Positions 1 to 64,000 of a DNA stretch of 64,000 nt are shown piece by piece. The stretch covers positions 124,001 to 188,000 of the forward strand of contig JAMLGR010000005.1 of NCBI GenBank assembly GCA_023957775.1. Direction: 5' to 3'. The notes beneath the pieces were generated by a model. It was not told the DNA's origin and made no database searches. It saw only the letters and a program-made list of their open reading frames with translations. The first letter of the stretch is position 1. Each line of letters starts with the position of its first letter. The stretch is from Fimbriimonadaceae bacterium. Its GTDB lineage: Bacteria; Armatimonadota; Fimbriimonadia; Fimbriimonadales; Fimbriimonadaceae. The position numbers and the translations under genes are program-made.

Positions 1-137
1 GCGTGGTGATGAAGATCCGCTTGGGCATCGGAAGGGGAGTTTACCGGTTGCCCTGGGTTGGCCCGGCATTGGCACGGGATTTGCGCCGGGAAGGCCAAGC
101 AATCGTGCGCAACGTGAAATCAACCAAAGGAATTTCG

Positions 138-917
138 ATGAAACCCTGGAGCAACAGAACAGGATGTTGGATGCTCGCCCTGGGACTCGCGGCCTCCGCG
201 ATGGCCCACCGGCCCGAACCGAACGCCTACCTCAACAGACCTGCGCATTCGACGGCGGAACTGGTTCAGCAGGCCAAGTCCGACCCCGCCGTGATGGATC
301 GCTACATGCGCCATTACGGCATGTCGCGCCAGGAAGTGATCGAGTTGCTTTCCGGACTCCATCTGGCGGCGATGGCGCAGGACACACCGATGGCCGTGTA
401 CAACTGCAGCGAGCAGGACGGCGTCATCCGCTCCCGCCTGTTCGTGATCAAGAAGGGTTCTTGGGTTTTCGCGGATGCCTCGGGCCGTCCCGTCGTGAAG
501 AAGACGTGCGGCAATCCGTTCTGGACGACCCCGCCGCCCGCGCCGGACGAAGTGCAAACGGCGACCCTGCCCGCGACCATTCGCCAGGATGAGCTGATGG
601 CGTCGGTCGAGACCATGCCCGTCGCAGAACTGGTCGAGCCCGCCTTCGAGGTTCCCGAACCGCTCCCGTACGCGGTTGCCCCTCCAGTCGTGCCAGAAAC
701 CGAAGCGATTTTTGCGACCCACTCGCGCCGCACGCCGCTATGGCCCTTCATCGTCGGCGGCGTGGTTCTGGACCACCCCGGCGGTGGCGGTGGAAGGAGG
801 CGTCGGAAGGTCATCACCGAGCCTCCCGTCCCCGGACCTGCGGGAGCCCTTGCGTTCGGCATACCCGCCCTGGCCGGAGCCCTTCGGCGCCGTCGGAGCA
901 AGACCCCACGATTCTAA
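138..917 (+). CDS. Secreted protein with PEP-CTERM-like tail
   Basis: Unknown function, 259 residues. The ATG at 138 is preferred because AAAGGA lies six bases before it and because residues 1-20 form a signal peptide (basic start, LALGLAASAMA, cleavage before HRPEP). The middle has a short beta-rich stretch around KKGSWVFADASGRPVVKK and then a Pro/Glu-rich linker. The C-terminus has a VPGPAG motif, a short hydrophobic run and an RRRR end, the layout of a PEP-CTERM sorting tail, although Pro-Gly-Pro replaces the usual Pro-Glu-Pro. Such tails are normally handled by an exosortase at the envelope; none lies in this window. It stands alone, followed by a terminator and a convergent peptidase gene. 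Confidence 0.75.
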   Translation: MKPWSNRTGCWMLALGLAASAMAHRPEPNAYLNRPAHSTAELVQQAKSDPAVMDRYMRHYGMSRQEVIELLSGLHLAAMAQDTPMAVYNCSEQDGVIRSRLFVIKKGSWVFADASGRPVVKKTCGNPFWTTPPPAPDEVQTATLPATIRQDELMASVETMPVAELVEPAFEVPEPLPYAVAPPVVPETEAIFATHSRRTPLWPFIVGGVVLDHPGGGGGRRRRKVITEPPVPGPAGALAFGIPALAGALRRRRSKTPRF

Positions 918-938
918 TTGGGGAAGGGAATACCCCGG

Positions 939-975
939 GGCCCTCGACTCTTTGGGTCGGGGCCTCTTTCTTTTT
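939..975 (+). terminator. Intrinsic terminator after the first gene
   Basis: GGCCCTCGAC and GTCGGGGCC pair with one bulged T around a seven-base loop, followed by TCTTTCTTTTT. It sits between two convergent genes and serves the left one. Confidence 0.75.
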
Positions 976-981
976 GCGACG

Positions 982-2997
982 CTACTTGAGGTGTTTGCCC
1001 CACCACCGGGTGATCTCCCCAAGGCGGTGAAGCCTCAGATCGGGCGGGCCTGAGCGGCTCATTCCGTGCGAGGTGGTGCTCGGATAGCGGACGAAGCGCG
1101 ATTCGATACCCTCTTGCTGGAGAGCGGTGAACACCTGCTCGCTCTGTTCGATGTTGCACCGCAGATCGCCTTCGCTGTGGATGATGAGGGTCGGCGTCGT
1201 CACCCCTTCGAAGTAGGCGATCGGCGACTGCCTCCACAGCGGCGCGATCTTGTCCAACGAACTCCACGCCACGCCCCCGAAGTAACCGTCCTTGTTGAAC
1301 GGGAAGTCGCTGCTTCCCGCCATGGAGACCATGTTCGAGACGCAACGGTCGGTGATGGCCGCGCGGAACTCCTTCGTGTGGCCGATCACCCAGTTGGTCA
1401 TGTAACCGCCATAGCTGCCGCCCATGACGCCTATGCGGCCGGGGTGGATGTAGGGTTGGTGCTGCATCCATCGGGTGACGGTCTGGATGTCCTCCCAATC
1501 CTTGTTGCCCCAGTCGCCGCGAATCGCGGCGCAGTGGGCTTCGCCGTACCCCTTGGACCCGCGCGGATTGGAGAACACCACCACGTACCCCTCTGCGGCC
1601 AGCACCTGGAACTCGTGGAAGAAGGCCCATCCATACTGCGTGTGGGGTCCGCCGTGGATTTCGAGGACGGCGGGGTAGCGCTTGGGCGGCAGATAGCCGA
1701 TCGGCTTCATGACCCACGCCTGCACCTTCACGTCGTCGGTGGAGTCGAGCCAAACCTCTTCGGGGACGCTCAGCTCGATCTCTTCGTAGAACGCCTGGTT
1801 GAGATCGGTCATGCGCTTGGGCCACTCGGGGCGCTCTTTCAGGTCGTAGAGGGCGACCTCGTCGAGGCTGGCCGCGTCGCCGAACGTGCAGGCGAGCCAG
1901 CGGCCGTCCTTCGAAACGTTGCCGGCACCGATGACGTGCCAACCCTTCGTGAGGAGCGTGACGCCGCCCTTCTCGGCGTCGATGAGCCCCACCTGCATCT
2001 CCCCCCGGGTTCCGATCGACGCCACCAGATGCTTGCCGTCGGGCAACCACTCGCAGCTAGCCGAGTGCGACGAGTCGCGCGTATCGCTGATCGTGGAGGC
2101 GGAGAGACAGAAGTCGTCGCCGGCGGTGAGGCACGTCGGGTCGCCTCCTTTGGCGTCGACGACGTAGAGTTTGGTGTTGCGCACGCCCCAGGGATCGTTT
2201 TCGTCGACGTCGCCCGCGTAGGCGATTCGCGTTCCGTCGGGCGACCAGCGCACGGAGCCCTTCTCGCCTTTGGGAAGTCCCTCCAGCATCCACGCCTGGC
2301 CCTTGAGGGACACCCGGTAAAGCTGATCGTTCGGCGGCTCGGCCATGGGCCGCTTGTTTGCGGAGTGCGCGACGATCAGCTCCGTAGAATCGGGAGACCA
2401 GTCGTACGAGTACATCCCGATCGGACACGCGTCGTAGAGCTTCTTCGTCTCCCCGCTCGCCACCTCCACCACGTAGATCGCGTGGCGTTGGGGTCCGAAA
2501 TAGCCGTCGCCGTCGAGCCGGTACCAGATGTCCTCCATCACCCACGGGGGGGAGCTGAGCCCCTTCTCCTCGCGCTCCTTCTTCGCCTTCTCGGTTCGAT
2601 CCGGTTCCTGCTCGCGGAACGTGAAGGCGATCTTCGTGCCGTCCGGCGACCAACGGATGCCCCCGATGGAGCCCTCGGGCAGCGACGTGAGTTTGCGCGC
2701 CTCGCCTCCGTGAATGGAGAGGAGGAAGATCTGGGCCGAAGGCTTTTCTCGCCCGCTCACGAAGGCGATCGCGTCGCCGTCCGGCGACCACCGTCCCGAA
2801 CCGGCGCCGGCCTCCCCCTGCGTCCATTGGGCGACGTTGCCGTCCCGATCCACCGTGTAGAGGTTGGTGACGTACTTGTTGTTCTCGCCGACGTGCTTCT
2901 TGGCGAACAGCACGCGAGCGCCGTCTGGGCTGACTTGGGGGTCTCCGACGAACTGGATGCGTTGGAGGTCGTCGGCTCGAATAGGACGCTTGGGCAT
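982..2997 (-). CDS. S9 family prolyl oligopeptidase-like serine peptidase
   Basis: Probable oligopeptidase or acylaminoacyl peptidase, 671 residues, no signal peptide. The N-terminal half is a beta-propeller with recurring SPDG(T/D) blade motifs (for example WSPDGDAIAF, WSPDGTKIAF, WSPDGTRIAY). The C-terminal alpha/beta hydrolase domain carries the triad Ser528 (GGSYGG), Asp611 (EGDLRC) and His644 (SHGMSR), the expected order and spacing for family S9. The ATG at 2997 (MPKRPIRADD) is the natural family start; the frame stays open far upstream but that extension runs antisense through the next gene. It is divergent from the RibH fusion, and a TATGCT box seven bases before the ATG suggests a leaderless message. 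Confidence 0.95.
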   Translation of the reverse strand: MPKRPIRADDLQRIQFVGDPQVSPDGARVLFAKKHVGENNKYVTNLYTVDRDGNVAQWTQGEAGAGSGRWSPDGDAIAFVSGREKPSAQIFLLSIHGGEARKLTSLPEGSIGGIRWSPDGTKIAFTFREQEPDRTEKAKKEREEKGLSSPPWVMEDIWYRLDGDGYFGPQRHAIYVVEVASGETKKLYDACPIGMYSYDWSPDSTELIVAHSANKRPMAEPPNDQLYRVSLKGQAWMLEGLPKGEKGSVRWSPDGTRIAYAGDVDENDPWGVRNTKLYVVDAKGGDPTCLTAGDDFCLSASTISDTRDSSHSASCEWLPDGKHLVASIGTRGEMQVGLIDAEKGGVTLLTKGWHVIGAGNVSKDGRWLACTFGDAASLDEVALYDLKERPEWPKRMTDLNQAFYEEIELSVPEEVWLDSTDDVKVQAWVMKPIGYLPPKRYPAVLEIHGGPHTQYGWAFFHEFQVLAAEGYVVVFSNPRGSKGYGEAHCAAIRGDWGNKDWEDIQTVTRWMQHQPYIHPGRIGVMGGSYGGYMTNWVIGHTKEFRAAITDRCVSNMVSMAGSSDFPFNKDGYFGGVAWSSLDKIAPLWRQSPIAYFEGVTTPTLIIHSEGDLRCNIEQSEQVFTALQQEGIESRFVRYPSTTSHGMSRSGPPDLRLHRLGEITRWWGKHLK

Positions 2998-3004
2998 GGA
3001 TGCC

Positions 3005-3010
3005 AGCATA
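3005..3010 (-). promoter_or_regulatory. -10 box of the S9 peptidase gene
   Basis: TATGCT preceded by TGG (extended -10 form), seven bases before the ATG at 2997; no Shine-Dalgarno sequence is present. Confidence 0.5.
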
Positions 3011-3036
3011 CCAAACGCCCCTTTTGCCGGAGCGGT

Positions 3037-3065
3037 TTGCGAAAAATCGCACGACGTTGTAGAAT
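3037..3065 (+). promoter_or_regulatory. Sigma-70-type promoter with palindrome before the HTH-RibH gene
   Basis: TTGCGA (3037-3042), 17 bases, TAGAAT (3060-3065), then seven bases to the ATG at 3073, so transcription should begin at or next to the start codon. A perfect inverted repeat TGCGA-AAAA-TCGCA (3038-3051) covers the -35 edge and a third TCGCA lies at 3065-3069. It is a good candidate operator for the protein's own HTH domain. Confidence 0.65.
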
Positions 3066-3072
3066 CGCAACG

Positions 3073-3753
3073 ATGCAAGGAATCGGCTCTCGGATCCGTT
3101 CGCTGCGCGAGGCGCGCGAACCGCGGCTTCGCCAGGTGGACCTTGCCCGGTCGCTCGGGCTCACCAAGGACGAGATGTGGAACATCGAGAACGGGCGGAC
3201 CGAGCCCTCTGCGCGACTTCTGGCAAAGATCGCGAAGGAGTTGGGCGTTTCGGTCGAGGAGTTGGCGCGGCCGGGAGCGCCGGCGGAGCCTGCCGGGAAG
3301 CAGGTCGAGGCGCCGAACGATCGCAATCGCGTCGTCGCAATCGTCGTATCGCGCTGGAACGAGTTCGTCACGCGCGAACTGCGCCACGGCGCCGAACAGG
3401 AGCTGGCGCGATCGGGATGCGCGGTCGAGGTGTTCGAGGTGCCGGGAGCGTGGGAGCTGCCGGTCGCCGTCGCCGCGCTGCTGCGCCGCGGGGCTCCACC
3501 GTCGGCCGTGGTGGCGTTGGGGTGCATCTTGCAGGGTGAGACGCCCCACGCGAGGCAGCTCGCCTCGGATGTGGCCTCGTCGCTGATGCGGCTGCAGGTG
3601 GAGCACGGCGTTCCCGTTGCGTGGGGCGTGCTGACGCCCGACACGCCTGAGCAGGCGATCGACCGCGCGGGCATGAAGCTCGGGAACAAGGGGCGCGAAG
3701 CGGCTCTGGCCGCGCTGGCCATGATCGACGTCTTGGCGGCCGCCGGGCGGTGA
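3073..3753 (+). CDS. ribH: XRE-type HTH domain fused to 6,7-dimethyl-8-ribityllumazine synthase
   Basis: 226 residues. Residues about 7-66 read as a Cro/C1-type helix-turn-helix (RSLREAREPRLRQVDLARSL, then IENGRTEPS and AKELGVSVEEL). After a 17-residue Ala/Pro linker, residues about 84-226 are a full lumazine synthase, which makes the riboflavin precursor from 5-amino-6-ribitylaminouracil and dihydroxybutanone phosphate. Key features are kept: SRWNEF, VPGAWELP, GETPH with catalytic His159, and DRAGMKLGNKG with Arg198. Two active-site Phe positions are Trp here (SRFNEF, PGAFE in typical enzymes) and the usual IRG is LQG. The ordinary enzyme has about 155 residues and no HTH. The promoter palindrome suggests self-regulation; whether it binds DNA is unknown. 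Riboflavin synthase lies 6 kb downstream in another operon. Confidence 0.9.
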   Translation: MQGIGSRIRSLREAREPRLRQVDLARSLGLTKDEMWNIENGRTEPSARLLAKIAKELGVSVEELARPGAPAEPAGKQVEAPNDRNRVVAIVVSRWNEFVTRELRHGAEQELARSGCAVEVFEVPGAWELPVAVAALLRRGAPPSAVVALGCILQGETPHARQLASDVASSLMRLQVEHGVPVAWGVLTPDTPEQAIDRAGMKLGNKGREAALAALAMIDVLAAAGR

Positions 3754-3780
3754 TCGTTCGTTGATCGTTTGTCGATCAGC

Positions 3781-3850
3781 CATTGCGCCCATTGCGCCCT
3801 TTGCGTGAAACATCCCCCGCGCCTCCGCGCCTCTGCGTGAAACTCCCCCG
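3781..3850. repeat. Intergenic short repeats containing TGCGTGAAAC
   Basis: Two nonamers CATTGCGCC followed by two copies of a GCGCC...TGCGTGAAAC...CCCCC unit of about 30 bases. TTGCGTGAAAC recurs in the other orientation at about 36600, upstream of the rhamnosidase gene. Confidence 0.6.
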
Positions 3851-3873
3851 CACCCCCCTGCGCCTCCGAGAGG

Positions 3874-3879
3874 TAGATT
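3874..3879 (+). promoter_or_regulatory. -10 box of the TauE-type gene
   Basis: TAGATT seven bases before the ATG at 3887. The nearby GAGAGG is 13 bases from the ATG, too far for a normal ribosome binding site, so a leaderless start is the better reading. Confidence 0.45.
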
Positions 3880-3886
3880 GCACCCG

Positions 3887-4654
3887 ATGGCCGCTGCCGA
3901 CCCGCTCTCCCTGTTGATCTTCGTCGTCGCGGGGGCGGCGGCGTCGGCGATCAACTCGGTCGCGGGGGGCGGATCCCTGGTCTCGTTTCCCGTCTTGGTG
4001 GCGATGGGTGTGCCGTCGCTGCCCGCCAACGCGACGAACTCCGTGGCGCTGTGGCCTGGCTCGCTTGCGGGCGCGTTGGGGTTTCGCAACCTGCTTCCCA
4101 AGACCGGGCATCACCTGCGCACCCTCGCGATCCCGACGTTCCTCGGGGCCTTGGTGGGCGCCCTGCTGCTCGTCAACACGGGCCAGAAGACGTTCGACCT
4201 GGCGGTCCCCGTGTTGATTTTGGGCGCCACCCTCCTGCTTGCCTTCCAACGGCGCATCAAGACGTGGGCGACCCGGACGTCGCTCCACATCCCGGTGGCC
4301 GGAGGCATGGCCATCCAGTTCTTCGTGGCGGTTTACGGAGGGTACTTCGGCGCGGGGATGGGCATCATGATGCTCGCGGCGTTCTCGCTCTTCGTGGAGG
4401 GGAACATCCACGAGCTGAACGCGATGAAGACGTGGCTGGGCCTGTTCATCAACTTCGCCGCCAGCGTTCTGCTGCTGCAACAGGGGCTGGTCGTGCTCGT
4501 GCCCGCTCTCGCCCTGACGGTGGGGTCTATCGGAGGGGGCTACTGGGCCGCGCGGGTGTCGCAGCGCGTCGATTCGGAGAAGCTGCGCGTCTGGATCGCG
4601 GCGTACGGGTTCGTGATGAGCGCCGTGTTCATCTGGCGAGCCCTGGGACGCTGA
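3887..4654 (+). CDS. TauE/SafE family sulfite-exporter-type permease
   Basis: Inner-membrane protein of 255 residues with about eight hydrophobic segments. The N-terminus shows the family's first repeat, SAINSVAGGGSLVSFPVL followed by PANATNSVAL; the second repeat begins at GGYFGAGMGIMMLAAFSL and includes NAMKTWLGLFINFAASV. Members export sulfite, sulfoacetate or other anions; the substrate here cannot be told. It stands alone between the RibH fusion and the GH78-like gene. An alternative TTG start at 3878 would sit four bases after GAGAGG, but the ATG is preferred. Confidence 0.9.
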   Translation: MAAADPLSLLIFVVAGAAASAINSVAGGGSLVSFPVLVAMGVPSLPANATNSVALWPGSLAGALGFRNLLPKTGHHLRTLAIPTFLGALVGALLLVNTGQKTFDLAVPVLILGATLLLAFQRRIKTWATRTSLHIPVAGGMAIQFFVAVYGGYFGAGMGIMMLAAFSLFVEGNIHELNAMKTWLGLFINFAASVLLLQQGLVVLVPALALTVGSIGGGYWAARVSQRVDSEKLRVWIAAYGFVMSAVFIWRALGR

Positions 4655-4684
4655 TCGCCCATCGTTTGTCGGTTCTCGGCGGAC

Positions 4685-4690
4685 CATACT
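4685..4690 (+). promoter_or_regulatory. -10 box of the GH78-like gene
   Basis: CATACT six bases before the ATG at 4697, with no Shine-Dalgarno sequence: leaderless signature. Confidence 0.45.
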
Positions 4691-4696
4691 CACGGC

Positions 4697-6886
4697 ATGG
4701 CTGGATGGCGCGCGCACTGGATCTCGCCTGCCTACGACCCTCGTCTGGATGTGGGAGTGTTTGGCTTTCGGCGTCGGCTCCAAGTCACCGAGGTTCCCTC
4801 GACCCTGATCGCACGGGTCTCCGCCGACCAGCGCTACAAGCTGTTCGTCAACGGGGAGTTGGTGGTCTGGGGCCCGCAGCGCGGGGATCCCCAGCACTGG
4901 TTCTACGAAACCGTCGATCTGGCCCCGCACCTTCGTGCCGGGGAGAACTGGATCGCCGCGCTGGTTTGGAACTTCGGCTGGATGGCGCCCATGGCCCAGC
5001 ACTCCGTCCGAACCGCGTTCGTCCTGGAGGCGGAGGGAGCATCGACCCCGGATGCCTGGGAGGTTCTGAAGCTCGGCAACTGGGACTTCGCGATGATGCA
5101 CGATGGGGTCGGGGAGTTCTACATCGACGTGGGCCCCGGCGAAGCCGTGGACTTCCGAGGGGCGCCCTGGGGTTGGCGCACGGGCGGGGACTCGCCTCCT
5201 GCGGAGTGGCGGCCGGCCCATACCGTTTGCGCGGCCGAAGAGCGGGGCACCCCGGGCGGCGGAACGCCGTGGATGCTCGTCCCCCGCACGCTCCCCGCGA
5301 TGCGATACGACGTATGCGAAACGGGTCCCCGGGTGCGAAGGGGGTTTCTTGGCGACGAGGGCGGTCCCGAGGAGGGTGCGCTCTCCCCACCTCTGGCCCT
5401 TCGGCCCGGCCAGCCGGTCGTGCTCGATTGGGGCGAATTGCTCTGCGCCTTCCCAAGGCTGACCCTCGAGGGACCCGAAGGCGCGGGGCTCACCGTGGCC
5501 TACGCCGAGGCGCCCTGGACGCCGGACGGCGCGAAGGGGAACCGGAACGAGGTTGCGGGGAAGGCCGTGCAGGGGATGCAGGATCGGTTCGTGCTCGACG
5601 GGACCCGCCGTACGCTCGAAACGCTCTGGTGGCGGACGTTTCGGTACGTGCGCTTGGAGGCGACGCAGACGCTGACGGTCCACGCGTTCGACGCCGTGGA
5701 GACCGGTTACCCCATTGCCGTGGACTCGTCCTTCGAGGCCGACGATCCGTGGGTCCAACCGATTTGGGAGGTGGCCGTGCGCACGGCCGAGCGTTGCGCG
5801 GGGGAGACGTACTTCGACTGCCCCTACTACGAGCAGCTTCAGTACGCGGGCGACACGCGCATCCAAGCCCTGATCGGCTACTACCTTGGACACGACCGCG
5901 CGCTCCAGCGCAATGCGGTGGACACCCTGGGCTGGTCGCAAATGGCCAACGGCCTCACGCAAAGTCGCTACCCCTCTCGACAGGTGCAGGTGATCCCCCC
6001 GTTTTCGGCGTGGTGGGTGCTGATGCTGTATGACCAGATGCTCTACGATCGGGTGGCGTACGACGTGGGGCGCCAGCGGCAAGCCGAGTGGGTGTTGGAA
6101 TCGCTCGAGGCCCACTCCGACGCGCCCGACGCTCCGTTTTGGCACTTCGCCGACTGGGTTCCGGGCTGGCGGTGGGGCGAGCCGCCGCTGCGGGGACGCT
6201 CGCCCATCCACCGGCTCACCCGGGAGATGGCATGGCGAGGGTTGGGCGCGTTCATGGAGACGGCGCCGATGCCGCTGGATTTGGCCATCGAGACCGAGAT
6301 GGCCGCGAGGGGTTTGGAGATGCCGTCGTTCGCTGCCGCGAATCCGCCATCCCCATCGCGCGAAGGCTTCGACGAGGAGCCGAGCGAACACGCCGAGGCG
6401 CTGTGGCGCGTCTGGCAGCGCATGGCAGGGCTCGAGCCCGACCCCTGGCCCGCCGAAGCCTTGGCGAAGGCGGGCGCGGCACGGTGCACCTATTACTTCT
6501 CCTACTACAAGCACCTCGCCATGCGCCCGATCGACTATCTGGCCGGGCTCGCGCCTTGGAAGGAGATGATCGAAGCGGGGTTGACGACGTTCGCCGAGAA
6601 CCCGGAACCGACACGCAGCGATTGCCACGCCTGGTCGGCGCACCCGATCCTCGGGTTCTTCCAAATCGTGGCGGGCGTCGAAAGCGCGGCCCCAGGGTGG
6701 AAGGCCGCTCGCATCGAGCCCCACCCCGGCTCGCTCAGGCGGTTCGACGCGCGCATCGCCCATCCGGACGGGCTGCTTCGCGTGGCCTGGGAGAGCGAAC
6801 GGCTGACGATCGACTCACCGGTCCCTTACGAACTGGTGTGGAGGGGTCGGCGTGAGAAGCGCCCCGCGGGCCAAGAGACCCTCTGA
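4697..6886 (+). CDS. GH78-like (alpha-L-rhamnosidase-type) six-hairpin glycosidase, cytoplasmic
   Basis: 729 residues with no signal peptide. The N-terminal 100 residues are a beta-sandwich like that of bacterial rhamnosidases (AHWISP, then DQRYKLFVNGELV and LRAGENWIAALVWNFG). The middle (alpha/alpha)6 barrel contains CAGETYFDCPYYEQLQYAGD, equivalent to the DCPxRE...GGD catalytic segment of GH78, with Tyr-Tyr-Glu replacing His-Arg-Glu. A C-terminal beta domain (GWKAARIEPHPG) closes the protein. It probably removes a deoxy-sugar or related residue from imported oligosaccharides, alongside the GH31 enzyme downstream. The substrate is uncertain because the motif departs from the rhamnosidase consensus. 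Confidence 0.8.
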   Translation: MAGWRAHWISPAYDPRLDVGVFGFRRRLQVTEVPSTLIARVSADQRYKLFVNGELVVWGPQRGDPQHWFYETVDLAPHLRAGENWIAALVWNFGWMAPMAQHSVRTAFVLEAEGASTPDAWEVLKLGNWDFAMMHDGVGEFYIDVGPGEAVDFRGAPWGWRTGGDSPPAEWRPAHTVCAAEERGTPGGGTPWMLVPRTLPAMRYDVCETGPRVRRGFLGDEGGPEEGALSPPLALRPGQPVVLDWGELLCAFPRLTLEGPEGAGLTVAYAEAPWTPDGAKGNRNEVAGKAVQGMQDRFVLDGTRRTLETLWWRTFRYVRLEATQTLTVHAFDAVETGYPIAVDSSFEADDPWVQPIWEVAVRTAERCAGETYFDCPYYEQLQYAGDTRIQALIGYYLGHDRALQRNAVDTLGWSQMANGLTQSRYPSRQVQVIPPFSAWWVLMLYDQMLYDRVAYDVGRQRQAEWVLESLEAHSDAPDAPFWHFADWVPGWRWGEPPLRGRSPIHRLTREMAWRGLGAFMETAPMPLDLAIETEMAARGLEMPSFAAANPPSPSREGFDEEPSEHAEALWRVWQRMAGLEPDPWPAEALAKAGAARCTYYFSYYKHLAMRPIDYLAGLAPWKEMIEAGLTTFAENPEPTRSDCHAWSAHPILGFFQIVAGVESAAPGWKAARIEPHPGSLRRFDARIAHPDGLLRVAWESERLTIDSPVPYELVWRGRREKRPAGQETL

Positions 6887-6911
6887 GGGCGGAGCGCATA
6901 CGTCTCGCGGA

Positions 6912-7412
6912 TCATCCTGGGGCGGTTCCCGGGGGAAGCTCCCCGAACACGACGGTCGCCCCCTGCTCCGCGGCTTGCAGCGCGCGGAGGTGGAGGAGAC
7001 CCGGGTGCTCGGCGATCAAACGCGCCGAGTTGGCGAGGCTTCGCAGGGCGGCCTGCTCTCCTCGGGCGCGTTCCAGCGCGGCCTCGCCCTCCTTCCGGGC
7101 CAGCAGCACCTTGGCGAAGGCCCGCTTGAGATCGCCTGGGAACGTGATGTCGCGCACGTCGATGCTCCCCTCGAGCTCGAGGCCAAGCTCGGCAAAGCGC
7201 GGCCGGACCCGCTCGGCGATCTGGGTGCCGAGGGTTCCTCTGGCCGCGAGCATCTCGTCCGCCGTCGTGCCGGTCACCACCTCGCGGAGCGCCACCTGGA
7301 CGACCGCGTGCATCGCCAGTTGCCAGCTCTCGTGCTCGAGGAGGGCGCGCACGGGGTCCGCGATGCGGAACGAAACGAACACGGAGACGCGCGCCGGCAG
7401 TCCGTCGACCCC
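6912..7412 (-). pseudogene. N-terminally truncated SPFH/band 7 (slipin-like) gene remnant
   Basis: The frame reads GVDGLPARVSVFVSFRIADP and then a stomatin-like SPFH core and tail (ALREVVTGTTADEMLAARGT, RPRFAELGLELEGSIDVRDI, FPGDLKRAFAKVLLARKEGE, ALERARGEQAALRSLANSAR). Intact slipins have a membrane anchor and about 100 more residues before DGLPVRVS; here a TGA at 7413-7415 directly precedes GVDGLP and no membrane segment is encoded. A GTG at 7382 could start a 156-residue product, but without the anchor and first half of the SPFH fold it is probably nonfunctional. It is the only content of the 6887-7494 gap. Confidence 0.7.
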
Positions 7413-7494
7413 TCACTCAGAGGACGTTCGAGGCTCGACCAAAGCACCAGGGGTGCCGCCCGAGGGTCCGCCTCGGTCAGAATAGGCGCGGACC

Positions 7495-9831
7495 ATGTTC
7501 TTCACCAAGTATCCGCACCGCTCCAATTTCACTTTCGCGCGCGCGTACAAGAGCGGCTCTCGAAGACTGGAGGTGGGTCCGCACCGACTCGAGCTGCTCG
7601 TCGACTCGTATGCGGACGGCGTGCACCGCGTCCGCGTGCGCGGCCACGAGGGATGGTCCGAGAATCTGGTTGTCGACGCGCTGATGCCGCCCCCGGGGGC
7701 CCCGGGCGGCGCGACGCTGGACGTGGGCGCCGACGCCAGCCTCGTGCTCCGGGGAGAGGACGGCGCGCCCATCCTGTCCAGTGCTCCCGGGGCCGGCTTC
7801 GGAGTCTGTGGCGAGGTTTCGCTGTGGCAGTTCGAGGTGCCGCCTACCGCACGGTTTTTCGGGATGGGAGAGAAGACCTTTGGGCGGCTCGAACTGTCGG
7901 GGCTGCGCACGAAGTTCTGGAACACCGACGTGTGGGGCGATTTCCACTGGGCCCAGTGGACCGAGCATCCGGCCGACCCTCCCTATCTCTCGATCCCCTA
8001 CCTTATCATTAGGGTTCCGAATGGTTTTGTCGGTTTGCTTCTGGCGAGCCCCTGGCCTGCGTTCATGGAGACGCCGGGCATCGACGAGGCGCCCGTCTTC
8101 GTCGAGTGGCAACGAACCGCGCCCACGCTGCTGATCGGCAACGAGGGAGGCGAACCGGACCTCTGGCTCCTGCACGACCCGACACTCAACGGCCTGACGC
8201 GTAAGCTGCAGCGGCTCGTCGGCACGACGCCGCTGCCGCCGCTCTGGGCGCTCGGCTACCACCAGTCGCGCTGGGGTTATGCGGGCCACAAGGACCTCCA
8301 GGGTCTCGATCGCGAGTTCACGCGGCACGAGATCCCTTGCGACGGGCTGTGGCTCGATATCGACTACATGAGGGGCTACCGCGTGTTCACGGTGGATCCG
8401 GCCCACTTCCCCAAGGGTGTGAAGGCCACCGCGGAGGCTCTCGCCAAGAAGGGCAGGAGGATCGTGGCGATCCTCGACCCCGGTGTGAAGCGCGAGAAGG
8501 GCTACGACGTATACGACGATGGGGTCGCCAAGGATCTGTTCTGCCACGGTCCCGAGGGATCGCCCTACGTGGGCATGGTGTGGCCCGGAGAGACCGTGTT
8601 TCCGGACTTCTCGCTTCCCGAGGCGCGCGCTTGGTGGTCCTCCCGGGTCGAGGCGTTCGCGCGCGAGGGGTTCGGCGGGGCTTGGCTGGACATGAACGAC
8701 CCCTCCACCGGACCGGTCGATCCCCACGGCATGCGGTTCCAGAGGGGCCGCCTGCCGCATGCGGCGTTTCGCAACCTCTACGCGCTTGGCATGCAGAAGG
8801 CGAGCTACGAGGGATTCCTCGCCGCGCGCCCCCACGAGCGGCCGTTCCTCCTCACGCGCTCCGGCTTCGCCGGCACCAGCCGATACTCCGCCGCGTGGAC
8901 GGGCGACAATCTGTCGAACGACTTCTACCTCGGAGTCTGCATCCCCACCAGCCTCAATTTGGCGCTGAGCGGTCTGCCGTTCAACGGACCGGACATCGGC
9001 GGGTTTGGCGACGACGCGTCGCCCCGGCTCATGTTGGACTGGGTCAAGGCGTGCTTCCTCTTTCCGTTCTTCCGCAACCACTCGGTGAAGGACTCCAAGC
9101 CCCAGGAGCCGTGGCGCTACCCGGGCGGGGTCGGCCGGGCGATCGCGCGCTACATCCGGCTGCGGTATCGGTTCTTGCCCTACCTGTACAACCTGTTCGC
9201 CGAGCAGGAGCTGTCGGGCGAGCCGATTCTGAGGCCCCTGGTGGCCGAATTCGACTCGCGGCCGGGCGTCGACCTTGCGGAGGTGGCCGACCAGTTTCTC
9301 GTGGGGCCGTACATTCTTCAGGCCCCTTTGCTCAAGAGGGCTCGGAACCGATGCGTGGTGCTTCCGGGCCGCACGTCATGGCTGGAGGCGAACACCGGCG
9401 CGTGGGTCAAACCGGGAACGCACGTGGCGAACCGGGCGCTGGCGTCCACTCCGTTGTATCTCCGCGAGGGTGCGATCGTCCCGATGGCGGGTTCGGAGGC
9501 GGCGGATCTGAAAGACGTCTGCTTCCTCGTGGCGGCTCGTGCGGACGGGCGCGGGGAGTCCGAGACGCGCTACCACGCGGATGACGGCATCTCGTTCGGG
9601 TATCGCGATGGGCAACGGTCGACCGTGTCGGTTCGGGCGAAGTGGAGGGCGGGCGTCCTGGATTTGACCGTGGAGACGTTGGCCTCCGGATATGGGGCGA
9701 TCCGTTGGCGCTTTGCGGTCTTGGGATCGTTCGAGACGATTCGTGTGAACGGCGTTCGGGCAACGCCTTGCCCGGAGAGGCTGGAGCTGACTGGGCGGCC
9801 TCTGAGTGTTCAGATCGTGGGAGGGCCGTAG
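7495..9831 (+). CDS. GH31 family alpha-glycosidase
   Basis: 778 residues, no signal peptide. Order: N-terminal beta-sandwich with FFGMGEKTFG, a (beta/alpha)8 barrel starting at LWALGYHQSRWGY, and C-terminal beta domains. Catalytic residues are visible: nucleophile Asp399 in GAWLDMND and acid/base Asp471 in AAWTGDN, with HSVKDSKPQEPW and DIDYMRGYRVFTVDP typical of GH31 alpha-glucosidases and alpha-xylosidases. It hydrolyses terminal alpha-glycosidic bonds; the exact sugar is not readable. The stop codon is one base from the start of the riboflavin synthase gene, so the two are probably cotranscribed, an unusual pairing. Confidence 0.95.
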   Translation: MFFTKYPHRSNFTFARAYKSGSRRLEVGPHRLELLVDSYADGVHRVRVRGHEGWSENLVVDALMPPPGAPGGATLDVGADASLVLRGEDGAPILSSAPGAGFGVCGEVSLWQFEVPPTARFFGMGEKTFGRLELSGLRTKFWNTDVWGDFHWAQWTEHPADPPYLSIPYLIIRVPNGFVGLLLASPWPAFMETPGIDEAPVFVEWQRTAPTLLIGNEGGEPDLWLLHDPTLNGLTRKLQRLVGTTPLPPLWALGYHQSRWGYAGHKDLQGLDREFTRHEIPCDGLWLDIDYMRGYRVFTVDPAHFPKGVKATAEALAKKGRRIVAILDPGVKREKGYDVYDDGVAKDLFCHGPEGSPYVGMVWPGETVFPDFSLPEARAWWSSRVEAFAREGFGGAWLDMNDPSTGPVDPHGMRFQRGRLPHAAFRNLYALGMQKASYEGFLAARPHERPFLLTRSGFAGTSRYSAAWTGDNLSNDFYLGVCIPTSLNLALSGLPFNGPDIGGFGDDASPRLMLDWVKACFLFPFFRNHSVKDSKPQEPWRYPGGVGRAIARYIRLRYRFLPYLYNLFAEQELSGEPILRPLVAEFDSRPGVDLAEVADQFLVGPYILQAPLLKRARNRCVVLPGRTSWLEANTGAWVKPGTHVANRALASTPLYLREGAIVPMAGSEAADLKDVCFLVAARADGRGESETRYHADDGISFGYRDGQRSTVSVRAKWRAGVLDLTVETLASGYGAIRWRFAVLGSFETIRVNGVRATPCPERLELTGRPLSVQIVGGP

Positions 9832-9832
9832 C

Positions 9833-10414
9833 GTGTTCACGGGACTCGTCGAAGCGGTGGGCGTGGTGCGGGCGTTCGACGGGAAGACCCTGCGCCTCGA
9901 GGTACCTCCCAACGAGGAGCCGTGGGCGTTGGGAGAGAGCGTCGCGGCCAACGGTTGCTGCCTGACCGTGGTGGAGTTCGCGGACGGGTTGGCGTTCGAA
10001 CTCAGCGGCGAAACCCTCTCGCGTACGACGTTTGCGAGGCTGGGGGTTGGAAGACGCGTGAACATCGAGCGGGCGCTTCGGGTTGGAGACAGGCTGGGCG
10101 GCCATTTCGTGCAGGGGCACGTGGATGCCGTGGGCCGCGTGGTGGGACTCGAGCCGTCCGATGTGGGCTCGACCCTTCGCGTCGAGGTCCCCGCGGGCGG
10201 CGAGCGCTTCTTGATCGACAAGGGCTCGATCGCCGTGGACGGGGTGAGTCTGACGGTCGTGCGTCCCGAGGGCCGCACGTTCGAGGTGGCGCTGGTGCCC
10301 CACACCTTGGCCGCGACGAACCTCGGCGATCGGAAGCCGGGCGACGCCGTGCATCTCGAGTACGACGTGCTGGCCAAGCATGTGGCGAAGTTGCTGGAAG
10401 GTGGCGACCGCTAG
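9833..10414 (+). CDS. ribE: Riboflavin synthase, alpha subunit
   Basis: 193 residues; converts two molecules of 6,7-dimethyl-8-ribityllumazine to riboflavin. The GTG at 9833 gives MFTGLVEAVG, the invariant N-terminus of the family, and GGGAGGG lies eight bases before it. Two homologous lumazine-binding halves are seen, each with a hallmark motif: SVAANGCCLTVVE and GHFVQGHVDAVG in the first, SIAVDGVSLTVV and VPHTLAATNLGDRKPGDAVH in the second. It overlaps no gene but follows the GH31 stop by one base. Together with the HTH-RibH fusion it supplies the last two steps of riboflavin synthesis; the earlier rib genes are not in this window. Confidence 0.96.
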   Translation: MFTGLVEAVGVVRAFDGKTLRLEVPPNEEPWALGESVAANGCCLTVVEFADGLAFELSGETLSRTTFARLGVGRRVNIERALRVGDRLGGHFVQGHVDAVGRVVGLEPSDVGSTLRVEVPAGGERFLIDKGSIAVDGVSLTVVRPEGRTFEVALVPHTLAATNLGDRKPGDAVHLEYDVLAKHVAKLLEGGDR

Positions 10415-10434
10415 GGGGGCGAGCGCGGGCCGGA

Positions 10435-10452
10435 GCGGCGACAAGTCGCCGC
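10435..10452. other. Perfect hairpin between convergent genes
   Basis: GCGGCGAC-AA-GTCGCCGC, an eight-base perfect inverted repeat with no T-run, in the 74-base gap between ribE and the convergent gene; a second small repeat CGAG-CAAG-CTCG follows. Possibly a bidirectional terminator. Confidence 0.45.
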
Positions 10453-10488
10453 GATGCGGGGCGACGAGCAAGCTCGCGCACTCCCAGG

Positions 10489-11145
10489 CTAGGACAGCCA
10501 GAAGGCCAGGGACTTGCGGATGGCCTCGGTGGCGGCGCGGGCGATCCACTCGGCTCGCTTTCGGTTCTCGAGGCGAATGATCACGTCCTTGTCCGCCGGG
10601 TTGCCGGACATCTCGTCGCGTCGGGTCGTGCCGAAGAAAGGGCCTTTGGCAACGCCTTCGACCGCTTCGCGCCCGGCGACCCGCATCGTCCCTTCCTTCA
10701 GGTCCATCGCCCAAAGGCGCACGCGGACGCGGGTCTCGCTCGGAGGCTTCGCGCTGCTTCCCAGGATCGCGGTGGTTCCCAAGTTCTTCTGCGAGATGGA
10801 CTCGAGGACCGGCAGGAGGACGACGTCGCAGTCGAGTTTTCTTCCGAGGGCGCCCAAGTGGGCCACGTCCCGCGTCCGAGGTTCGTCGGGGTCGAACTCC
10901 AACGCCTCGAGGGCCTGCGCGACGGCGTTCGGGGAGGCCCATTGATGGCCTTTCCCGGCAAAGCTCTTCCCAAGCACCTGGAGGAGTTGGCGACCGATTT
11001 CCGCGCGCACCCATGCGGGTTCGGCCTCGGCCAAACGCGGAGTATCGGTCGCGAAGGAGGGGGGTAGGAGTGCGATCTTCAGGCCCTGTGCCCCAGCCCA
11101 GGGGGCCATGCAGAGCATCACGAGCGTCGCGAGGAATGGGCGCAT
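10489..11145 (-). CDS. Secreted protein of unknown function
   Basis: 218 residues. A signal peptide (MRPFLATLVMLCMAPWAGAQ) supports the ATG at 11145 over one seven codons upstream. The mature part starts LKIALLPPSFATDTPRL and contains CDVVLLPVLESISQK and RVRLWAMDLKEGTMRVAGRE. This resembles small periplasmic proteins that compute a value from named parameters (CsgG-like or TolB-N-like folds), but no catalytic motif is seen and I do not assign a family. It lies just downstream of the PEP-CTERM gene on the same strand. Confidence 0.65.
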   Translation of the reverse strand: MRPFLATLVMLCMAPWAGAQGLKIALLPPSFATDTPRLAEAEPAWVRAEIGRQLLQVLGKSFAGKGHQWASPNAVAQALEALEFDPDEPRTRDVAHLGALGRKLDCDVVLLPVLESISQKNLGTTAILGSSAKPPSETRVRVRLWAMDLKEGTMRVAGREAVEGVAKGPFFGTTRRDEMSGNPADKDVIIRLENRKRAEWIARAATEAIRKSLAFWLS

Positions 11146-11190
11146 ACCCTCTTGGACGCCGCCCATCCCGGGCGGGTTCTCACCGAGGGA

Positions 11191-11222
11191 GCTCCAGCTG
11201 CACCGAGCGGTGTCGCTGGAGC
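11191..11222 (-). other. Hairpin downstream of the PEP-CTERM gene
   Basis: GCTCCAGC...GCTGGAGC encloses CACCG-AG-CGGTG with two-base mismatches between the stems: a long imperfect hairpin directly after the stop region, without a T-run. It probably marks the 3' end of the PEP-CTERM transcript. Confidence 0.45.
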
Positions 11223-11233
11223 CCCACCGGGGT

Positions 11234-11893
11234 TCACGCCTTTCGGCGTCGTCGAAGCATCGCGGCCGCGCCGAGTCCGAGGGCGAGCATCGAAGCGGGT
11301 TCGGGAACAGCGGTCAGCTCCAAGGCGAGATTCGCGTTGGTGCCGCTGAAGTTGTATTTGCCCCAGGTGCCTCCAGCCGTGTTCTCGCGCCAGAAGAAGG
11401 TGGGATCGCTGTTTCCGACCGCGGGGGGATTCGCCGCATTGAACTGGAAGCCGACCCCGCCCGTGTTGCCACCGACGCGAGCAAGCTGGAACGTCACCGC
11501 CAACGAGTTCGGAACGGTGACGGGCGTGGCGACCGGCAGCGTGAAGTTCCAGGCGCCTTCTGCCAGCGCTCGGATCTGGTACGTGATGGGCGTTCCCAAC
11601 ACCGTTCCCGGTGCCCCGGCGGGGCCGTCAAGCTGGCGGAATCGCATGGTCATGTCGAAGTCGTAGGTGCCGAGCCCCGTGGCTTGGACCTGCATGATCG
11701 TTTTGACCTGGCTGATTTGACGAAGGGTCCCCGCGAGCGAGACTTCGTCGCCAAACTCCAAGGACGAATTGCTTCCCGAGGCCATGCGGTACGACGCGAT
11801 GGTCATTCCCGTGATGTTCTGGTAAACGATCTGTTGGCCATGTGCGAGCGGCACCGTCGCGACGGCCAAAGCGATAAGAATCGATCTCTTCAT
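11234..11893 (-). CDS. PEP-CTERM sorting domain protein
   Basis: 219 residues, exported. The ATG at 11893 follows AAAGGAG by six bases and begins MKRSILIALAVATVPLAHGQ, a signal peptide. The body is beta-rich and low in charge, with a core like the choice-of-anchor type (SNSSLEFGDEVSLAGTLRQI). The C-terminus VPEPASMLALGLGAAAMLRR RRKA is a textbook PEP-CTERM tail: PEP motif, hydrophobic helix, Arg cluster. It is expected to be processed by an exosortase and anchored at or released from the envelope. Its partner and ligand are unknown. Confidence 0.85.
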   Translation of the reverse strand: MKRSILIALAVATVPLAHGQQIVYQNITGMTIASYRMASGSNSSLEFGDEVSLAGTLRQISQVKTIMQVQATGLGTYDFDMTMRFRQLDGPAGAPGTVLGTPITYQIRALAEGAWNFTLPVATPVTVPNSLAVTFQLARVGGNTGGVGFQFNAANPPAVGNSDPTFFWRENTAGGTWGKYNFSGTNANLALELTAVPEPASMLALGLGAAAMLRRRRKA

Positions 11894-12061
11894 AGTGCTC
11901 CTTTCAGGCGCCGCGCGGGTCGGCTTTCGACCGATTCGGCTCGAGCGCACTAGACTATGGAGAGGGAGAGGCTGGGAGTGGGGATGCGTTGCGCACAAAA
12001 CCGCAATCTCCAACCTATACGGGGGCCAAATCTGGCAAGAATACTGGCCGAATAGGGGGAT

Positions 12062-12089
12062 CACGCCCGTCGAGCCGGCGTGGCACCCG
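12062..12089. repeat. Dispersed hairpin repeat, copy 1
   Basis: A 28-base element with CACGCCCG near CGGCGTG and ending GCACCCG. It differs at two positions from the copies at 43393 and 49638, and lies between gyrB and the PEP-CTERM gene. Confidence 0.65.
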
Positions 12090-12119
12090 ATGCGTGCTGA
12101 TCGGTGAAACCTTCCGGCT

Positions 12120-14189
<2,070 letters not shown>

Positions 14190-14330
14190 GGCTGGCTCGA
14201 TTCATCCTTGCGCGATAGCGCCTCGGGAGGCGCATTCTAACGACTCCAACCTTGCAATTCTACCCGAAGAAGGGGGGCGATTTAGGTTCAAAGGAAGGGT
14301 CGTTCGGCCTTTGGGCGGCGGCTTTCCCCG

Positions 14331-14336
14331 CATAAT
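14331..14336 (+). promoter_or_regulatory. -10 box of pyrD
   Basis: CATAAT six bases before the ATG at 14343; no Shine-Dalgarno sequence. Leaderless signature. Confidence 0.5.
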
Positions 14337-14342
14337 GGGTGC

Positions 14343-15377
14343 ATGGGATTCTATGCGGCCGTCGTCCGACCGCTGCTGTTCCTGCTGCCTCCCGAGACGG
14401 CGCATCGACTTGGGATGGCGGTGATCGCCCGCGGTTGGCTGCGGGCGCCCTCCTTCGCCGACCCGATCCTCGAACAGGAGTTGTTCGGCGTCAAGTTCGC
14501 GAACCCGTTGGGCCTGGCCGCGGGATTCGACAAGAACGCGGAGGCGGTGGCGCACTGGGGCGCGTTGGGGTTTGGGTTCGCGGAGGTGGGGACGATCACC
14601 TACCGCGCCCAGCCGGGAAACCCCCGGCCCCGGCTCTTTCGGCTCCCTGCGGATCGCGCGCTGATCAACCGGATGGGGTTCAACAACGAGGGCGCGCGCG
14701 CCATCGCCACCCGTCTTGCCGCCGCCCGCCCTGCCCTCCCGATCGGCGTGAATCTGGGCAAGTCCAAGGACACGCCTTTGGAGGCGGCGTTCCAGGACTA
14801 CTCGGAGAGCTTCAAACTCCTTCGGAAGTTGGGGGCGTACTTCGTCGTGAACGTGTCGTCGCCGAACACGCAGGGCCTGCGAACCCTTCAGGAGAAGGGT
14901 CCGCTGCTTGAGATCGTCCACGCCCTGCGGGAGGTCGACGCCGAGCGCCCGCTGTTCGTCAAAGTGGCGCCCGACTTGGAATCCGAGGCGCTCGACGAGG
15001 TGGTCGGTGTGGTGCACGAGGCGAAGCTCACGGGCATCATCGCCACCAACACGACGGTCCGCCGCGAGGGTCTGGCCACCTCGATCGACGAGGAGGGCGG
15101 ACTGTCCGGCGAGCCACTGCGCCGCCGCTCCAACGAGGTGCTCGGGCACCTGTTCCAAAGCTGCGACCGGTCCGTGGTGCTGATCGGCGTCGGGGGCATC
15201 TTCGACGGCCTGGACCTCTACGAGAAGATCGCGCGCGGCGCGCACCTGTGCCAGGTGTACACCGGCTGGATCTACGGCGGCCCGGGCATGGCGCCCGCGG
15301 CCCTGCGGACCCTCGTGGACCTCATGCGCCGGGACGGCGTCGCCTCGCTGGCCGACCTGCGGGGAACCCGAGCCTAA
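14343..15377 (+). CDS. pyrD: Dihydroorotate dehydrogenase, quinone type (class 2)
   Basis: 344 residues; oxidises dihydroorotate to orotate at the membrane with quinone as acceptor, the fourth step of UMP synthesis. The N-terminal helical region (RPLLFLLPPETAHRLGM) is the class 2 membrane-associating extension. The FMN barrel follows with NPLGLAAGFDKNAE, FVEVGT-like FAEVGTITYRAQPGNP, INRMGFNNEG, catalytic Ser in NVSSPNTQGLR, and FMN-binding IGVGGIF and YTGWIYGGPG. It is separate from the pyrR-pyrB-pyrC operon near the right end. Confidence 0.96.
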   Translation: MGFYAAVVRPLLFLLPPETAHRLGMAVIARGWLRAPSFADPILEQELFGVKFANPLGLAAGFDKNAEAVAHWGALGFGFAEVGTITYRAQPGNPRPRLFRLPADRALINRMGFNNEGARAIATRLAAARPALPIGVNLGKSKDTPLEAAFQDYSESFKLLRKLGAYFVVNVSSPNTQGLRTLQEKGPLLEIVHALREVDAERPLFVKVAPDLESEALDEVVGVVHEAKLTGIIATNTTVRREGLATSIDEEGGLSGEPLRRRSNEVLGHLFQSCDRSVVLIGVGGIFDGLDLYEKIARGAHLCQVYTGWIYGGPGMAPAALRTLVDLMRRDGVASLADLRGTRA

Positions 15378-15574
15378 GGGGCTGGTTGTTGGTCCCTCGT
15401 CCTTGGTCCTTCGACCCGTATTCCTACCGCCTGGTAGAAACACCAGAAACCCAGTAAAATTACCAGGGTCTCCAGCAATCCTACCGGGAATAAGGCCTTC
15501 GAATCGACAGATTGTGACACGGGGCGGCCGGCACGGGCCAAAGCCCAGTGCTGGCGAATCACGGAGGAAGGAAC
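15378..15574. other. Flagellin upstream region with inverted repeats and heptads
   Basis: Directly after the pyrD stop are four degenerate heptads of TTGGTCC type (15389-15416). Then come nested inverted repeats: CTACC-N4-GGTAG (15424-15437) and CTGGT-N6-ACCAG (15431-15446), with further TACCAG (15461) and CTACCGG (15481) elements spaced about 16-21 bases. These could be binding sites for a flagellin regulator or an mRNA leader structure. No convincing sigma-28 promoter was found. Confidence 0.4.
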
Positions 15575-17014
15575 ATGTCTTTTCGGGTGAACACGAATAT
15601 CGTGGCCATGAACGCCCTGAGAAATCTGGGTGTGAGCGGCACGGAACTCGGACAATCGATCAATCGCCTCTCGACGGGGCTTCGCATCAACTCGGCAGCG
15701 GACGATCCCGCGGGTCTGATCGCGTCGGAGATCTTCCGCGCCCAGATCGGCGGCCTCGACCAGGCCATCAAGAACAACCAGGACGCGGTGAACTACGCCA
15801 AGACGGCGGAGGGCGCCCTCGACGAGGTCAACCGGCTCCTGCGCGACGCTCGGGCTCTGGCCGTGGCGTCGGCCAACACCGGAACGCTGACCGAGGCTCA
15901 GGCCCAGGCGAACCAGAACCAACTCATCTCGATCGCGGACTCGATTTCGCGCATCGCGAATCAGACGCAGTTCGGCACCAAGCGCTTGCTGGACGGCAGC
16001 GCGGGAGTCGTCGCGTCGATCACCGACGGCGCCAACGTCGCGGGCATCAGCTTCACCGGCAACTTCAACGGTGCGGCCATCACGACCAACTCGATCGTGA
16101 CCATGCAGGTCACCACCGCCGCCACCAAGGCGACGGTCACCGGCACGCGCACCTTCGCAGCGGCTACGACCACGGTCAACGCCGGCAGCTTCACGATCAA
16201 CGGGCTCACATTCTCCACGTCGAACACCGACACGATCTCGGATGTGGTTGCGCGGATCAACAACTCCTCGTCCTCCACCGGCGTCAGCGCCAGTTGGACG
16301 GCGGGCGCGGGCGTCGTGCTCACGCAGGGCAACTATGGCTCGAACGCCCGTGTGGACTTCTCGGACAGCACCGGCGTGCTCCTGAGCGCTGCGGGAACGC
16401 TGGCGAGCGTCGGCACGGACTCGGTCGCCTCGGTGATCATCGACTCGAACGGCGCGACGGCGGGCGGCCTCGCCACCGTCACCTTCGACAAGGGCAAGGG
16501 GCTCGTGCTGCGAGACTCCACGGGCAACGCGCTGACCTTGACGGAGAACGGCAACCTGACGAGTGCCCTGACGGCCATCGCCCAGCTCACGGTCGGTTCC
16601 GCTCAGTTCCAAATCGGCGCCAACGTGGGCCAAACGATCAACCTGGCGCTGGGGAACTTCTCCGCCGCGCAGCTTGGTGGGACCGCGGTGTCGGGCAAGA
16701 ACATGAGCAACCTCGATCTCACCAGCGCGACGGGGGCGAACGAAGCGCTGCAGGTCATCGACGCCGCCATCACGCAGGTCTCCGAGTCGCGGGGTGCGAT
16801 CGGTTCGTTCCAGCGAAACGCTATCGACTCGAACATTCGGTCGCTGGGCATCGCCAAGGAGAACCTCGCCGCTTCGGAATCCCAGATGCGCGACACGGAC
16901 GTCGCCGCGGAGATGACGAACTTTACACGGCTGCAGATTCTGCAGCAGGCCGGTATGGCCGTGCTGGCGCAAGCCAACTCGGCTCCACAAGCCGTGCTAG
17001 CGCTACTTCGGTAG
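15575..17014 (+). CDS. fliC: Flagellin
   Basis: 479 residues; filament subunit exported by the flagellar type III system. The ATG at 15575 follows GGAGGAAGG. The conserved N-terminal D0/D1 helices (RVNTNIVAMNALRNL, SINRLSTGLRINSAADDPAG) and C-terminal D1/D0 helices (ESRGAIGSFQRNAIDSNI, AASESQMRDTDVAAEMTNFT, ILQQAGMAVLAQANSAPQAV) are complete. The central residues about 130-360 form a Thr/Ser/Ala-rich variable domain (D2/D3), including a FlaF-like hook repeat around GSFTINGLTFS. No other flagellar gene is in the window, so the flagellin is transcribed alone and ends at an intrinsic terminator. Confidence 0.97.
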   Translation: MSFRVNTNIVAMNALRNLGVSGTELGQSINRLSTGLRINSAADDPAGLIASEIFRAQIGGLDQAIKNNQDAVNYAKTAEGALDEVNRLLRDARALAVASANTGTLTEAQAQANQNQLISIADSISRIANQTQFGTKRLLDGSAGVVASITDGANVAGISFTGNFNGAAITTNSIVTMQVTTAATKATVTGTRTFAAATTTVNAGSFTINGLTFSTSNTDTISDVVARINNSSSSTGVSASWTAGAGVVLTQGNYGSNARVDFSDSTGVLLSAAGTLASVGTDSVASVIIDSNGATAGGLATVTFDKGKGLVLRDSTGNALTLTENGNLTSALTAIAQLTVGSAQFQIGANVGQTINLALGNFSAAQLGGTAVSGKNMSNLDLTSATGANEALQVIDAAITQVSESRGAIGSFQRNAIDSNIRSLGIAKENLAASESQMRDTDVAAEMTNFTRLQILQQAGMAVLAQANSAPQAVLALLR

Positions 17015-17034
17015 CTCCGTTCACAATCAAAATC

Positions 17035-17072
17035 GAGGTCGTCGGACCAACCGCCCCGGCGGCCTCTTTTTT
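17035..17072 (+). terminator. Intrinsic terminator after flagellin
   Basis: GAGGTCGTCGG pairs with CCGGCGGCCTC (11 pairs, two G-U) around a ten-base loop, followed by TTTTTT. It is a strong rho-independent terminator 20 bases after the stop. Confidence 0.9.
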
Positions 17073-17087
17073 CCCGTCCCGGCTCCG

Positions 17088-18461
17088 CTACTGCGGAACG
17101 CGGGGCGCGCGTTTGCGTTTCGGCGCCTCGACGGCGGTTTGCTGGGCGAAGAGGTCGTACGGCTCGGCCGCGGTCACGACCGCCGGCACGAACGAACCGG
17201 GCGCGTGGACGCCTTCCACGAACACCAGGCCGTCGATCTCGGGCGCGTCGCGGTGCGAGCGGCCGATCGACCACCCCTCGCGCACGTCCTCGACCAGCAC
17301 GCGCAACGTCCGACCGACCCACTCCTCGTTCTTGGCGAGCGACACGGCTTGCTGGCAGCGCATCAATCGATCGTATCGCGCTCGTCGCGTCCGGAAGGGA
17401 ACCTGGCCAGGCAAATCGTGGGCGGGCGTCCCGGGCTCGCGGCTGAACACGAACGCTCCCACCCGGTCCATGCGCGCGTCCTCGACGAACTGGAGCAAGG
17501 CCGCGAACTCCTCCTCCGTTTCGCCGGGGAATCCGACGATGAACGTGGTCCGCACCGCGACGTCGGGCATGGCCCCCCGAAGCTTCTCCACCAATCCCAG
17601 GTAGCGCTTGCCGTCCCAGGGCCGCTTCATGCGCCGAAGGGTCTCCGGGTGGACGTGCTGCAGCGGGATGTCGATGTACGGCACGACTTTGTCGAGGGTG
17701 GCCATGGCCTCGATGACCTCGTCGGTCAGGCGGTTGGGATAGAAGTAGAGGATCCGGATCCACTCGAGGCCCTCGATCGCGTTCAACTCCCGCAGCAGCT
17801 TCGGCAGGGTGAAGGCACGGTACAGGTCGTACCCGTACTGCGTCACGTCCTGCGCGATCAGGTTGATCTCCTTCGCGCCGCTTTTCACCAGGTGCCGGGC
17901 CTCGGCGACCACCCGCTCGAGGGGCTTGCTCACGTGCCGGCCGCGGAAGCTCGGAATCGTGCAGAACGTGCATTTGTGGTCGCACCCCTCGCTGACTTTG
18001 AGATACGCGGACCATGGGCTCCCCGCCCGGACCCGGGTCGGCACGTTCGCCCATCGGTGGTGCGGCGGTGAAACGTCGAGGAGGGCCTCGCTCGAACGCA
18101 GGGTGTGGCCCACGATCTCGTCGAAACGGCCCATATGGCCCACGCCCACGTAGGCGTCCGCCCCCGGGGCCAGCTCGCGCAGTTCGGCCCCCATGCGTTG
18201 GCTGAGGCAGCCGGCGACGATGACCTTCGACGTGAGGCCCCGCCTCTTCTGATCCACCGCCTCGCGAATCGCCTCGATGCTCTCCTGTTTGCTCGACTCG
18301 AGGAACCCGCACGTATTGATCACGGTGACGTCGGAGCGATCCGCCGATCCGTCCACGCGGTAGCCCGCCTCGAGGAGCACCCCGGCGATCTCCTCGCTGT
18401 CGACGTCGTTCTTCGCGCACCCGAGAGTGACGATGCGCACGTTCGCGGAGTCGGGGGACAT
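17088..18461 (-). CDS. rimO: Ribosomal protein S12 methylthiotransferase
   Basis: 457 residues; radical SAM enzyme that methylthiolates the conserved aspartate of ribosomal protein S12. The N-terminal UPF0004 domain has three cluster cysteines (TLGCAKNDVDSE, NTCGFLE, AGCLSQR); the radical SAM CxxxCxxC is CDHKCTFC; a TRAM domain ends the protein. RimO rather than MiaB is indicated by TLGCAKNxVDSE and by SEGCDHKCTFC followed by PSFRG. The ATG at 18461 gives the expected short lead, and CATAAT lies six bases upstream of it. A frame extension of 45 codons upstream has no family likeness. Confidence 0.95.
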   Translation of the reverse strand: MSPDSANVRIVTLGCAKNDVDSEEIAGVLLEAGYRVDGSADRSDVTVINTCGFLESSKQESIEAIREAVDQKRRGLTSKVIVAGCLSQRMGAELRELAPGADAYVGVGHMGRFDEIVGHTLRSSEALLDVSPPHHRWANVPTRVRAGSPWSAYLKVSEGCDHKCTFCTIPSFRGRHVSKPLERVVAEARHLVKSGAKEINLIAQDVTQYGYDLYRAFTLPKLLRELNAIEGLEWIRILYFYPNRLTDEVIEAMATLDKVVPYIDIPLQHVHPETLRRMKRPWDGKRYLGLVEKLRGAMPDVAVRTTFIVGFPGETEEEFAALLQFVEDARMDRVGAFVFSREPGTPAHDLPGQVPFRTRRARYDRLMRCQQAVSLAKNEEWVGRTLRVLVEDVREGWSIGRSHRDAPEIDGLVFVEGVHAPGSFVPAVVTAAEPYDLFAQQTAVEAPKRKRAPRVPQ

Positions 18462-18467
18462 GGGGGG

Positions 18468-18473
18468 ATTATG
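18468..18473 (-). promoter_or_regulatory. -10 box of rimO
   Basis: CATAAT followed by six C residues and the ATG at 18461: leaderless signature, in the 22-base gap after the pseudopilin gene. Confidence 0.5.
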
Positions 18474-18483
18474 GCCGCTGGGG

Positions 18484-19374
18484 CTAGTTGAGGTCCCAAC
18501 CGTAGTTGCCGGGGCTGGTGATCTTGCCTTCCCAATCGTTGCGGATCTGGCAACCTGCGGCGAGTTGGGTCGGCGTGAGCGATCGGGCGCTGCCATCGAC
18601 GCGCGCGATGTTCATGTGGCCTCGGTGCCACGGCCACGCGCCTCCAAATTGCTGCCCCGAATAGGGTGAGTTGACCTTCCAACCGTAGTTCGGCGTAAAG
18701 ATCTCGCTCGTGGGGTCGATGCGGAACGTGTCGACAATCTGGCCGCTCCGCTCGACGAATCGGCAAGGCGGCACCACCAGGTAGTTTCCGCCGCCGAACG
18801 GCACCCCGTGCGCGTCTCGATCCCAGACGGAATCCACGAACATCACGGTGTTGCTCGGGTTGCCCACCATCGACGCCAAGCGCGGGAATGCGGCCCAATG
18901 GCCGCCAAGCGGCCGCATGATGGGCGAGAGATACAGGTAGTTGTAGCCGATGTTCGAACGTTGGGATGCCGAGTAGTAACGGGACTCCGTGTCGCCCGGG
19001 ACCAGGTCCTGGTCGAAGGTCGCCTCGATGTGGTCCCGAACTCCCGTGTCCGCAGGGCATCGGAACAGCGCGAAGCTGCGCTCGTAGGGGAGCAGGAGCT
19101 GCACCCAGGTGCGGTCGTTCCGGGAGTTGGCCAGCGTGTTGGGGCGGTAGTTCGCGGGCATGAAGCGATCGTCGTAGTCGGAAATGTAGAGGGTCGCCGC
19201 AAGGGTCGTCTGCCGGAAATTGGAGAGGCACACGGCCCGTTGGGCAGAGGCGCGCACACCCTGGAAGACAGGGAAAAGAATCCCGGCCAAGATCACCAGA
19301 ATGGCAAGAACCACCAGGAGCTCGGCAAGGGTAAATCCACGGGTGCGCCTAAACACGGGTCGCTCCACTACCAC
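18484..19374 (-). CDS. Type II pseudopilin-like protein with H-X9-DG C-terminus
   Basis: 296 residues. The short leader RRTRG is followed by FTLAELLVVLAILVILAGIL, the prepilin N-methylation helix with Glu5; PilD-type peptidase would cut before Phe. The C-terminal part is the H-X9-DG domain common in Planctomycetes and Armatimonadota (HRGHMNIARVDGSARSL), usually annotated as a DUF1559-type pseudopilin. These proteins occur in many copies per genome and their role is unknown, perhaps secretion or adhesion. The GTG at 19374 begins three bases after the stop of the GNAT gene, so it closes a three-gene operon. Confidence 0.85.
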   Translation of the reverse strand: MVVERPVFRRTRGFTLAELLVVLAILVILAGILFPVFQGVRASAQRAVCLSNFRQTTLAATLYISDYDDRFMPANYRPNTLANSRNDRTWVQLLLPYERSFALFRCPADTGVRDHIEATFDQDLVPGDTESRYYSASQRSNIGYNYLYLSPIMRPLGGHWAAFPRLASMVGNPSNTVMFVDSVWDRDAHGVPFGGGNYLVVPPCRFVERSGQIVDTFRIDPTSEIFTPNYGWKVNSPYSGQQFGGAWPWHRGHMNIARVDGSARSLTPTQLAAGCQIRNDWEGKITSPGNYGWDLN

Positions 19375-19377
19375 AGA

Positions 19378-20151
19378 TTATATCAACTCTAGCGCGCGAT
19401 CCCAAACATAGACTTCCACCGAGCCGATCGAGCGGAATCCCAGCTTCGCGTACCAGCTCTCCAAAACGCCGTCGCATTGAAGGGTCACCCACTCCTTTTC
19501 AGACGCCGTGGAGAGCGCCCACTGCACCACGGCGCCGCCCCATCCCCGGCCCCGACGATCCCTGCGGACGCACAGGTTGTACAGGCCCACCATGCCCTCG
19601 CTCCGGCTCAACATCGCCGCCGCAACGGTCTCTCCAGCCTCGTCGAAACAGTGAAGCTCCAACTCCTCCGCGGCCGCGGTGGCTCGCCGCACGGCGTCGC
19701 GCGAAGGGCCGTCCGACCGCCCAAAGAACTCGCGCATCATGAACCCCGCCGTCTCATCGCGATCGCTGGGCGATCGGACCTCGGAGGGGACGATTCCACT
19801 CGCCGCCGCTCCCCCTCGCCCGATCATCTGGCGCAGGCGGTAAGCGTTGCGAAACCCTTCGCGCTCGAGCTGGGCTCCAAGGTCGGGCGGTCTGTCCGTC
19901 GGGCACGCGTAGATGTTGAACTGCGGTCGTGCGCTCGCGATTTCCGCCAGACGGGCCGGGTCCGAGGGGCCAAGGTTCAGGCCGACGGCGAAGTTGCACA
20001 CGGGGTGCGGGGTCGGACCCAGGCAACCTCCAAAACCCGACTCCTCGAAGACCGTCGAACCCTCGGAGGACTTGCCGAGCGCCAAGTAGGTCGTCGCCAA
20101 ATTGAGCGAGGCCAGTTTTGCCAGCGAGGCGACTACAGAATCGTGCTCCAA
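19378..20151 (-). CDS. GNAT family N-acetyltransferase
   Basis: 257 residues with two GNAT-like halves. The C-terminal half is clear: acetyl-CoA loop RRDRRGRGWGGAVVQWAL, then VTLQCDGVLESWYAKLGFRS. The N-terminal half (LATTYLALGKSSEGS, HPVCNFAVGLNLG) is degenerate. No ATG is available; a TTG at 20151 is proposed because GGGAG lies four bases before it, which makes the gene overlap the hydrolase stop by 19 bases. The acceptor is unknown. It lies between the lipoprotein hydrolase and the pseudopilin in one apparent operon. Confidence 0.8.
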   Translation of the reverse strand: MEHDSVVASLAKLASLNLATTYLALGKSSEGSTVFEESGFGGCLGPTPHPVCNFAVGLNLGPSDPARLAEIASARPQFNIYACPTDRPPDLGAQLEREGFRNAYRLRQMIGRGGAAASGIVPSEVRSPSDRDETAGFMMREFFGRSDGPSRDAVRRATAAAEELELHCFDEAGETVAAAMLSRSEGMVGLYNLCVRRDRRGRGWGGAVVQWALSTASEKEWVTLQCDGVLESWYAKLGFRSIGSVEVYVWDRALELI

Positions 20152-21341
20152 AATGCTCCCAGCGAAATCCCCGACGGCTTCGCGACGAAACCCACGGCAA
20201 ACCCGTTGCTGATCGTGTGCCCGAGAAAGACCTCGGCGCCTTTGGGCGTCACCAAGAAGGTGGCGAAGCCCTCCGCCTTGGGGCTCGTGCGCCACAGATC
20301 GATCCCGGCGGCCACCTGGAGGCCGCGCGCGGAGTTCATCTCGACGCCGATCCGCAGCGTGGGGGCGTAGATTCGCTCGGGCGCGGAGAACGGCCGCCCC
20401 TCCAACGCCGCCCCTTCGAACTCCGCCACCAGACGGAGGATCTTCCTTTGAACGAACACTCCGCCGTAGTGCCCGGTGTCCACCCAGAGAATCTGCGAAC
20501 CGGGAAGCGCCGCCCGAAGTTTCTCGGTGTCGGCGGGCGGGATCACCGAGTCGTACCGCGCGCCGACGAGGAACACGGGTGCCGGACGCCTCTCGGAAAG
20601 ATAGGTGAGCGGCTCGATCGAACTCAACTCGTCGCGCAAGGACCCCTCCAGGTAGCCCGCGCCGCGCAGCACCTCGCGCTGCTGGACGACTCGCGAACTG
20701 TGCCAGAGGATGTGCGCCAGGTCGGCTCCTCCGAGAACGAAGCTCGCCGCCGCGAAGCGGGGCTCGACCGCGTAGGCCGTGGCGCCCACGATCGCGCCCA
20801 GGCTCGTGCCCGCAAGACCGATCTTGTTCGTGTCGAACTCGGGCCGCGAAGCGATCCAGTCCACCGTGCGCCGCACGTCCAGCACCGACTGCTCCATCGT
20901 CCGCCGCATCTTGGGAGGGTCGGGCTCGATGGCGTACTGCCCCGAAGTCGCTCCGGGAGGCGTCCTCGACAGGTGGTAGGGCAACGTCACCAGGACCGCC
21001 GCGACGCCGCGGCTGTTTAGCTCCTGCGCGAGCGCGACGTCGACGCGCTGATCCGAGGCGCCCCAGTAGTGGAGGACGACCACGACCGGCATCGGCCCCT
21101 CCGTTCCCTGGGGAAGGAGCGCGCGGATCGGCACCCGGTTGTTGACCGGATAGGGCGTCGCCACGGGGCTGGGGAACTCGATCGCGTACTCGACCGTGGT
21201 TTCGGTCTCGGAGAGCCTCCGCCAATCGCCAAAAGCGATCTTGGGGGGCGCGATGCGCAAATCCATCCCATCGCCCGGCGACGCGTACGCGCAACCGACG
21301 ACCAGAATCGCTCCCACCCAGGCGAGGACGCGCGCTTTCAC
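20133..21341 (-). CDS. Alpha/beta hydrolase lipoprotein (dienelactone hydrolase-like)
   Basis: 402 residues. The GTG at 21341 gives a lipoprotein signal, AWVGAILVVGCAYAS, with lipobox VVGC, so the protein is probably membrane-anchored. The hydrolase core shows VVVLHYWGASD (oxyanion-hole strand), nucleophile Ser180 in GLAGTSLGA, Asp264 in GARYDSVIP and His291 in DTGHYGG, a complete triad. After residue 300 an unusual extension of about 100 residues (RIYAPTLRIGVEMNSARGLQ, FATFLVTPKGAEVFLGHTIS) looks like a small beta-domain. The substrate is unknown. It is first in the operon with the GNAT and pseudopilin genes and divergent from the rhomboid gene. Confidence 0.85.
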   Translation of the reverse strand: MKARVLAWVGAILVVGCAYASPGDGMDLRIAPPKIAFGDWRRLSETETTVEYAIEFPSPVATPYPVNNRVPIRALLPQGTEGPMPVVVVLHYWGASDQRVDVALAQELNSRGVAAVLVTLPYHLSRTPPGATSGQYAIEPDPPKMRRTMEQSVLDVRRTVDWIASRPEFDTNKIGLAGTSLGAIVGATAYAVEPRFAAASFVLGGADLAHILWHSSRVVQQREVLRGAGYLEGSLRDELSSIEPLTYLSERRPAPVFLVGARYDSVIPPADTEKLRAALPGSQILWVDTGHYGGVFVQRKILRLVAEFEGAALEGRPFSAPERIYAPTLRIGVEMNSARGLQVAAGIDLWRTSPKAEGFATFLVTPKGAEVFLGHTISNGFAVGFVAKPSGISLGAFWSTIL

Positions 21342-21416
21342 GCGACCGCTTTCGACACCGAGGGGGACTCTCCTGCGGCGCTTGACTTTTCGTTCCTGCA
21401 ACCTGCGACCCCCCGG

Positions 21417-21422
21417 TAGACT
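21417..21422 (+). promoter_or_regulatory. Possible -10 box of the rhomboid gene
   Basis: TAGACT nine bases before the ATG at 21432, with TTCCTG about 18 bases further upstream. The leader would be only a few bases. Confidence 0.35.
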
Positions 21423-21431
21423 GGCGCGAGC

Positions 21432-22118
21432 ATGATCCCGATCCGCGACAACCAGATCAACACGCGCGTGCCGCTGGTGACGTGGACCTTGATCGCGTTG
21501 AACTGCGTGGTTTACTTCTGGGATCGGCAGGGACACCTGACCGGGCCGAGCGTGGTGTTCGCCGGGTTGGCCATGCGTCCCGCCGTCGTGGTCGCGGGGT
21601 TGACGGGCGGGGGCGACCAGTTCTCCCTGGTGACGCTCTTCACGTCCATGTTCCTCCACGGCGGGTTGATGCATCTCGTCGGTAACCTCCTGTTTCTAAT
21701 GGCGTTCGGCAACAGCGTCGAGAACGCGTTGGGGCCGATGCGCTACGCGTTGTACTATCTCGCCTGGGGACTGGTCGCAGGCATCGCCCACATCTACGTC
21801 GATCCGTCCTCGCCGATCCCGACGGTCGGGGCTTCGGGCGCGATCGGGGGAGTGTTGGGAGCGTATCTGCTCCTCTTTCCGGGAAACAAGGTGGAAGTCT
21901 ACATCCCGTTGCTGGCGTTCATCACGGTCGTGTTCAGCGCATGGGTGCTGCTCGGGGTTTGGTTCCTTTGGCAGATCTTCATCCCCCAAGAGGGCGTGGC
22001 GAACTGGGCCCACGTGGGCGGCTTCCTCGCCGGCATGGCAACGGTGCTGGTGATGGGCGGGCGCGAGCGCGTGTTGCGGGGTCGGATGTTGGAGTTGGAC
22101 CATGAGTTTGGGGAGTAG
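21432..22118 (+). CDS. Rhomboid family intramembrane serine protease
   Basis: 228 residues with six membrane segments. The catalytic dyad is Ser135 in the GASGAIGGVLGAY motif of TM4 and His194 in WAHVGGFLAG of TM6; HGGLMHLVGNLLFLMAFG is the conserved HxxxxHxxxN segment. The start RDNQINTRVPLVTW is typical of the bacterial family. It cleaves transmembrane helices of unknown clients. Its 3' end overlaps the next gene by 17 bases, giving a rhomboid, DUF5693-like, csaB, outer-membrane barrel cluster. Confidence 0.94.
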   Translation: MIPIRDNQINTRVPLVTWTLIALNCVVYFWDRQGHLTGPSVVFAGLAMRPAVVVAGLTGGGDQFSLVTLFTSMFLHGGLMHLVGNLLFLMAFGNSVENALGPMRYALYYLAWGLVAGIAHIYVDPSSPIPTVGASGAIGGVLGAYLLLFPGNKVEVYIPLLAFITVVFSAWVLLGVWFLWQIFIPQEGVANWAHVGGFLAGMATVLVMGGRERVLRGRMLELDHEFGE

Positions 22119-23952
22119 TGTGCCTCGGTGGGTCTGGGGTTGCGCAGCCCTCGCCGCCCTCGCGAGCCTTGCCTCGATCGGCTATCGCTACCGCGCCGAA
22201 CAACGCAACCGGGCCGTCACGATCGTGGCGGAGGCGGAGACCATCCAAGAGCTGGGCGCCGCGGTCGACCTGCCGCTGAACGCGTCCTTGTACAGCCTGA
22301 AACAAGAGGGTCTGGGCGGAGTCGTGATCTCCGAGCAGTTCGTCTCGGATCTCCTTCTGGTGGGCTCCGTGACGATGACGTCCGGCGAGAACCCGGGAAG
22401 CCCCTACCTGGTCACCCTCCAAGGCCCCGCGTCGACCCTGGACCGGGTCGAGCGCGGCGTCGTGGTCCGGTTTGGAGAGGGCGCGGCGATGCGGGCCGCG
22501 CCGGACCGCCTCATCGTGCACCGCGTGGCGCCCATGACCGTGCGCAATCTCGCGATCGGGCTGAACCCCTACGTGGCCCAAGCGGTGCGCGACGCGGGGC
22601 TTGCGATCGTCGCGCGCGCGTCCAACCCCGCCGGCGCCGGCGCCGAGACCGTGCGCGAAACCGTGCGATGGATGAAGGAGCTGGGTGCCAGCTACTTCCT
22701 GCCGCAGGGGGAGCAGGTGTTGGGGCGGCGGGACAACCTGGACGTGCTCGAGGAAACCCTAGCCCAAACGGGCATCCGCTACTGCACGCCCGAGTTCGTG
22801 AAGATCGGCGGCGATGCGAACGTCGTGGCGGCGGCCCCGGAGAACGTGGTGCGCCTCCACTCCGCGCAAGCGGCCGAACTTGACAAACTCCCCCTCTCCG
22901 AGGCCGTCGACCGCTACGTGCGCGCCGCCCGCGAGCGCAACATGCGCATGCTCCTGCTGCGCCCCCTCACCTACTCTGCGCAGCAGCCGATTCGTTCGTT
23001 TGGCGACTTCATGGCCGCGATCGGGGTCGACCTTCGGAAGCAGGGCGGCGACCTCGGCGTCTCGCGCCCGTTCGAGGAGCCCGCGCCACCCCGTCCGTTG
23101 CTCTGGCTGATCGGGCTGGCCGTCGCTCCGGTGGCCATGTGGGTCGGGACGCTGTTCGTCTCCGATCCTCGCGGGCGGAAGGTCGGATACGTGGTCCTCG
23201 GGTTGTTGGGGATCGCGTGTTGGGTGGACGCGGGGCGCTCGTGGATGGCGCTCGTCGGAGCCGTGACGTTCCCGACGCTCGCGTACGCCGCGATGCTTTC
23301 CCGCCAGTCGAAGAGCTGGGTGGTCGAGTACCTGGCGATGACCGCGACGAGCCTCGTCGGCGGCCTCGTCGTGGCCGGCATGCTCAACGGGCTGCCCTAC
23401 CTCGTGCGCGCGGACCAGTTCTCCGGCGTCAAGGCCGCCCACTTCCTGCCGATCGGCCTGATCGGTTGGCTGTTGTTCCGCAAGCTCGCCGATCCGAAGG
23501 AGGCGCTCGGGGGCACCATCCGCTGGAGCCAGGCCCTGTTGACGCTTGCGGCTCTGGCGGCGCTCGCGCTGATGGCGACCCGTACCGGCAACGACAATCC
23601 GGCCGCGGTGAGCGGCTTGGAGATCAAGTTCCGGAGCGTGCTGGACGCCCTGTTGTTCGTGCGGCCGCGCACGAAGGAGTTCCTGGTCGGCCACCCCCTT
23701 TTGATCCTCGGACTCGCGCTCTGGATCCGGGAGCGCGCGGCTGGGGCGAAGGGGAATGCGGCCGGTTGGGCCGCCGTGGCCCTGGTGGCGGGTTCGATCG
23801 GCCAGACCAGCGTTGTGAACACGTTGTGCCACCTCCATACGCCCGTGGCGCTGAGCTTGGCCCGCATCGGGGTGGGCTTCCTGGCGGGCGGTATACTCGG
23901 CGCGATTCTATGGGCGCTCGTGGCGCGGGTCTTCACGCGCCCAGGGAGCTAA
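22102..23952 (+). CDS. DUF5693-like multispanning membrane protein
   Basis: 616 residues. One N-terminal membrane helix is followed by an extracytoplasmic domain of about 300 residues (VAEAETIQELGAAVDLPLNA, GGVVISEQFVSDLL, RNLAIGLNPYVAQAVRDAG, DAIGIRYC-like TGIRYCTPEFVKIGG) and then about nine membrane segments. This is the arrangement of DUF5693 proteins, which in other phyla often sit directly before csaB, as here. The function is unproven; a role in making or flipping the secondary cell-wall polymer that CsaB modifies is plausible from context. The start overlaps the rhomboid stop, and its TAA overlaps the csaB start region. Confidence 0.75.
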   Translation: MSLGSSVPRWVWGCAALAALASLASIGYRYRAEQRNRAVTIVAEAETIQELGAAVDLPLNASLYSLKQEGLGGVVISEQFVSDLLLVGSVTMTSGENPGSPYLVTLQGPASTLDRVERGVVVRFGEGAAMRAAPDRLIVHRVAPMTVRNLAIGLNPYVAQAVRDAGLAIVARASNPAGAGAETVRETVRWMKELGASYFLPQGEQVLGRRDNLDVLEETLAQTGIRYCTPEFVKIGGDANVVAAAPENVVRLHSAQAAELDKLPLSEAVDRYVRAARERNMRMLLLRPLTYSAQQPIRSFGDFMAAIGVDLRKQGGDLGVSRPFEEPAPPRPLLWLIGLAVAPVAMWVGTLFVSDPRGRKVGYVVLGLLGIACWVDAGRSWMALVGAVTFPTLAYAAMLSRQSKSWVVEYLAMTATSLVGGLVVAGMLNGLPYLVRADQFSGVKAAHFLPIGLIGWLLFRKLADPKEALGGTIRWSQALLTLAALAALALMATRTGNDNPAAVSGLEIKFRSVLDALLFVRPRTKEFLVGHPLLILGLALWIRERAAGAKGNAAGWAAVALVAGSIGQTSVVNTLCHLHTPVALSLARIGVGFLAGGILGAILWALVARVFTRPGS

Positions 23953-23953
23953 T

Positions 23954-25033
23954 GTGGCGCACCTCCTCCTAGCCGGGTACCTGGGTTGCGGCAATCTGGG
24001 CGACGACGCGATGATGCTCGGTTTCCTCCACGGACTGGGCGGGGGCCACGACGTCACGGTGTTGAGCGGGAACCCCGAGGAGACCTTCCGACTGTACGGA
24101 TTGCCCTCCGTCCCGCGCCGGGACATGGGCGCCGTCAAGCAGGCGATCTACACGTGCGATGCGCTCGTGTTTCCCGGAGGCAGCGTGTTCCAAGATGTCA
24201 CCAGCCTCAAGAGCGTCGGCTACTACTCGCAGCTTGTGCGCCTGGCCAAGGCGGCCAAGAAGCCCGTGGCCATGGTCGGCCAGGGCGTCGGGCCGCTGAA
24301 CCGCTACTTCGGCAAGCAGATGGCGGTCGGCGCGTTCAACGCCGCGGATGCGATCGTCGTGCGCGACCCGGGCTCGGCGGCGCTCCTACGGCAGTTGGGA
24401 GTGAAGACGCCCGTGCGGGTGGCGGCGGACCCCGTGTTCCTGCTTCCCAAACCGGCCGAGCGGGAGGACCAGACGAGCTTCCAGGTCGGGGAGATGCGCA
24501 CCGTCGGGCTGGCCCCGCGCCCCCTGGGCAAGCGAACGAAGGACGTCGCGCAGCTTTTCGCCGATCTCGCGCGCCTGCTCTTCCAGGGGAACTTCATGCC
24601 GGTGCTGATCGAGATGGACCGCGAGGAGGACGGGGACCTCATCCTGCAGATCAACAAGCTGCAGGGCGGCAAGGTGCCCGACCTGCGCAAGGTGCAGACG
24701 CCGATGCAGTTGCAGCAACGCATCGCCCGGATGGACTCGGTGATCGCCATGCGCCTCCACGCGGGGGTGCTCGCCACCACGGTGGGCGTTCCGCCGTTCA
24801 TGGTTTCCTACGACCCCAAAGTCACGGCTTTCGCCAACCTTCTGGACGTGGCCACGGCGCCTTCGATCGAAGGGTTGACCGCGCAACGCCTGTATGAGAA
24901 CTTCGTGATGTTCGCGAAGGAGCGGGAGCGCGTGCTCAAGGTATTGGAGCGGCGCACGGGCGAACTACGCAAGCAGGCGGAACTGAACGTCGAAGCGGTC
25001 GTCGAGTGTCTAAGAGGAGCGCCGGGTTCGTAA
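23954..25033 (+). CDS. csaB: Polysaccharide pyruvyl transferase CsaB
   Basis: 359 residues. Transfers pyruvate from phosphoenolpyruvate to a sugar of the cell-wall polymer, making the ketal that SLH-domain proteins bind. The family pattern is clear: GYLGCGNLGDDAMM at the N-terminus, FPGGSVFQDVTSLKSVGYYS, GQGVGPLN, VRDPGSAALLRQLG, ADPVFLL, and the C-terminal MRLHAGVLATTVGVPPFMVSYDPKV. The GTG at 23954 follows the upstream stop with one base between. CsaB with a large beta-barrel next door fits a diderm envelope in which SLH proteins tether the outer membrane, as in Thermus and Deinococcus (inference). Confidence 0.94.
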   Translation: MAHLLLAGYLGCGNLGDDAMMLGFLHGLGGGHDVTVLSGNPEETFRLYGLPSVPRRDMGAVKQAIYTCDALVFPGGSVFQDVTSLKSVGYYSQLVRLAKAAKKPVAMVGQGVGPLNRYFGKQMAVGAFNAADAIVVRDPGSAALLRQLGVKTPVRVAADPVFLLPKPAEREDQTSFQVGEMRTVGLAPRPLGKRTKDVAQLFADLARLLFQGNFMPVLIEMDREEDGDLILQINKLQGGKVPDLRKVQTPMQLQQRIARMDSVIAMRLHAGVLATTVGVPPFMVSYDPKVTAFANLLDVATAPSIEGLTAQRLYENFVMFAKERERVLKVLERRTGELRKQAELNVEAVVECLRGAPGS

Positions 25034-25053
25034 CCGCGCGTGCTCGGCCTGTC

Positions 25054-27585
25054 ATGAATCGGTTTCGCTGGTTGCTACTGGGGTGTTGCGTCGGTTGGGC
25101 GGCGTCTGCCCCCGCGCAGCTCACCCCGTGGGCGCGCCGCGAGATCTTCGATCGAATCCAGATTACGGGCCAGCGGCGGTTGGGGTACCACGCCGTCACG
25201 GTGTCCGGCGATGCGGAGGCCTACCGCTCGGAGACGTACTACGGCCTCGGCGGGCAGCGGTTTACGGACGTGGGCCACGTGAACCTCTCGGGCCACAACG
25301 TGTTAGGAACGATCAGCTTCAACGTGCAGCTCTCGGACAATCGCTTCTCGGACCCACAGTCGCAAAAGGCGACGCTGACCTACAAGAACGGCCCGACCAC
25401 CGTGGATCTCGGGGATATCCGAGGCTCGCTTCTCGGGGGCAACCGCTTCGTGCTGTTCAGCAAATCGCTGCGCGGAGTGTCGGCCTTGGTGCGGAAGGGG
25501 CGCTTCGCGGCCAAGGGCGTCTACAGCGAGTCGCGGGGCAGCGCGAAGACCATCAGCCTGAACGGCAACAACTCGGCCGGCCCTTACTATCTCGGCAACA
25601 GCCAGATCGTGGCGGACTCGGAGTCGGTGCGCATCGACGGTGTGGCGATGCGCCTCGGGCAGGACTACGTGATCAACTACGAGCTGGGCGCGATCACCTT
25701 CATCAACCGGATCGTCCCTCCCACGAGCTCGATCGTCGTTTCGTTCGAAGCCTTGGGTTTCAACGCGAACAAGGGCACGGTCCAGGGCGCCGCGGCGACC
25801 TACGACTTCGGGCGGTTCGGGCGCGCCGGCATCACCTATCTGGCGCAGCAGGCCCGCAGCTCGGGGGGGCTGAGCACGCGCCTCGAGCAGTTCCAGGGAT
25901 TCGGCGCGGCCTCGACGCCCTACTTCCTGCAGTTCGAACCGCTGCTCTCGCGCCCAATCACGATTCGACTCGACGGCGTGCTCCAGACCGAAGGGATCGA
26001 CTACCACTTCGATACGCTCAACACGAGCGTGTTCTACTTCAACCGCTTCGTTCCGGCGACGAGCATCATCGACGTCGTCTACACGCCGAAGCCGACCAGC
26101 ACCGTCGATGGCGACCGACGCGTCGTCGGGTTGGACTATCGCATTCCCCTGGGCAAGTTCGGCCAGAGTGGATCGATCGGCTACAGCCAGGCGTTCGGCG
26201 AGCTGATCAACGACGTGACCCCTCTGAGCGGCACGGCGCGCGGCATCGACGGGGATTACCGCACTGGCGGGCTGACCTTGCGCGGCTCGATTCGCGACGT
26301 GCCCGACGGCTTCGTCAGCGTCGAGTCCCGCGGGTTCAACCGAAACGAGCGCGCGTGGGACCTGTCGGCCGATGTTCTGGCTGGCAAGTGGAGTTACGGC
26401 GCCTCGAATCAGAACAGCAGCATCGCGATCCGACGCACCGGAACCAACGGGGAGTTCTCGTTCGACCGCACCCGCGCGACGCGAGGTCAGGCCTACGCGT
26501 CCTTTCGCGAGAGCGACACGGCTGGTTGGTCGTTGGAGCACGTGCGCACCGGCAGCCAGTTCTCGGGATCGGAAACCCGCCTCGACACGACCACGCTCTC
26601 GACGACCCGGCGCATCGGGAAGGTCAACACCGTGCTCGGCCTCGAACGGCAGGACGGGTACGGTCCGATCGGGTCGTCCAGCCCCACTCCGGGCCACCTC
26701 TCCCTGGAAACCCTGCGCCTCGAAGCGACCTACGCGCTGGGCTCGGCGTGGACGTTCCGTGGCAGGACGAGCGCGAGCCGTATCAAGACGGACCTGGGCG
26801 ACGGGGTGGGCAAGGACACGTCGTTGTCGGTTCGCTACGAGCCGGGCGACCGCCTGTTCGTGAACGCGTCGTACTTCCTCAGCGACTCCGGGCAGCTCGC
26901 GGTGCTGGGCGCGTTCCAGAACGGGCAAGGGCTGGGATACGGCGGCAACGGGTTCAGCGGGGGCGTAACAGGCGGCGGGTTCGCCGGGGCGACCGATGCG
27001 CGCTTGATCCAGGTGACCACGGGCTACCGCGCTTCCGACCGGTTGGCGTTCGACGCCCGCTACTACGAGACGCGCTCCGTGGGCTCGGTCACGTCGAACA
27101 GCGAGACCACGGCCTATGGGTTGGGAGCCCACTGGGATCTCGGGCGGACCCATGCGCTGGACTTCTCCATCGACAGCAGCAAGACCCAGTTCGTGGGATC
27201 GGCGCTGACGTCGGACGCGGTGACCTTCTACGGCGCCCTTTCGGGGGCCCCGGGCCGGTGGTCCTACCGCTTGGGGCTCAGCACGCTGGTCACGGGCGGC
27301 AACTCCCAGTTCGGACAGGACAGCGCCACGTTCGATGGCGCGCTCTCGTACCGTCTCGACCCGCGCCAGCGGCTGACGGCGTCCTATCAATCGGGGCGTA
27401 CCCAGGGCTATCTGCCCCAGAGCGATTCGTTCTTCGGCCTAAGCCACCACTACCAGCTTTACAGCAGCGCGGAGCTGGTCACGAGTTACCGGTGGCGCAA
27501 CGTGTCGAATCTCGACCCGATGATTACGTCCGGCGCGTACCGCTCGACGGGCTTCGACATCGAGCTGGCGTTCAATTTCAGGTGA
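25054..27585 (+). CDS. Large outer-membrane beta-barrel protein
   Basis: 843 residues. The ATG at 25054 opens a signal peptide (RFRWLLLGCCVGWAASAPAQ). After a region with repeated small beta domains (TVDLGDIRGSLLGGNRFVLF, SLNGNNSAGPYYLGNSQIVA, TIRLDGVLQTEGIDYHFDT) come about 450 residues of alternating polar/aromatic strands rich in YxFxR-type ends, finishing in YRSTGFDIELAFNFR, a C-terminal Phe-x-Arg strand typical of barrels. A GTG 16 codons upstream is possible but would spoil the signal peptide. It shares no recognised family by eye. It is the last gene of the csaB cluster and ends inside a 17-base palindrome. Confidence 0.8.
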   Translation: MNRFRWLLLGCCVGWAASAPAQLTPWARREIFDRIQITGQRRLGYHAVTVSGDAEAYRSETYYGLGGQRFTDVGHVNLSGHNVLGTISFNVQLSDNRFSDPQSQKATLTYKNGPTTVDLGDIRGSLLGGNRFVLFSKSLRGVSALVRKGRFAAKGVYSESRGSAKTISLNGNNSAGPYYLGNSQIVADSESVRIDGVAMRLGQDYVINYELGAITFINRIVPPTSSIVVSFEALGFNANKGTVQGAAATYDFGRFGRAGITYLAQQARSSGGLSTRLEQFQGFGAASTPYFLQFEPLLSRPITIRLDGVLQTEGIDYHFDTLNTSVFYFNRFVPATSIIDVVYTPKPTSTVDGDRRVVGLDYRIPLGKFGQSGSIGYSQAFGELINDVTPLSGTARGIDGDYRTGGLTLRGSIRDVPDGFVSVESRGFNRNERAWDLSADVLAGKWSYGASNQNSSIAIRRTGTNGEFSFDRTRATRGQAYASFRESDTAGWSLEHVRTGSQFSGSETRLDTTTLSTTRRIGKVNTVLGLERQDGYGPIGSSSPTPGHLSLETLRLEATYALGSAWTFRGRTSASRIKTDLGDGVGKDTSLSVRYEPGDRLFVNASYFLSDSGQLAVLGAFQNGQGLGYGGNGFSGGVTGGGFAGATDARLIQVTTGYRASDRLAFDARYYETRSVGSVTSNSETTAYGLGAHWDLGRTHALDFSIDSSKTQFVGSALTSDAVTFYGALSGAPGRWSYRLGLSTLVTGGNSQFGQDSATFDGALSYRLDPRQRLTASYQSGRTQGYLPQSDSFFGLSHHYQLYSSAELVTSYRWRNVSNLDPMITSGAYRSTGFDIELAFNFR

Positions 27586-27613
27586 AGTGTTGAGCACTCA
27601 ACACTTCACCTGA
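27578..27613. terminator. 17-base perfect palindrome between convergent genes
   Basis: Arms 27578-27594 and 27597-27613 are exact reverse complements separated only by CA. The left arm contains the TGA stop of the barrel gene. There is no T-run on either side, so it is either a hairpin that ends both transcripts or a cruciform site. Confidence 0.6.
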
Positions 27614-27620
27614 GGCGGAT

Positions 27621-28934
27621 CTAGCCGCCGACCAGATCCTTGACCTTCTCGCGGAACGGCTTGAAGATCGCGGGCGAGTAGCCGACGTGGATGAACGCGA
27701 CTTTGCCTTCGCGGTCGAGCACCACCCAGTGGGGGATGCCGCTCACGCCGTAGGCTTCGCCGTTGTCCTTGCCTCCGAACACCATCGGCCAGGGCTCATC
27801 CTTCTCCTTGATGAAGTTGGCCATCTCGGCGAACTCCTCTTCGGGGCTGAGGTTCTTCTTCGCACCCACGTAGCCGTAGTACTGGGTCACGGCCACCATT
27901 TCGAGTCCTTTGTCGTGGAAGTCAGCGTACAGCTGCTTCAGGTCCGGAACGGACCTCTGGCAGAACCCTCACCAGTGGGCGGTGAAGTCGATGATGACGA
28001 CCTTGCCCTTCCACTTGTCGAGGCCGGGATAGTCGCCGTGCTTGCGGTCGTAGTTGAGTTCGACGGCCGCCGAGCCGACGAGCGTCATCTGCTTCAGCGT
28101 GGAGCTGGCGCGTCGGGCGTAGGCGCTCGCCGGGTCCGTCTTCGCGACGTAATCCTCGAGCAGTTTGACCGCGTCGTCCTTCCGTCCCGCCTGCAGCAGG
28201 AGTTCGGACTTCTTGTCCACGACCGAGTAGCCGAGGCTGTCGTTGACGGACTTGCCGGTCGCGACGAGCGTGGTTCGGATCTGGTCGTCGGTCATGGCCG
28301 ACCCGTCGCGGTTCTTCAGGTTGCGCGCCTTGGTGGAGGCGAACATCCGGTCGGCATACGCTTCGGGGGTTTCGAACTGGACCTGGGCCAGGGCCGCGTC
28401 GATGGCTTTCATCGCCGCGTCGGGGCCGAGGTCTTCGGCGATCGTGTCCGAGAACACGCCGACGACCGTGCGCAGGAACGCTTGGGTGGCGGCGAGGTTG
28501 GGCGCGGCGACCCCGGGAAGGGTCTGGGCGATCTTCTCGCCTTCGCCCAGCGTGTTGCAGGAGCTGAGCATCAGCATCTGCGCGGCGTATCGCTGGTCGG
28601 GGTCGGGTTTCGTCGTCAGGAATTTCGCGGCCAGGTCGCACGTCTCTTGGTGTTTTCCAGCCAAAGAGAACAGTTGCGCCCACGCGTAAGCCTGGGCCGC
28701 CTCCACCTTCGTCGGGTCGACACCCTGGATCGCCTCCGCTGCCTTGGCCGCGACATCCGCGTTCAAGGCGTTGACGTCGATGGTTCCACCCGAATTGCGC
28801 ATCTCGGTGAGGCGCTGGGTTCGGAACTGGTTGATCGACTGAAGGAGCTCGGTTGGGTTCTTCGACTGTGCGAAGGAGGTGGCGACGCTCAAAAGGGCGG
28901 CGGCAAGCGCTGCCAATCGGAGTATCGGTTTCAT
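27621..28934 (-). CDS. Thioredoxin/TlpA-like protein with in-frame TGA, probable selenoprotein (UxxC)
   Basis: Read through one TGA, this is a 437-residue exported protein. The ATG at 28934 follows GAGGTG by nine bases and opens a signal peptide (KPILRLAALAAALLSVATSF). Residues about 25-290 are helical, probably TPR-like. A TlpA-type thioredoxin domain follows: KGKVVIIDFTAHW, then TGA (27969-27971, codon 322), then GFCQRSVPDLKQLY, and later cis-Pro in VSGIPHWVVLD. The TGA sits exactly at the first cysteine of the usual WCxxC, giving UxxC. All 115 codons after it are intact and end at a TAG. A SECIS-like hairpin follows the TGA. Likely role: envelope thiol-disulfide or peroxide chemistry. The alternatives are a fresh TGC-to-TGA nonsense mutation or a base-call error. 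Confidence 0.75.
27940..27956 (-). promoter_or_regulatory. SECIS-like hairpin after the in-frame TGA
   Basis: In the message, 12 bases after the UGA, AGGUCCG pairs perfectly with CGGACCU around UUC. If the top G-C pair opens, the loop is GUUCC with a G first, 18 bases from the UGA. Known bacterial SECIS elements need a short upper stem, a loop about 16-37 bases from the UGA and a G among the first two loop bases, and this fits. Its function is inferred. Confidence 0.55.
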
Positions 28935-29029
28935 GAATGCATGCACCTCAATGGAACACTACCCCTCGGGGAGACCCAAGGGTGCCCGCGGACTCAAGCG
29001 CGTGGCCCGTCGTGCCATAATCTCTCCTC

Positions 29030-29119
<90 letters not shown>

Positions 29120-29120
29120 T

Positions 29121-29424
29121 CCGGTTCCTTTTCGCCTTCATTGAGTGTCAATTGGGTGTCAAACGCCCTTCCTTTGGCAAACAGTTTGCCGAGAAGATCA
29201 GCTCCCTCACGCCTCCGGGATTGAGCTACGGAAGTGTAAAGAAGGCTCATGTCCGGCTTCTTGTGGCCCAGCACGGCAGCGATCACCAGCAGGTCGCATC
29301 CTGGGGCCGCAAGTAGTCCCGCGGCTAAGTGCCTCAGGTCGTAGAAGTGCCAATCGAGGAGCCCGAGGGCGTCGCGTTCGGCAGGACAGAACTCTGTGAT
29401 CTTGTCGGGCACCCACGGTGACCC
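29121..29424 (-). pseudogene. Tyrosine recombinase (integrase) C-terminal remnant
   Basis: The reading frame beside the tRNA contains FYDLRHLAAGLLAAPGCDLL, VIAAVLGHKKPDMSLLYTSV and then a basic tail (RRREGADLLGKLFAKG): the catalytic half of a phage-type integrase with Arg-His (LRH), Leu-Gly-His and nucleophile Tyr. The first His of HxLRH is Tyr here and everything N-terminal to about WHFYDLRH is lost or unrecognisable. The frame runs antisense through the tRNA without a proper stop. Boundaries are approximate. It is a relic of an element that entered at tRNA-Ser. Confidence 0.75.
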
Positions 29425-29927
29425 AGTGTCGTCTTGAATCGTGGCTGTAGCCGCAACCGTCCCTTTGGTACGCATTGGTGTTGTGGCGGTGGCTGGGCGA
29501 GAGCAAGGGATATGTCTCAGTACGGGGCGTTCCACCTTCTCTTCAGGTCGCGTCAGGTGCCACGCTGCGGCGAAGGCACCCCCGGGGGCAGGGGTGGCAC
29601 GGGTTTGTTGGCCTTTTTAGCGTCCTACGCGTCCTGCCACTGCTTGCGCAGGAACTTGACGGCTTTGGGGATCTCGACCATCTTGTCCCCGATGACGCCG
29701 CACTCGTGGCTCCTGAAGTCCTGATAGCCGATCATCCTGAGGCCCTTGAAGCCGTTGCCAGACAGCGGCAGGCCCCCTACGGAGCCTGGTCGGAGACTGC
29801 AACGCTCCCATGTGGTTGCATTTCCAAGGCATGGCTTTCTGCCTGCCTTGTCATCGCGAGTTGGGATGGAGAGTCAAGACGCTCAACTAGCGGATGTGGA
29901 ACCGAGTCCGGGTGGCGGCAGACGCTG
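29425..29927. other. Non-coding scar region after the integrase remnant
   Basis: No intact gene seen. On the minus strand a 36-codon fragment (29625-29735) ends MIGYQDF...ECGVIGDKMVEIPKAVKFLR plus a lysine-rich end and a TAG; it looks like the tail of a lost gene but I cannot name it. A variant of the dispersed hairpin repeat (GGGGTGGCACGGG) lies at 29594-29606. The rest looks like decayed island DNA. Confidence 0.4.
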
Positions 29928-29933
29928 TAGAAT
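29928..29933 (+). promoter_or_regulatory. -10 box of the toroid/ankyrin gene
   Basis: TAGAAT eight bases before the ATG at 29942; no Shine-Dalgarno sequence. Leaderless signature. Confidence 0.45.
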
Positions 29934-29941
29934 CCGTTAGC

Positions 29942-31750
29942 ATGCGTCTCCTCTCGTGGTTGCTCTTTCTGGCCGGCATTGTGGGCTTCACAGCGCCATT
30001 TGACCGCCCTGCCTCCGCCAACGTCGGAGTGGAGCGGGCGCTCCCGTTGTTGCAGGCGAGCGCTCGAACCTGGACCGAGCGATCGTCTTGCACGTCGTGC
30101 CACCACCAGTCGTTGGGTTCCCTGGCGATCGCGGTCGCCCGTGAGCGCGGATTCAAGGTCGATAACGGGGAAGCGATGCACCAGATCCAGGCGGTGATCG
30201 AGAATCGTTCCGATGCGATCCTCCGCATGTACGTGGGCGGAGGCTCGATCAATGGCCAACTCACCTTCTCCTACGCTTTGCTTGGGCTCGGAGCCGAGGC
30301 AACGCCCAAGGAGGAGATGACTGACGCGATGGTGCACTTCCTGAGAATCCTGCAGGCTTCCGACGGCGGGTGGGCCTCCTACAGCCACAGGCAGCCCCTC
30401 GAGGACGCTCGCGAATCAGCCACCGCCCTGGCGTTGCGGGCTCTCCAACTGTACGGCGAAGCCTCTGACGCCGACCGCCTGAAGAGGGCCGCCAAGTGGC
30501 TGGAGGCCTGTAAGCCCGAACATCAGGAGGGGCGCGCCATGCGGCTCCTCGGTCTGGTTTGGGCCAAGGCGGGACCTCGGCCGATGCGTTCCGCGCTCGA
30601 TGCCGTTGCGAGAGCCCAAGGCAAGGACGGCGGGTGGTCCCAACTCCCGGGCCTGCCGAGCGACTCCTACGCGACAGGCCAGGCCGTGGTCGCCCTCCGC
30701 ATGGCCGGCGTGGGGCGCACCGATCGCCGGATTCGACGAGCGATCACCTTCCTGCAAAACACGCAACAAGCAGACGGTTCATGGCGAGTGGCCACCAGAC
30801 GCAAGACCGAAGGGCTGCCTTACTTCGAAACCGGTTTCCCCCATGGCGAGGACCAGTTCATCTCCTTTGCGGGAAGCGCCTGGGCTACCATGGCCCTTGC
30901 GCTTGACGGCGCCGATGTGATGCCTCCCGCCCTCGTGCGATCATCGGTGCCGGAAGGCGCTGTGCGCGAACATCGATTTGCTGACAGCCCGCGTCTGAAT
31001 GCCCTGTTCGTGGCCATCGCACACGGCACGACCGCGGATGTCGAAGCGGCCCTCAACGCCGGCGCGGACCCCAAGGCGAAAAATCTCGCCGGCAATAGGC
31101 CGCTGGAGTGGGCTGTGTTCGACACCGAGAAAAGTGCGCTGCTCCTGAGTCGGGGTGCAGACCCGCAGGAGGCCCTTCACGCTGCGGCGCACTACGGAAC
31201 ACTCGAAGTCCTGCGACGGCTCGTCGATGCGGGAGCCGATGTGCGTGAGCCCGACTCCGACGGACTATCCGTGCTGGTCCACGCGGCGCTATCGCTCGAT
31301 ATCAAGAAGCTCGAGTTCCTCCTCGGGCGGGGCGCAAAAGCGGATGTCGATGGGGATGTGCCGCCTCTTGCGGCTGCAACTTGGGCCGGCAACATCGAAG
31401 GGGCTAAGCGTCTCTTGGCCGCTGGCGCCGATCCGAGCTTTCCCCTTACCGACGCCGTGGTCGATCTGAACGAGCCCATCGTGCGATTGCTGCTGTCCCA
31501 CAAGGCGAATCCCAATAGCGTCGACGAGTCGGGCAGGACCCCGCTCCACTATGCGGCAATGATGTTCGCTGGTCACGATCGCTACGGCGCGCAGTTGCTT
31601 CGGGCCGGGGCCGATCCTAGCGTTCGGGACCCGGATGGCCTCACTGCTTTGGAGCTTGCGCGCAAGCACAAGAACAAGCCCATGATCGAGTTGCTCGAGA
31701 AGAATCGGCGCGCTCTGCGATCTGGGTCTCAAGCGCGAGGCGTTGGATGA
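29942..31750 (+). CDS. Exported CxxCH / terpene-cyclase-type toroid / ankyrin-repeat fusion
   Basis: 602 residues. A signal peptide (MRLLSWLLFLAGIVGFTAPF) leads to Cys50-Thr-Ser-Cys53-His54-His55, a c-type heme motif or metal site. Residues about 60-330 form an alpha/alpha toroid with squalene-cyclase/prenyltransferase repeats (ILQASDGGWASYS, GKDGGWSQLPGLPSDSYATG, QNTQQADGSWRVATR). The DxDD acid motif of real cyclases is absent, so cyclase activity is unlikely. Residues about 355-590 are six or so ankyrin repeats (NAGADPKAKNLAGNRPLEWA, DAGADVREPDSDGLSVLVHA, SGRTPLHYAAMM). It may be a periplasmic protein-binding scaffold; the function is unknown. It is the first gene after the tRNA scar and probably accessory. 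Confidence 0.85.
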   Translation: MRLLSWLLFLAGIVGFTAPFDRPASANVGVERALPLLQASARTWTERSSCTSCHHQSLGSLAIAVARERGFKVDNGEAMHQIQAVIENRSDAILRMYVGGGSINGQLTFSYALLGLGAEATPKEEMTDAMVHFLRILQASDGGWASYSHRQPLEDARESATALALRALQLYGEASDADRLKRAAKWLEACKPEHQEGRAMRLLGLVWAKAGPRPMRSALDAVARAQGKDGGWSQLPGLPSDSYATGQAVVALRMAGVGRTDRRIRRAITFLQNTQQADGSWRVATRRKTEGLPYFETGFPHGEDQFISFAGSAWATMALALDGADVMPPALVRSSVPEGAVREHRFADSPRLNALFVAIAHGTTADVEAALNAGADPKAKNLAGNRPLEWAVFDTEKSALLLSRGADPQEALHAAAHYGTLEVLRRLVDAGADVREPDSDGLSVLVHAALSLDIKKLEFLLGRGAKADVDGDVPPLAAATWAGNIEGAKRLLAAGADPSFPLTDAVVDLNEPIVRLLLSHKANPNSVDESGRTPLHYAAMMFAGHDRYGAQLLRAGADPSVRDPDGLTALELARKHKNKPMIELLEKNRRALRSGSQARGVG

Positions 31751-32056
31751 GTGGATCGAGCGACAGACCCACCGCTTCGGCTAGGAGGAGAGTGGGTGCC
31801 GCCCGCCAATCTGCGCCCTCCGCCACGTTCGTTTATCGACACCAGCATCCCGGAGCGACGTGGCCGCGAATCCCCTCTCCGCCAGATCGTTGGTCGTAGG
31901 TCGGCACAGGCCGATGGGCGATCTGGCCGCGAGAGTGTCGTTACTTCGTCGTCCGCGTGGGCATGGACACGGATTCTGTGGCACCGCATTGGATCAGCCG
32001 CCCGTAACATCGTGCTGTTACTGCCCTTGTGGGCCCTATGTAAAAGGAGAAATTCG
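31751..32056. other. Gap between the ankyrin gene and a PEP-CTERM gene
   Basis: No gene seen. In a shifted frame the first 34 bases continue a short peptide, LKREALDEWIERQTHRFG and a TAG at 31782, that looks like the C-terminus of an excisionase-type HTH protein. It may be another scrap from island decay. AAAGGAGA at 32043-32050 is the ribosome binding site of the next gene. Confidence 0.3.
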
Positions 32057-32905
32057 ATGCTGAAGCTACTGTTGCCGGTCACCGGTCGGGTGTCTCGGGG
32101 CTTGTGCAGGCCCGCTTTCTGTTTGCTTGCGGGACTTGCGGGCTTTTCGGCTGGTTCGGCCCAAACGATCTTTGAAACTGGGTTCGAACAACCGACCTAC
32201 AGTGTTGGCGATCTCGGCGGCCAGGATGGGTGGATGATCACGCCTGGCAACGCCGTCGGTACCGTTCAGGGAGGGATCACCTCATCCGGCTCTCAGGCCG
32301 CGGAACTCATTGACGACGCATCGTTTGGGAGGGCGCAACGCAACATTTCCGGCGCGACCCTGGGCCCCGTGATCGTTGCGTCCTACGACATGTACGTTGA
32401 CGCTGGATGGCCACTCAACATGGAAGCCGATCGATTCGAAGCGCAGGCCCGGATCGAGATCACCGGAGGAATCGGCGTGTACGGTCTGGAGTTCGGGTTC
32501 GTGAAGGCTCCCGCCGGCGGCTATGCCGGCGTCCCGCCCAACGGTGCCGCTTACTATCTCGAAGCGGCAACGGAGACGACCCCGATTGACTCTGCCTACG
32601 CCGTCGTCGACCCTTCCGGGGTTGTGAATGCATGGCACAACTACCGCCTGGTGTTTGATACGTCCGCCGACCTGCTGCTGCTCTATGTGGATGGCGCGCT
32701 GGCGACCCAGACGCCGTTCGACGAGAGTGTGCTCAGCCTAAGCAGTCTGCAACTGCAGAACCAACGATGGGGATCGAGCCCGCAAAACAATGGATCCGTC
32801 TACTACGATAACGTGTATGTGGGGACGGTTCCCGAGCCCGCATCCTTGGCTGCCCTCGCTTTGGGAGCGGCCGCAATCCTGACCCGAGCACGCCGCAGCC
32901 GATGA
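32057..32905 (+). CDS. PEP-CTERM sorting domain protein
   Basis: 282 residues. The ATG at 32057 follows AAAGGAGA. A long signal region (RPAFCLLAGLAGFSAGSAQ) precedes a beta-sandwich of LamG/concanavalin type: FETGFEQPTYSVGDLGGQDG near the start, VVNAWHNYRLVFDTSADLLL and YVDGALATQTPF toward the end, then VYYDNVYVGT. The tail VPEPASLAALALGAAAILTR ARRSR is a PEP-CTERM signal. The protein is probably an exported carbohydrate-binding or structural protein with unknown partner. It is followed 25 bases later by the Gly-rich protein gene on the same strand. Confidence 0.85.
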   Translation: MLKLLLPVTGRVSRGLCRPAFCLLAGLAGFSAGSAQTIFETGFEQPTYSVGDLGGQDGWMITPGNAVGTVQGGITSSGSQAAELIDDASFGRAQRNISGATLGPVIVASYDMYVDAGWPLNMEADRFEAQARIEITGGIGVYGLEFGFVKAPAGGYAGVPPNGAAYYLEAATETTPIDSAYAVVDPSGVVNAWHNYRLVFDTSADLLLLYVDGALATQTPFDESVLSLSSLQLQNQRWGSSPQNNGSVYYDNVYVGTVPEPASLAALALGAAAILTRARRSR

Positions 32906-32930
32906 GCGCGCGCTCAGTTTGGTGAAAGTG

Positions 32931-33650
32931 ATGAAGAGAGTGAGATGCCTTGTGCTGATCGTCGTCCTGCTTGGACCCGCTCTGGCAATGTCTCAGACAT
33001 CCAATCAGGTTCGATCTCAGGTCATGGAGACGAATCAGCTTCGCCTAAGCCTCGAAGCGTGCGATGGCTTGTACGCCGCACGTGCGTACTACGGCGCCGT
33101 GGTTGCGCGGTACGGCCCAGTGGAGCCTTACCAGACACTCCTCCAAGCCCGAACGAACCAGATCGAGTGGATTTCCTCGGAACTGGCTACGCGAGGACAG
33201 GGGATTCCCAGCGACCCCTTCTGGGGCCACCTCGCAGCGCCGCCGTCGCTCCTGGCATGCTCTCAAGAAGCCCAGCGGGTGGAGTTGAGAAACCGGCAGG
33301 TTCTGTCCCAGGTTGCGGTTCGGCTCCGGGAGCAAGTTCGTTTGCGCGAGACCATTCAGTCGATGGTGCGAGCTTCAAACAACATCCACGAGCCGCTCTT
33401 GAGGCTCGCTAATCAGAACGGCGGACTGATGGATCGGAACATGATGAACCGTCAGATCCAACTCCTTCGCAAGAGCCACCCTGACGACTCCATGGGTTTC
33501 GCCTTCGGAGTCGCTTCCGGCCAAGATCGCGTCATCGGCGGTCACGGCTCCGGGCAAGGCGGCGGCGCCGGCAAGGGCGGCGCGGGCAAGGGCGGTGGCG
33601 GTGGCAAGGGCCGAGGCGGCAGAGCGGGTGCCAAGGTTAGGGCGTGGTGA
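32931..33650 (+). CDS. Exported helical protein with Gly/Lys-rich tail
   Basis: 239 residues. The ATG at 32931 begins a signal peptide (KRVRCLVLIVVLLGPALAMS). Residues about 30-115 form long helices with ACDGLYAARAYYGAVVARYG and QARTNQIEWISSELATRGQG, which faintly resemble the ferritin-like DUF2202 pattern but lack clear Glu/His metal ligands. The last 35 residues are GGGAGKGGAGKGGGGGKGRG, a low-complexity basic tail. The function is unknown. It may be cotranscribed with the PEP-CTERM gene before it. TTG and GTG codons up to four triplets upstream are alternative starts. Confidence 0.65.
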   Translation: MKRVRCLVLIVVLLGPALAMSQTSNQVRSQVMETNQLRLSLEACDGLYAARAYYGAVVARYGPVEPYQTLLQARTNQIEWISSELATRGQGIPSDPFWGHLAAPPSLLACSQEAQRVELRNRQVLSQVAVRLREQVRLRETIQSMVRASNNIHEPLLRLANQNGGLMDRNMMNRQIQLLRKSHPDDSMGFAFGVASGQDRVIGGHGSGQGGGAGKGGAGKGGGGGKGRGGRAGAKVRAW

Positions 33651-33742
33651 GACGGATGGTGGGATGGCAAGAGCCTGCTACTTGATGGGGTCCGTGCCAG
33701 TCCCACCACCCTCAGTTCTCAACTTTGCTCGTTTGTCGGTGT

Positions 33743-33773
33743 GGGCGTGCCGTGCCTTCGGGTGCCACGCCCG
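33743..33773. repeat. Dispersed hairpin repeat, copy in inverted orientation
   Basis: GGGCGTG at 33743-33749 and CGGGTGCCACGCCCG at 33759-33773; the latter is the exact reverse complement of the repeat core CGGGCGTGGCACCCG. It lies between two convergent genes. Confidence 0.6.
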
Positions 33774-33778
33774 CCTTG

Positions 33779-36559
33779 TCATTTCGCGCCGCGGCGAACG
33801 GTGAAGGTGTAGCGGCCGGAGCCCACTTGGACCTCGACCTCCCCGTTCTGGACCTTTGCTCCCCACCCGGCCGGTAGGGGCTTTCCCTCCTCTTGAACCT
33901 CGGCGGCCGCCTTTGCGGGCAACACGATCCGTGCCCGGCAGTTCACCGGCACTTCGATCTCGAACCGGATGTGGCCCACCGAGCGGGACCAGTTGCTCAC
34001 GATCGTTCCCCGCACGCTGCGGTAGCTGGAATTCACCCAGTCGAGCCCCTCCACGGTTTGAGGGTGGATTACGATGCGGTCGTAGCCCACGGCGTAGGAT
34101 TCGGATTGGATGCCGCCGAGCCATCGCATCATCCACTCGCTCACCGAACCGAACATCGGGTGGTTGTGCGAGAACGTGTTGTCGCTGAACTCCCAATGCT
34201 CCCACAAGGTCGTCGCGCCGTTCTTCAGCATCCAGCCCCAGCCCGGGAAGTCGGGCTGGGTGGCGATCTTGTAGGCGAGGTCCGCACGTCCCGCGCGAGA
34301 CAGTTCGTCGAGCATGAACTTCGTGCCGAGGATGCCGGTGGAGAGGTGATCCTGCTTGGCATGCACCGCTTCGATCAGAGCCTTCAAGACCCGGGGGCGA
34401 GCGGATTCCGGAACGATGCCCGTGGCGAGCGCGAACGCCTGGCTCGCTTGCGTGCCCGGGCCTACTTTCCCCGAGGAGGCGTCGACAAACCCCGCGTTGT
34501 AGGCGGCGCGAACGCGGTCGGCGAGCGCCTGAAAGTGCGCCTCGTCGTCGCGCCGGCCGAGGCGGGAAGCCATCGCGGCCAAGAGCTTCGCGCTCTCGTA
34601 GTAGAGGGGCGTGACCATGGCCGGCGCGGGAGCGGGGGCGAGGCCCTCGTGGTCGCTCAGCCCGTCCTGGACGATGTCGCCAGGCGTCTGGTTCTCGACC
34701 AGAAGCAGCCACCGCTTCGCGGCCTCGTACTGCTCCTCCGTCAACCGCTGATCGCCATACACGTGGTGGAGTTGTTCGATCAACAGGGGGTGGGCCATCG
34801 CCCAGATCACGCCGCAGTACTGGATGCCCACGAACGGGGCCGTGTCGGTGAACATGCCGTCTGCCCGAGCGGCGTCGGACCAGTCGCGGACCGCCTTTGC
34901 GTAGAGGTTGGACATGTCGAAGTTGTCCATAAACGCTTCGCTGGTGGCCGCAATGTCGCCGCCGTAGCCGAAGCGCTCGCGGTGGGGACAGTCGGATTGG
35001 ACGCTGAAGATGTTCGAAAGAAACGTCCGCCGGCACATCGCCTGGATCTCGTTGAGGAGAGGGTTCGAACACTCGAACGCGCCCACGCTCTCGACGTCGG
35101 AGTTGAGGCGCTGGGCGGTGATCGCCTCCAAGGGCAGCGGCGCGGCCAGCCCGGTGATCTCGACGTACCGAAACCCGTGCCAGGTGAAACGGGGGGTGTA
35201 CGTCTCGCCCCCGCCGCGCGCAATGTAGGTGTCCGCCTGCCAGGCGACGGCGGGGGCGCCGGGTCCACCGACGCCCTCCCGCTTGATCTGCCCCGCCACG
35301 CTCGTCATCGGGTTGAGGGTGCCGTCGGGGTGAAGCAGTTCGCCGTAGCGAAAGTGGATTTCCGTGCCGGCGGGTACGTCGAGCCGCACGCTCACCCATC
35401 CCGCGAAGTTCACGCCGCAGTCGTAGACGAAAACACCTGGTTTGGGCTGCGTGACCTTGATCGGCTTCCACTCTTTCGTGACGCGAATGGGAGGTTGCGG
35501 CTGGGACACGAGGGGACCCACGGGCTCTCGTGCGAGCGCGGGTTTGTGCCATTTCGAGTCGTCGAAGCCCGGGGTGTTCCAGCCGAGCGGTTCTCTGCGC
35601 GCATCGACCACCTCGCCGAGGTAAACGTTGTTGCGGAGAATCGGGCCCTCCTCCACCCTCCAGCTTTCGTCCGTCGCGACGGTCTCCCGCGTTCCATCGA
35701 AGTACTCGATCTGGAGTTGCGCCAGCACGCGGGGGCGCCCGACATCGAGGGAGTCGCGCACGTTTCTGTTGCCCCACATCTTCATGGGGAGCGGGTTGTA
35801 CCAGCCGTTGCCGAGGAGGATTCCCAGGCAGTTCTTGCCGGGAACGAGCTTTCTGGGATTGACGAATCGACCGGGTCGTGGTGTGACGTCGTACACCGTG
35901 TAGCACACCCGCTTGCCTGGATCGGTCCAGCCCGGGTCCAGCACGCGATCGCCGATCCGTTCTCCGTTCAAAGTCGCCTCGTAGTAGCCCAGACCCGTCA
36001 CGTACAGTCGAGCCCTTCGAATCGGGCCGTGCACGTCAAACTCCTTACGGAACAGCGGCGCGGGATCGTCGCCGTAGAAGCCCTCGGCGGTTGAGGCGTT
36101 CTCGCGGTCGTCGTTGATCCACCGGCCAACCCAATCCTCGGGATGCAGGAGACCCATTTCCCAGCGCGATGGCTCGCTCCAACTGGCGACGGCCTTGCCA
36201 TCCCACACCTGCACCTTCCAGTGGCACGCCTGTCCGGACCGCAACGGCGCGCCGGCGTAGGCGATGTTGTTCTGCTCGGCGCTGGCCACCTTCCCGCTGT
36301 CCCACAGGTCGCCCTTCCCGCGTGCGAGGATCTCCGCAGTGGACGCCACCAGAACCCGGTACGCGCTCTGGCGTTGCCCTCGTTCACCCTTCACACCCCG
36401 AAGCGTCCAACTCAGACGCGGATGGAGCGAATCGATTCCCAGAGGGTCCACGCGGAACTCGCAGCGAAGATCGACGGCGGTCACCGCCACCAGTATCTCA
36501 GCCCGCGCCATGGAAACGGCGGCCAAGAGGAGGAATGCCGGCAAGGACACGCGCCACAT
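33779..36559 (-). CDS. Alpha-L-rhamnosidase, GH78
   Basis: 926 residues with signal peptide (SLPAFLLLAAVSMARA), so exported. It begins with a fibronectin-like domain (AVDLRCEFRVDPLGIDSLHP, RLSWTL), then a jelly-roll domain (GRWINDD, KEFDVHGPIRRARLYVTGLG), a second one (PRVLAQLQIEYFDGT), and the (alpha/alpha)6 barrel with SDCPHRERFGYGGD, the GH78 catalytic segment, here complete. Other family motifs are ETYTPRFTWHGFRYVEITG and HWEFSDNTFSHNHPMFGSV, then the C-terminal beta-sandwich (YDRIVIHPQ, VNSSYRSVRGTI). It releases terminal rhamnose from plant or microbial polysaccharides. The start has a TACAGT box six bases upstream. Confidence 0.95.
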   Translation of the reverse strand: MWRVSLPAFLLLAAVSMARAEILVAVTAVDLRCEFRVDPLGIDSLHPRLSWTLRGVKGERGQRQSAYRVLVASTAEILARGKGDLWDSGKVASAEQNNIAYAGAPLRSGQACHWKVQVWDGKAVASWSEPSRWEMGLLHPEDWVGRWINDDRENASTAEGFYGDDPAPLFRKEFDVHGPIRRARLYVTGLGYYEATLNGERIGDRVLDPGWTDPGKRVCYTVYDVTPRPGRFVNPRKLVPGKNCLGILLGNGWYNPLPMKMWGNRNVRDSLDVGRPRVLAQLQIEYFDGTRETVATDESWRVEEGPILRNNVYLGEVVDARREPLGWNTPGFDDSKWHKPALAREPVGPLVSQPQPPIRVTKEWKPIKVTQPKPGVFVYDCGVNFAGWVSVRLDVPAGTEIHFRYGELLHPDGTLNPMTSVAGQIKREGVGGPGAPAVAWQADTYIARGGGETYTPRFTWHGFRYVEITGLAAPLPLEAITAQRLNSDVESVGAFECSNPLLNEIQAMCRRTFLSNIFSVQSDCPHRERFGYGGDIAATSEAFMDNFDMSNLYAKAVRDWSDAARADGMFTDTAPFVGIQYCGVIWAMAHPLLIEQLHHVYGDQRLTEEQYEAAKRWLLLVENQTPGDIVQDGLSDHEGLAPAPAPAMVTPLYYESAKLLAAMASRLGRRDDEAHFQALADRVRAAYNAGFVDASSGKVGPGTQASQAFALATGIVPESARPRVLKALIEAVHAKQDHLSTGILGTKFMLDELSRAGRADLAYKIATQPDFPGWGWMLKNGATTLWEHWEFSDNTFSHNHPMFGSVSEWMMRWLGGIQSESYAVGYDRIVIHPQTVEGLDWVNSSYRSVRGTIVSNWSRSVGHIRFEIEVPVNCRARIVLPAKAAAEVQEEGKPLPAGWGAKVQNGEVEVQVGSGRYTFTVRRGAK

Positions 36560-36565
36560 AGACGG

Positions 36566-36571
36566 ACTGTA
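36566..36571 (-). promoter_or_regulatory. -10 box of the rhamnosidase gene
   Basis: TACAGT six bases before the ATG at 36559 without a Shine-Dalgarno sequence: leaderless signature. Confidence 0.45.
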
Positions 36572-36634
36572 TCTGAAACGCGCGGCGCGGGGGGACTGGG
36601 TTTCACGCAAGGGACGCAAAGGACGCAAAGGGAA

Positions 36635-36718
36635 TCCAAGGCCCAAGGCCCAATGCCCAAGGCCCAAGGCCCAAGGCCCAAGGCCCAAGGCCCAAGGACG
36701 AAGGCCCAAGGCCCAAGG
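36635..36718. repeat. Twelve tandem heptamers, CCCAAGG
   Basis: 84 bases, twelve units, nine of them exact, ending two bases from the malic enzyme stop. Read on the malic enzyme sense strand the array is GGG separated by CCTT, a long run of potential G-quadruplexes in the 3' untranslated region. It is preceded at 36600-36634 by ACGCAAAGG-type repeats. Confidence 0.9.
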
Positions 36719-36719
36719 A

Positions 36720-38417
36720 CTAACCCAGTCGCGGGTAGCGCGGAACCCACATGTGGGTATCGAGCGCTCGATCCAATTCGGTCTCGGCCAGTGGCGCCGC
36801 GACTCCTTCGGCGATGGCGGCCAACGCGACCTGGCGGGCGATCGCTCGGGAGACGTCTCGGATCGAGGTGAGCGGAGGCAGGATCGGAGCGCCGGGGAAG
36901 CTCGCCGCCACCCGGGCAAGCTCCCGGGACGCGGCCATGAACATGCCGGCCGTGACACGTCGGGCCTTCGAAGCCACCACACCCAACCCCACGCCCGGGA
37001 AGACGTAGCTGTTGTTGCACTGGGCGACGGGGTGCGTGCGCCCCTCGTGCTCCACGGGGTCGAAGGGGCTTCCGGTCGCGACAACGGCGCGTCCCTCGGT
37101 CCACGCGATCAGGTCCTTGGGCTGCGCTTCGGTCTGCGACGTCGGGTTCGAGAGCGGGAAGATGATCGGCGTTTCCGCGTGGCGCGCCATCTCGCGCACG
37201 ATTGCTTCCGTGAACATCGCGGGCTTGCCCGACACGCCGACGAGCACGGTGGGATGGGCGTGCTTCACGACTTCGTACAGCGGAATGTGCTCTGGGTCGA
37301 GCCCCTCGAACGCCGCCAAGTTACTCTTCGGCCGCAAGAAGCGGCGCTGGAACGGCTGCACCCCGCCCATCTCCTCGTGCATCAGGCCCCGCGAGTTGAG
37401 CACCCAGAACCGACCCACCGCCTCGGACTCTGTCAGGCCCTCCTCGATCATCGCATCCGCGAGCTGGTTGGCGATTCCGATCGACGCGGAGCCTGCGCCG
37501 AGCAGCACCACGCGCTGGTCGCGGAGCGCCGTTCCCGCTCGCTGCATCGCGGAGAGAAGCGCCGCCACCGTGACCGCGGCGGTGCCTTGGATGTCGTCGT
37601 TGAACGTGCAGAGGTCGTCCCGGTACTTCTCCAACAGGAAGCTCGCGTTGTCGCGGGCGAAGTCCTCCCACTGCAGCAGGACGTTCGGGAAGACCTGTTT
37701 CACGGCCTCCACGAACTGATCGATGAACGCAAGGTAGGCGTCGCCGCGAACGCGGGGGTTGCGCCAGCCCAGGTAGTGCGGGTCGGCCAGGCGCGATTCG
37801 TTGTCCGTTCCGACGTCGAGAAAGATCGGGAGCGTCCTCGCGGGATGGATGCCGCCGCACAGCGTGTAGAGAGACAGCTTGCCGATGGGGATGCCCATGC
37901 CTCCGGCGCCTTGATCGCCCAGGCCGAGGATGCGCTCGCCGTCGGTCACGACGATCACGTCCACGTCCTTCACGGGCCGGTTGTCCAGCAGTCGCACCAT
38001 CTCGTCGCGCTGGGGATAGGTGAGGAACAGGCCCCGTGGGCGGCGGTAGATGTTGCTGAAGTGCCGGCACGCGGCCCCGACGGTGGGGGTGTAGATCAGC
38101 GGCATCATCTCCTCGACGTGATCGAGGAGCAGGCGGTAGAAGAGCACCTCGTTACGGTCCTGCAGGCCCCGCAGATAGATGTGTTTCTCCATCTCGGTGG
38201 ACTTGAAGCTGAACTCGCCGTAGATCCGGTGCAGTTGCGTCTGGATGTCGGTGACGAAGGCCGGCAGGAGGCCGTCTAGCCCAAAACGGTGGCGTTCGGT
38301 TTCCTCAAACGCCGTGCCCTTGTTCAGCAAGGGGGTTTCCAGCAGGGCGATTCCATGAAGCGACGTCCTGAGAACGTCCTCGCCCTCGGGCGAGCGGTGA
38401 AGTTGAAAGTCGAGCAA
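36720..38417 (-). CDS. maeA: NAD-dependent malic enzyme (malate dehydrogenase, decarboxylating)
   Basis: 565 residues; converts malate to pyruvate and CO2 with NAD(P). It is the long form of the family. Visible motifs are YTPTVGAACRHFSNIYRRPR near the N-terminus, VTDGERILGLGDQGAGGMGI, the metal site around EDFARDNA and FNDDIQGTAAVTVA, the Rossmann loop VLLGAGSASIGIA, and FPLSNPTSQTEAQPKD, RAVVATGSPF and NNSYVFPGVGLG. The start is TTG at 38417, chosen because AGGAG lies seven bases before it and no better codon is near. The CCCAAGG heptamers follow the stop at once. Confidence 0.94.
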   Translation of the reverse strand: MLDFQLHRSPEGEDVLRTSLHGIALLETPLLNKGTAFEETERHRFGLDGLLPAFVTDIQTQLHRIYGEFSFKSTEMEKHIYLRGLQDRNEVLFYRLLLDHVEEMMPLIYTPTVGAACRHFSNIYRRPRGLFLTYPQRDEMVRLLDNRPVKDVDVIVVTDGERILGLGDQGAGGMGIPIGKLSLYTLCGGIHPARTLPIFLDVGTDNESRLADPHYLGWRNPRVRGDAYLAFIDQFVEAVKQVFPNVLLQWEDFARDNASFLLEKYRDDLCTFNDDIQGTAAVTVAALLSAMQRAGTALRDQRVVLLGAGSASIGIANQLADAMIEEGLTESEAVGRFWVLNSRGLMHEEMGGVQPFQRRFLRPKSNLAAFEGLDPEHIPLYEVVKHAHPTVLVGVSGKPAMFTEAIVREMARHAETPIIFPLSNPTSQTEAQPKDLIAWTEGRAVVATGSPFDPVEHEGRTHPVAQCNNSYVFPGVGLGVVASKARRVTAGMFMAASRELARVAASFPGAPILPPLTSIRDVSRAIARQVALAAIAEGVAAPLAETELDRALDTHMWVPRYPRLG

Positions 38418-38493
38418 TTCGAGCTCCTGGGCTGGTGAGAGCCTCGCTTTGACTTTACCGCGAAGGCAGGGGCCATTGGTGTTAGGATGGGAC

Positions 38494-40065
38494 GTGGATG
38501 AAGCGCGGCGCCCGGCGTCCCTCGTGTGGTTCCTCCCGCTGACGGGTGTGGCGACCCTCGCGTGCCTGATTCAACCGCTGGGCCTTATCCCTATGTTCTT
38601 CGAGGAGCCGGGAATCCTCCCCGTTCTCTTCGGCATAAGGAGCCCCGAATGGGACTTCGGGCCCGACAGTTGGCCTTTTCTCGTGTTGTTCGCGATAGGA
38701 GTCACGGCGTTGCGGTTCGGGTTCCGAAGGAGTCCACGTGCGCCCGCCTGGTTACTCGTGTTCTGGACCCTGGGTCTGGGCTTTCTGCCAAGTCTCATTC
38801 CGCGAGGAGATCTCATCGACGCCATCCTCATGGGAGGGGCTCCGGACACTCTGATCGGAATGATTTTGTTGAACGCGACGTCCTATGCCGATGCAGCCGT
38901 AACGTTTCTCGTGTTGCTCGTTCCATGGCTCCTTGTCGCCAAAGTCACGCTGGCTCCGGACTTCCGAAGCTGGTTTGGTGCGGAGCCCGAGCTGGAGCGC
39001 GGCTACGCCTCGAGGGATCGCGCCACCACGGGTTGGAGTCGCCTCCGTCCCTTGGTCCTGGCGACCGTGCTCATCAGCGTGTGGGGAGCGTTCGCCTTCC
39101 TTACGATCTTCTCGTTCGCTCGCGATGAATCGACCTTGGCAGCGCTTCTCGCAGCGGGGGTCGATGTCTTGTTTGCGATGCTGGGAGTCGTTCCCTTCGT
39201 CGTGTGCGTCGGGCTGATCCTTTGGCTAAGGTACGAGCAATTGACCGTCGACCGGGGTGGAGTCAGCCTCTTGGTTCTCCGGTTCCGGCCCTTCTTTGCC
39301 CCATGGGACCGAATTCGATCGATCGACGTGGTGGAGCATGACCGCCGCCCACGATCGGCGATCATCGCTTACCGCTCCCGGTTCTTTGTGCCGTTCTCGT
39401 TCGGAGTGCATGCGAAGCGGTATGAGGACGGCGAGACGGCGATCGATGCGATCCTTGCGGAGGCAGACCAGCGCGGGGTGCCGGTCCGGCGATGGCGCTC
39501 GCCCGACCGGACCGTCCTCTTCGGGTGGTCGGCGATCGGCCTTGGGATTCTGCTCTTGGTCGCCCTTGAAATCGAGAGCTACCGGCTGATGCGTGGTTTC
39601 TTCGACCCCGACTTCGTTGCGCACATGGACGTCCTCGCCGGGCTGTTTCCCCTCACAAGTCTCCACGTCGCTTCGATTGTGTTTGTGGGACTGGGGTTTG
39701 GGCTTCTCTCCGCCCACCACCGCGGCGGGTCGCGGCCGGTGCTCCTCGTGTTGTTGGCGATCGCAACGCACACGTTCCCAGATCCCATCCTTCACTGGCT
39801 CGTGTGGATCGCCATCTATGCGATCGTGACTGCCCGGCTTAGCCCCCTCATCATCGACCCGGTCGCCCCTCATCCAACGGACGCGCAGTGGGAGATCGCG
39901 TACGGATTCCTTCAATATGCGTCTTTGTTCGCGGTCGTCGGCTACTATGCGGGCGTATCCTTGGGTCGTCGCCGCCTTCATGGGAAGAACGTGGTCCGCG
40001 AGCCCGTCCCGGATGTGCCGGCATCGTTGGTGGCGGGTTCTGCGAGGCGTCTCGACGATGTCTAA
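38494..40065 (+). CDS. Multispanning membrane protein with a PH-like cytoplasmic insert, unknown function
   Basis: About 523 residues with roughly ten hydrophobic segments (for example SLVWFLPLTGVATLACLIQP, FLVLLVPWLLVAKVTL, LLAAGVDVLFAMLGVVPFVV). Between segments 6 and 7 lies LTVDRGGVSLLVLRFRPFFA PW...IRSIDVVEHDRRPRSAII, which looks like the bacterial PH-like domain found in YdbS-type proteins. The start is uncertain: the GTG at 38494 has AGGA six bases upstream; a GTG at 38479 and a TTG at 38449 are alternatives. Its 3' end overlaps the deacetylase-like gene by eight bases, so the two are coupled. Confidence 0.65.
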   Translation: MDEARRPASLVWFLPLTGVATLACLIQPLGLIPMFFEEPGILPVLFGIRSPEWDFGPDSWPFLVLFAIGVTALRFGFRRSPRAPAWLLVFWTLGLGFLPSLIPRGDLIDAILMGGAPDTLIGMILLNATSYADAAVTFLVLLVPWLLVAKVTLAPDFRSWFGAEPELERGYASRDRATTGWSRLRPLVLATVLISVWGAFAFLTIFSFARDESTLAALLAAGVDVLFAMLGVVPFVVCVGLILWLRYEQLTVDRGGVSLLVLRFRPFFAPWDRIRSIDVVEHDRRPRSAIIAYRSRFFVPFSFGVHAKRYEDGETAIDAILAEADQRGVPVRRWRSPDRTVLFGWSAIGLGILLLVALEIESYRLMRGFFDPDFVAHMDVLAGLFPLTSLHVASIVFVGLGFGLLSAHHRGGSRPVLLVLLAIATHTFPDPILHWLVWIAIYAIVTARLSPLIIDPVAPHPTDAQWEIAYGFLQYASLFAVVGYYAGVSLGRRRLHGKNVVREPVPDVPASLVAGSARRLDDV

Positions 40066-41035
40066 TAGGCGTCCCTGCGTCTCCGTGTTCATGGATGTCG
40101 AGGACCCCATTCACCTGTTGGCGGACGACGCCGCGTTGGAGTTGGCGGAGGTCTTCGATCGCGCCAGGGTCCGCGGCTCGTTCTGCGTGACCGGCGAGAA
40201 GTGCCGCGTCCTGCTGCGTCGGGGCCGAGAAGACGTGGTGGAAGCGCTCCGCAAGCACTGCCTGGGGCTGCACACCGATACCCACTCCCGCCACCCGACC
40301 ACGATGGAGAGGCTGGCGGACCTGCCGTTCGGACAGGGCTGTAAGGCGGCCCTGGAGGCGGAGCGGCCGGGTTTCGAGTCCTTTGTGTCCGCCTTCGGGA
40401 GGCCGCCCGCGTTTTGGGGCGGGGCGGGCAACACGTGGGCGCCGGAGATCACCGATGCCCTGAAGGCGCTGGGGATCCCCGCCTACGCCTATGCGCTGAC
40501 GCAGGTGCCGGAGCACCAGGTGCATCGATTCAACGGCGTGCTGGCCTTTCCTCAGCACGTCTCCGTGTCGGAAGCCGAGTGGGCAGACGACGACTTGGCA
40601 TCCGCGGCCGCGGAACGTGTGTTCGCCGCCCTGCGCGAGCGTGCCGGGGCGTGGACCGGACTGTTCGTCGGGCATCCCACCCGGTTCCGCTTCCCCAGCT
40701 TTTGGGATGGGGCGTTCTTTGGCGGCCAAACCGCTCCCAATTTCGAGTCGCTGGAGCCCGTCGCGCCCGAGTTGTACGATCGCGCACGGGGGAACCTGGC
40801 CCGGTTTTTGGTACGGCTGCGGGAGGCGGCGGCGATCGAGGGGTTGGACGACGTGACCCCCACTCTCGAGCGCTGGATCCCGGCAGGCGAGGGGGAGAGG
40901 CGGTTCTTCCGCGAGCAGACGCCCCTCGCTTTGCACGCGGCCGCGAGATGGCCGGTGCATCGCCCGGACCTGCGTGCGGACGGGATTGTGGAGAAGACGC
41001 TCGCGCTCGAGTCCACTCTCGAAGTGGAAGGTTAG
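40058..41035 (+). CDS. Polysaccharide deacetylase-like protein (NodB-type fold)
   Basis: 325 residues, cytoplasmic by sequence. The first strand has VSVFMDVEDPIHL, with the Asp of the carbohydrate esterase 4 motif; LHTDTHSRHPT gives the H(x)nH metal ligands; FWGGAGNTWAPEI replaces the usual RxPxG motif. It therefore has a NodB-like metal centre with divergent later motifs, and may deacetylate a sugar or hydrolyse an amide (compare the allantoinase/PuuE branch). The ATG at 40058 overlaps the stop of the membrane protein gene. The substrate is unknown; translational coupling implies a shared role. Confidence 0.7.
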   Translation: MSNRRPCVSVFMDVEDPIHLLADDAALELAEVFDRARVRGSFCVTGEKCRVLLRRGREDVVEALRKHCLGLHTDTHSRHPTTMERLADLPFGQGCKAALEAERPGFESFVSAFGRPPAFWGGAGNTWAPEITDALKALGIPAYAYALTQVPEHQVHRFNGVLAFPQHVSVSEAEWADDDLASAAAERVFAALRERAGAWTGLFVGHPTRFRFPSFWDGAFFGGQTAPNFESLEPVAPELYDRARGNLARFLVRLREAAAIEGLDDVTPTLERWIPAGEGERRFFREQTPLALHAAARWPVHRPDLRADGIVEKTLALESTLEVEG

Positions 41036-41039
41036 GGTC

Positions 41040-41684
41040 TTACTCGAACGTCAGGCGGAGCACCGGGCGAAACGCCTTGGGACCGTCCTTCGAGTAGAAC
41101 TTGTAGATGCCGTCGTCCGGGCTCATCGCGCTGGTCAGGGCCAACGCCATCGGTCCCGATTTCTGGGCCGCCTCGAGGTACTTGGCGAAGTTGCCCGGGC
41201 CCTTGAGGAGGTCGATGGAAATGGGGAACTCCTTGTCCGTCTCGAGCTTCTCGGGCGCGCCTTTGCCGAACGCCGCGTCCTTCCCGCCATCGGGCATGAA
41301 CTTGGAGAGCTGGGCGTAGTCCCACGTCTTCTCGCCGAACCCGTTGGGCATGGGGCGAACCTCGAGCGGGTACGCCTTCGCGGCATCGAGCGTGAAGGCG
41401 GGTTCGGGAATGTGCGTGAGCACGAGCACGGCCGTCTTGAGGGTTTTGCCTTTCGGAACGTCCCCAACGCCGAACTTGAGGAACGCGTAGCCGAAATCCT
41501 CGGAACCGACGGCGTCCGAGGCGACGCTGACATCTCCCCCGCCCCAAACGCGCAGGTACTCGTCGCTGTCCTGGTTCGCGGCGCGGGGATAGACCCAGAC
41601 GTCGTCGGTGGGGATCAGCTCGATGGTTTGCGGCGTGGCAAAGGGGGCGTGAAGGGCTGCTGCGGCGAGAAGGAGAGTGATCAT
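41040..41684 (-). CDS. Secreted DNRLRE-type (CBM-like) domain protein
   Basis: 214 residues. A short signal (MITLLLAAAALHAPFATPQT) leads to ELIPTDDVWVYPRAANQDSD EYLRVWGGG...YAFLKFGVGDVPKGKTLKTA, the typical DNRLRE domain pattern (TxDxxVxx...LxxxxxxYLKFDLSxIP), which binds carbohydrate in many secreted enzymes. It ends FRPVLRLTFE, the last strand of the domain. It has no catalytic module, so it is probably a stand-alone surface or binding protein. GAGGGGG precedes the ATG. It ends five bases from the convergent deacetylase-like gene. Confidence 0.8.
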   Translation of the reverse strand: MITLLLAAAALHAPFATPQTIELIPTDDVWVYPRAANQDSDEYLRVWGGGDVSVASDAVGSEDFGYAFLKFGVGDVPKGKTLKTAVLVLTHIPEPAFTLDAAKAYPLEVRPMPNGFGEKTWDYAQLSKFMPDGGKDAAFGKGAPEKLETDKEFPISIDLLKGPGNFAKYLEAAQKSGPMALALTSAMSPDDGIYKFYSKDGPKAFRPVLRLTFE

Positions 41685-41730
41685 GGCGACCCCCTCAGTT
41701 TACGCGGTGGGGCCTTGTCCGTGCCTCTCA

Positions 41731-41770
41731 AACGAAAACGCCCGCCCCGGACCGTGTCCGAGGCGGGCGT
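41731..41770 (-). terminator. Intrinsic terminator of the PEP-CTERM gene
   Basis: On the minus strand ACGCCCGCC pairs with GGCGGGCGT around a 15-base loop, followed by TTTCGTTT. It is immediately after the stop of the gene at 41782. Confidence 0.85.
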
Positions 41771-41781
41771 CTCGGCCGCGC

Positions 41782-42747
41782 TTACTTGCGGCGTCGGCGA
41801 AGGAGGGCGGCGGCGCCGAGGCCGAGGACCGCCATCGTGGCGGGCTCGGGCACCGGGGTCACCGTCACGTTGTCGAATAGGGCGAACGTGAGGCCATGCT
41901 GCGTGCTCGAGCTGGTCGCGTTGATGTCCGAGGACATCAGCAGGATGTTCGAACCCCCGAGGTTGACGGTCGAGGCATCGACCTGGGCGATCGGCGTGGC
42001 CACCCCGTTGTTGTCCGTGATGGTCCAGAGGATGTTGTTGCCGGTCTTCTCGATCACCGAGGTGCGCCACATGAACCCGGCGCTGCCGACGTTGGTGTTG
42101 CCGGTCTGGGACGCGAACAGGGCGCCCTGGGACGCGGGGATCGGCACGTTGCCGAAGTTCGCGTAGTAGGGGTGCGTGTTGTTCCGGTTGCCGGTTCCGG
42201 TCGCAAAGAACACCGGATCGCCGTCGGGGTAGCCCGTTCCGGACGCGCTGGAGTACGCCCGCCAGTCCACGCTCGAACCGCCGTCGCCGGTCGCCGCGAA
42301 CCACACGCTATCCTGGCTGCCGCCCGGCCACTGGGGCGTGGTTCCCGCCGTGCCGACGCCCATGCCGCCGAGCTGCGTGGAGCCGCTTCCTCCCGCGGGG
42401 GCCGGGCCGATGAAGTTCAGCCACATCTGCGCGGTGACGCGGTAGTCGCCCGAGGGCAATGCAAAGCCGTTCGGGGAGGCGCTCAAACCACCGAAAATGC
42501 CCGCTTGCACGTTGGCCGCGAGCAGCAGGCCGCGGGTCGAGCCACCCGAACCGGGAGCGGAGGGAATGCCCACCGTGCTGTAGTCGAAGAAGATATTCGC
42601 GACGTTGTTCGTCGGGTCGCTGTCCGACCGGTTGACGGTCCAGTTCGCGGTGTGGTCGACATCGAAGTTGTCGGAAAACTGTGCCGAACCCAGCGCGGCC
42701 ATGGCCATCAGCGCAAGGGTCGCCATCGGGGTGTAGGTTTTGTTCAT
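41782..42747 (-). CDS. PEP-CTERM sorting domain protein
   Basis: 321 residues; the ATG at 42747 follows GAGGAGAT. The signal peptide MATLALMAMAALGSA is followed by FSDNFDVDHTANWTVNRSDS, the start of a LamG-like sandwich, then long Gly/Ser/Asn-rich beta segments (GLLLAANVQAGIFGGLSASP, IEKTGNNILWTITDNNG), and FALFDNVTVTPVPEPATMAV with LGLGAAALLRRRRK: a complete PEP-CTERM tail. It is exported and probably surface-bound, with unknown ligand. It is the strongest of the four PEP-CTERM proteins here by ribosome binding site and terminator, which suggests high expression. Confidence 0.88.
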   Translation of the reverse strand: MNKTYTPMATLALMAMAALGSAQFSDNFDVDHTANWTVNRSDSDPTNNVANIFFDYSTVGIPSAPGSGGSTRGLLLAANVQAGIFGGLSASPNGFALPSGDYRVTAQMWLNFIGPAPAGGSGSTQLGGMGVGTAGTTPQWPGGSQDSVWFAATGDGGSSVDWRAYSSASGTGYPDGDPVFFATGTGNRNNTHPYYANFGNVPIPASQGALFASQTGNTNVGSAGFMWRTSVIEKTGNNILWTITDNNGVATPIAQVDASTVNLGGSNILLMSSDINATSSSTQHGLTFALFDNVTVTPVPEPATMAVLGLGAAALLRRRRK

Positions 42748-42824
42748 GCCATCTCCTCAGTTCAGGTCAGTAGGCCAACCCGGGGGATCCGAGTCGGCAT
42801 CGGTGAACCCAGTATAGACAATAA

Positions 42825-42844
42825 TGCCGGGGTTGGACCCGGCA
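42825..42844. promoter_or_regulatory. Inverted repeat upstream of the PEP-CTERM gene
   Basis: TGCCGGG-N6-CCCGGCA, perfect seven-base arms, about 80 bases before the PEP-CTERM start; TATACT on the same (minus) strand lies at about 42811-42816. It is a possible operator or leader hairpin. Confidence 0.4.
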
Positions 42845-42908
42845 ATAGTACGGGATCGCCCCGATTCGCGTGGGTGCGTGGCCTGCAGAGCAGGTGCCAT
42901 CCTGAGCG

Positions 42909-43361
42909 GTGCCCACGTTGAAGTTCGAGTTCTGGGTCGACGCCCCCATCGAGGAGGTTTGGGACTTCCACAGCTCCGCCAGGGCACTGGAACTGCTGAC
43001 GCCTCCGGGCAGGCGCTTGGAGCCCCTCGTCGAGTCGCTGGACGTCGTGGATGGGGCTCTTCACGTCTTCCGCTTCCGCGAAAGGGGTTGGACAGGCGTG
43101 TGGAAAGCGAGGATCTCGAACGTGCGCCCGCCCCATCGCTTCGTGGACACGGCGGAGCACTCGCCCTTTGCCCACTGGCAGCACGTCCACGAGTTTGTTG
43201 CTCTCGAGGGACGAACTCTGGTGCGCGATACGGTCACCTACCAGCCGCCGTTCGGCGTGCTCGGTTGGCTGGCCGACCAGCTCTTCATCCGGCGCGATAT
43301 CGAACGGTTGTTCGCTTACCGGAGGGAGGCCACCCAGGCGGCGCTGCAACGGCGCACTTGA
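42909..43361 (+). CDS. SRPBCC (START-like) ligand-binding protein
   Basis: 150 residues, GTG start. The fold is read from FEFWVDAPIEEVWDFHSSAR at the start, LLTPPG, a central GWTGVWKARISNVRPPHRFV, HWQHVHEFVALEGRTLVRDT and the long C-terminal helix ADQLFIRRDIERLFAYRREA. This is the group of cell-division-inhibitor-like or coenzyme-Q-binding cyclases. It binds an unknown hydrophobic ligand. It is a single gene, convergent with dapB. Confidence 0.85.
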   Translation: MPTLKFEFWVDAPIEEVWDFHSSARALELLTPPGRRLEPLVESLDVVDGALHVFRFRERGWTGVWKARISNVRPPHRFVDTAEHSPFAHWQHVHEFVALEGRTLVRDTVTYQPPFGVLGWLADQLFIRRDIERLFAYRREATQAALQRRT

Positions 43362-43392
43362 TTGACGGGGGCCTTCGCTTGCCCGTCCAGCT

Positions 43393-43420
43393 CACGCCCG
43401 TCCAGCGGGCGTGGCACCCG
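43393..43420. repeat. Dispersed hairpin repeat, complete copy
   Basis: CACGCCCG-TCCAG-CGGGCGTG followed by GCACCCG, identical over 28 bases to the copy at 49638-49665. It lies between the convergent SRPBCC and dapB genes. Confidence 0.85.
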
Positions 43421-43457
43421 TGGGGGTGGTCCCTCGACCCCGGCAAATCTGAACTCT

Positions 43458-44255
43458 CTAGTCCAACAGGGTGTCGAGACCGATCACCAGCCCGTGGAGC
43501 GAACGGACGCGGCGCACGCAGAGGGCGACCCCTTCCATGAACGAGCTGCGGTCGAGGGAGTCGTGGCGCAAGGTCAGCGTCTCGCCCTGGCCTCCGAACA
43601 CCACGAGCTGGTGCGCGACCAACCCGGGCAGTCGAACCGAATGGACCGGCACGCCTTGCACCGTGCCCCCCCGAGCCCCTTCCACGTGGAGAAGCTCCTC
43701 GCGGAGTGCGGGAGCCGTCTTCCGGGCCGCGGCGATTCGAGACGCGGTCAGTTGCGCGGTTCCGCTGGGTGCATCGGCCTTGCGGTCGTGGTGCATCTCG
43801 ATGACTTCGCAGTGCGGCATCCAGCGGGCAGCCATCTCGGCGAAGCGCATCATCAGCACGGCGCCCAAGGCGAAGTTGGGAACCACCATGGCGGGGGTCC
43901 CGGTCTCTTCGCACATCAAGGCAAGTTCGCGCAAGCTGGCGTCGTCGAGACCCGAGGTCCCGACGACCGGAGCGACCCCTCGGCGCAACGCGGACTCCGC
44001 GTGGTCGAAGGCGGCCGAAGGATGGGTGAACTCGACGAGCACGTCGCAGGGCACCGCATCGAGGGCCTCGCCCAGCCTTTCGGCGACCACAAGGTCGGGC
44101 GCGGAAGGACCGACGAGCTCGCGCAGAGAGGTGCCTCCCGCGGCGCGATCCACTGCAACGACGACCTCAAACTCTTTGGAGCCAGAGAGGGAGCGGGCAA
44201 CTTCTCGGCCCATCCGTCCGGCGACCCCCGCGATGGCGACGCGTACGGCGCTCAT
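43458..44255 (-). CDS. dapB: 4-hydroxy-tetrahydrodipicolinate reductase
   Basis: 265 residues; NAD(P)H-dependent step in lysine and diaminopimelate synthesis. The N-terminal Rossmann motif is VAIAGVAGRMGREVA; LVEFTHPSAAFDHAE and VVGTSGLDDASL follow; the substrate site has EMHHDRKADAPSGTA, with the catalytic His-His and Lys. The C-terminal strand VVFGGQGETLTLRHDS is typical. The ATG at 44255 overlaps the TGA of the upstream gene (ATGA), so the two are translationally coupled. Confidence 0.96.
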   Translation of the reverse strand: MSAVRVAIAGVAGRMGREVARSLSGSKEFEVVVAVDRAAGGTSLRELVGPSAPDLVVAERLGEALDAVPCDVLVEFTHPSAAFDHAESALRRGVAPVVGTSGLDDASLRELALMCEETGTPAMVVPNFALGAVLMMRFAEMAARWMPHCEVIEMHHDRKADAPSGTAQLTASRIAAARKTAPALREELLHVEGARGGTVQGVPVHSVRLPGLVAHQLVVFGGQGETLTLRHDSLDRSSFMEGVALCVRRVRSLHGLVIGLDTLLD

Positions 44256-44887
44256 GGGCGGCTCTCGGTGCGGCGCACCAGCTTCAGCGGGGGGGCGTCG
44301 ACGATCCATGGGAGGCCGTCGCCGTCGAGAAAGACCGTGCCTTGCTCCGAATCGACCTTGTAGGCAGGCTGCTTCTTTCCGCCGATCGTGATCTCTTCGG
44401 GGCCACGGTACGTCGTGGTGACGAGATCCCAGACCAGCGTTTCGAGGTTCAGGACGTAGCTCTTGACGGCCGTTCCAGGATCGGGAATCGAGGCGGGAAA
44501 CCACTGCTCCACCGGGTCGTTGGTCGGGGCGGTTCGCACCAAGGGGATGTTCTTGACCACGCGGCCCTCGTTCTCGAAGACCACGACGTTCGCGCTTCCC
44601 TCCATGAACGTGGCGGTCACCAGCCGGACCGTCCACGGGTTGCTGAGCTGCGTTCGCTGGGAGCGACGGAGAGGCTTGCCCTCGACATCGTAGACGCCTT
44701 CGGTGTGGGTCTCGATCCGCCTCCCGTCAGGGGCTTCGAACTTGACGTCGAGCACGGTGGATTTCGTCCCGTCGTTGCGAATCTCCTGGACCAGTTTGGC
44801 CTCCCCGGCTTTCGTTCCGTTGAGCTGGACGTCGTAGTCGAGGGTGATGGGAGCCAGAAGCAGAGACGCGAGAAGCGCGAGCGGCAT
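44252..44887 (-). CDS. Secreted DUF3108/DUF6134-like beta protein
   Basis: 211 residues. The short signal MPLALLASLLLAPIT precedes LDYDVQLNGTKAGEAKLVQE, a start shared by lipocalin-like proteins of the DUF3108/DUF6134 type, then repeated strands (LDVKFEAPDGRRIETHTEGV, SANVVVFENEGRVVKN, TYRGPEEITIGGKKQPAYKV). No catalytic residues are seen. It is cotranscribed with dapB through a four-base overlap, although a lysine-pathway role is not evident. A TACAAT box seven bases before the ATG suggests its own leaderless promoter inside the end of osmC. Confidence 0.65.
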   Translation of the reverse strand: MPLALLASLLLAPITLDYDVQLNGTKAGEAKLVQEIRNDGTKSTVLDVKFEAPDGRRIETHTEGVYDVEGKPLRRSQRTQLSNPWTVRLVTATFMEGSANVVVFENEGRVVKNIPLVRTAPTNDPVEQWFPASIPDPGTAVKSYVLNLETLVWDLVTTTYRGPEEITIGGKKQPAYKVDSEQGTVFLDGDGLPWIVDAPPLKLVRRTESRP

Positions 44888-44892
44888 ACTGG

Positions 44893-45321
44893 TTATTGTA
44901 CTGGGTCGTCCGCGATCTCCCACTTCGAGGTGACCGTCGGCGCGCGGCGCAACGTCGTCACGACCGTGCAGTACTTCTCATCGCTCAGCTCGACCGCGCG
45001 CTCCACCGCGACCGGGTCGAGATCTTCGCCCGCGAGGATGTGCGTCAAGGTGATCGATTCGAACGGGCGCGGCCACTCTCCTGGAGACGGGCGCACGCCT
45101 TCGACCTCGAGGCGGTAGCTCGTGAGCTTCTGGCGCTTCTTCACCAAGATGGAGACGACGTCCATGCCGCTGCAGGCCGCCGCGGACGCCAATAGGGCTT
45201 CCACCGGGCTGACGCCGAGGCTTTGACCGCCCGTTTCAGGCAGGCTGTCCATCGTGAAGCTGCCCCCGCTGTCGCCCGTCGCGCGAAACGCCATGCCGCC
45301 AATCCAATCCACCTTGACCAT
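44893..45321 (-). CDS. OsmC family peroxiredoxin-like protein
   Basis: 142 residues. The two redox cysteines of the family are present in AAACSGMDVVSIL and DEKYCTVVTTL. The N-terminus DWIGGMAFRATGDSGGSFTM and SLGVSPVEALLASAA fit the YhfA-type branch, in which Gly-Met-Asp follows the cysteine. It probably reduces organic peroxides or handles related thiols in the cytoplasm. The ATG at 45321 is chosen because TATGCT lies six bases upstream; a GTG five codons earlier is possible but less likely. Confidence 0.88.
   Translation of the reverse strand: MVKVDWIGGMAFRATGDSGGSFTMDSLPETGGQSLGVSPVEALLASAAACSGMDVVSILVKKRQKLTSYRLEVEGVRPSPGEWPRPFESITLTHILAGEDLDPVAVERAVELSDEKYCTVVTTLRRAPTVTSKWEIADDPVQ
44895..44900 (-). 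promoter_or_regulatory. -10 box before the DUF3108/DUF6134-like gene
   Basis: TACAAT seven bases before the ATG at 44887; it overlaps the last codons of the OsmC gene. Leaderless signature. Confidence 0.4.
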
Positions 45322-45327
45322 GGCCCG

Positions 45328-45333
45328 AGCATA
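45328..45333 (-). promoter_or_regulatory. -10 box of the OsmC gene
   Basis: TATGCT with TG directly before it, six bases from the ATG at 45321. Leaderless signature. Confidence 0.45.
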
Positions 45334-45346
45334 CACGCCAGAGCCC

Positions 45347-45388
45347 GACTCCCGATTCCCGATTCCCGATTCCCGATTCCCGATTCCC
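45347..45388. repeat. Six tandem heptamers, GATTCCC
   Basis: Five exact units and one GACTCCC, ending five bases from the stop of the polysaccharide export gene. On that gene's sense strand the array reads GGG separated by AATC, the same (GGGN4)n format as the array after malic enzyme but with an unrelated linker. Confidence 0.9.
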
Positions 45389-45393
45389 GTCCC

Positions 45394-46338
45394 CTAGAAG
45401 AACCGGAGTCCGAGCGGGTTGTCGCGGAAGAACCGGTCGAGGTAGAAGAGCGTTCCGGCGATGTCCGAAATCTGGCGCCAATCCGGAGTCTTCGTAGACG
45501 GGACGTACACCAGGTCTCCCGGAAGCAGGGTGATGTTCTGGGTCGCGTCGCCCTTTTTCACGAAATTGACCAGATTCGCCTGAATTCTCAGATACTTGCC
45601 GGGCTGCCCGGGCAATTCCCGCACGACCATCACTTCGCTGAGCTTGGAGCGGTTGGGCACCTCGCCTCGGGCAAGGGAGATCGCATCCACGAGCTTCATC
45701 GGCTCTTTGTAGGGATAGGTGCCTGGCTGGGCGATCGTGCCCATGACCAGCACGCGGTTGCGCGTCTCCTCCGGGATGATCAGCTCGTCGCCGTCTTCGA
45801 TCCGGTAGTTCTGCGACGTGTCGCCGAGGATGAGCATCGAGTAGAGATCGATGGGGATGAGCTCGCTCGTGTTGGCCCGACGCATCGTGCTTCGGCGCAG
45901 ATCCGCTCGGTCCGGCACGGGGCCGCCGCCTTGGTTCAGGAGGGTGAGCACCGTGTCCCCGGGACGCATTTCGTAGACTCCCGGCCTCCCGACGAACCCG
46001 CCGACGGTCGCTCGGACCGGCCGGAATCGTTCGATGGTGACGGAAACCTTGGGATCGCGCAGCTTCAGGCGGTTCTGGTACTGGGCGACCAGCTCGTCTT
46101 CGACTTCGTGCGTGGTCTTGCCCTCGACGTGCACCAGACCAACGAACGGAACGCTGACGTTGCCGTCCACACCGACGGGAAGTTGCGCGTTGATCTGCTG
46201 TTCGTTGTAAACCTGGACCCGGATGACGTCGTCCGGTTTGAGCCGATACGTGGAGTCTTGGGCTCCCGCCAGAGACGCCATCATGCACAAGACGGCGCAC
46301 ACGGCGCTAGCAGCGAGCTTGGTGATCTCGATCCTCAT
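45394..46338 (-). CDS. Polysaccharide biosynthesis/export protein (Wza-like, SLBB domains)
   Basis: 314 residues with a cleavable signal peptide (AASAVCAVLCMMASLAGAQ). The Poly_export domain begins YRLKPDDVIRVQVYNEQQIN and continues VGVDGNVSVPFVGLVHVEGK; two SLBB domains follow (ATVGGFVGRPGVYEMRPGDT and RVLVMGTIAQPGTYPYKEPM). This is the outer-membrane or periplasmic channel of exopolysaccharide export. No lipobox cysteine is seen. It is a single gene with no glycosyltransferases nearby. TACACT upstream at about 46380 could be its promoter. Confidence 0.9.
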   Translation of the reverse strand: MRIEITKLAASAVCAVLCMMASLAGAQDSTYRLKPDDVIRVQVYNEQQINAQLPVGVDGNVSVPFVGLVHVEGKTTHEVEDELVAQYQNRLKLRDPKVSVTIERFRPVRATVGGFVGRPGVYEMRPGDTVLTLLNQGGGPVPDRADLRRSTMRRANTSELIPIDLYSMLILGDTSQNYRIEDGDELIIPEETRNRVLVMGTIAQPGTYPYKEPMKLVDAISLARGEVPNRSKLSEVMVVRELPGQPGKYLRIQANLVNFVKKGDATQNITLLPGDLVYVPSTKTPDWRQISDIAGTLFYLDRFFRDNPLGLRFF

Positions 46339-46394
46339 CTAAGTTTCCGCCCCAAAAGGCCCCTCGTTGGAGTGGACGTAGTGTACCACGGCAC

Positions 46395-47087
46395 TTAAGA
46401 TTCTCCCACCCTTCGCCGGATTCCTTCAAAGACGATCGTCATCTCTCCCTTCCGCGGAACTTCGTCCCCGGTAGGAATACGGGGCAGCCGGGCCCTCCAG
46501 CACTGCTCGAACGTTTTCGTCATTTCGCGGCAGACGGCGTACCGGCGCTCCCCCAACGCGGCCGCCGCGGCGTCGAGGAGCTTCTCGAGGCGATGGGGCG
46601 ATTCGAAGGCCACCAGGGTCATCGGGGAGTCCGCGAAGGGGAGGAGCTCGGAGCGCATGGGGCCGGGCTTGCGGGGAAGGAACCCGAGGAAAGCGAACCG
46701 TTGGGCGAAGAACCCGGAGGCCATCAGGGCCGTGACCACGGCGCTGGGGCCGGGGACGGCCTCCACGGGTACGCCCGACTCGTGGCACCGGTCCACCAAG
46801 AGCGCCCCCGGATCGCTGATGCCGGGAGCGCCCCCGTCGCTCAGCAAGGCGGCGTGGGCGCCCTCGGCCAGCTCGGCGGCGTAACGGTCGAGGACCGGCG
46901 CGCCGCTGTGGTCGTTGAGAACGCGCATGGGGCGTTTGACGCCCAGGTGGGCCTGCAGCTTGCCGCTGACCCGGGTGTCCTCGACGAACCACACGGAAGC
47001 GTCTCGGAGCGCCTGTTCGGCGCGGGGCGAAAGGTCGGCCAGGTTTCCGATGGGCGTCGCCACCACGGAAAGCCGGCCGACCTCCAC
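46395..47087 (-). CDS. rsmI: 16S rRNA (cytidine-1402-2'-O)-methyltransferase
   Basis: 230 residues. The tetrapyrrole-methylase fold shows LSVVATPIGNLADLSPRAEQ, WFVEDTRVSGKLQAHLGV, ALLSDGGAPGISDPGALLVD and VPGPSAVVTALMASGF, all diagnostic for RsmI; LVAFESPHRLEKLLD and CREMTKTFEQ complete it. The C-terminus is shorter than the E. coli protein (about 285 residues), lacking the last helical domain, as in several other phyla. The GTG at 47087 is separated from the stop of the SurA-like gene by one base, so the pair is coupled. Confidence 0.95.
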   Translation of the reverse strand: MEVGRLSVVATPIGNLADLSPRAEQALRDASVWFVEDTRVSGKLQAHLGVKRPMRVLNDHSGAPVLDRYAAELAEGAHAALLSDGGAPGISDPGALLVDRCHESGVPVEAVPGPSAVVTALMASGFFAQRFAFLGFLPRKPGPMRSELLPFADSPMTLVAFESPHRLEKLLDAAAAALGERRYAVCREMTKTFEQCWRARLPRIPTGDEVPRKGEMTIVFEGIRRRVGES

Positions 47088-47088
47088 G

Positions 47089-48843
47089 TCAGTTCCCCGA
47101 TTTGGCGCCGGACAGGGAGTCGGAGGATGGCGGGGGGGTGGCCCCGCGCTCGACGGGGTTGACCTTCTTTGCGCGCTCGTCTTCGGCTTTGGCGTCCGCC
47201 TCGGCCTCCTTGCGCTGCTGCTCCTCCAGCTTCTTCATCTCCTCCTGGCCCTGGTCGTACTCCTTCTTCTCCTGGCGCCATCGTTCCAACTCCTTCTCGA
47301 TGGCGGCGATCTCTTCGGGGGTGCCGAGTTTCTGCTCCTTGAGCTTCGTCAGGCGCGCGCCCACGTCGCTGAAGGTGCGTTGGCCCACCTCGGTCGGACT
47401 GGTGTTGTTCTCGGCGGCGGTGAGGAGCTCTTTGGCCGCCAGCGGATCCTTGCGCTCGATCAGGAGGTCGACCATTTGGAGGCGAAGCTCGGCGTTCTCG
47501 GAGCTGAGGAGGAGGTTGCCGATCGCTTCGAGCTTCTTTTCGGCGAGGGTGTCCTTCTCCTCTTCGGTGGTTCCCGCCGGCAACCGTTGCAGGGCGAGGT
47601 AGCGCACGAGGGCCGCAGGTTTGGCGCCTGCAGGGTCGCCGGTCGTTCCCAGCGCCGCGGCTCGCTCTTCCAGTTCGCGGAACTGGTCGACATGCGTGGC
47701 CGGGTCGCCCTGGTCGAGTAGCGTCACGAAGTCGTAGAGCACGTGGTAACCCTCGCTCTTCCACTGGATCAAGCCCTCGTCGCGGAGCTTGTCCACCGCG
47801 GCTGTCACCTTGCGGTTCGCGGCCTGCGTGGCGTACGCGTCGGCGTAGCGGGCCTTCTCCTTGTCGAAATCGGGGGGAAGGACGTTCTTGCGCTCCACCA
47901 GCTTGTAGATGATCGCCCCGGCTCCGCTGGCGATCGGCGCGCTCACCTCGCCCGGCTTCAGCGCGAGTACGGGCTGGTAGTCGGGAAGGCCCTCGATGCT
48001 GCCCACGGTGAGGCTTGTCGTGGATTCGCTCAGCTTCTTGCCTTCTGTGGGCGTTTCAGTCGAGTGGCGGTCGATCGCCTGTTCGAACGAGAGCCCGCCC
48101 TTGATCTCGTCGGCGACCTTCTTGGCTTCCGCCATCGGGTCGCCCTTGAGGCCGTTGAACACGATGCGCTTGACCGTGAGCGTGTCGAAGCTCTTCTTGA
48201 GCTGCTCGTCGGTCGGCATCGACTGCTTCTTGTACTCGTTGACCAGCGCCTGGTTCGTGAAATAGGCGACGAGGTTGGTGCGGCCCGTGGGATCCGCGAG
48301 CATCTTCTTGACGTCGGCCTCGTTCTTCGCGCGGATCTCGCCGAGCGTTTGGCCGCCCTCCTTCTTGAAGGCTTCATCCACTTCCGCCGCCGTCGCTCCG
48401 GCCTTGAGTTTTCCCTCGGAAACCAGACGGGTTTTCTCCGACGCCACCGACTGGTCGAACTGCATGGCGACCATCGAGAGAATCTGGTCGTCGGTGAGCG
48501 ACACGCCTTCGCGTTGCGCGAGCTCCATGACGAGCGACTGGTTGATCAGCTGCCGGAGGACGCCGCCCAGCACGCTCGCCTCGAGTTCCGGCGGCACCGA
48601 CTCCAACTGTGCGAAGTACTGCTGCGTCTGCTGCCGCGACAGGTCGTCCACTTCGTCGAAGGTGACGGGCGTCTTGCCGATCTGGGCGATCAAGAGGGGC
48701 GCCGAGTCGCCGCCGCCCCCGCGCGCGGCGTTCGGGTTGGCAATCATGAGGAATCCGATGACGAACATGATCGCCAAGGCGATGGAAACCACCATCGCGC
48801 ACCCGGACTTTTCGAGGAAGTTGCGAATTGTACTGATCGACAC
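47089..48843 (-). CDS. SurA/PpiD-like membrane-anchored chaperone
   Basis: 584 residues. One N-terminal membrane helix (GCAMVVSIALAIMFVIGFLM) precedes a SurA-N type chaperone domain (IGKTPVTFDEVDDLSRQQTQ, LRQLINQSLVMELAQREGVS, LTDDQILSMVA) and a rotamase-like segment (VKRIVFNGLKGDPMAEAKKV, SFEQAIDRHSTE, PVLALKPGEVSAPIASGAGA). The last 70 residues are charged coiled coil (EKELERWRQEKKEYDQGQEE) and a Pro/Ser tail. It probably folds envelope proteins. The GTG at 48843 follows AAGGAAC. It is divergent from lexA. Confidence 0.85.
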   Translation of the reverse strand: MSISTIRNFLEKSGCAMVVSIALAIMFVIGFLMIANPNAARGGGGDSAPLLIAQIGKTPVTFDEVDDLSRQQTQQYFAQLESVPPELEASVLGGVLRQLINQSLVMELAQREGVSLTDDQILSMVAMQFDQSVASEKTRLVSEGKLKAGATAAEVDEAFKKEGGQTLGEIRAKNEADVKKMLADPTGRTNLVAYFTNQALVNEYKKQSMPTDEQLKKSFDTLTVKRIVFNGLKGDPMAEAKKVADEIKGGLSFEQAIDRHSTETPTEGKKLSESTTSLTVGSIEGLPDYQPVLALKPGEVSAPIASGAGAIIYKLVERKNVLPPDFDKEKARYADAYATQAANRKVTAAVDKLRDEGLIQWKSEGYHVLYDFVTLLDQGDPATHVDQFRELEERAAALGTTGDPAGAKPAALVRYLALQRLPAGTTEEEKDTLAEKKLEAIGNLLLSSENAELRLQMVDLLIERKDPLAAKELLTAAENNTSPTEVGQRTFSDVGARLTKLKEQKLGTPEEIAAIEKELERWRQEKKEYDQGQEEMKKLEEQQRKEAEADAKAEDERAKKVNPVERGATPPPSSDSLSGAKSGN

Positions 48844-48922
48844 GGCTTTGTTCCTTAACGGGAATCAACAAGTATGGCACAGTGCCCTCCCGAGCCCTGT
48901 TTGAAGGACGTCGTGTGTCGGG

Positions 48923-48960
48923 TTGACAGGTAGACAAATACGGCGTATACTCTGTCTACC
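48923..48960 (+). promoter_or_regulatory. lexA promoter and LexA operator
   Basis: TTGACA (48923-48928), 17 bases, TATACT (48946-48951) form a near-consensus sigma-70 promoter. GGTAGACA (48929-48936) and TGTCTACC (48953-48960) form a perfect inverted repeat with 16 bases between, covering the spacer, the -10 and the start site. This is the expected place for LexA autorepression, but the sequence matches neither the CTGT-N8-ACAG nor the GAAC-N4-GTTC box. Confidence 0.85.
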
Positions 48961-48982
48961 CAAAGAGGCGGGAGGGAGTCCA

Positions 48983-49612
48983 ATGGCTAAGGGATTGACG
49001 GCTCGGCAACAGGCGATTCTGCAGTTCGTCGTCGACTATTTGAACACGGAGGGGTATCCACCCTCGATCCGAGAGATCGGGGCGCACTTCGAAATCGGCT
49101 CGTTGCGCGGCGTGACGGTGCACCTGGACGCGCTCGAACGCAAGGGGTTCATCACGCGCGCCAACACCCCGCGCTCGATCAAAGTCGTCCACCCGCAGTA
49201 CCAGCAGACGAACACGGCGGTGATGCTCCCCCTGCTCGGGTCGATCGCCGCAGGGCAGCCGATCGAGATGATCGAGCATGCCGAAGCGATGATCCCCGTT
49301 CCCGCCGAAATGGTCCGCAACATCCGCAACGCGTTCCTCTTGCGGGTGCGCGGCGACTCCATGACCGGCGAGGGCATCATGCCCCGAGACCTCGTGATCG
49401 TCAAACCGCAGGAGACCGCCAATCACGGGGACTTGGTCGCGGTGAGGTTGGGCGACGAGGCCACGGTCAAGCGCCTCAACCTGGACCCGCGCGGCGTCAA
49501 GCTGATGTCCAGCAACCCCGCCTACGAACCCATTTCCGTCGAGCAGGAGAACGCTGCGATCATCGGCCGGGTCGTGGGGGTGATCCGCGACTACGGGGGC
49601 ATGGCTTTCTAG
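48983..49612 (+). CDS. lexA: LexA repressor
   Basis: 209 residues; represses SOS genes and self-cleaves when RecA is activated. The winged HTH lies at residues 7-68 (RQQAILQFVVDYLNTEGYPP, SIREIGAHFEIGSLRGVTVH). The cleavage site is Ala90-Gly91 in SIAAGQP; catalytic Ser126 is in RGDSMTGEGI and Lys163 in EATVKRL. GGGAGG precedes the ATG at 48983. HTH residues differ from the usual SPNAAEEH recognition helix of proteobacterial LexA (here SLRGVTVH), matching the unusual operator just upstream. Confidence 0.97.
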   Translation: MAKGLTARQQAILQFVVDYLNTEGYPPSIREIGAHFEIGSLRGVTVHLDALERKGFITRANTPRSIKVVHPQYQQTNTAVMLPLLGSIAAGQPIEMIEHAEAMIPVPAEMVRNIRNAFLLRVRGDSMTGEGIMPRDLVIVKPQETANHGDLVAVRLGDEATVKRLNLDPRGVKLMSSNPAYEPISVEQENAAIIGRVVGVIRDYGGMAF

Positions 49613-49637
49613 GTCTTACACCAGAGCGGCGCGCCTG

Positions 49638-49733
49638 CACGCCCGTCCAGCGGGCGTGGCACCCGTTTGTTGCTCTTGCCGTCCAGCGGGCGTGGCACCC
49701 GTTGATTGCTCTTGCCATGCCGTCCAGCGGGGG
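49638..49733. repeat. Dispersed hairpin repeat, tandem 2.5 copies
   Basis: Copy one at 49638-49680 is complete (CACGCCCG-TCCAG-CGGGCGTG-GCACCCG and a tail TTTGTTGCTCTTGCC). Copy two at 49681-49716 repeats from GTCCAG with one or two changes, and a third partial copy starts at 49720. It fills the gap between convergent lexA and cysS. Confidence 0.85.
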
Positions 49734-51218
49734 CTACCGCAGGGTGCGCCAGACCGTGCCCTCGGGGGTGTCGCGCAACTCGACGCCGGCCGCTTCGATC
49801 TCGTTCCGGATCGCGTCCGCGAGTGCGAAGTCCTTGGCCGACTTCGCCGCGGCGCGCTCTTCGATCTTCGCCTTTACCCAGGCCTCGTCCACCACCGGCC
49901 CGCGGGTCTCCTCGCCTTGGGGCTCCTCGTGGCGCACGATTCCCAGAAGCGCGTTGATGCGGTCGAGAAACCGCATCGCCGCTTCGGCCGAAGCCGCGCT
50001 GAGCGCGTCCCCTTCGCGGAGGATCACCCGGGTGCCCTCCAACGCCTTGGCGAGCGCGATCGAAGTGTTCAGGTCGTTGGCCATCGCGTCCAGCGCCTGA
50101 TCGTAAAGGTCGTCGAGCGTCGCCCCCACCCGGTCTTCGCCGGGGTTGGCGCCTTCCACCGCCTTCTTGGCGGCCTCCTCGCACGTGCGGAACCGGTCCA
50201 CGTTCTGCGTCGCGTCGCGCAGGGTCTGCAGCGTGAAGTTCAGCGGTTTGCTGTAGACCCCTGAGATCAGCGCGTAACGCAGCGCCAGGGGGTCGGCGTC
50301 GTGCTCCTCGAGCAACTGCCGCACCGTGTAGAAATTGCCTTGGCTCTTCGACATCTTCTCTCCGTCGACGAGGAGGAATCGCGTGTGCATCCAGTGCGTG
50401 GCGAACGGCTTGCCGGTCAGCGATTCGGATTGGGCGATCTCGCATTCGTGGTGCGGAAAGATCAGGTCCTCGCCGCCCGCGTGCAGGTCGAGCGTCGTCC
50501 CCAGATACTCCATCGACATCACGCTGCACTCGATGTGCCAGCCCGGGAAGCCCCATCCCCACGGGCTGTACCACTGCATCAGGTGCTTGTCGTCCTTCTT
50601 CCACAGGGCGAAGTCCGCGGGGTACCGCTTGTTCTCGTCCGTCACCACGTTGCGCACGGCTCGATAAAGCTGCTCCTGGTCGCGATTGCCCGACAGCTTG
50701 CCGTACCCCTCGAAGCTGGGAACGGAGAAGTACACGCCCGTCGGCGTTTCGTACGCGTGTCCCTGCTCGATCAGCTTCTGGATGGCGAGGATCTGGTCCC
50801 GCATGTGCTGCGTGGCCCTGGGCCAAACCAACGGCCGCTGCAGGTTCAGCCGAGACCAATCCTGCTTGAAGGCGTCGGCATAGTGATCGGCCAGCTCCCA
50901 CACGTTCTGGAACTGCTCGCCCTCCTTGGAGCGCAGGCCCTTCGCCATCTTGTCTTCGCCCGAGGCGTCGGCCATGTCGTCGTCGGTGAGGTGGCCGACG
51001 TCCGTGATGTTGGTGACGTAGCTGACGCGCCAGCCCAAGGCCTGGGCCGTGCGGACCACGAGGTCGCCGGAGAGGAACGTACGGAAGTTGCCGATGTGCG
51101 CGTAGCTGTACACCGTGGGGCCGCACGAGTAGAACCGAAGGTGGCCGGGCTCGGCCAGCTCGAGGTCTTTGACCTTGCGAGTCAGGGTGTCGTAGAGGCG
51201 AAAAGCGCGCGGCTGCAC
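49734..51218 (-). CDS. cysS: Cysteine--tRNA ligase
   Basis: 494 residues. Class I motifs: HIGH variant YAHIGNFRT in the N-terminal fold and KMSKSQGN near residue 280. Zinc ligands are Cys in RFYSCGPTVYSYAHIGN, IECSVM, and the HHECEIAQSE segment. The anticodon-binding DALR-like domain (RVILREGDALSAASAEAAMR) and the C-terminal RRDIR-like end (AKDFALADAIRNEIEAAGVE) are complete. The start is GTG at 51218 with TAAGAT six bases upstream, so the message is probably leaderless. Confidence 0.97.
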   Translation of the reverse strand: MQPRAFRLYDTLTRKVKDLELAEPGHLRFYSCGPTVYSYAHIGNFRTFLSGDLVVRTAQALGWRVSYVTNITDVGHLTDDDMADASGEDKMAKGLRSKEGEQFQNVWELADHYADAFKQDWSRLNLQRPLVWPRATQHMRDQILAIQKLIEQGHAYETPTGVYFSVPSFEGYGKLSGNRDQEQLYRAVRNVVTDENKRYPADFALWKKDDKHLMQWYSPWGWGFPGWHIECSVMSMEYLGTTLDLHAGGEDLIFPHHECEIAQSESLTGKPFATHWMHTRFLLVDGEKMSKSQGNFYTVRQLLEEHDADPLALRYALISGVYSKPLNFTLQTLRDATQNVDRFRTCEEAAKKAVEGANPGEDRVGATLDDLYDQALDAMANDLNTSIALAKALEGTRVILREGDALSAASAEAAMRFLDRINALLGIVRHEEPQGEETRGPVVDEAWVKAKIEERAAAKSAKDFALADAIRNEIEAAGVELRDTPEGTVWRTLR

Positions 51219-51224
51219 AGGCGA

Positions 51225-51230
51225 ATCTTA
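51225..51230 (-). promoter_or_regulatory. -10 box of cysS
   Basis: TAAGAT six bases before the GTG at 51218; no Shine-Dalgarno sequence. Leaderless signature with a GTG start. Confidence 0.45.
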
Positions 51231-51257
51231 CCGTGCGGGTACGGTGGGGGACGAACG

Positions 51258-51671
51258 ATGCGCCGATGGAGTCTTCTTTCAGCCGGGCTTGTCGCAGCCC
51301 TTCTCGTGATGGCCGCGGCGCCCGCGGGCATTCGCTGGGAGCGCTCCCTGGACGCGGCGATGCGCTCGGCCAGGCGCACGCGGCGTCCGGTGATGATCCT
51401 GTTCCTCGACCCCTCGCCCGTGTCCGCGAAGTTCGAGCAAGCCACGTTTGGGGATGCGAAGGTGGTGCGGGCGTCGCGTGCTTGGCACTGCGTGCGCGTC
51501 GAGCGGGACCAACAACCCGAGCTGGCGAAGGCGCGCGGCGTCGCGGCGTTCCCCACGGTCGTGTTCACCGATCGAGCCGGGAAGGAGATCGGGCGGCTCG
51601 TCGGATCGCGCCCGCCTTCTGAGTGGCTTGAAGACGTGAAGGCGCTGCCCAAGCCGGTGGGTGGTCGCTAG
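51258..51671 (+). CDS. Exported thioredoxin-fold protein lacking the active-site cysteines
   Basis: 137 residues. The signal peptide WSLLSAGLVAALLVMAAAPA is followed by IRWERSLDAAMRSARRTRRP VMILFLDPSP..., the pattern of DUF255/thioredoxin-like proteins, with cis-Pro in AAFPTVVFTDRAGKEIGRLV. Where CxxC is expected it has DPSPVSAKFE, so it cannot do dithiol chemistry; the only cysteine, in WHCVRVER, lies elsewhere. It may be a chaperone or binding domain. It overlaps the convergent amidase gene by four bases. Confidence 0.75.
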   Translation: MRRWSLLSAGLVAALLVMAAAPAGIRWERSLDAAMRSARRTRRPVMILFLDPSPVSAKFEQATFGDAKVVRASRAWHCVRVERDQQPELAKARGVAAFPTVVFTDRAGKEIGRLVGSRPPSEWLEDVKALPKPVGGR

Positions 51672-52339
51672 AGGCGGAGGACGGCCTGCGCCAGGGCTTC
51701 GCTCAGGGTTTCCAGCCCCTTGGGCGACTTGGCGAACGCCTCGTCTTCCGCGTTGGTGATGACCAACATCTCCACGAGGAGCACGGGCACCTCCGAGTAG
51801 ATCGAGCCGGTGAGCGCCCCCTGCTTTCCGCCGATCAAGGTGGCACCGTCGGTATGCAGGCCCCGGTCGGGAAGCGAGCCCTTCAAGCGCGCAGCCAGTT
51901 CGGTATGGAAGGTTTTCGCAAGCGTTGCGCTGGTCTCGCGGACGGCCTTCGACGGTCCGGTCGCCCCGCCGACCGTGCCGACCTTGTCCGGGTAGTACAC
52001 CGCAAACCCGCGAGTCGCCCCCGCATCGCAGTGCAGCCGAAGCATCACGTCGGCGCGCGCCTTGTTGGCGATCTCGGCCCGGCGTTGGTTGGTGACCTTC
52101 TCGTCCACCGACTGCTTGGTCATCACGACGCGCACGCCCGCACGTTCCAGCTTGTCGCGCACCAGCACCGCGACGCTCCACGCCACCCCGACCTCGGTCA
52201 ACGTCTTGCCGCGGGCGCCCGATCCGTTTTCGGAGGGATGGCCGGGGTCGATGCAGACGGTCTTGGGCCGCACGGGCGCGGCGGCGAGCCCCATGCCGAG
52301 CGCCCACGCGGCGAACGCCAGCACGATCCGCTTACGCAT
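51668..52339 (-). CDS. N-acetylmuramoyl-L-alanine amidase (Amidase_3)
   Basis: 223 residues; cuts the lactyl-amide bond of peptidoglycan. A signal peptide (RIVLAFAAWALGMGLAAAP) precedes VCIDPGHPSENGSGARGKTL TE: the zinc ligands are His in DPGH, Glu in LTEVG and His in MLRLHCDAG; the catalytic Glu is in VPVLLVEMLVITNAED. It resembles AmiC/CwlC-type minimal amidases without an AMIN or SPOR domain. Its start overlaps the ABC exporter stop by eight bases, so they form a two-gene operon. Confidence 0.92.
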   Translation of the reverse strand: MRKRIVLAFAAWALGMGLAAAPVRPKTVCIDPGHPSENGSGARGKTLTEVGVAWSVAVLVRDKLERAGVRVVMTKQSVDEKVTNQRRAEIANKARADVMLRLHCDAGATRGFAVYYPDKVGTVGGATGPSKAVRETSATLAKTFHTELAARLKGSLPDRGLHTDGATLIGGKQGALTGSIYSEVPVLLVEMLVITNAEDEAFAKSPKGLETLSEALAQAVLRL

Positions 52340-54536
52340 CGGGCGCCTCCACGAGGAATCCCTGCTGGACGCTGTTCATCTCGGTCTGCATGGCCACCAG
52401 CCTCGCGTAGATCCCCTGATCCTTGGCGAGCAGCTCTTCGTGGGTGCCGGTCTCCGCGATCCGGCCCTCCTCCATCACGATCAGCCGGTTGGCGTTGCGC
52501 AGGGTGCTGAGCCGGTGGGCGATCGCGAACACCGTGCGTCCGCTCACCAGCCGCTCCAGCCCCTCCTGGATCATCCGTTCGGTCTCGGTGTCTACGCTGG
52601 CCGTGGCTTCGTCGAGGATCAGCACCTTGGGGTTGTGGAGGATCGCCCGAGCGATGGCGATGCGCTGGCGTTCGCCTCCGCTGAGGCGATGGCCGCGTTC
52701 ACCCACGTAGGTGTCGTAGCCGTCGGGGAAGTTGACGATGAAGTGGTGGGCGTTCGCCGCCTTGGCCGCCTCCATGACCTCCTCGATCGTCGCTTCCGGC
52801 CGACCGTAGGCGATATTGTGTCGGATTGAGCCGGGAAACAGATACGATTCCTGCAGGACGACCCCGACTTGGCGACGGTAGTCGTCCAGTTTGATGTTGC
52901 GCAGGTCCACCCCGTCGACCTCGATGCGGCCCTGCGTGGGGTCGTAGAACCGGAGCAGGAGGTTGATCATCGTCGACTTGCCCGCGCCGCTGTGTCCGAC
53001 GAGGCCGATGATCTCGCCTGGCTGCACCTCGAGGTCGATCCCGTGGACGATCTCCCGGGCGCGTTCGTAGCCGAAGTGCACGTCGGTGAACTTCACGTGG
53101 CCCTTCATCTCTGGCATTGCCTCGGCGTGCGGGCTGTCCTCGATGTCGAGCGGCATGTCGAGAATCTCGAAGACGCGCTCGGCGGCGGTGAGGGAGCGGC
53201 TGGTCCAGTCGATCACTCGCTGCAGCATCATGAGAGGCTGGCTCAGCATGGCCACGTAGCCGATGAAGGCCGTGAGCTGCCCGAGGGTCATCGTTTTGGC
53301 GAGCACGGCCTGACCGCCGAACCACCAGACGACGAACGTCGACAGGCTCATGGTGAACACGACGACCGGAAAGAAGTTGGACCACCCGACTTCGGCGACG
53401 TAGCCCGTATGGGCGACGTCGGTGACGCGGCGCTCGAACTTCTGCTCCTCGAACGTCTCGCCGTGGAACGCCTTCACCACGCGTGTGCCCTGCAGCACGC
53501 CGTTCAGGGTGCTGCTCATGCGCGCCCAGGAGTGCCAGAAGCGGCTCCACACGCGCATCATCTTCCGCCGGAACCGGTTCACGGCAAACAGCACGAAGGG
53601 CAGAGGAATCAAGGCAAACACGGCGATCTTCCAGTTCACGATCAACATCGCGACGGGGATCCCCAAAAGCAGCGCCGCCTGGTTGACCGTGATCGGCACG
53701 CCGTCGACGAGCACGTCGTACAAGGCGCCCGTGTCGTTGGTCATGCGCGACATGATCGAACCGACGTTGCGCTTGTCGTAGAACGCGAGCGAGAGCTGTT
53801 GAAGCTTGTTGAACAGCCGGGTCCGGATGTTCACGGCCACGCCGCGGCTGAGGAACGCCACGTTCCGGCTCCGAGCGATCTGCACCAGCATGATCAAGAC
53901 GCGCGACCCGATGAGGGCGGCCATGAGCCAGCCGAAGAGCCGCGTGTTCCCCTTCACGAGGACGTCGTCGACCAGGTGCAGGGTCAGGAACGGAGGCAGC
54001 AACTCCGCCGTGGTGCCCGCCAGGATCAGCAGCGTGCCCCAAACCAGCCGGAGACGGTACTCCCGCGTGAATTCGAAGAGACGGAGAAGGGTCTTGCCCT
54101 TGTTGAGGCACCCGAGGCACAGATCGCTGTCCTCCGGAAGGGGGCGGTTGCATTTCGGGCAGCGGCGGACCCGGTCTTCGAGCTCGGGCACGGGCTCGCC
54201 CTTGGCCATCGCCTCGAGCCGCTTGACCGCGCCGGCGATCTGGAGAGATCGGGCGCTGCTGGCCCGCAGCAGTTCGACGTGCGCACCGCCCACCGTCGCG
54301 AGGACCGCGACCGCGTCGACCAGATCTTCGAGCCGGGGGTCTCGAATCTCCGAGATCGGCCACTTGCCCACGCACTCGAACCCGAGGGGGGTCTTTTCGT
54401 AGCGGTAGGCGTGGAGATCGGTGACCACCAGGCACGCGTCGCCCAGCCTGCCGTCGAGCGTGAGATCGCTCTCGGTCGTGAATTGGTGTGCTTCCGTGGC
54501 GGGAAGATCGATTGCGTGCGGCACGAGCCCAGCCAT
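52332..54536 (-). CDS. ABC exporter (MsbA/LmrA type) with N-terminal PH-like domain and zinc ribbon
   Basis: 734 residues. Residues 1-115 are a small beta domain (ESDLTLDGRLGDACLVVTDL, KWPISEIRD) resembling bacterial PH-like folds. A zinc ribbon follows, Cys-Pro-Lys-Cys and Cys-Leu-Gly-Cys at about 127-146, then six membrane segments (about 160-450) and the ATPase: Walker A GHSGAGKST (about 511), Q-loop VLQESYLFPGSI, signature LSGGERQRIA (about 615), Walker B VLILDEATASVD and H-loop IAHRLST (about 672). It acts as a homodimeric exporter, perhaps of lipids or lipid-linked precursors, given the coupled amidase. The added N-terminal module is not part of standard MsbA. Confidence 0.9.
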   Translation of the reverse strand: MAGLVPHAIDLPATEAHQFTTESDLTLDGRLGDACLVVTDLHAYRYEKTPLGFECVGKWPISEIRDPRLEDLVDAVAVLATVGGAHVELLRASSARSLQIAGAVKRLEAMAKGEPVPELEDRVRRCPKCNRPLPEDSDLCLGCLNKGKTLLRLFEFTREYRLRLVWGTLLILAGTTAELLPPFLTLHLVDDVLVKGNTRLFGWLMAALIGSRVLIMLVQIARSRNVAFLSRGVAVNIRTRLFNKLQQLSLAFYDKRNVGSIMSRMTNDTGALYDVLVDGVPITVNQAALLLGIPVAMLIVNWKIAVFALIPLPFVLFAVNRFRRKMMRVWSRFWHSWARMSSTLNGVLQGTRVVKAFHGETFEEQKFERRVTDVAHTGYVAEVGWSNFFPVVVFTMSLSTFVVWWFGGQAVLAKTMTLGQLTAFIGYVAMLSQPLMMLQRVIDWTSRSLTAAERVFEILDMPLDIEDSPHAEAMPEMKGHVKFTDVHFGYERAREIVHGIDLEVQPGEIIGLVGHSGAGKSTMINLLLRFYDPTQGRIEVDGVDLRNIKLDDYRRQVGVVLQESYLFPGSIRHNIAYGRPEATIEEVMEAAKAANAHHFIVNFPDGYDTYVGERGHRLSGGERQRIAIARAILHNPKVLILDEATASVDTETERMIQEGLERLVSGRTVFAIAHRLSTLRNANRLIVMEEGRIAETGTHEELLAKDQGIYARLVAMQTEMNSVQQGFLVEAPDA

Positions 54537-54607
54537 GAGTCCCTATTGTGGCGTATCGAGGGAGGCTGGAAGGGGTTCGCCCGCCGCGATCGGCGGGCGA
54601 TGCCTCG

Positions 54608-55330
54608 TTAGTGCTTGGCGGCCTTGGCCGCTAGGAGGGGATCGACCTTGATGCCGGGTCCCATGGTGCTGCTCAGCGTCACGCTTCGCAGGTAGCGGCC
54701 CTTCGCAGACGCGGGCTTGGCCTTGATCAGCGCGTCGAGCGCGGCCGCGAAGTTCTCCGCAATCTGCTCCTCGGTAAAGGAGACCTTGCCGATTCCCAGG
54801 TGGACGACGCCCGCTTTGTCGGCGCGGTACTCGAGGCGCGTGGCTCCCTTGATCTCGGCGACGGCGCTGCCCACGTTGTTCGTCACGGTCCCGTTGCGCT
54901 TGTTGGGCGTTCGGGGGCCGAGCATGCGGCCGATCTTGCCGATCTGGGGCGCCATCTCCTCCGTCGCGAGGATCACGTCGAAGTCGCGGAATCCGTTCTG
55001 GATCTTCGTGATCAGATCCTCGTCCCCGACGACGTCGGCTCCGGCCTCTTCGGCCTCCTTCTGGTGGTCGCCCTTGGCGAGCACGGCCACACGCTTGGTC
55101 TTGCCCGTGCCGTGCGGAAGGCTCGTGATGCCGCGCACGTTCTGGTCGCCCTTCTTCGGGTCGATGCCGAGGCGAACCGCCAGGTCGACGCTTTCGGGGA
55201 ACTTGGCGTTCGCGCTCTCTTTGAGCAGCTTGATCGCGGCCTCGACGTCGTGGAGGGCGTCTCGATCGACTTTTTCGGCGATGGCCACGTAGCGTGGCGA
55301 GTGGGGTTTCTTCTTGACGTTCTGTCTCAA
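54608..55330 (-). CDS. rplA: 50S ribosomal protein L1
   Basis: 240 residues; binds 23S rRNA at the L1 stalk and in many bacteria represses its own mRNA. Motifs are [55 protein letters not shown] and [16 protein letters not shown]. The TTG at 55330 is preferred because GGAGAAA lies just before it and the protein starts [13 protein letters not shown]; no ATG is near. L11 (rplK) normally precedes it but is absent here; a Lys-rich small protein gene is upstream instead. Confidence 0.95.
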
Positions 55331-55420
55331 CGGTTTCTCCTGTGGTGCAGGCGGCTCGGCACGGGGCCTTGCCTCCCACGAGATGGGCTCTCGACCGGTT
55401 TCGGCGAGAGCGACGACGAG

Positions 55421-55705
55421 CTAGGCCTCTTCTTCTGCCGGGGCAGCGGCCTTCTTCTTGGCGGGCGCCTTTTTGGCCGCGGGCTTCTTCGCCGCAGCAG
55501 GCTTCTTTTCCGCCGGTACCTTTTCGGCGGCTTCGGCCTTGGGCTTGGGCGCGGCCTTCTTCTTGGCGGCCGGCTTTTCAGGGGCCGGCGCGGGGGCCGC
55601 CTTCTCCTTGCCCTCGTACTTGGCGCGGAGGTCCTTCAGGATCTCCTTGACGCGCTTTTCCTTGCGGTGGCGCCGCTGGCGGATCTCTTTGTTCTTGATT
55701 CGCAT
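55421..55705 (-). CDS. Small Lys/Ala-rich histone H1-like protein
   Basis: 94 residues. The first 32 are a highly charged helix (MRIKNKEIRQRRHRKEKRVK EI...). The rest is an Ala/Lys/Pro-rich tail built of AAKKPAAKK-type repeats (AAAKKPAAKKAPAKKKAAAP), like the C-terminal tail of histone H1 or of bacterial H1-like nucleoid proteins, ending EEEA. The ATG at 55705 follows AAGGA by ten bases. It could be a DNA- or RNA-binding protein; its place next to rplA suggests a ribosome link. I find no match to bS20 or bS21. Confidence 0.65.
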   Translation of the reverse strand: MRIKNKEIRQRRHRKEKRVKEILKDLRAKYEGKEKAAPAPAPEKPAAKKKAAPKPKAEAAEKVPAEKKPAAAKKPAAKKAPAKKKAAAPAEEEA

Positions 55706-55778
55706 AAACTTCTGGTCCTTGGGTGCGCGGCATCGGCCGCAGGAGGCCGTATTCCGAGCCCGTAAAGGATACCCCGCC

Positions 55779-56750
55779 TCAGCGGGGGGCCCCGCGCAAG
55801 GCCGCGAGATCTTCGGCGGTGGGGACCGCGACCCCCACGTGCTGCACGACCCGCGCCGCCGCCTGGGCTGCGAGTTCGAAGACTTCGGCCCGGAAGCCGA
55901 CGGCCGCCCACCCGAGCGCCACGGCCGCGATGACGGTGTCGCCCGCTCCCGCGGTGTCGTACACCTCGACGCGCGGCGCGCGGACGCGCAACGTCTCGCC
56001 ACCGACTGCGAGGAGCCCGCTTTCGCCCAGGGTCACCAGCAGCACGTCCACGCCGAGCCGTGCGCGCAGCGCCCGCCCCGCCTCTTCGGCGTCGGCGTCT
56101 TCGAGCGGTTTCCACAGATCGAGGGCGCCGGTGACCTCGGCGCGGTTCAAGCTCACCAGGGTCGCTCCCGCGTACTGCGCCAGCGACCGGGGTTTTGGGT
56201 TCACGATCACGGGAACGCCGGTCGCCCGGGCCGTCCGCACCGCGTGCTCGGCGACCGACGGCGTGAGCGCTCCCTTCAGGTAGTCGCTCAGCACCAGTAC
56301 GTCCGCCTCGGGAAGGTGGGCGTCCACCTCGGATCTCAGCCGCGCTTCGATCGCCGCCGAGACCGGAGCGTCGTCCTCGTGGTCGATGCGCAGCACCTGG
56401 TGCGAGTGGTCGGCCACGACGCGCGTCTTGCGCGTCGTGGTTCTTGTTCCGTCCCTCACGATCCCGCGGGCCTCGATGCCCTCCGACTCCAGCTCGCTGG
56501 CCAGACGGTCGGCCGGCTCGTCGTCCCCCGCCACCCCGAGGATGGAGGCGCGGCCGCCCAGCGCGACGATGTTCCGCGCGACGTTGGCCGCGCCGCCCGG
56601 AACGTGGGCGGTGCGCTCCTGGCGCACGACCATCACCGGCGCTTCCGGACTGATGCGCGTGGCCGAGCCGAAGAGATACTCGTCGAGCATGAGGTCGCCG
56701 AGCACGACGGCCCGGATGCCAACCAGGCGCCCGAGGAGTCCGGCGCTCAC
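55779..56750 (-). CDS. PfkB family sugar kinase, heptose-7-phosphate kinase-like (RfaE/HldE N-terminal type)
   Basis: 323 residues. Family motifs: VVLGDLMLDEYLFGSATRIS, PGGAANVARNIVALGGRAS, DYLKGALTPSV, VTLGESGLLAVGGE and the anion-hole and catalytic segment DTAGAGDTVIAAVALGWA. The pattern DLMLDxYxxGxxxRISPEAPVPV and PGGAANVAxN is that of D-glycero-beta-D-manno-heptose-7-phosphate kinase, so an LPS-like heptose is possible; other ribokinase-type substrates are not excluded. The GTG at 56750 overlaps the lgt stop (GTGA). Confidence 0.88.
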   Translation of the reverse strand: MSAGLLGRLVGIRAVVLGDLMLDEYLFGSATRISPEAPVMVVRQERTAHVPGGAANVARNIVALGGRASILGVAGDDEPADRLASELESEGIEARGIVRDGTRTTTRKTRVVADHSHQVLRIDHEDDAPVSAAIEARLRSEVDAHLPEADVLVLSDYLKGALTPSVAEHAVRTARATGVPVIVNPKPRSLAQYAGATLVSLNRAEVTGALDLWKPLEDADAEEAGRALRARLGVDVLLVTLGESGLLAVGGETLRVRAPRVEVYDTAGAGDTVIAAVALGWAAVGFRAEVFELAAQAAARVVQHVGVAVPTAEDLAALRGAPR

Positions 56751-57511
56751 GCCGTGGGTTCCCCCGCCGGCACGGGCTTTCGCGCGCGCACCAGCACGGC
56801 GATGCCAAGGACTACCAAGACCAGGGCGGCGACGTGGCCCTCGGTGAGCGGACTGCGGCCGATCGTCGTCGACGTGGTGCCCGCCCGCCAGAACTCGTAC
56901 ACAAAGCGCGCGAGGCCGTGCACCACCAGAAAGACGCCGAAGCTGCGGCCGCGGACGAGACCCCGGCGCTCGACCAGGAGGAGCACGGCCAGGCCAGCAA
57001 GGTTCATGAACGAATCGTAGATCTGGGCGGGATGGTAGAGGCCGGGCAGCCCCTCGATCGAGATCGCCCAGGGGAGGTCGCACACGCCGCCGTAGCAGCA
57101 TCCGTTCAACAGACACCCCACGCGGCCGATCGCGTGGCCGACGAGCATGGGGCCGCCGGCGAGGTCGAGGAACGCGAGGACCGGCTTCTTGCGGCGCCAG
57201 CAGCCCACCACGATCGCCAGAAACCCGAAGATCAGTCCGCCAAAGCTGGTGAGTCCCTCGAACTGGAGGCTCAGGAGCTTCTCCGGGTGCTGGCTGTAGA
57301 ACGGAATCTCCTGGACGATGAACGCGATGCGCGCGCCGAGCACGCCCGCGATGAGTGCCCAGAAAGCGATGTCCGACACCTCGTCCGGTTCGAATCCGAA
57401 CCGCCGCGCGCGGGACCGCGCGAACCAGAGCGCCGTCACGAAGGCGACGAGCATCAGCAGTCCAAAGCTGTGGACTTTGAAGCCAAAGATCTCGAAAAGG
57501 ACGGGGTGCAT
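56747..57511 (-). CDS. lgt: Phosphatidylglycerol--prolipoprotein diacylglyceryl transferase
   Basis: 254 residues, seven membrane segments; adds diacylglycerol to the lipobox Cys of prolipoproteins. Diagnostic features: VHSFGLLMLVAF with the conserved Tyr/His-Ser region, GLTSFGGLIFGFLAIVVG, and the signature GHAIGRVGCLLNGCCYGGVC, a Cys-rich variant of the usual GRxGNFINGE that occurs in several phyla. HPAQIYDSFMNLAG and FVYEFWRAG are further family motifs. Several genes here encode lipoproteins that would be its substrates. It is coupled with the PfkB kinase gene. Confidence 0.94.
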   Translation of the reverse strand: MHPVLFEIFGFKVHSFGLLMLVAFVTALWFARSRARRFGFEPDEVSDIAFWALIAGVLGARIAFIVQEIPFYSQHPEKLLSLQFEGLTSFGGLIFGFLAIVVGCWRRKKPVLAFLDLAGGPMLVGHAIGRVGCLLNGCCYGGVCDLPWAISIEGLPGLYHPAQIYDSFMNLAGLAVLLLVERRGLVRGRSFGVFLVVHGLARFVYEFWRAGTTSTTIGRSPLTEGHVAALVLVVLGIAVLVRARKPVPAGEPTA

Positions 57512-57614
57512 GGGGGAGTTCGGGGCGATTCTACCTACGCCGAGGGCGCCCTGGGACGTTCTCAAAGGGTGAGGTGCCCGGGGGCGGGGTGCCCGACAAG
57601 GGTAAAAGGGTCGC

Positions 57615-58472
57615 ATGATCGACGCGTCGCTCCAGGCCGAGGTGCTGAACCAGGCGCTCCCGTACATCCAGCAGTTCCGCGGCCAGACGTTCGTGATCAA
57701 GTACGGGGGCAACGCGATGCGCGACCCGGCCGTGCTGCACGGCGTGATCCGCAACGTGCTGCTGCTGCAGCTCGTGGGGATCCGCGCCGTGCTGATCCAC
57801 GGGGGCGGCCCCGAAATCGATCGTTGGCTCGAGCGTCTGGGGATCGCGAAGCGCGTTGAAAACGGTCTGCGCGTCACCGACGCCGACACGATGGCCGTGG
57901 TGGAGATGGCGCTCGCCCGCACGAACAAGCAACTGGTCGCCGAGGTGCAGAAGGCGGGCGGGCTCGCGATCGGGCTCTCCGGCCGGGACGGGGGGCTGTT
58001 GACCGCCGAACCCATCTCCGAGTCCCTGGGGCGCGTCGGCGAGGTGATCGGGGTGGACACGCGCGCGATCGAGATGGCGTTGGACGCAGGCTTCGTCCCG
58101 ATCGTGTGCTCGGTCGCCTCGGACACCCAGGGCGAGAGCCTCAACGTCAACGCGGACAGCGCGGCGGCGGCGCTGGCGGGCGCGATCCACGCGGGAAAGC
58201 TGATTCTGCTGACCGAAACCGACGGGGTGCTCGCGGCGCGCCAAGATCCGACCAGTCTCATCAGTCGGCTGACCCCCGAGCGCGCCCGCGCGATGATCGC
58301 GGACGGCAGCGCGGACGCGGGGATGATCCCCAAGCTCGAGGCGGCCCTTCACGCGTTGGACGAGGGCGTCCCCCGCGTGCACTTCCTCAACGGCGGGCGG
58401 CCCAACTCGTTGCTGATCGAGGTGTTCACGGACGAGGGGATCGGCACGATGATGGAGCGCGACCGACGCTAG
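57615..58472 (+). CDS. argB: Acetylglutamate kinase
   Basis: 285 residues; phosphorylates N-acetylglutamate in arginine synthesis. Motifs: FVIKYGGNAMRDP (ATP site), VLIHGGGPEIDRWLERLG, RVTDADTMAVVEMAL, GLSGRDGGLLTAEP, VCSVASDTQGESLNVNADSA AAALAGA, LLTETDGVLA and DGSADAGMIPKLEAALHAL. An N-terminal helix ASLQAEVLNQALPYIQQFRG like that of the arginine-sensitive hexameric form suggests feedback inhibition. It overlaps the convergent lipoprotein gene by four bases. Confidence 0.97.
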   Translation: MIDASLQAEVLNQALPYIQQFRGQTFVIKYGGNAMRDPAVLHGVIRNVLLLQLVGIRAVLIHGGGPEIDRWLERLGIAKRVENGLRVTDADTMAVVEMALARTNKQLVAEVQKAGGLAIGLSGRDGGLLTAEPISESLGRVGEVIGVDTRAIEMALDAGFVPIVCSVASDTQGESLNVNADSAAAALAGAIHAGKLILLTETDGVLAARQDPTSLISRLTPERARAMIADGSADAGMIPKLEAALHALDEGVPRVHFLNGGRPNSLLIEVFTDEGIGTMMERDRR

Positions 58473-59230
58473 CGGTTGCCCCGCGGGCTGTACTTGCGCA
58501 GCATGGCGTTGCCCCGCTCCTTCGCGGTTTCCGCAAGCTCCGGCTTTCCCGCGGCTTCGTAGAGCCGCACGATCTCCGACCACGCCCTGGCCAGATGGAA
58601 CGGCCGGGCTATGAGGAAGGCCTGCCCGGGCTCGGATCGGCGGTCCACGCGGACCCGGAGGTGCTGGGTGATGGCGTCCTCGAGGAGCTGAGCCAGCTCC
58701 GCATCGAATCCGTGGCCCTTGGCGGGCGGAACGATCTCGTAAAGGACCGCAAGGAGGATGGGCGCGGCCTGCTCGTCGGGCGTGTCGAACACGGAGCGAG
58801 CGGCTGCGATCGCCTCGGGAATGTGGCCGAGATGCGCTTCCGCCGAGGCTAGGCGCAAGCGGTCGTTGACTCGGCGGTCTTCCGATGCGGGGTGCTGGAT
58901 CGCCACAAGCAGGGCGGCGCGCGCCAGCGGCCAGTTCTTCGCGGCGAGAAACACCTCCGCGTACTCCCAAGCCTTGTCCACGGGGATGTGGTCGAGATCG
59001 ATCGTGCCGATCGTGTCTTCGGCGTACTGCTGGATCCGCTTCAACCCCTCCTGCTCGGTGATCTCCCCCTTTTCCACCCGCACCATCGTGGCGTCGGAGG
59101 CGGTTTTGAGGTTTCGGCGGAGCACCTCGGGCTGCAGGATGCCGACCTGCGTGGGATCGTTGGGGTCCGGCGGAGTGTCCACCTGGCACCCCGCGGCGAC
59201 GACGAGGCAGAGCGCCGCGAGCCAGCGCAA
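58469..59230 (-). CDS. Lipoprotein with TPR-like helices, downstream of pyrC
   Basis: 253 residues. The TTG at 59230 lies two bases after the pyrC stop and opens RWLAALCLVVAAGCQVDTPP, a lipoprotein signal with lipobox VAAGC and Asp at +3. The rest is helical (PVDKAWEYAEVFLAAKNWPL, LRLASAEAHLGHIPEAIAAA, EIVRLYEAAGKPELAETAKE), resembling TPR repeats. Function unknown. It is the last gene of the pyrimidine operon by spacing, although no link to pyrimidine synthesis is evident. Confidence 0.75.
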   Translation of the reverse strand: MRWLAALCLVVAAGCQVDTPPDPNDPTQVGILQPEVLRRNLKTASDATMVRVEKGEITEQEGLKRIQQYAEDTIGTIDLDHIPVDKAWEYAEVFLAAKNWPLARAALLVAIQHPASEDRRVNDRLRLASAEAHLGHIPEAIAAARSVFDTPDEQAAPILLAVLYEIVPPAKGHGFDAELAQLLEDAITQHLRVRVDRRSEPGQAFLIARPFHLARAWSEIVRLYEAAGKPELAETAKERGNAMLRKYSPRGNR

Positions 59231-59232
59231 GT

Positions 59233-60555
59233 TCAGCCCACCATCTGGAGGCGGCCGCCGTCGAAATGGGCGTCGCGGTAGATCTCGCTGCCGCAGAACG
59301 TGAGGAGCGCCTTGCCCTTGAACGGCATGCCGTTGAACGCCGTGTTCTTGCCCTTGCTGAACGTCTTGGCGACGTCGAAAGTCCACTCCAGCTCGGGGTC
59401 GATCACCGTGACCTGGGCGACCGGCGTCTCTCCGGGCTTGAGGGAGCCGCCGTCGAGTCGAAGGATCTTCGCGGGCGCCGTGCTGAGCTTCCGAACGGTC
59501 TCGAGCGGCGAGAGGATGCCGTTGTGGGTGAGGTGCGTAAGGGTCGCGGCGAGCACGCTTTCGAAGCCGACCATGCCGAAGGGCGCGTCGTCGAACGGCG
59601 CATGGACCTCGTGGCTTGCGTGGGGCGAGTGGTCGCTCGCGATGCAGTCGATGGTGCCGTCGGCGATCGCCTGGAGGATGATGTCCACGTCCACCTGCGT
59701 GCGCAGGGGCGGCTGCATCTTGAAGTGGCTGTCGAATTCGGCGACGTCCTCTTCGGTGAAGATGAAATGCTGGGGAACGACCTCGCAGGTGACCGGGGCG
59801 CCGAGATACTTCGCCTGCCGAATCATCTCGACGGAACTCCACGTGCTTACCCGCATGATGTGCAGCTCGCATCCCGTGTTCAGCGACAGGAGGCAGTTGC
59901 GCATCACGGCGATGTCCTCCGCCGTGCGCGGGACGCCCTTGAGGCCGAGCATCGCGCTCATGGCGCCCTCGTTCATGCTGCCGTGCCGCGCGAGGTTGGC
60001 GTCTTCGCAGTGGGCGAGGACCGGCAGGTCGAGCTGGACGCAGAACTCCATCGCCTTGGTCATGACCAGAGCGTCTTGGATCGGGAAGCCCTCATCGCTC
60101 GCCGCGACGATGCCCGCACTCTTCAGGGCGGCCAGGTCGGCCAGCTCCTCGCCCCGCATCCCCTTGGTCAGCGCGCCCACGGGCGCCACGAAAACGCCGC
60201 CGGCCTCGGGCGAGGCCGCTCGATCGAGCAGGAAGTCGATCAACGCCGGATTGTCGAGAGGCGGGTTCGTGTTGGGCATGCAGCACACGGTCGTGAACCC
60301 TCCGGCCGCCGCGGACTGCGTTCCGGTCACGATGGTTTCCTTGTGCTCGCCGCCCGGTTCGCGCAGGTGGCAGTGGGGATCGACCAGTCCGGGTGTGATC
60401 CAGTAGCCCGTGCAGTCGAAGAGGTCGTCGACGTCGGTCTCGTCCACGGTCTCCCCGTACTCGACGATCTGATCGTCCTCGATGACGAGGCTGCCGACGA
60501 AATCGAGGTCCTGCGAGGGGTCGAGGATTCGACCGTTCTTGAGGAGAATCTTCAT
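59233..60555 (-). CDS. pyrC: Dihydroorotase (class I)
   Basis: 440 residues; third step of UMP synthesis. The metal site is DPHCHLREPG near residue 60, followed by ETIVTGTQSAAAGGFTTVCC MPNTNPPLDN, ASDEGFPI, LPVLAHCEDAN (His), LHIMRVSTWSSVEMIR (His) and catalytic Asp in CIASDHSPHA. SLKPGETPVAQVTVIDPE is the C-terminal beta domain. The ATG at 60555 overlaps the pyrB stop (ATGA) and the gene ends two bases before the lipoprotein start. Confidence 0.97.
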   Translation of the reverse strand: MKILLKNGRILDPSQDLDFVGSLVIEDDQIVEYGETVDETDVDDLFDCTGYWITPGLVDPHCHLREPGGEHKETIVTGTQSAAAGGFTTVCCMPNTNPPLDNPALIDFLLDRAASPEAGGVFVAPVGALTKGMRGEELADLAALKSAGIVAASDEGFPIQDALVMTKAMEFCVQLDLPVLAHCEDANLARHGSMNEGAMSAMLGLKGVPRTAEDIAVMRNCLLSLNTGCELHIMRVSTWSSVEMIRQAKYLGAPVTCEVVPQHFIFTEEDVAEFDSHFKMQPPLRTQVDVDIILQAIADGTIDCIASDHSPHASHEVHAPFDDAPFGMVGFESVLAATLTHLTHNGILSPLETVRKLSTAPAKILRLDGGSLKPGETPVAQVTVIDPELEWTFDVAKTFSKGKNTAFNGMPFKGKALLTFCGSEIYRDAHFDGGRLQMVG

Positions 60556-61538
60556 ACGTTCGCCTTCGTTTTGGGTGCCGGCCGCCGTTTGGGCCTGGCT
60601 TTGGGTTTGGCGGGCGCCTTGGGCTTGGGCGGCTCCTCGGTGAACACCCAGTGAAGGGCCGCCATGCGCACGAAGATGCCGTTGCCGATCTGGTCGGTGA
60701 TCGCCGAGCGGTCGAAATCGGCCGCCGTGTCGTCGACCTCAACGCCGCGGTTGAGCGGTCCGGGGTGCATGACCAGGCAGTCGTCCTTGGCGAACCGGAG
60801 CGTATCGCGGTTGATCTGGTACAGCTTGGCGTACTCGCCGCTCGAGCTCACCAGTCCCTCGGACATACGTTCGCGCTGAAGCCGCAGGCAGATGATCACG
60901 TCGGCGTCGGCGACCCCGTTCTCAAGGTCGTAGTAGACGCTGCCCGGCAGCATCGACGTGTGACTGGGCATCAACGTGCGCGGTCCGACGAACCGAACCG
61001 AGGCGCCCATCTTGTGGAGGAGCCAGGCGTTCGATCGGGCGACCCGCGAGTGTTCCACGTCGCCGACGATCGCGACGGTGAGCCCCTTCAGGGAGCCTTT
61101 CCTTTCGAGGATCGTGAGCGCGTCGCCCAGCGCCTGGGTCGGATGTTCGTGCTGGCCGTCGCCGGCGTTCAGCACCGGGGCGCCGAAATAGCGCGCGGCG
61201 AGGATGGGGGTTCCGCTCGAGCGGTGGCGGATCACCAAGGCGTTGAGCCGTTCGTAGCGGAGCGTGAGGATCGTGTCCTTGAACGTCTCCCCTTTTCCCA
61301 TCGAACTGCCGGCGGCGCCGAAGTTCGCGGTCTTCAGCCCGAGGTAGTGGGCGGCCTGTTCGAACGAAACGCGGGTCCGGGTCGATCCCTCGAAGAAGAG
61401 CATGCCCACCACGTACTGGCCGAGCTGGGGGAGTTTCTTCCCGGCAACGACGGCGCGTTTGAACTCGGCGCCCCGCTCCAGCAGCGTTTCAATGTCCGAT
61501 TTCTCAAGATGTCGGATGGCAAGCAGGTTGCGGCCCAT
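60552..61538 (-). CDS. pyrB: Aspartate carbamoyltransferase, catalytic subunit
   Basis: 328 residues; joins carbamoyl phosphate and aspartate. Carbamoyl phosphate site STRTRVSFEQAA, then GSSMGKGETFKDT, HRSSGTP, HPTQALGDALTI and the aspartate loop HPGPLNRGVE. Residues after about 305 form an added Lys/Pro/Ala-rich basic tail (KPKAPAKPKARPKRRPAPKT), absent from the typical 300-residue chain and similar in style to the H1-like protein at 55421. Start and pyrR stop share TGATG. Confidence 0.97.
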   Translation of the reverse strand: MGRNLLAIRHLEKSDIETLLERGAEFKRAVVAGKKLPQLGQYVVGMLFFEGSTRTRVSFEQAAHYLGLKTANFGAAGSSMGKGETFKDTILTLRYERLNALVIRHRSSGTPILAARYFGAPVLNAGDGQHEHPTQALGDALTILERKGSLKGLTVAIVGDVEHSRVARSNAWLLHKMGASVRFVGPRTLMPSHTSMLPGSVYYDLENGVADADVIICLRLQRERMSEGLVSSSGEYAKLYQINRDTLRFAKDDCLVMHPGPLNRGVEVDDTAADFDRSAITDQIGNGIFVRMAALHWVFTEEPPKPKAPAKPKARPKRRPAPKTKANV

Positions 61539-62083
61539 CAGTCGACTCCCTCCCCGTCAGCGTGGTTCAACACTACCGCATCCTCCCCGTCGTACTCGTG
61601 CACCTTGACGATGATGTGGTCGTCCCGCCGGGTGGCCACGCTGCGGCCACAGTAGTCGGGTTGGATCGGCAGCTCGCGGTGGCCCCGATCGACGAGCACG
61701 GCCATCTGCACGCTGCTGGGCCGGCCGAACCGCATCAAGGCGTCGAGCGCGGCCCTGGCCGTGCGGCCCGTGTAGATCACTTCGTCCACCAAGATCACGC
61801 GCTTGCCGTTGACCTCGAACGGAATCTCGGTCTCGTCGTTCTCCGCCGCCGGGCGATCGTCCCGAAACGCCCCGACGTCGAGCTTCCCGCACGGCACGGT
61901 CGTTCCCTCGATCTGGGTCATCACGAAGGCCAGGCGCTTGGCCACGGGCCATCCGCGGCGCATCACGCCCACCACGACGAGCCCCTCGGCGCCGCCGTTG
62001 GCCTCAAGGATCTCATGAGCCATGCGGCCGAGCGTGCGGCGCATATCCCCGGCGTCGAGCAGCACGGTCCCCATCGCGCCCAT
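61538..62083 (-). CDS. pyrR: PyrR, pyr operon regulator/uracil phosphoribosyltransferase
   Basis: 181 residues. The PRPP loop VILVDEVIYTGRTARAALDA is the diagnostic PyrR motif; LGRMAHEILEANGGAEGLVV VGVMRRG and PIQPDYCGRSVATRRDD also fit. PyrR senses UMP and attenuates pyr operons by binding the mRNA leader. It heads the pyrR-pyrB-pyrC-lipoprotein operon. Two ATGs (62083 and 62074) are possible; the first is used. The 237-base leader before it holds a candidate terminator. Confidence 0.94.
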   Translation of the reverse strand: MGAMGTVLLDAGDMRRTLGRMAHEILEANGGAEGLVVVGVMRRGWPVAKRLAFVMTQIEGTTVPCGKLDVGAFRDDRPAAENDETEIPFEVNGKRVILVDEVIYTGRTARAALDALMRFGRPSSVQMAVLVDRGHRELPIQPDYCGRSVATRRDDHIIVKVHEYDGEDAVVLNHADGEGVD

Positions 62084-62100
62084 TATGGCCGTTCGCGCCG

Positions 62101-62126
62101 AAAAAGAGGGTGGGGGCGGGGACCCT
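62101..62126 (-). promoter_or_regulatory. Candidate attenuator in the pyrR leader
   Basis: On the minus strand AGGGT pairs with ACCCT around a ten-base C-rich loop and is followed by CTTTTT, 18 bases before the pyrR start. About 115 bases further upstream AGAGACGCGAGGTT partly matches the PyrR-binding consensus ARUCCNGNGAGGYU (GAGGTT end exact, UCC missing). Attenuation by PyrR is plausible, not proven. Confidence 0.35.
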
Positions 62127-62320
62127 TTCGCGACGCGGCTTCGAAGAAACCCGGCAACGTTCGCAAGGGCGGCCGCCCGCACGGCTGGAATCAGCCCTGG
62201 AGGGGATGGCGGGGCCCATGGGGACGCCATGTTCCCTGAAAACCTCGCGTCTCTCCTCAAGTTCGCGTCGTTGGGTGCCGACAAATCTACTAGCACTCCG
62301 ACCGCCGGGAGATATGACGC

Positions 62321-63139
62321 ATGTACGAACCCTATTGGGGCCTATCCGAACCACCCTTCAGCCTCACGCCCGATCCTCGATTCCTCTATATGAGCCGCGG
62401 GCATGAGGACTCGTTGATGATGCTGCATTACGCCATCACCCGCAACAAGGGCGCCGCGATGCTCGCGGGAGCGATCGGCCTGGGGAAGACCACGGTCAGC
62501 CGCAAGCTCCTGGAGCTGATCGATCCGGTCCAGAACCGCGTCGTGTTGATCGTCAACCCGATCCTGACTCCGATCCAGATCCTTCGCGAGATTCTGAGCC
62601 AGCTCGATGTCGAGTCCCAGTCCCGCAACCGGCAGGTGCTGGTGCAGGAGCTGCACAAGACGCTTCTGGGCTGCTACGAGCGCGGGCAGCGCGTGGTCGT
62701 GATTATCGACGAGGCGCACCTGATCCGCTCCGGAAACACGCTCGAGGAGCTTCGGCTTCTGCTGAACTGCCAGATGAACGACCAGTTCCTGATCAGCCTC
62801 GTGCTGCTGGGTCAGCCCGAGCTGCGGGGGAAGATCCAGCGCGTCCCGGCGCTCGAGCAGCGCCTGGCGGTCCGGCACACGCTGCACCCGCTCGACGTGA
62901 ACGAGACGGGGGAGATGATCCTGCACCGCCTGCGGGTCGCCGGCTACACGGGCGAGCTCACGCCGTTCACCCCCGACGCCCTCTACGAGATTTTCAAACA
63001 TTCGAAAGGCACGCCCCGCGTGATCAGCCACCTCGCGGACAACGCGCTCCTGGTGGGGATGGCCCAGAAGGTCAAACAGATCGATGGGTTCCTGATGAAC
63101 AGCGTTGCGCTGGAATACACGGGAGTTGAAGCCGCATGA
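62321..63139 (+). CDS. ExeA/GspA-like AAA ATPase of type IV pilus or secretion assembly
   Basis: 272 residues. The start MYEPYWGLSEPPFSLTPDPR is the ExeA signature (YxxFFGLxxxPFxLTPDPxF). Walker A is GAIGLGKTTV, Walker B VVVIIDEAHLI, then LRLLLNCQMNDQFLISLVLL GQPELR and a lid subdomain (FTPDALYEIFKHSKGTPRVI SHLAD). It has no peptidoglycan-binding extension. It heads an operon with an HTH protein and PilM through a four-base overlap. Members assemble secretins or pili through peptidoglycan. Confidence 0.9.
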   Translation: MYEPYWGLSEPPFSLTPDPRFLYMSRGHEDSLMMLHYAITRNKGAAMLAGAIGLGKTTVSRKLLELIDPVQNRVVLIVNPILTPIQILREILSQLDVESQSRNRQVLVQELHKTLLGCYERGQRVVVIIDEAHLIRSGNTLEELRLLLNCQMNDQFLISLVLLGQPELRGKIQRVPALEQRLAVRHTLHPLDVNETGEMILHRLRVAGYTGELTPFTPDALYEIFKHSKGTPRVISHLADNALLVGMAQKVKQIDGFLMNSVALEYTGVEAA

Positions 63140-63624
63140 ACTTGGCAGACGCGATCCGACGAGCCGCCACCGTGGCGGGAAACAAACCTATGGAACAACC
63201 CGAGATCTTCGCCGCTGCGCCGACCATCGAACCCGATTGGGAGCCGCAGGTCTTCGAACCGCCGACCGACTCGGAACACGCCGCCGCGGAGCCGCAGAGC
63301 CCCGAGGTCGAAGCCATCGAGGTGGGAGCGTCGATCCCGGCCCAAGCCCCTGCGGGCGGAATGGTCCGGGTCGAAGTGTTCCTGCCGTCCGATCAGCTCA
63401 CGGGCTTCTTCCGAGCGGTCGCGGCCACGCAACATCCGATCCTCACGCTGCGCGAGGCTTCCAGCTTCCTGCGCGTGTCGGCCACGACCCTTGAGGATCT
63501 TGCCGGCAAGGGAAAGGTCCCCGCATTCAAGGTGGATGGCCGCTGGCGCTTCGCCAAGACGAGCCTGGAAGAGTGGATCGCCGAGCGCCATCGCGAAGCG
63601 AAGGAGAGTCGAAATGTCGCTTAA
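63136..63624 (+). CDS. Excisionase-type HTH (MerR-like) domain protein in the pilus operon
   Basis: 162 residues. The N-terminal 90 are acidic and Pro/Ala-rich (EPDWEPQVFEPPTDSEHAAA), probably unstructured. The C-terminal 55 are a helix-turn-helix of the excisionase group: LTLREASSFLRVSATTLEDL AGKGKVPAFKVDGRWRFAKT SLEEW. Being translated between the ATPase and PilM (ATGA overlaps on both sides), it may localise or regulate pilus genes rather than act in excision. Its target is unknown. Confidence 0.8.
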   Translation: MNLADAIRRAATVAGNKPMEQPEIFAAAPTIEPDWEPQVFEPPTDSEHAAAEPQSPEVEAIEVGASIPAQAPAGGMVRVEVFLPSDQLTGFFRAVAATQHPILTLREASSFLRVSATTLEDLAGKGKVPAFKVDGRWRFAKTSLEEWIAERHREAKESRNVA

Positions 63625-64000
63625 GCTGTTTGGCAAGAAGAGTGTTCTGGGGCTGGATATCGGCCACCACACCATCAACGGCGTGTTGATCGACCGGACC
63701 GCGGACGGCTGGCGCGTGTCACGTTTCGGAAGCGTTCCCACGCCCCCCGAAACCGTGCGCGAGGGCGTCGTGATCGACGACCAGGCCGTGGGCGCCGCGA
63801 TCCGGCAACTCATGAAGGAGCACCAACTGAACGCGACCGGGGCGAACATCGCCGTGTCGGGAGCTTCGGTGGTCGTGCGCACCGTGCGCATCCCCCGCAT
63901 GCCCGAAGCGACCCTGCGCAAGTCGATCAAGTACGAAGCCAGCCGCTACGTGCCGAGCTCGGTCGAGGAGAGCCACATCGAGTTCGAGATCGTCGGCATG
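63614..64000 (+). CDS. pilM: Type IV pilus assembly protein PilM, partial (3' end outside window)
   Basis: The first 129 codons are seen. The ATG at 63614 follows AAGGAGAG and overlaps the HTH gene by 11 bases. FGKKSVLGLDIGHHTINGVL is the PilM actin-like fold start (usually LGLDIGSSSIK), followed by VIDDQAVGAAIRQLMKEHQL, NIAVSGASVVVRTVRIPRMP, then LRKSIKYEASRYVPSSVEES. PilM polymerises or docks PilN under the inner membrane. pilN, pilO and pilQ are expected to follow beyond the edge. Confidence 0.93.
   Translation, partial: MSLKLFGKKSVLGLDIGHHTINGVLIDRTADGWRVSRFGSVPTPPETVREGVVIDDQAVGAAIRQLMKEHQLNATGANIAVSGASVVVRTVRIPRMPEATLRKSIKYEASRYVPSSVEESHIEFEIVGM

Follow-up and report, generated by a model that had tools for sequence, protein, structure and literature searches.

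The gene at positions 27621 to 28934 on the minus strand of the window, as we call the whole stretch of 64,000 nucleotides from a Fimbriimonadaceae bacterium analyzed here, almost certainly encodes an exported selenoprotein, in which a hairpin read by SelB would place selenocysteine at UGA codon 322 of a TlpA/ResA-type enzyme with the redox motif U-G-F-C. ORF and domain analysis gave a reading frame of 437 codons that starts with ATG at 28934 and contains a single internal stop, the TGA codon 322 (27969 to 27971, minus strand). This codon takes the first position of the U-x-x-C motif (AHW-U-GFC, i.e., W321-U322-G-F-C325), where TlpA/ResA-type domains have their first active-site cysteine. Behind it the frame stays open for 115 codons until a normal TAG stop codon is reached (27621 to 27623, minus strand). 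The preliminary description of this DNA had given the same coordinates without stating the strand, and the single TGA at codon 322, the 115 intact codons behind it, the cis-Pro and the normal stop were all found again on recomputation. Its reading of the gene as a selenoprotein with a UxxC thioredoxin domain is supported by the selenocysteine machinery, the homologs and the hairpin, and decoding of UGA-322 as selenocysteine is thereby strongly supported.

The protein probably begins with a signal peptide (MKPILRLAALAAALLSVATSFA, 28869 to 28934, minus strand) with an AxA-type cleavage site and is thus probably exported, as judged from the sequence and the low-confidence N-terminus of the structural model. 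In the AlphaFold2 model (mean pLDDT 90.3, pTM 0.81) the N-terminal ~260 residues are all helical, forming a domain of residues about 23 to 285 (28080 to 28868, minus strand). Homologs show TPR-like Pfam matches in this part, a weak TPR match being found in 7 of 17. Residues 286 to 437 (27624 to 28079, minus strand) form the thioredoxin-fold domain, which was matched by the Pfam family Redoxin (PF08534) with 60.2 bits at a cut-off of 26.6 and also by the AhpC-TSA and thioredoxin families. A structure search gave the ResA-type 4nmu and the DsbE 3gl3 as the closest solved folds, with a target-normalized TM of about 0.8–0.9 over the domain, and the sequence agrees with this. The domain combines the features of TlpA/ResA-like proteins: the thioredoxin fold, a CxxC-type site (here UGFC) after a strand, and the cis-Pro codon P401 (27732 to 27734, minus strand), with I400-P401 being invariant among the aligned homologs. 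No NCBIfam model was matched over its curated cut-off, the best reaching 53.6 bits vs. the 170 needed for ResA; therefore the protein cannot be filed as ResA, TlpA or DsbE proper.

The genome to which the window belongs (G000, 97% complete) encodes all four components of selenocysteine synthesis and insertion that the preliminary description had proposed to look for. The tRNA-Sec with the anticodon UCA (C7:121808) scored 76.5 bits, over the Rfam curated cut-off. SelB (C4:52873, 365.5 bits) includes the SelB winged-helix domain, SelA (C1:187295) reached 504.8 bits, and SelD (C4:95494, 349.9 bits) has an in-frame TGA of its own in the context DCAG-U. Within the phylum of the Fimbriimonadaceae, Armatimonadota, SelA is found over its curated cut-off in 138 of the 291 genomes, and SelD genes with an in-frame TGA are common. 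When genomes were sorted by the TlpA-type gene, a SelA match was present in 9 of the 10 with a TGA form vs. 140 of the remaining 281 (p = 0.01); the one TGA-form genome without a match, G064, is 61% complete.

Alignment of homologs at codon 322, another check proposed beforehand, revealed both TGA and cysteine codons. The closest homologs among the 291 genomes, in G066 (58% identity) and G102 (55%), each contain one TGA, and it lies at the same codon. TGA also stands there in the genes of G071, which belongs to the family of G066, and of G036 from a further family, which makes four other genomes from three families with TGA at this codon. The 26 further homologs compared have cysteine there, nearly always as CGPC. 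Neither a genome devoid of selenocysteine machinery nor TGC in all homologs, the two outcomes named in advance as speaking against a selenoprotein, was encountered. In a tree of 31 sequences the selenocysteine label requires three changes, and three are forced by well-supported branches: one for the clade of the window's gene with G102 and G066, one for G071 and one for G036. The full machinery together with several independent relatives carrying TGA supports the view that this is a real selenoprotein gene.

Sequence identity also continues past the TGA, and at a higher level than before it: 46% before and 82% after in the comparison with G102, 56% and 66% with G066. A 3' part that had lost its function would not be expected to look like this. 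The large step in the comparison with G102 could come from constraint or from an old domain exchange. Synonymous divergence between the window's gene (L017) and the G102 gene (L019) is similar to that with G066 despite the 46%/82% split. A sequencing or assembly error at a true TGC codon, or a nonsense mutation that left a pseudogene ending at residue 321, would fit the cysteine codon of most homologs and a source genome that is a draft in 27 contigs. However, such an error or mutation is very improbable, because the same TGA and hairpin recur in the four other genomes from three families and the protein is under stronger constraint downstream of the TGA than upstream.

The genomic surroundings were compared with the flanks in G066 and G102, and no neighbor within about 2 kb is kept alongside the gene; therefore the function has no support from context. 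In the window, a tRNA-Ser(CGA) lies at 29030 to 29119 (plus strand) beside a weak C-terminal remnant of a tyrosine integrase (about 29221 to 29361, minus strand), which suggests an old insertion at the tRNA.

Folding of the RNA behind the TGA confirmed the perfect seven-pair hairpin that had been noticed 12 bases past the codon, with its loop about 18 bases away. This SECIS-like element, AGGUCCG-UUC-CGGACCU, lies 12 nt after the TGA at 27940 to 27956 (minus strand), where 27956–27950 pair with 27946–27940 and the loop begins 18–19 nt after the TGA. For the comparison of energies a folding window of 33 nt beginning six bases after the TGA was used. Over these 33 nt the element has a minimum free energy of −14.4 kcal/mol, which is more than chance would give: among 500 shuffles of synonymous codons just 0.4% fold this well (z = −3.0). 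A published model of bacterial SECIS elements allows an upper stem of 4–16 bp, an apical loop of 3–9 nt, a distance of 16–37 nt from the UGA and an MFE of at most −7.5 kcal/mol; the first or second loop base should be G, and the next base is often G or U (PMC13188914). The hairpin lies within the limits on stem (7 bp), loop (3 nt, or 5 nt with the top pair open), spacing (18–19 nt) and MFE. In the minimum-energy structure the loop is UUC and the G sits in the closing pair; an early loop G is present, as GUUCC, only when the top G-C pair is opened. Other TGA forms have the loops AGUU, GUA and GGC. A search of the whole window with Rfam at gathering thresholds returned only a tRNA, which leaves the hairpin without a counterpart among the curated families.

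The hairpin is specific to the TGA forms of the protein family. Six TGA forms, namely the five of this family and the TlpA-type gene of G064 (the gene L081 described below was left out), fold with −10.4 to −14.4 kcal/mol, whereas 25 cysteine forms range from 0 to −9.3 kcal/mol; the two ranges do not overlap (rank test, p = 1e-4). The signal against synonymous shuffles is weak for G066, where 11% of the shuffles fold as low. The 16 codons following the TGA are in addition conserved at the nucleotide level. At unchanged residues 86–94% of the codons are identical in this stretch, vs. 48–55% elsewhere, with 12 of 14, 15 of 16 and 13 of 14 identical codons in the pairwise comparisons of G000, G066 and G102 (Fisher p = 0.02, 0.001 and 0.001); as these sequences are related, the synonymous conservation partly reflects kinship and the p-values serve as guides only. 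In G066 one pair of the stem is changed from G-C to U-A, with both sides altered by way of two amino-acid exchanges.

It is conceivable that UGA-322 is recoded mainly with cysteine, e.g., via thiophosphate at low selenium, or that termination dominates and selenocysteine is inserted as a minor event. Decoding via a SECIS element inside the gene is known to be inefficient, and the cysteine homologs are functional relatives, which would suit either case. Nevertheless we consider both highly unlikely, as the TGA is conserved together with the hairpin, which argues for selection on selenocysteine itself.

The window's gene is not the only one of its kind in G000, which carries at least three further TGA candidates, namely SelD and two thioredoxin-fold genes, L081 and L093. 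L081 (C3:244707-245060, minus strand) encodes a shorter, ResA-like protein with predicted export and an in-frame TGA at AHWUGPC; its hairpin is weak (−4.8 kcal/mol). Genes similar to L081 that contain a TGA are present in G122 and G156. L093 (C12:26097-26336, minus strand) belongs to the SelL-related redox proteins (NF040769, 145 bits at a cut-off of 120); it has the TGA at HFG-U-IFC and a stable hairpin that carries GGUCU. Scanning the corresponding domain of the molybdopterin oxidoreductase-like genes of G000, candidates for formate dehydrogenase, revealed no in-frame TGA.

A scan of the phylum for the pattern CAY-TGG-TGA...TGY yielded about 95 matches, mostly due to chance; among those examined, only nine matches outside G000 are open through a thioredoxin domain. 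HWUGPC genes were found in G061, G064, G208, G122 and G156. Those of G061, G064 and G208 (L113, L114 and L125) form a further TlpA-type group within other families of Armatimonadota; they have the TGA at HWUGPCN, and their tight hairpin has the loop GGC. One database record, JADZEW010000008.1 (L049), labeled 'Methanoregulaceae archaeon SJ84', matches the genome G129, which shares its genus with a Fimbriimonadaceae bin, and the label looks wrong.

That four or more genes of G000 apparently have a decoded UGA might also be read as a genome-wide reassignment to tryptophan or another amino acid, but this is the least credible explanation of all: ordinary ORFs in the window still end in TGA (e.g., 29894 to 31750, plus strand), as had been noted before, which excludes a global reassignment, the G071 gene itself terminates in TGA and so uses the codon in both meanings, G000 has the complete SelA/SelB/SelD/tRNA-Sec set, and the checked TGA sites in thioredoxin-fold genes align with redox cysteine positions. 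The product of the ORF at 29894 to 31750 joins ankyrin repeats to squalene-cyclase-like (prenyltransferase toroid) repeats.

For the selenoprotein we propose the following mechanism. SelB loaded with Sec-tRNA(Sec) would bind the hairpin just downstream of UGA-322, selenocysteine would be inserted there and translation would run on to the TAG. After export, Sec322 would act outside the cytoplasm as the nucleophile attacking a disulfide or a peroxide, and Cys325 would resolve the mixed selenyl-sulfide. From its fold, the protein is most likely an extracytoplasmic thiol-disulfide (or peroxide) reductase.

Selenoproteins of this general kind are known, since a 2026 review lists both a Redoxin family (PF08534, UxxC) and thiol-disulfide isomerase-like proteins (cd02966, UxxC) (PMC13188914). 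With its PF08534 match and UxxC motif the window's protein falls into the redoxin UxxC class of the review. Compared by listed description only, it shares with these entries PF08534, UxxC, the thioredoxin fold and the selenocysteine in place of the attacking cysteine, but adds the helical N-terminal domain (~260 residues) and has UGFC. The ResA-like WAxxUGC motif protein (NF041054) is likewise a selenoprotein with a TlpA/ResA-like thioredoxin fold; however, its selenocysteine is located in an adjacent UGC motif and not in UxxC (UGFC). We rejected membership in NF041054, for which the protein scored 23.5 bits at a cut-off of 300 and has UGFC instead of UGC, as well as in NF040769, the thioredoxin-fold type represented in the same genome by the TGA gene L093, with only 12.6 bits. 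TlpA, ResA and DsbE oxidoreductases have the fold and the cis-Pro in common with the protein, but carry cysteine where it has selenocysteine, and their solved chains are without a long helical N-terminal domain.

The preliminary description had placed the gene in a lineage with no described selenoprotein. In agreement with this, the text of the review does not mention Armatimonadota (PMC13188914), and our search of the listings of open-access papers found none concerning selenoproteins of this phylum. The genomes themselves tell otherwise, as SelA and TGA-bearing SelD genes are widespread there. The helical N-terminal domain, the UGFC motif and the at least three changes between selenocysteine and cysteine in the tree appear to be undescribed. 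Whether all of this amounts to an undescribed selenoprotein family of Armatimonadota, exported, with a helical-repeat N-terminal part and a TlpA-type AHWUGFC domain, at least three Sec/Cys swaps and a place in a wider set of thioredoxin-fold selenoproteins, we regard as an evenly balanced question.

The finding leaves the general picture of selenocysteine decoding unchanged. It has a practical side, as annotation pipelines that read TGA solely as a stop truncate the gene at residue 321 and lose the catalytic domain, and the same holds for its relatives. For the biology of the phylum it brings in a redox selenoprotein that probably acts outside the cytoplasm and a lineage whose use of selenocysteine appears to be undescribed, in which cysteine and selenocysteine homologs occur side by side and thus offer a tractable set for asking why lineages swap cysteine for selenocysteine.
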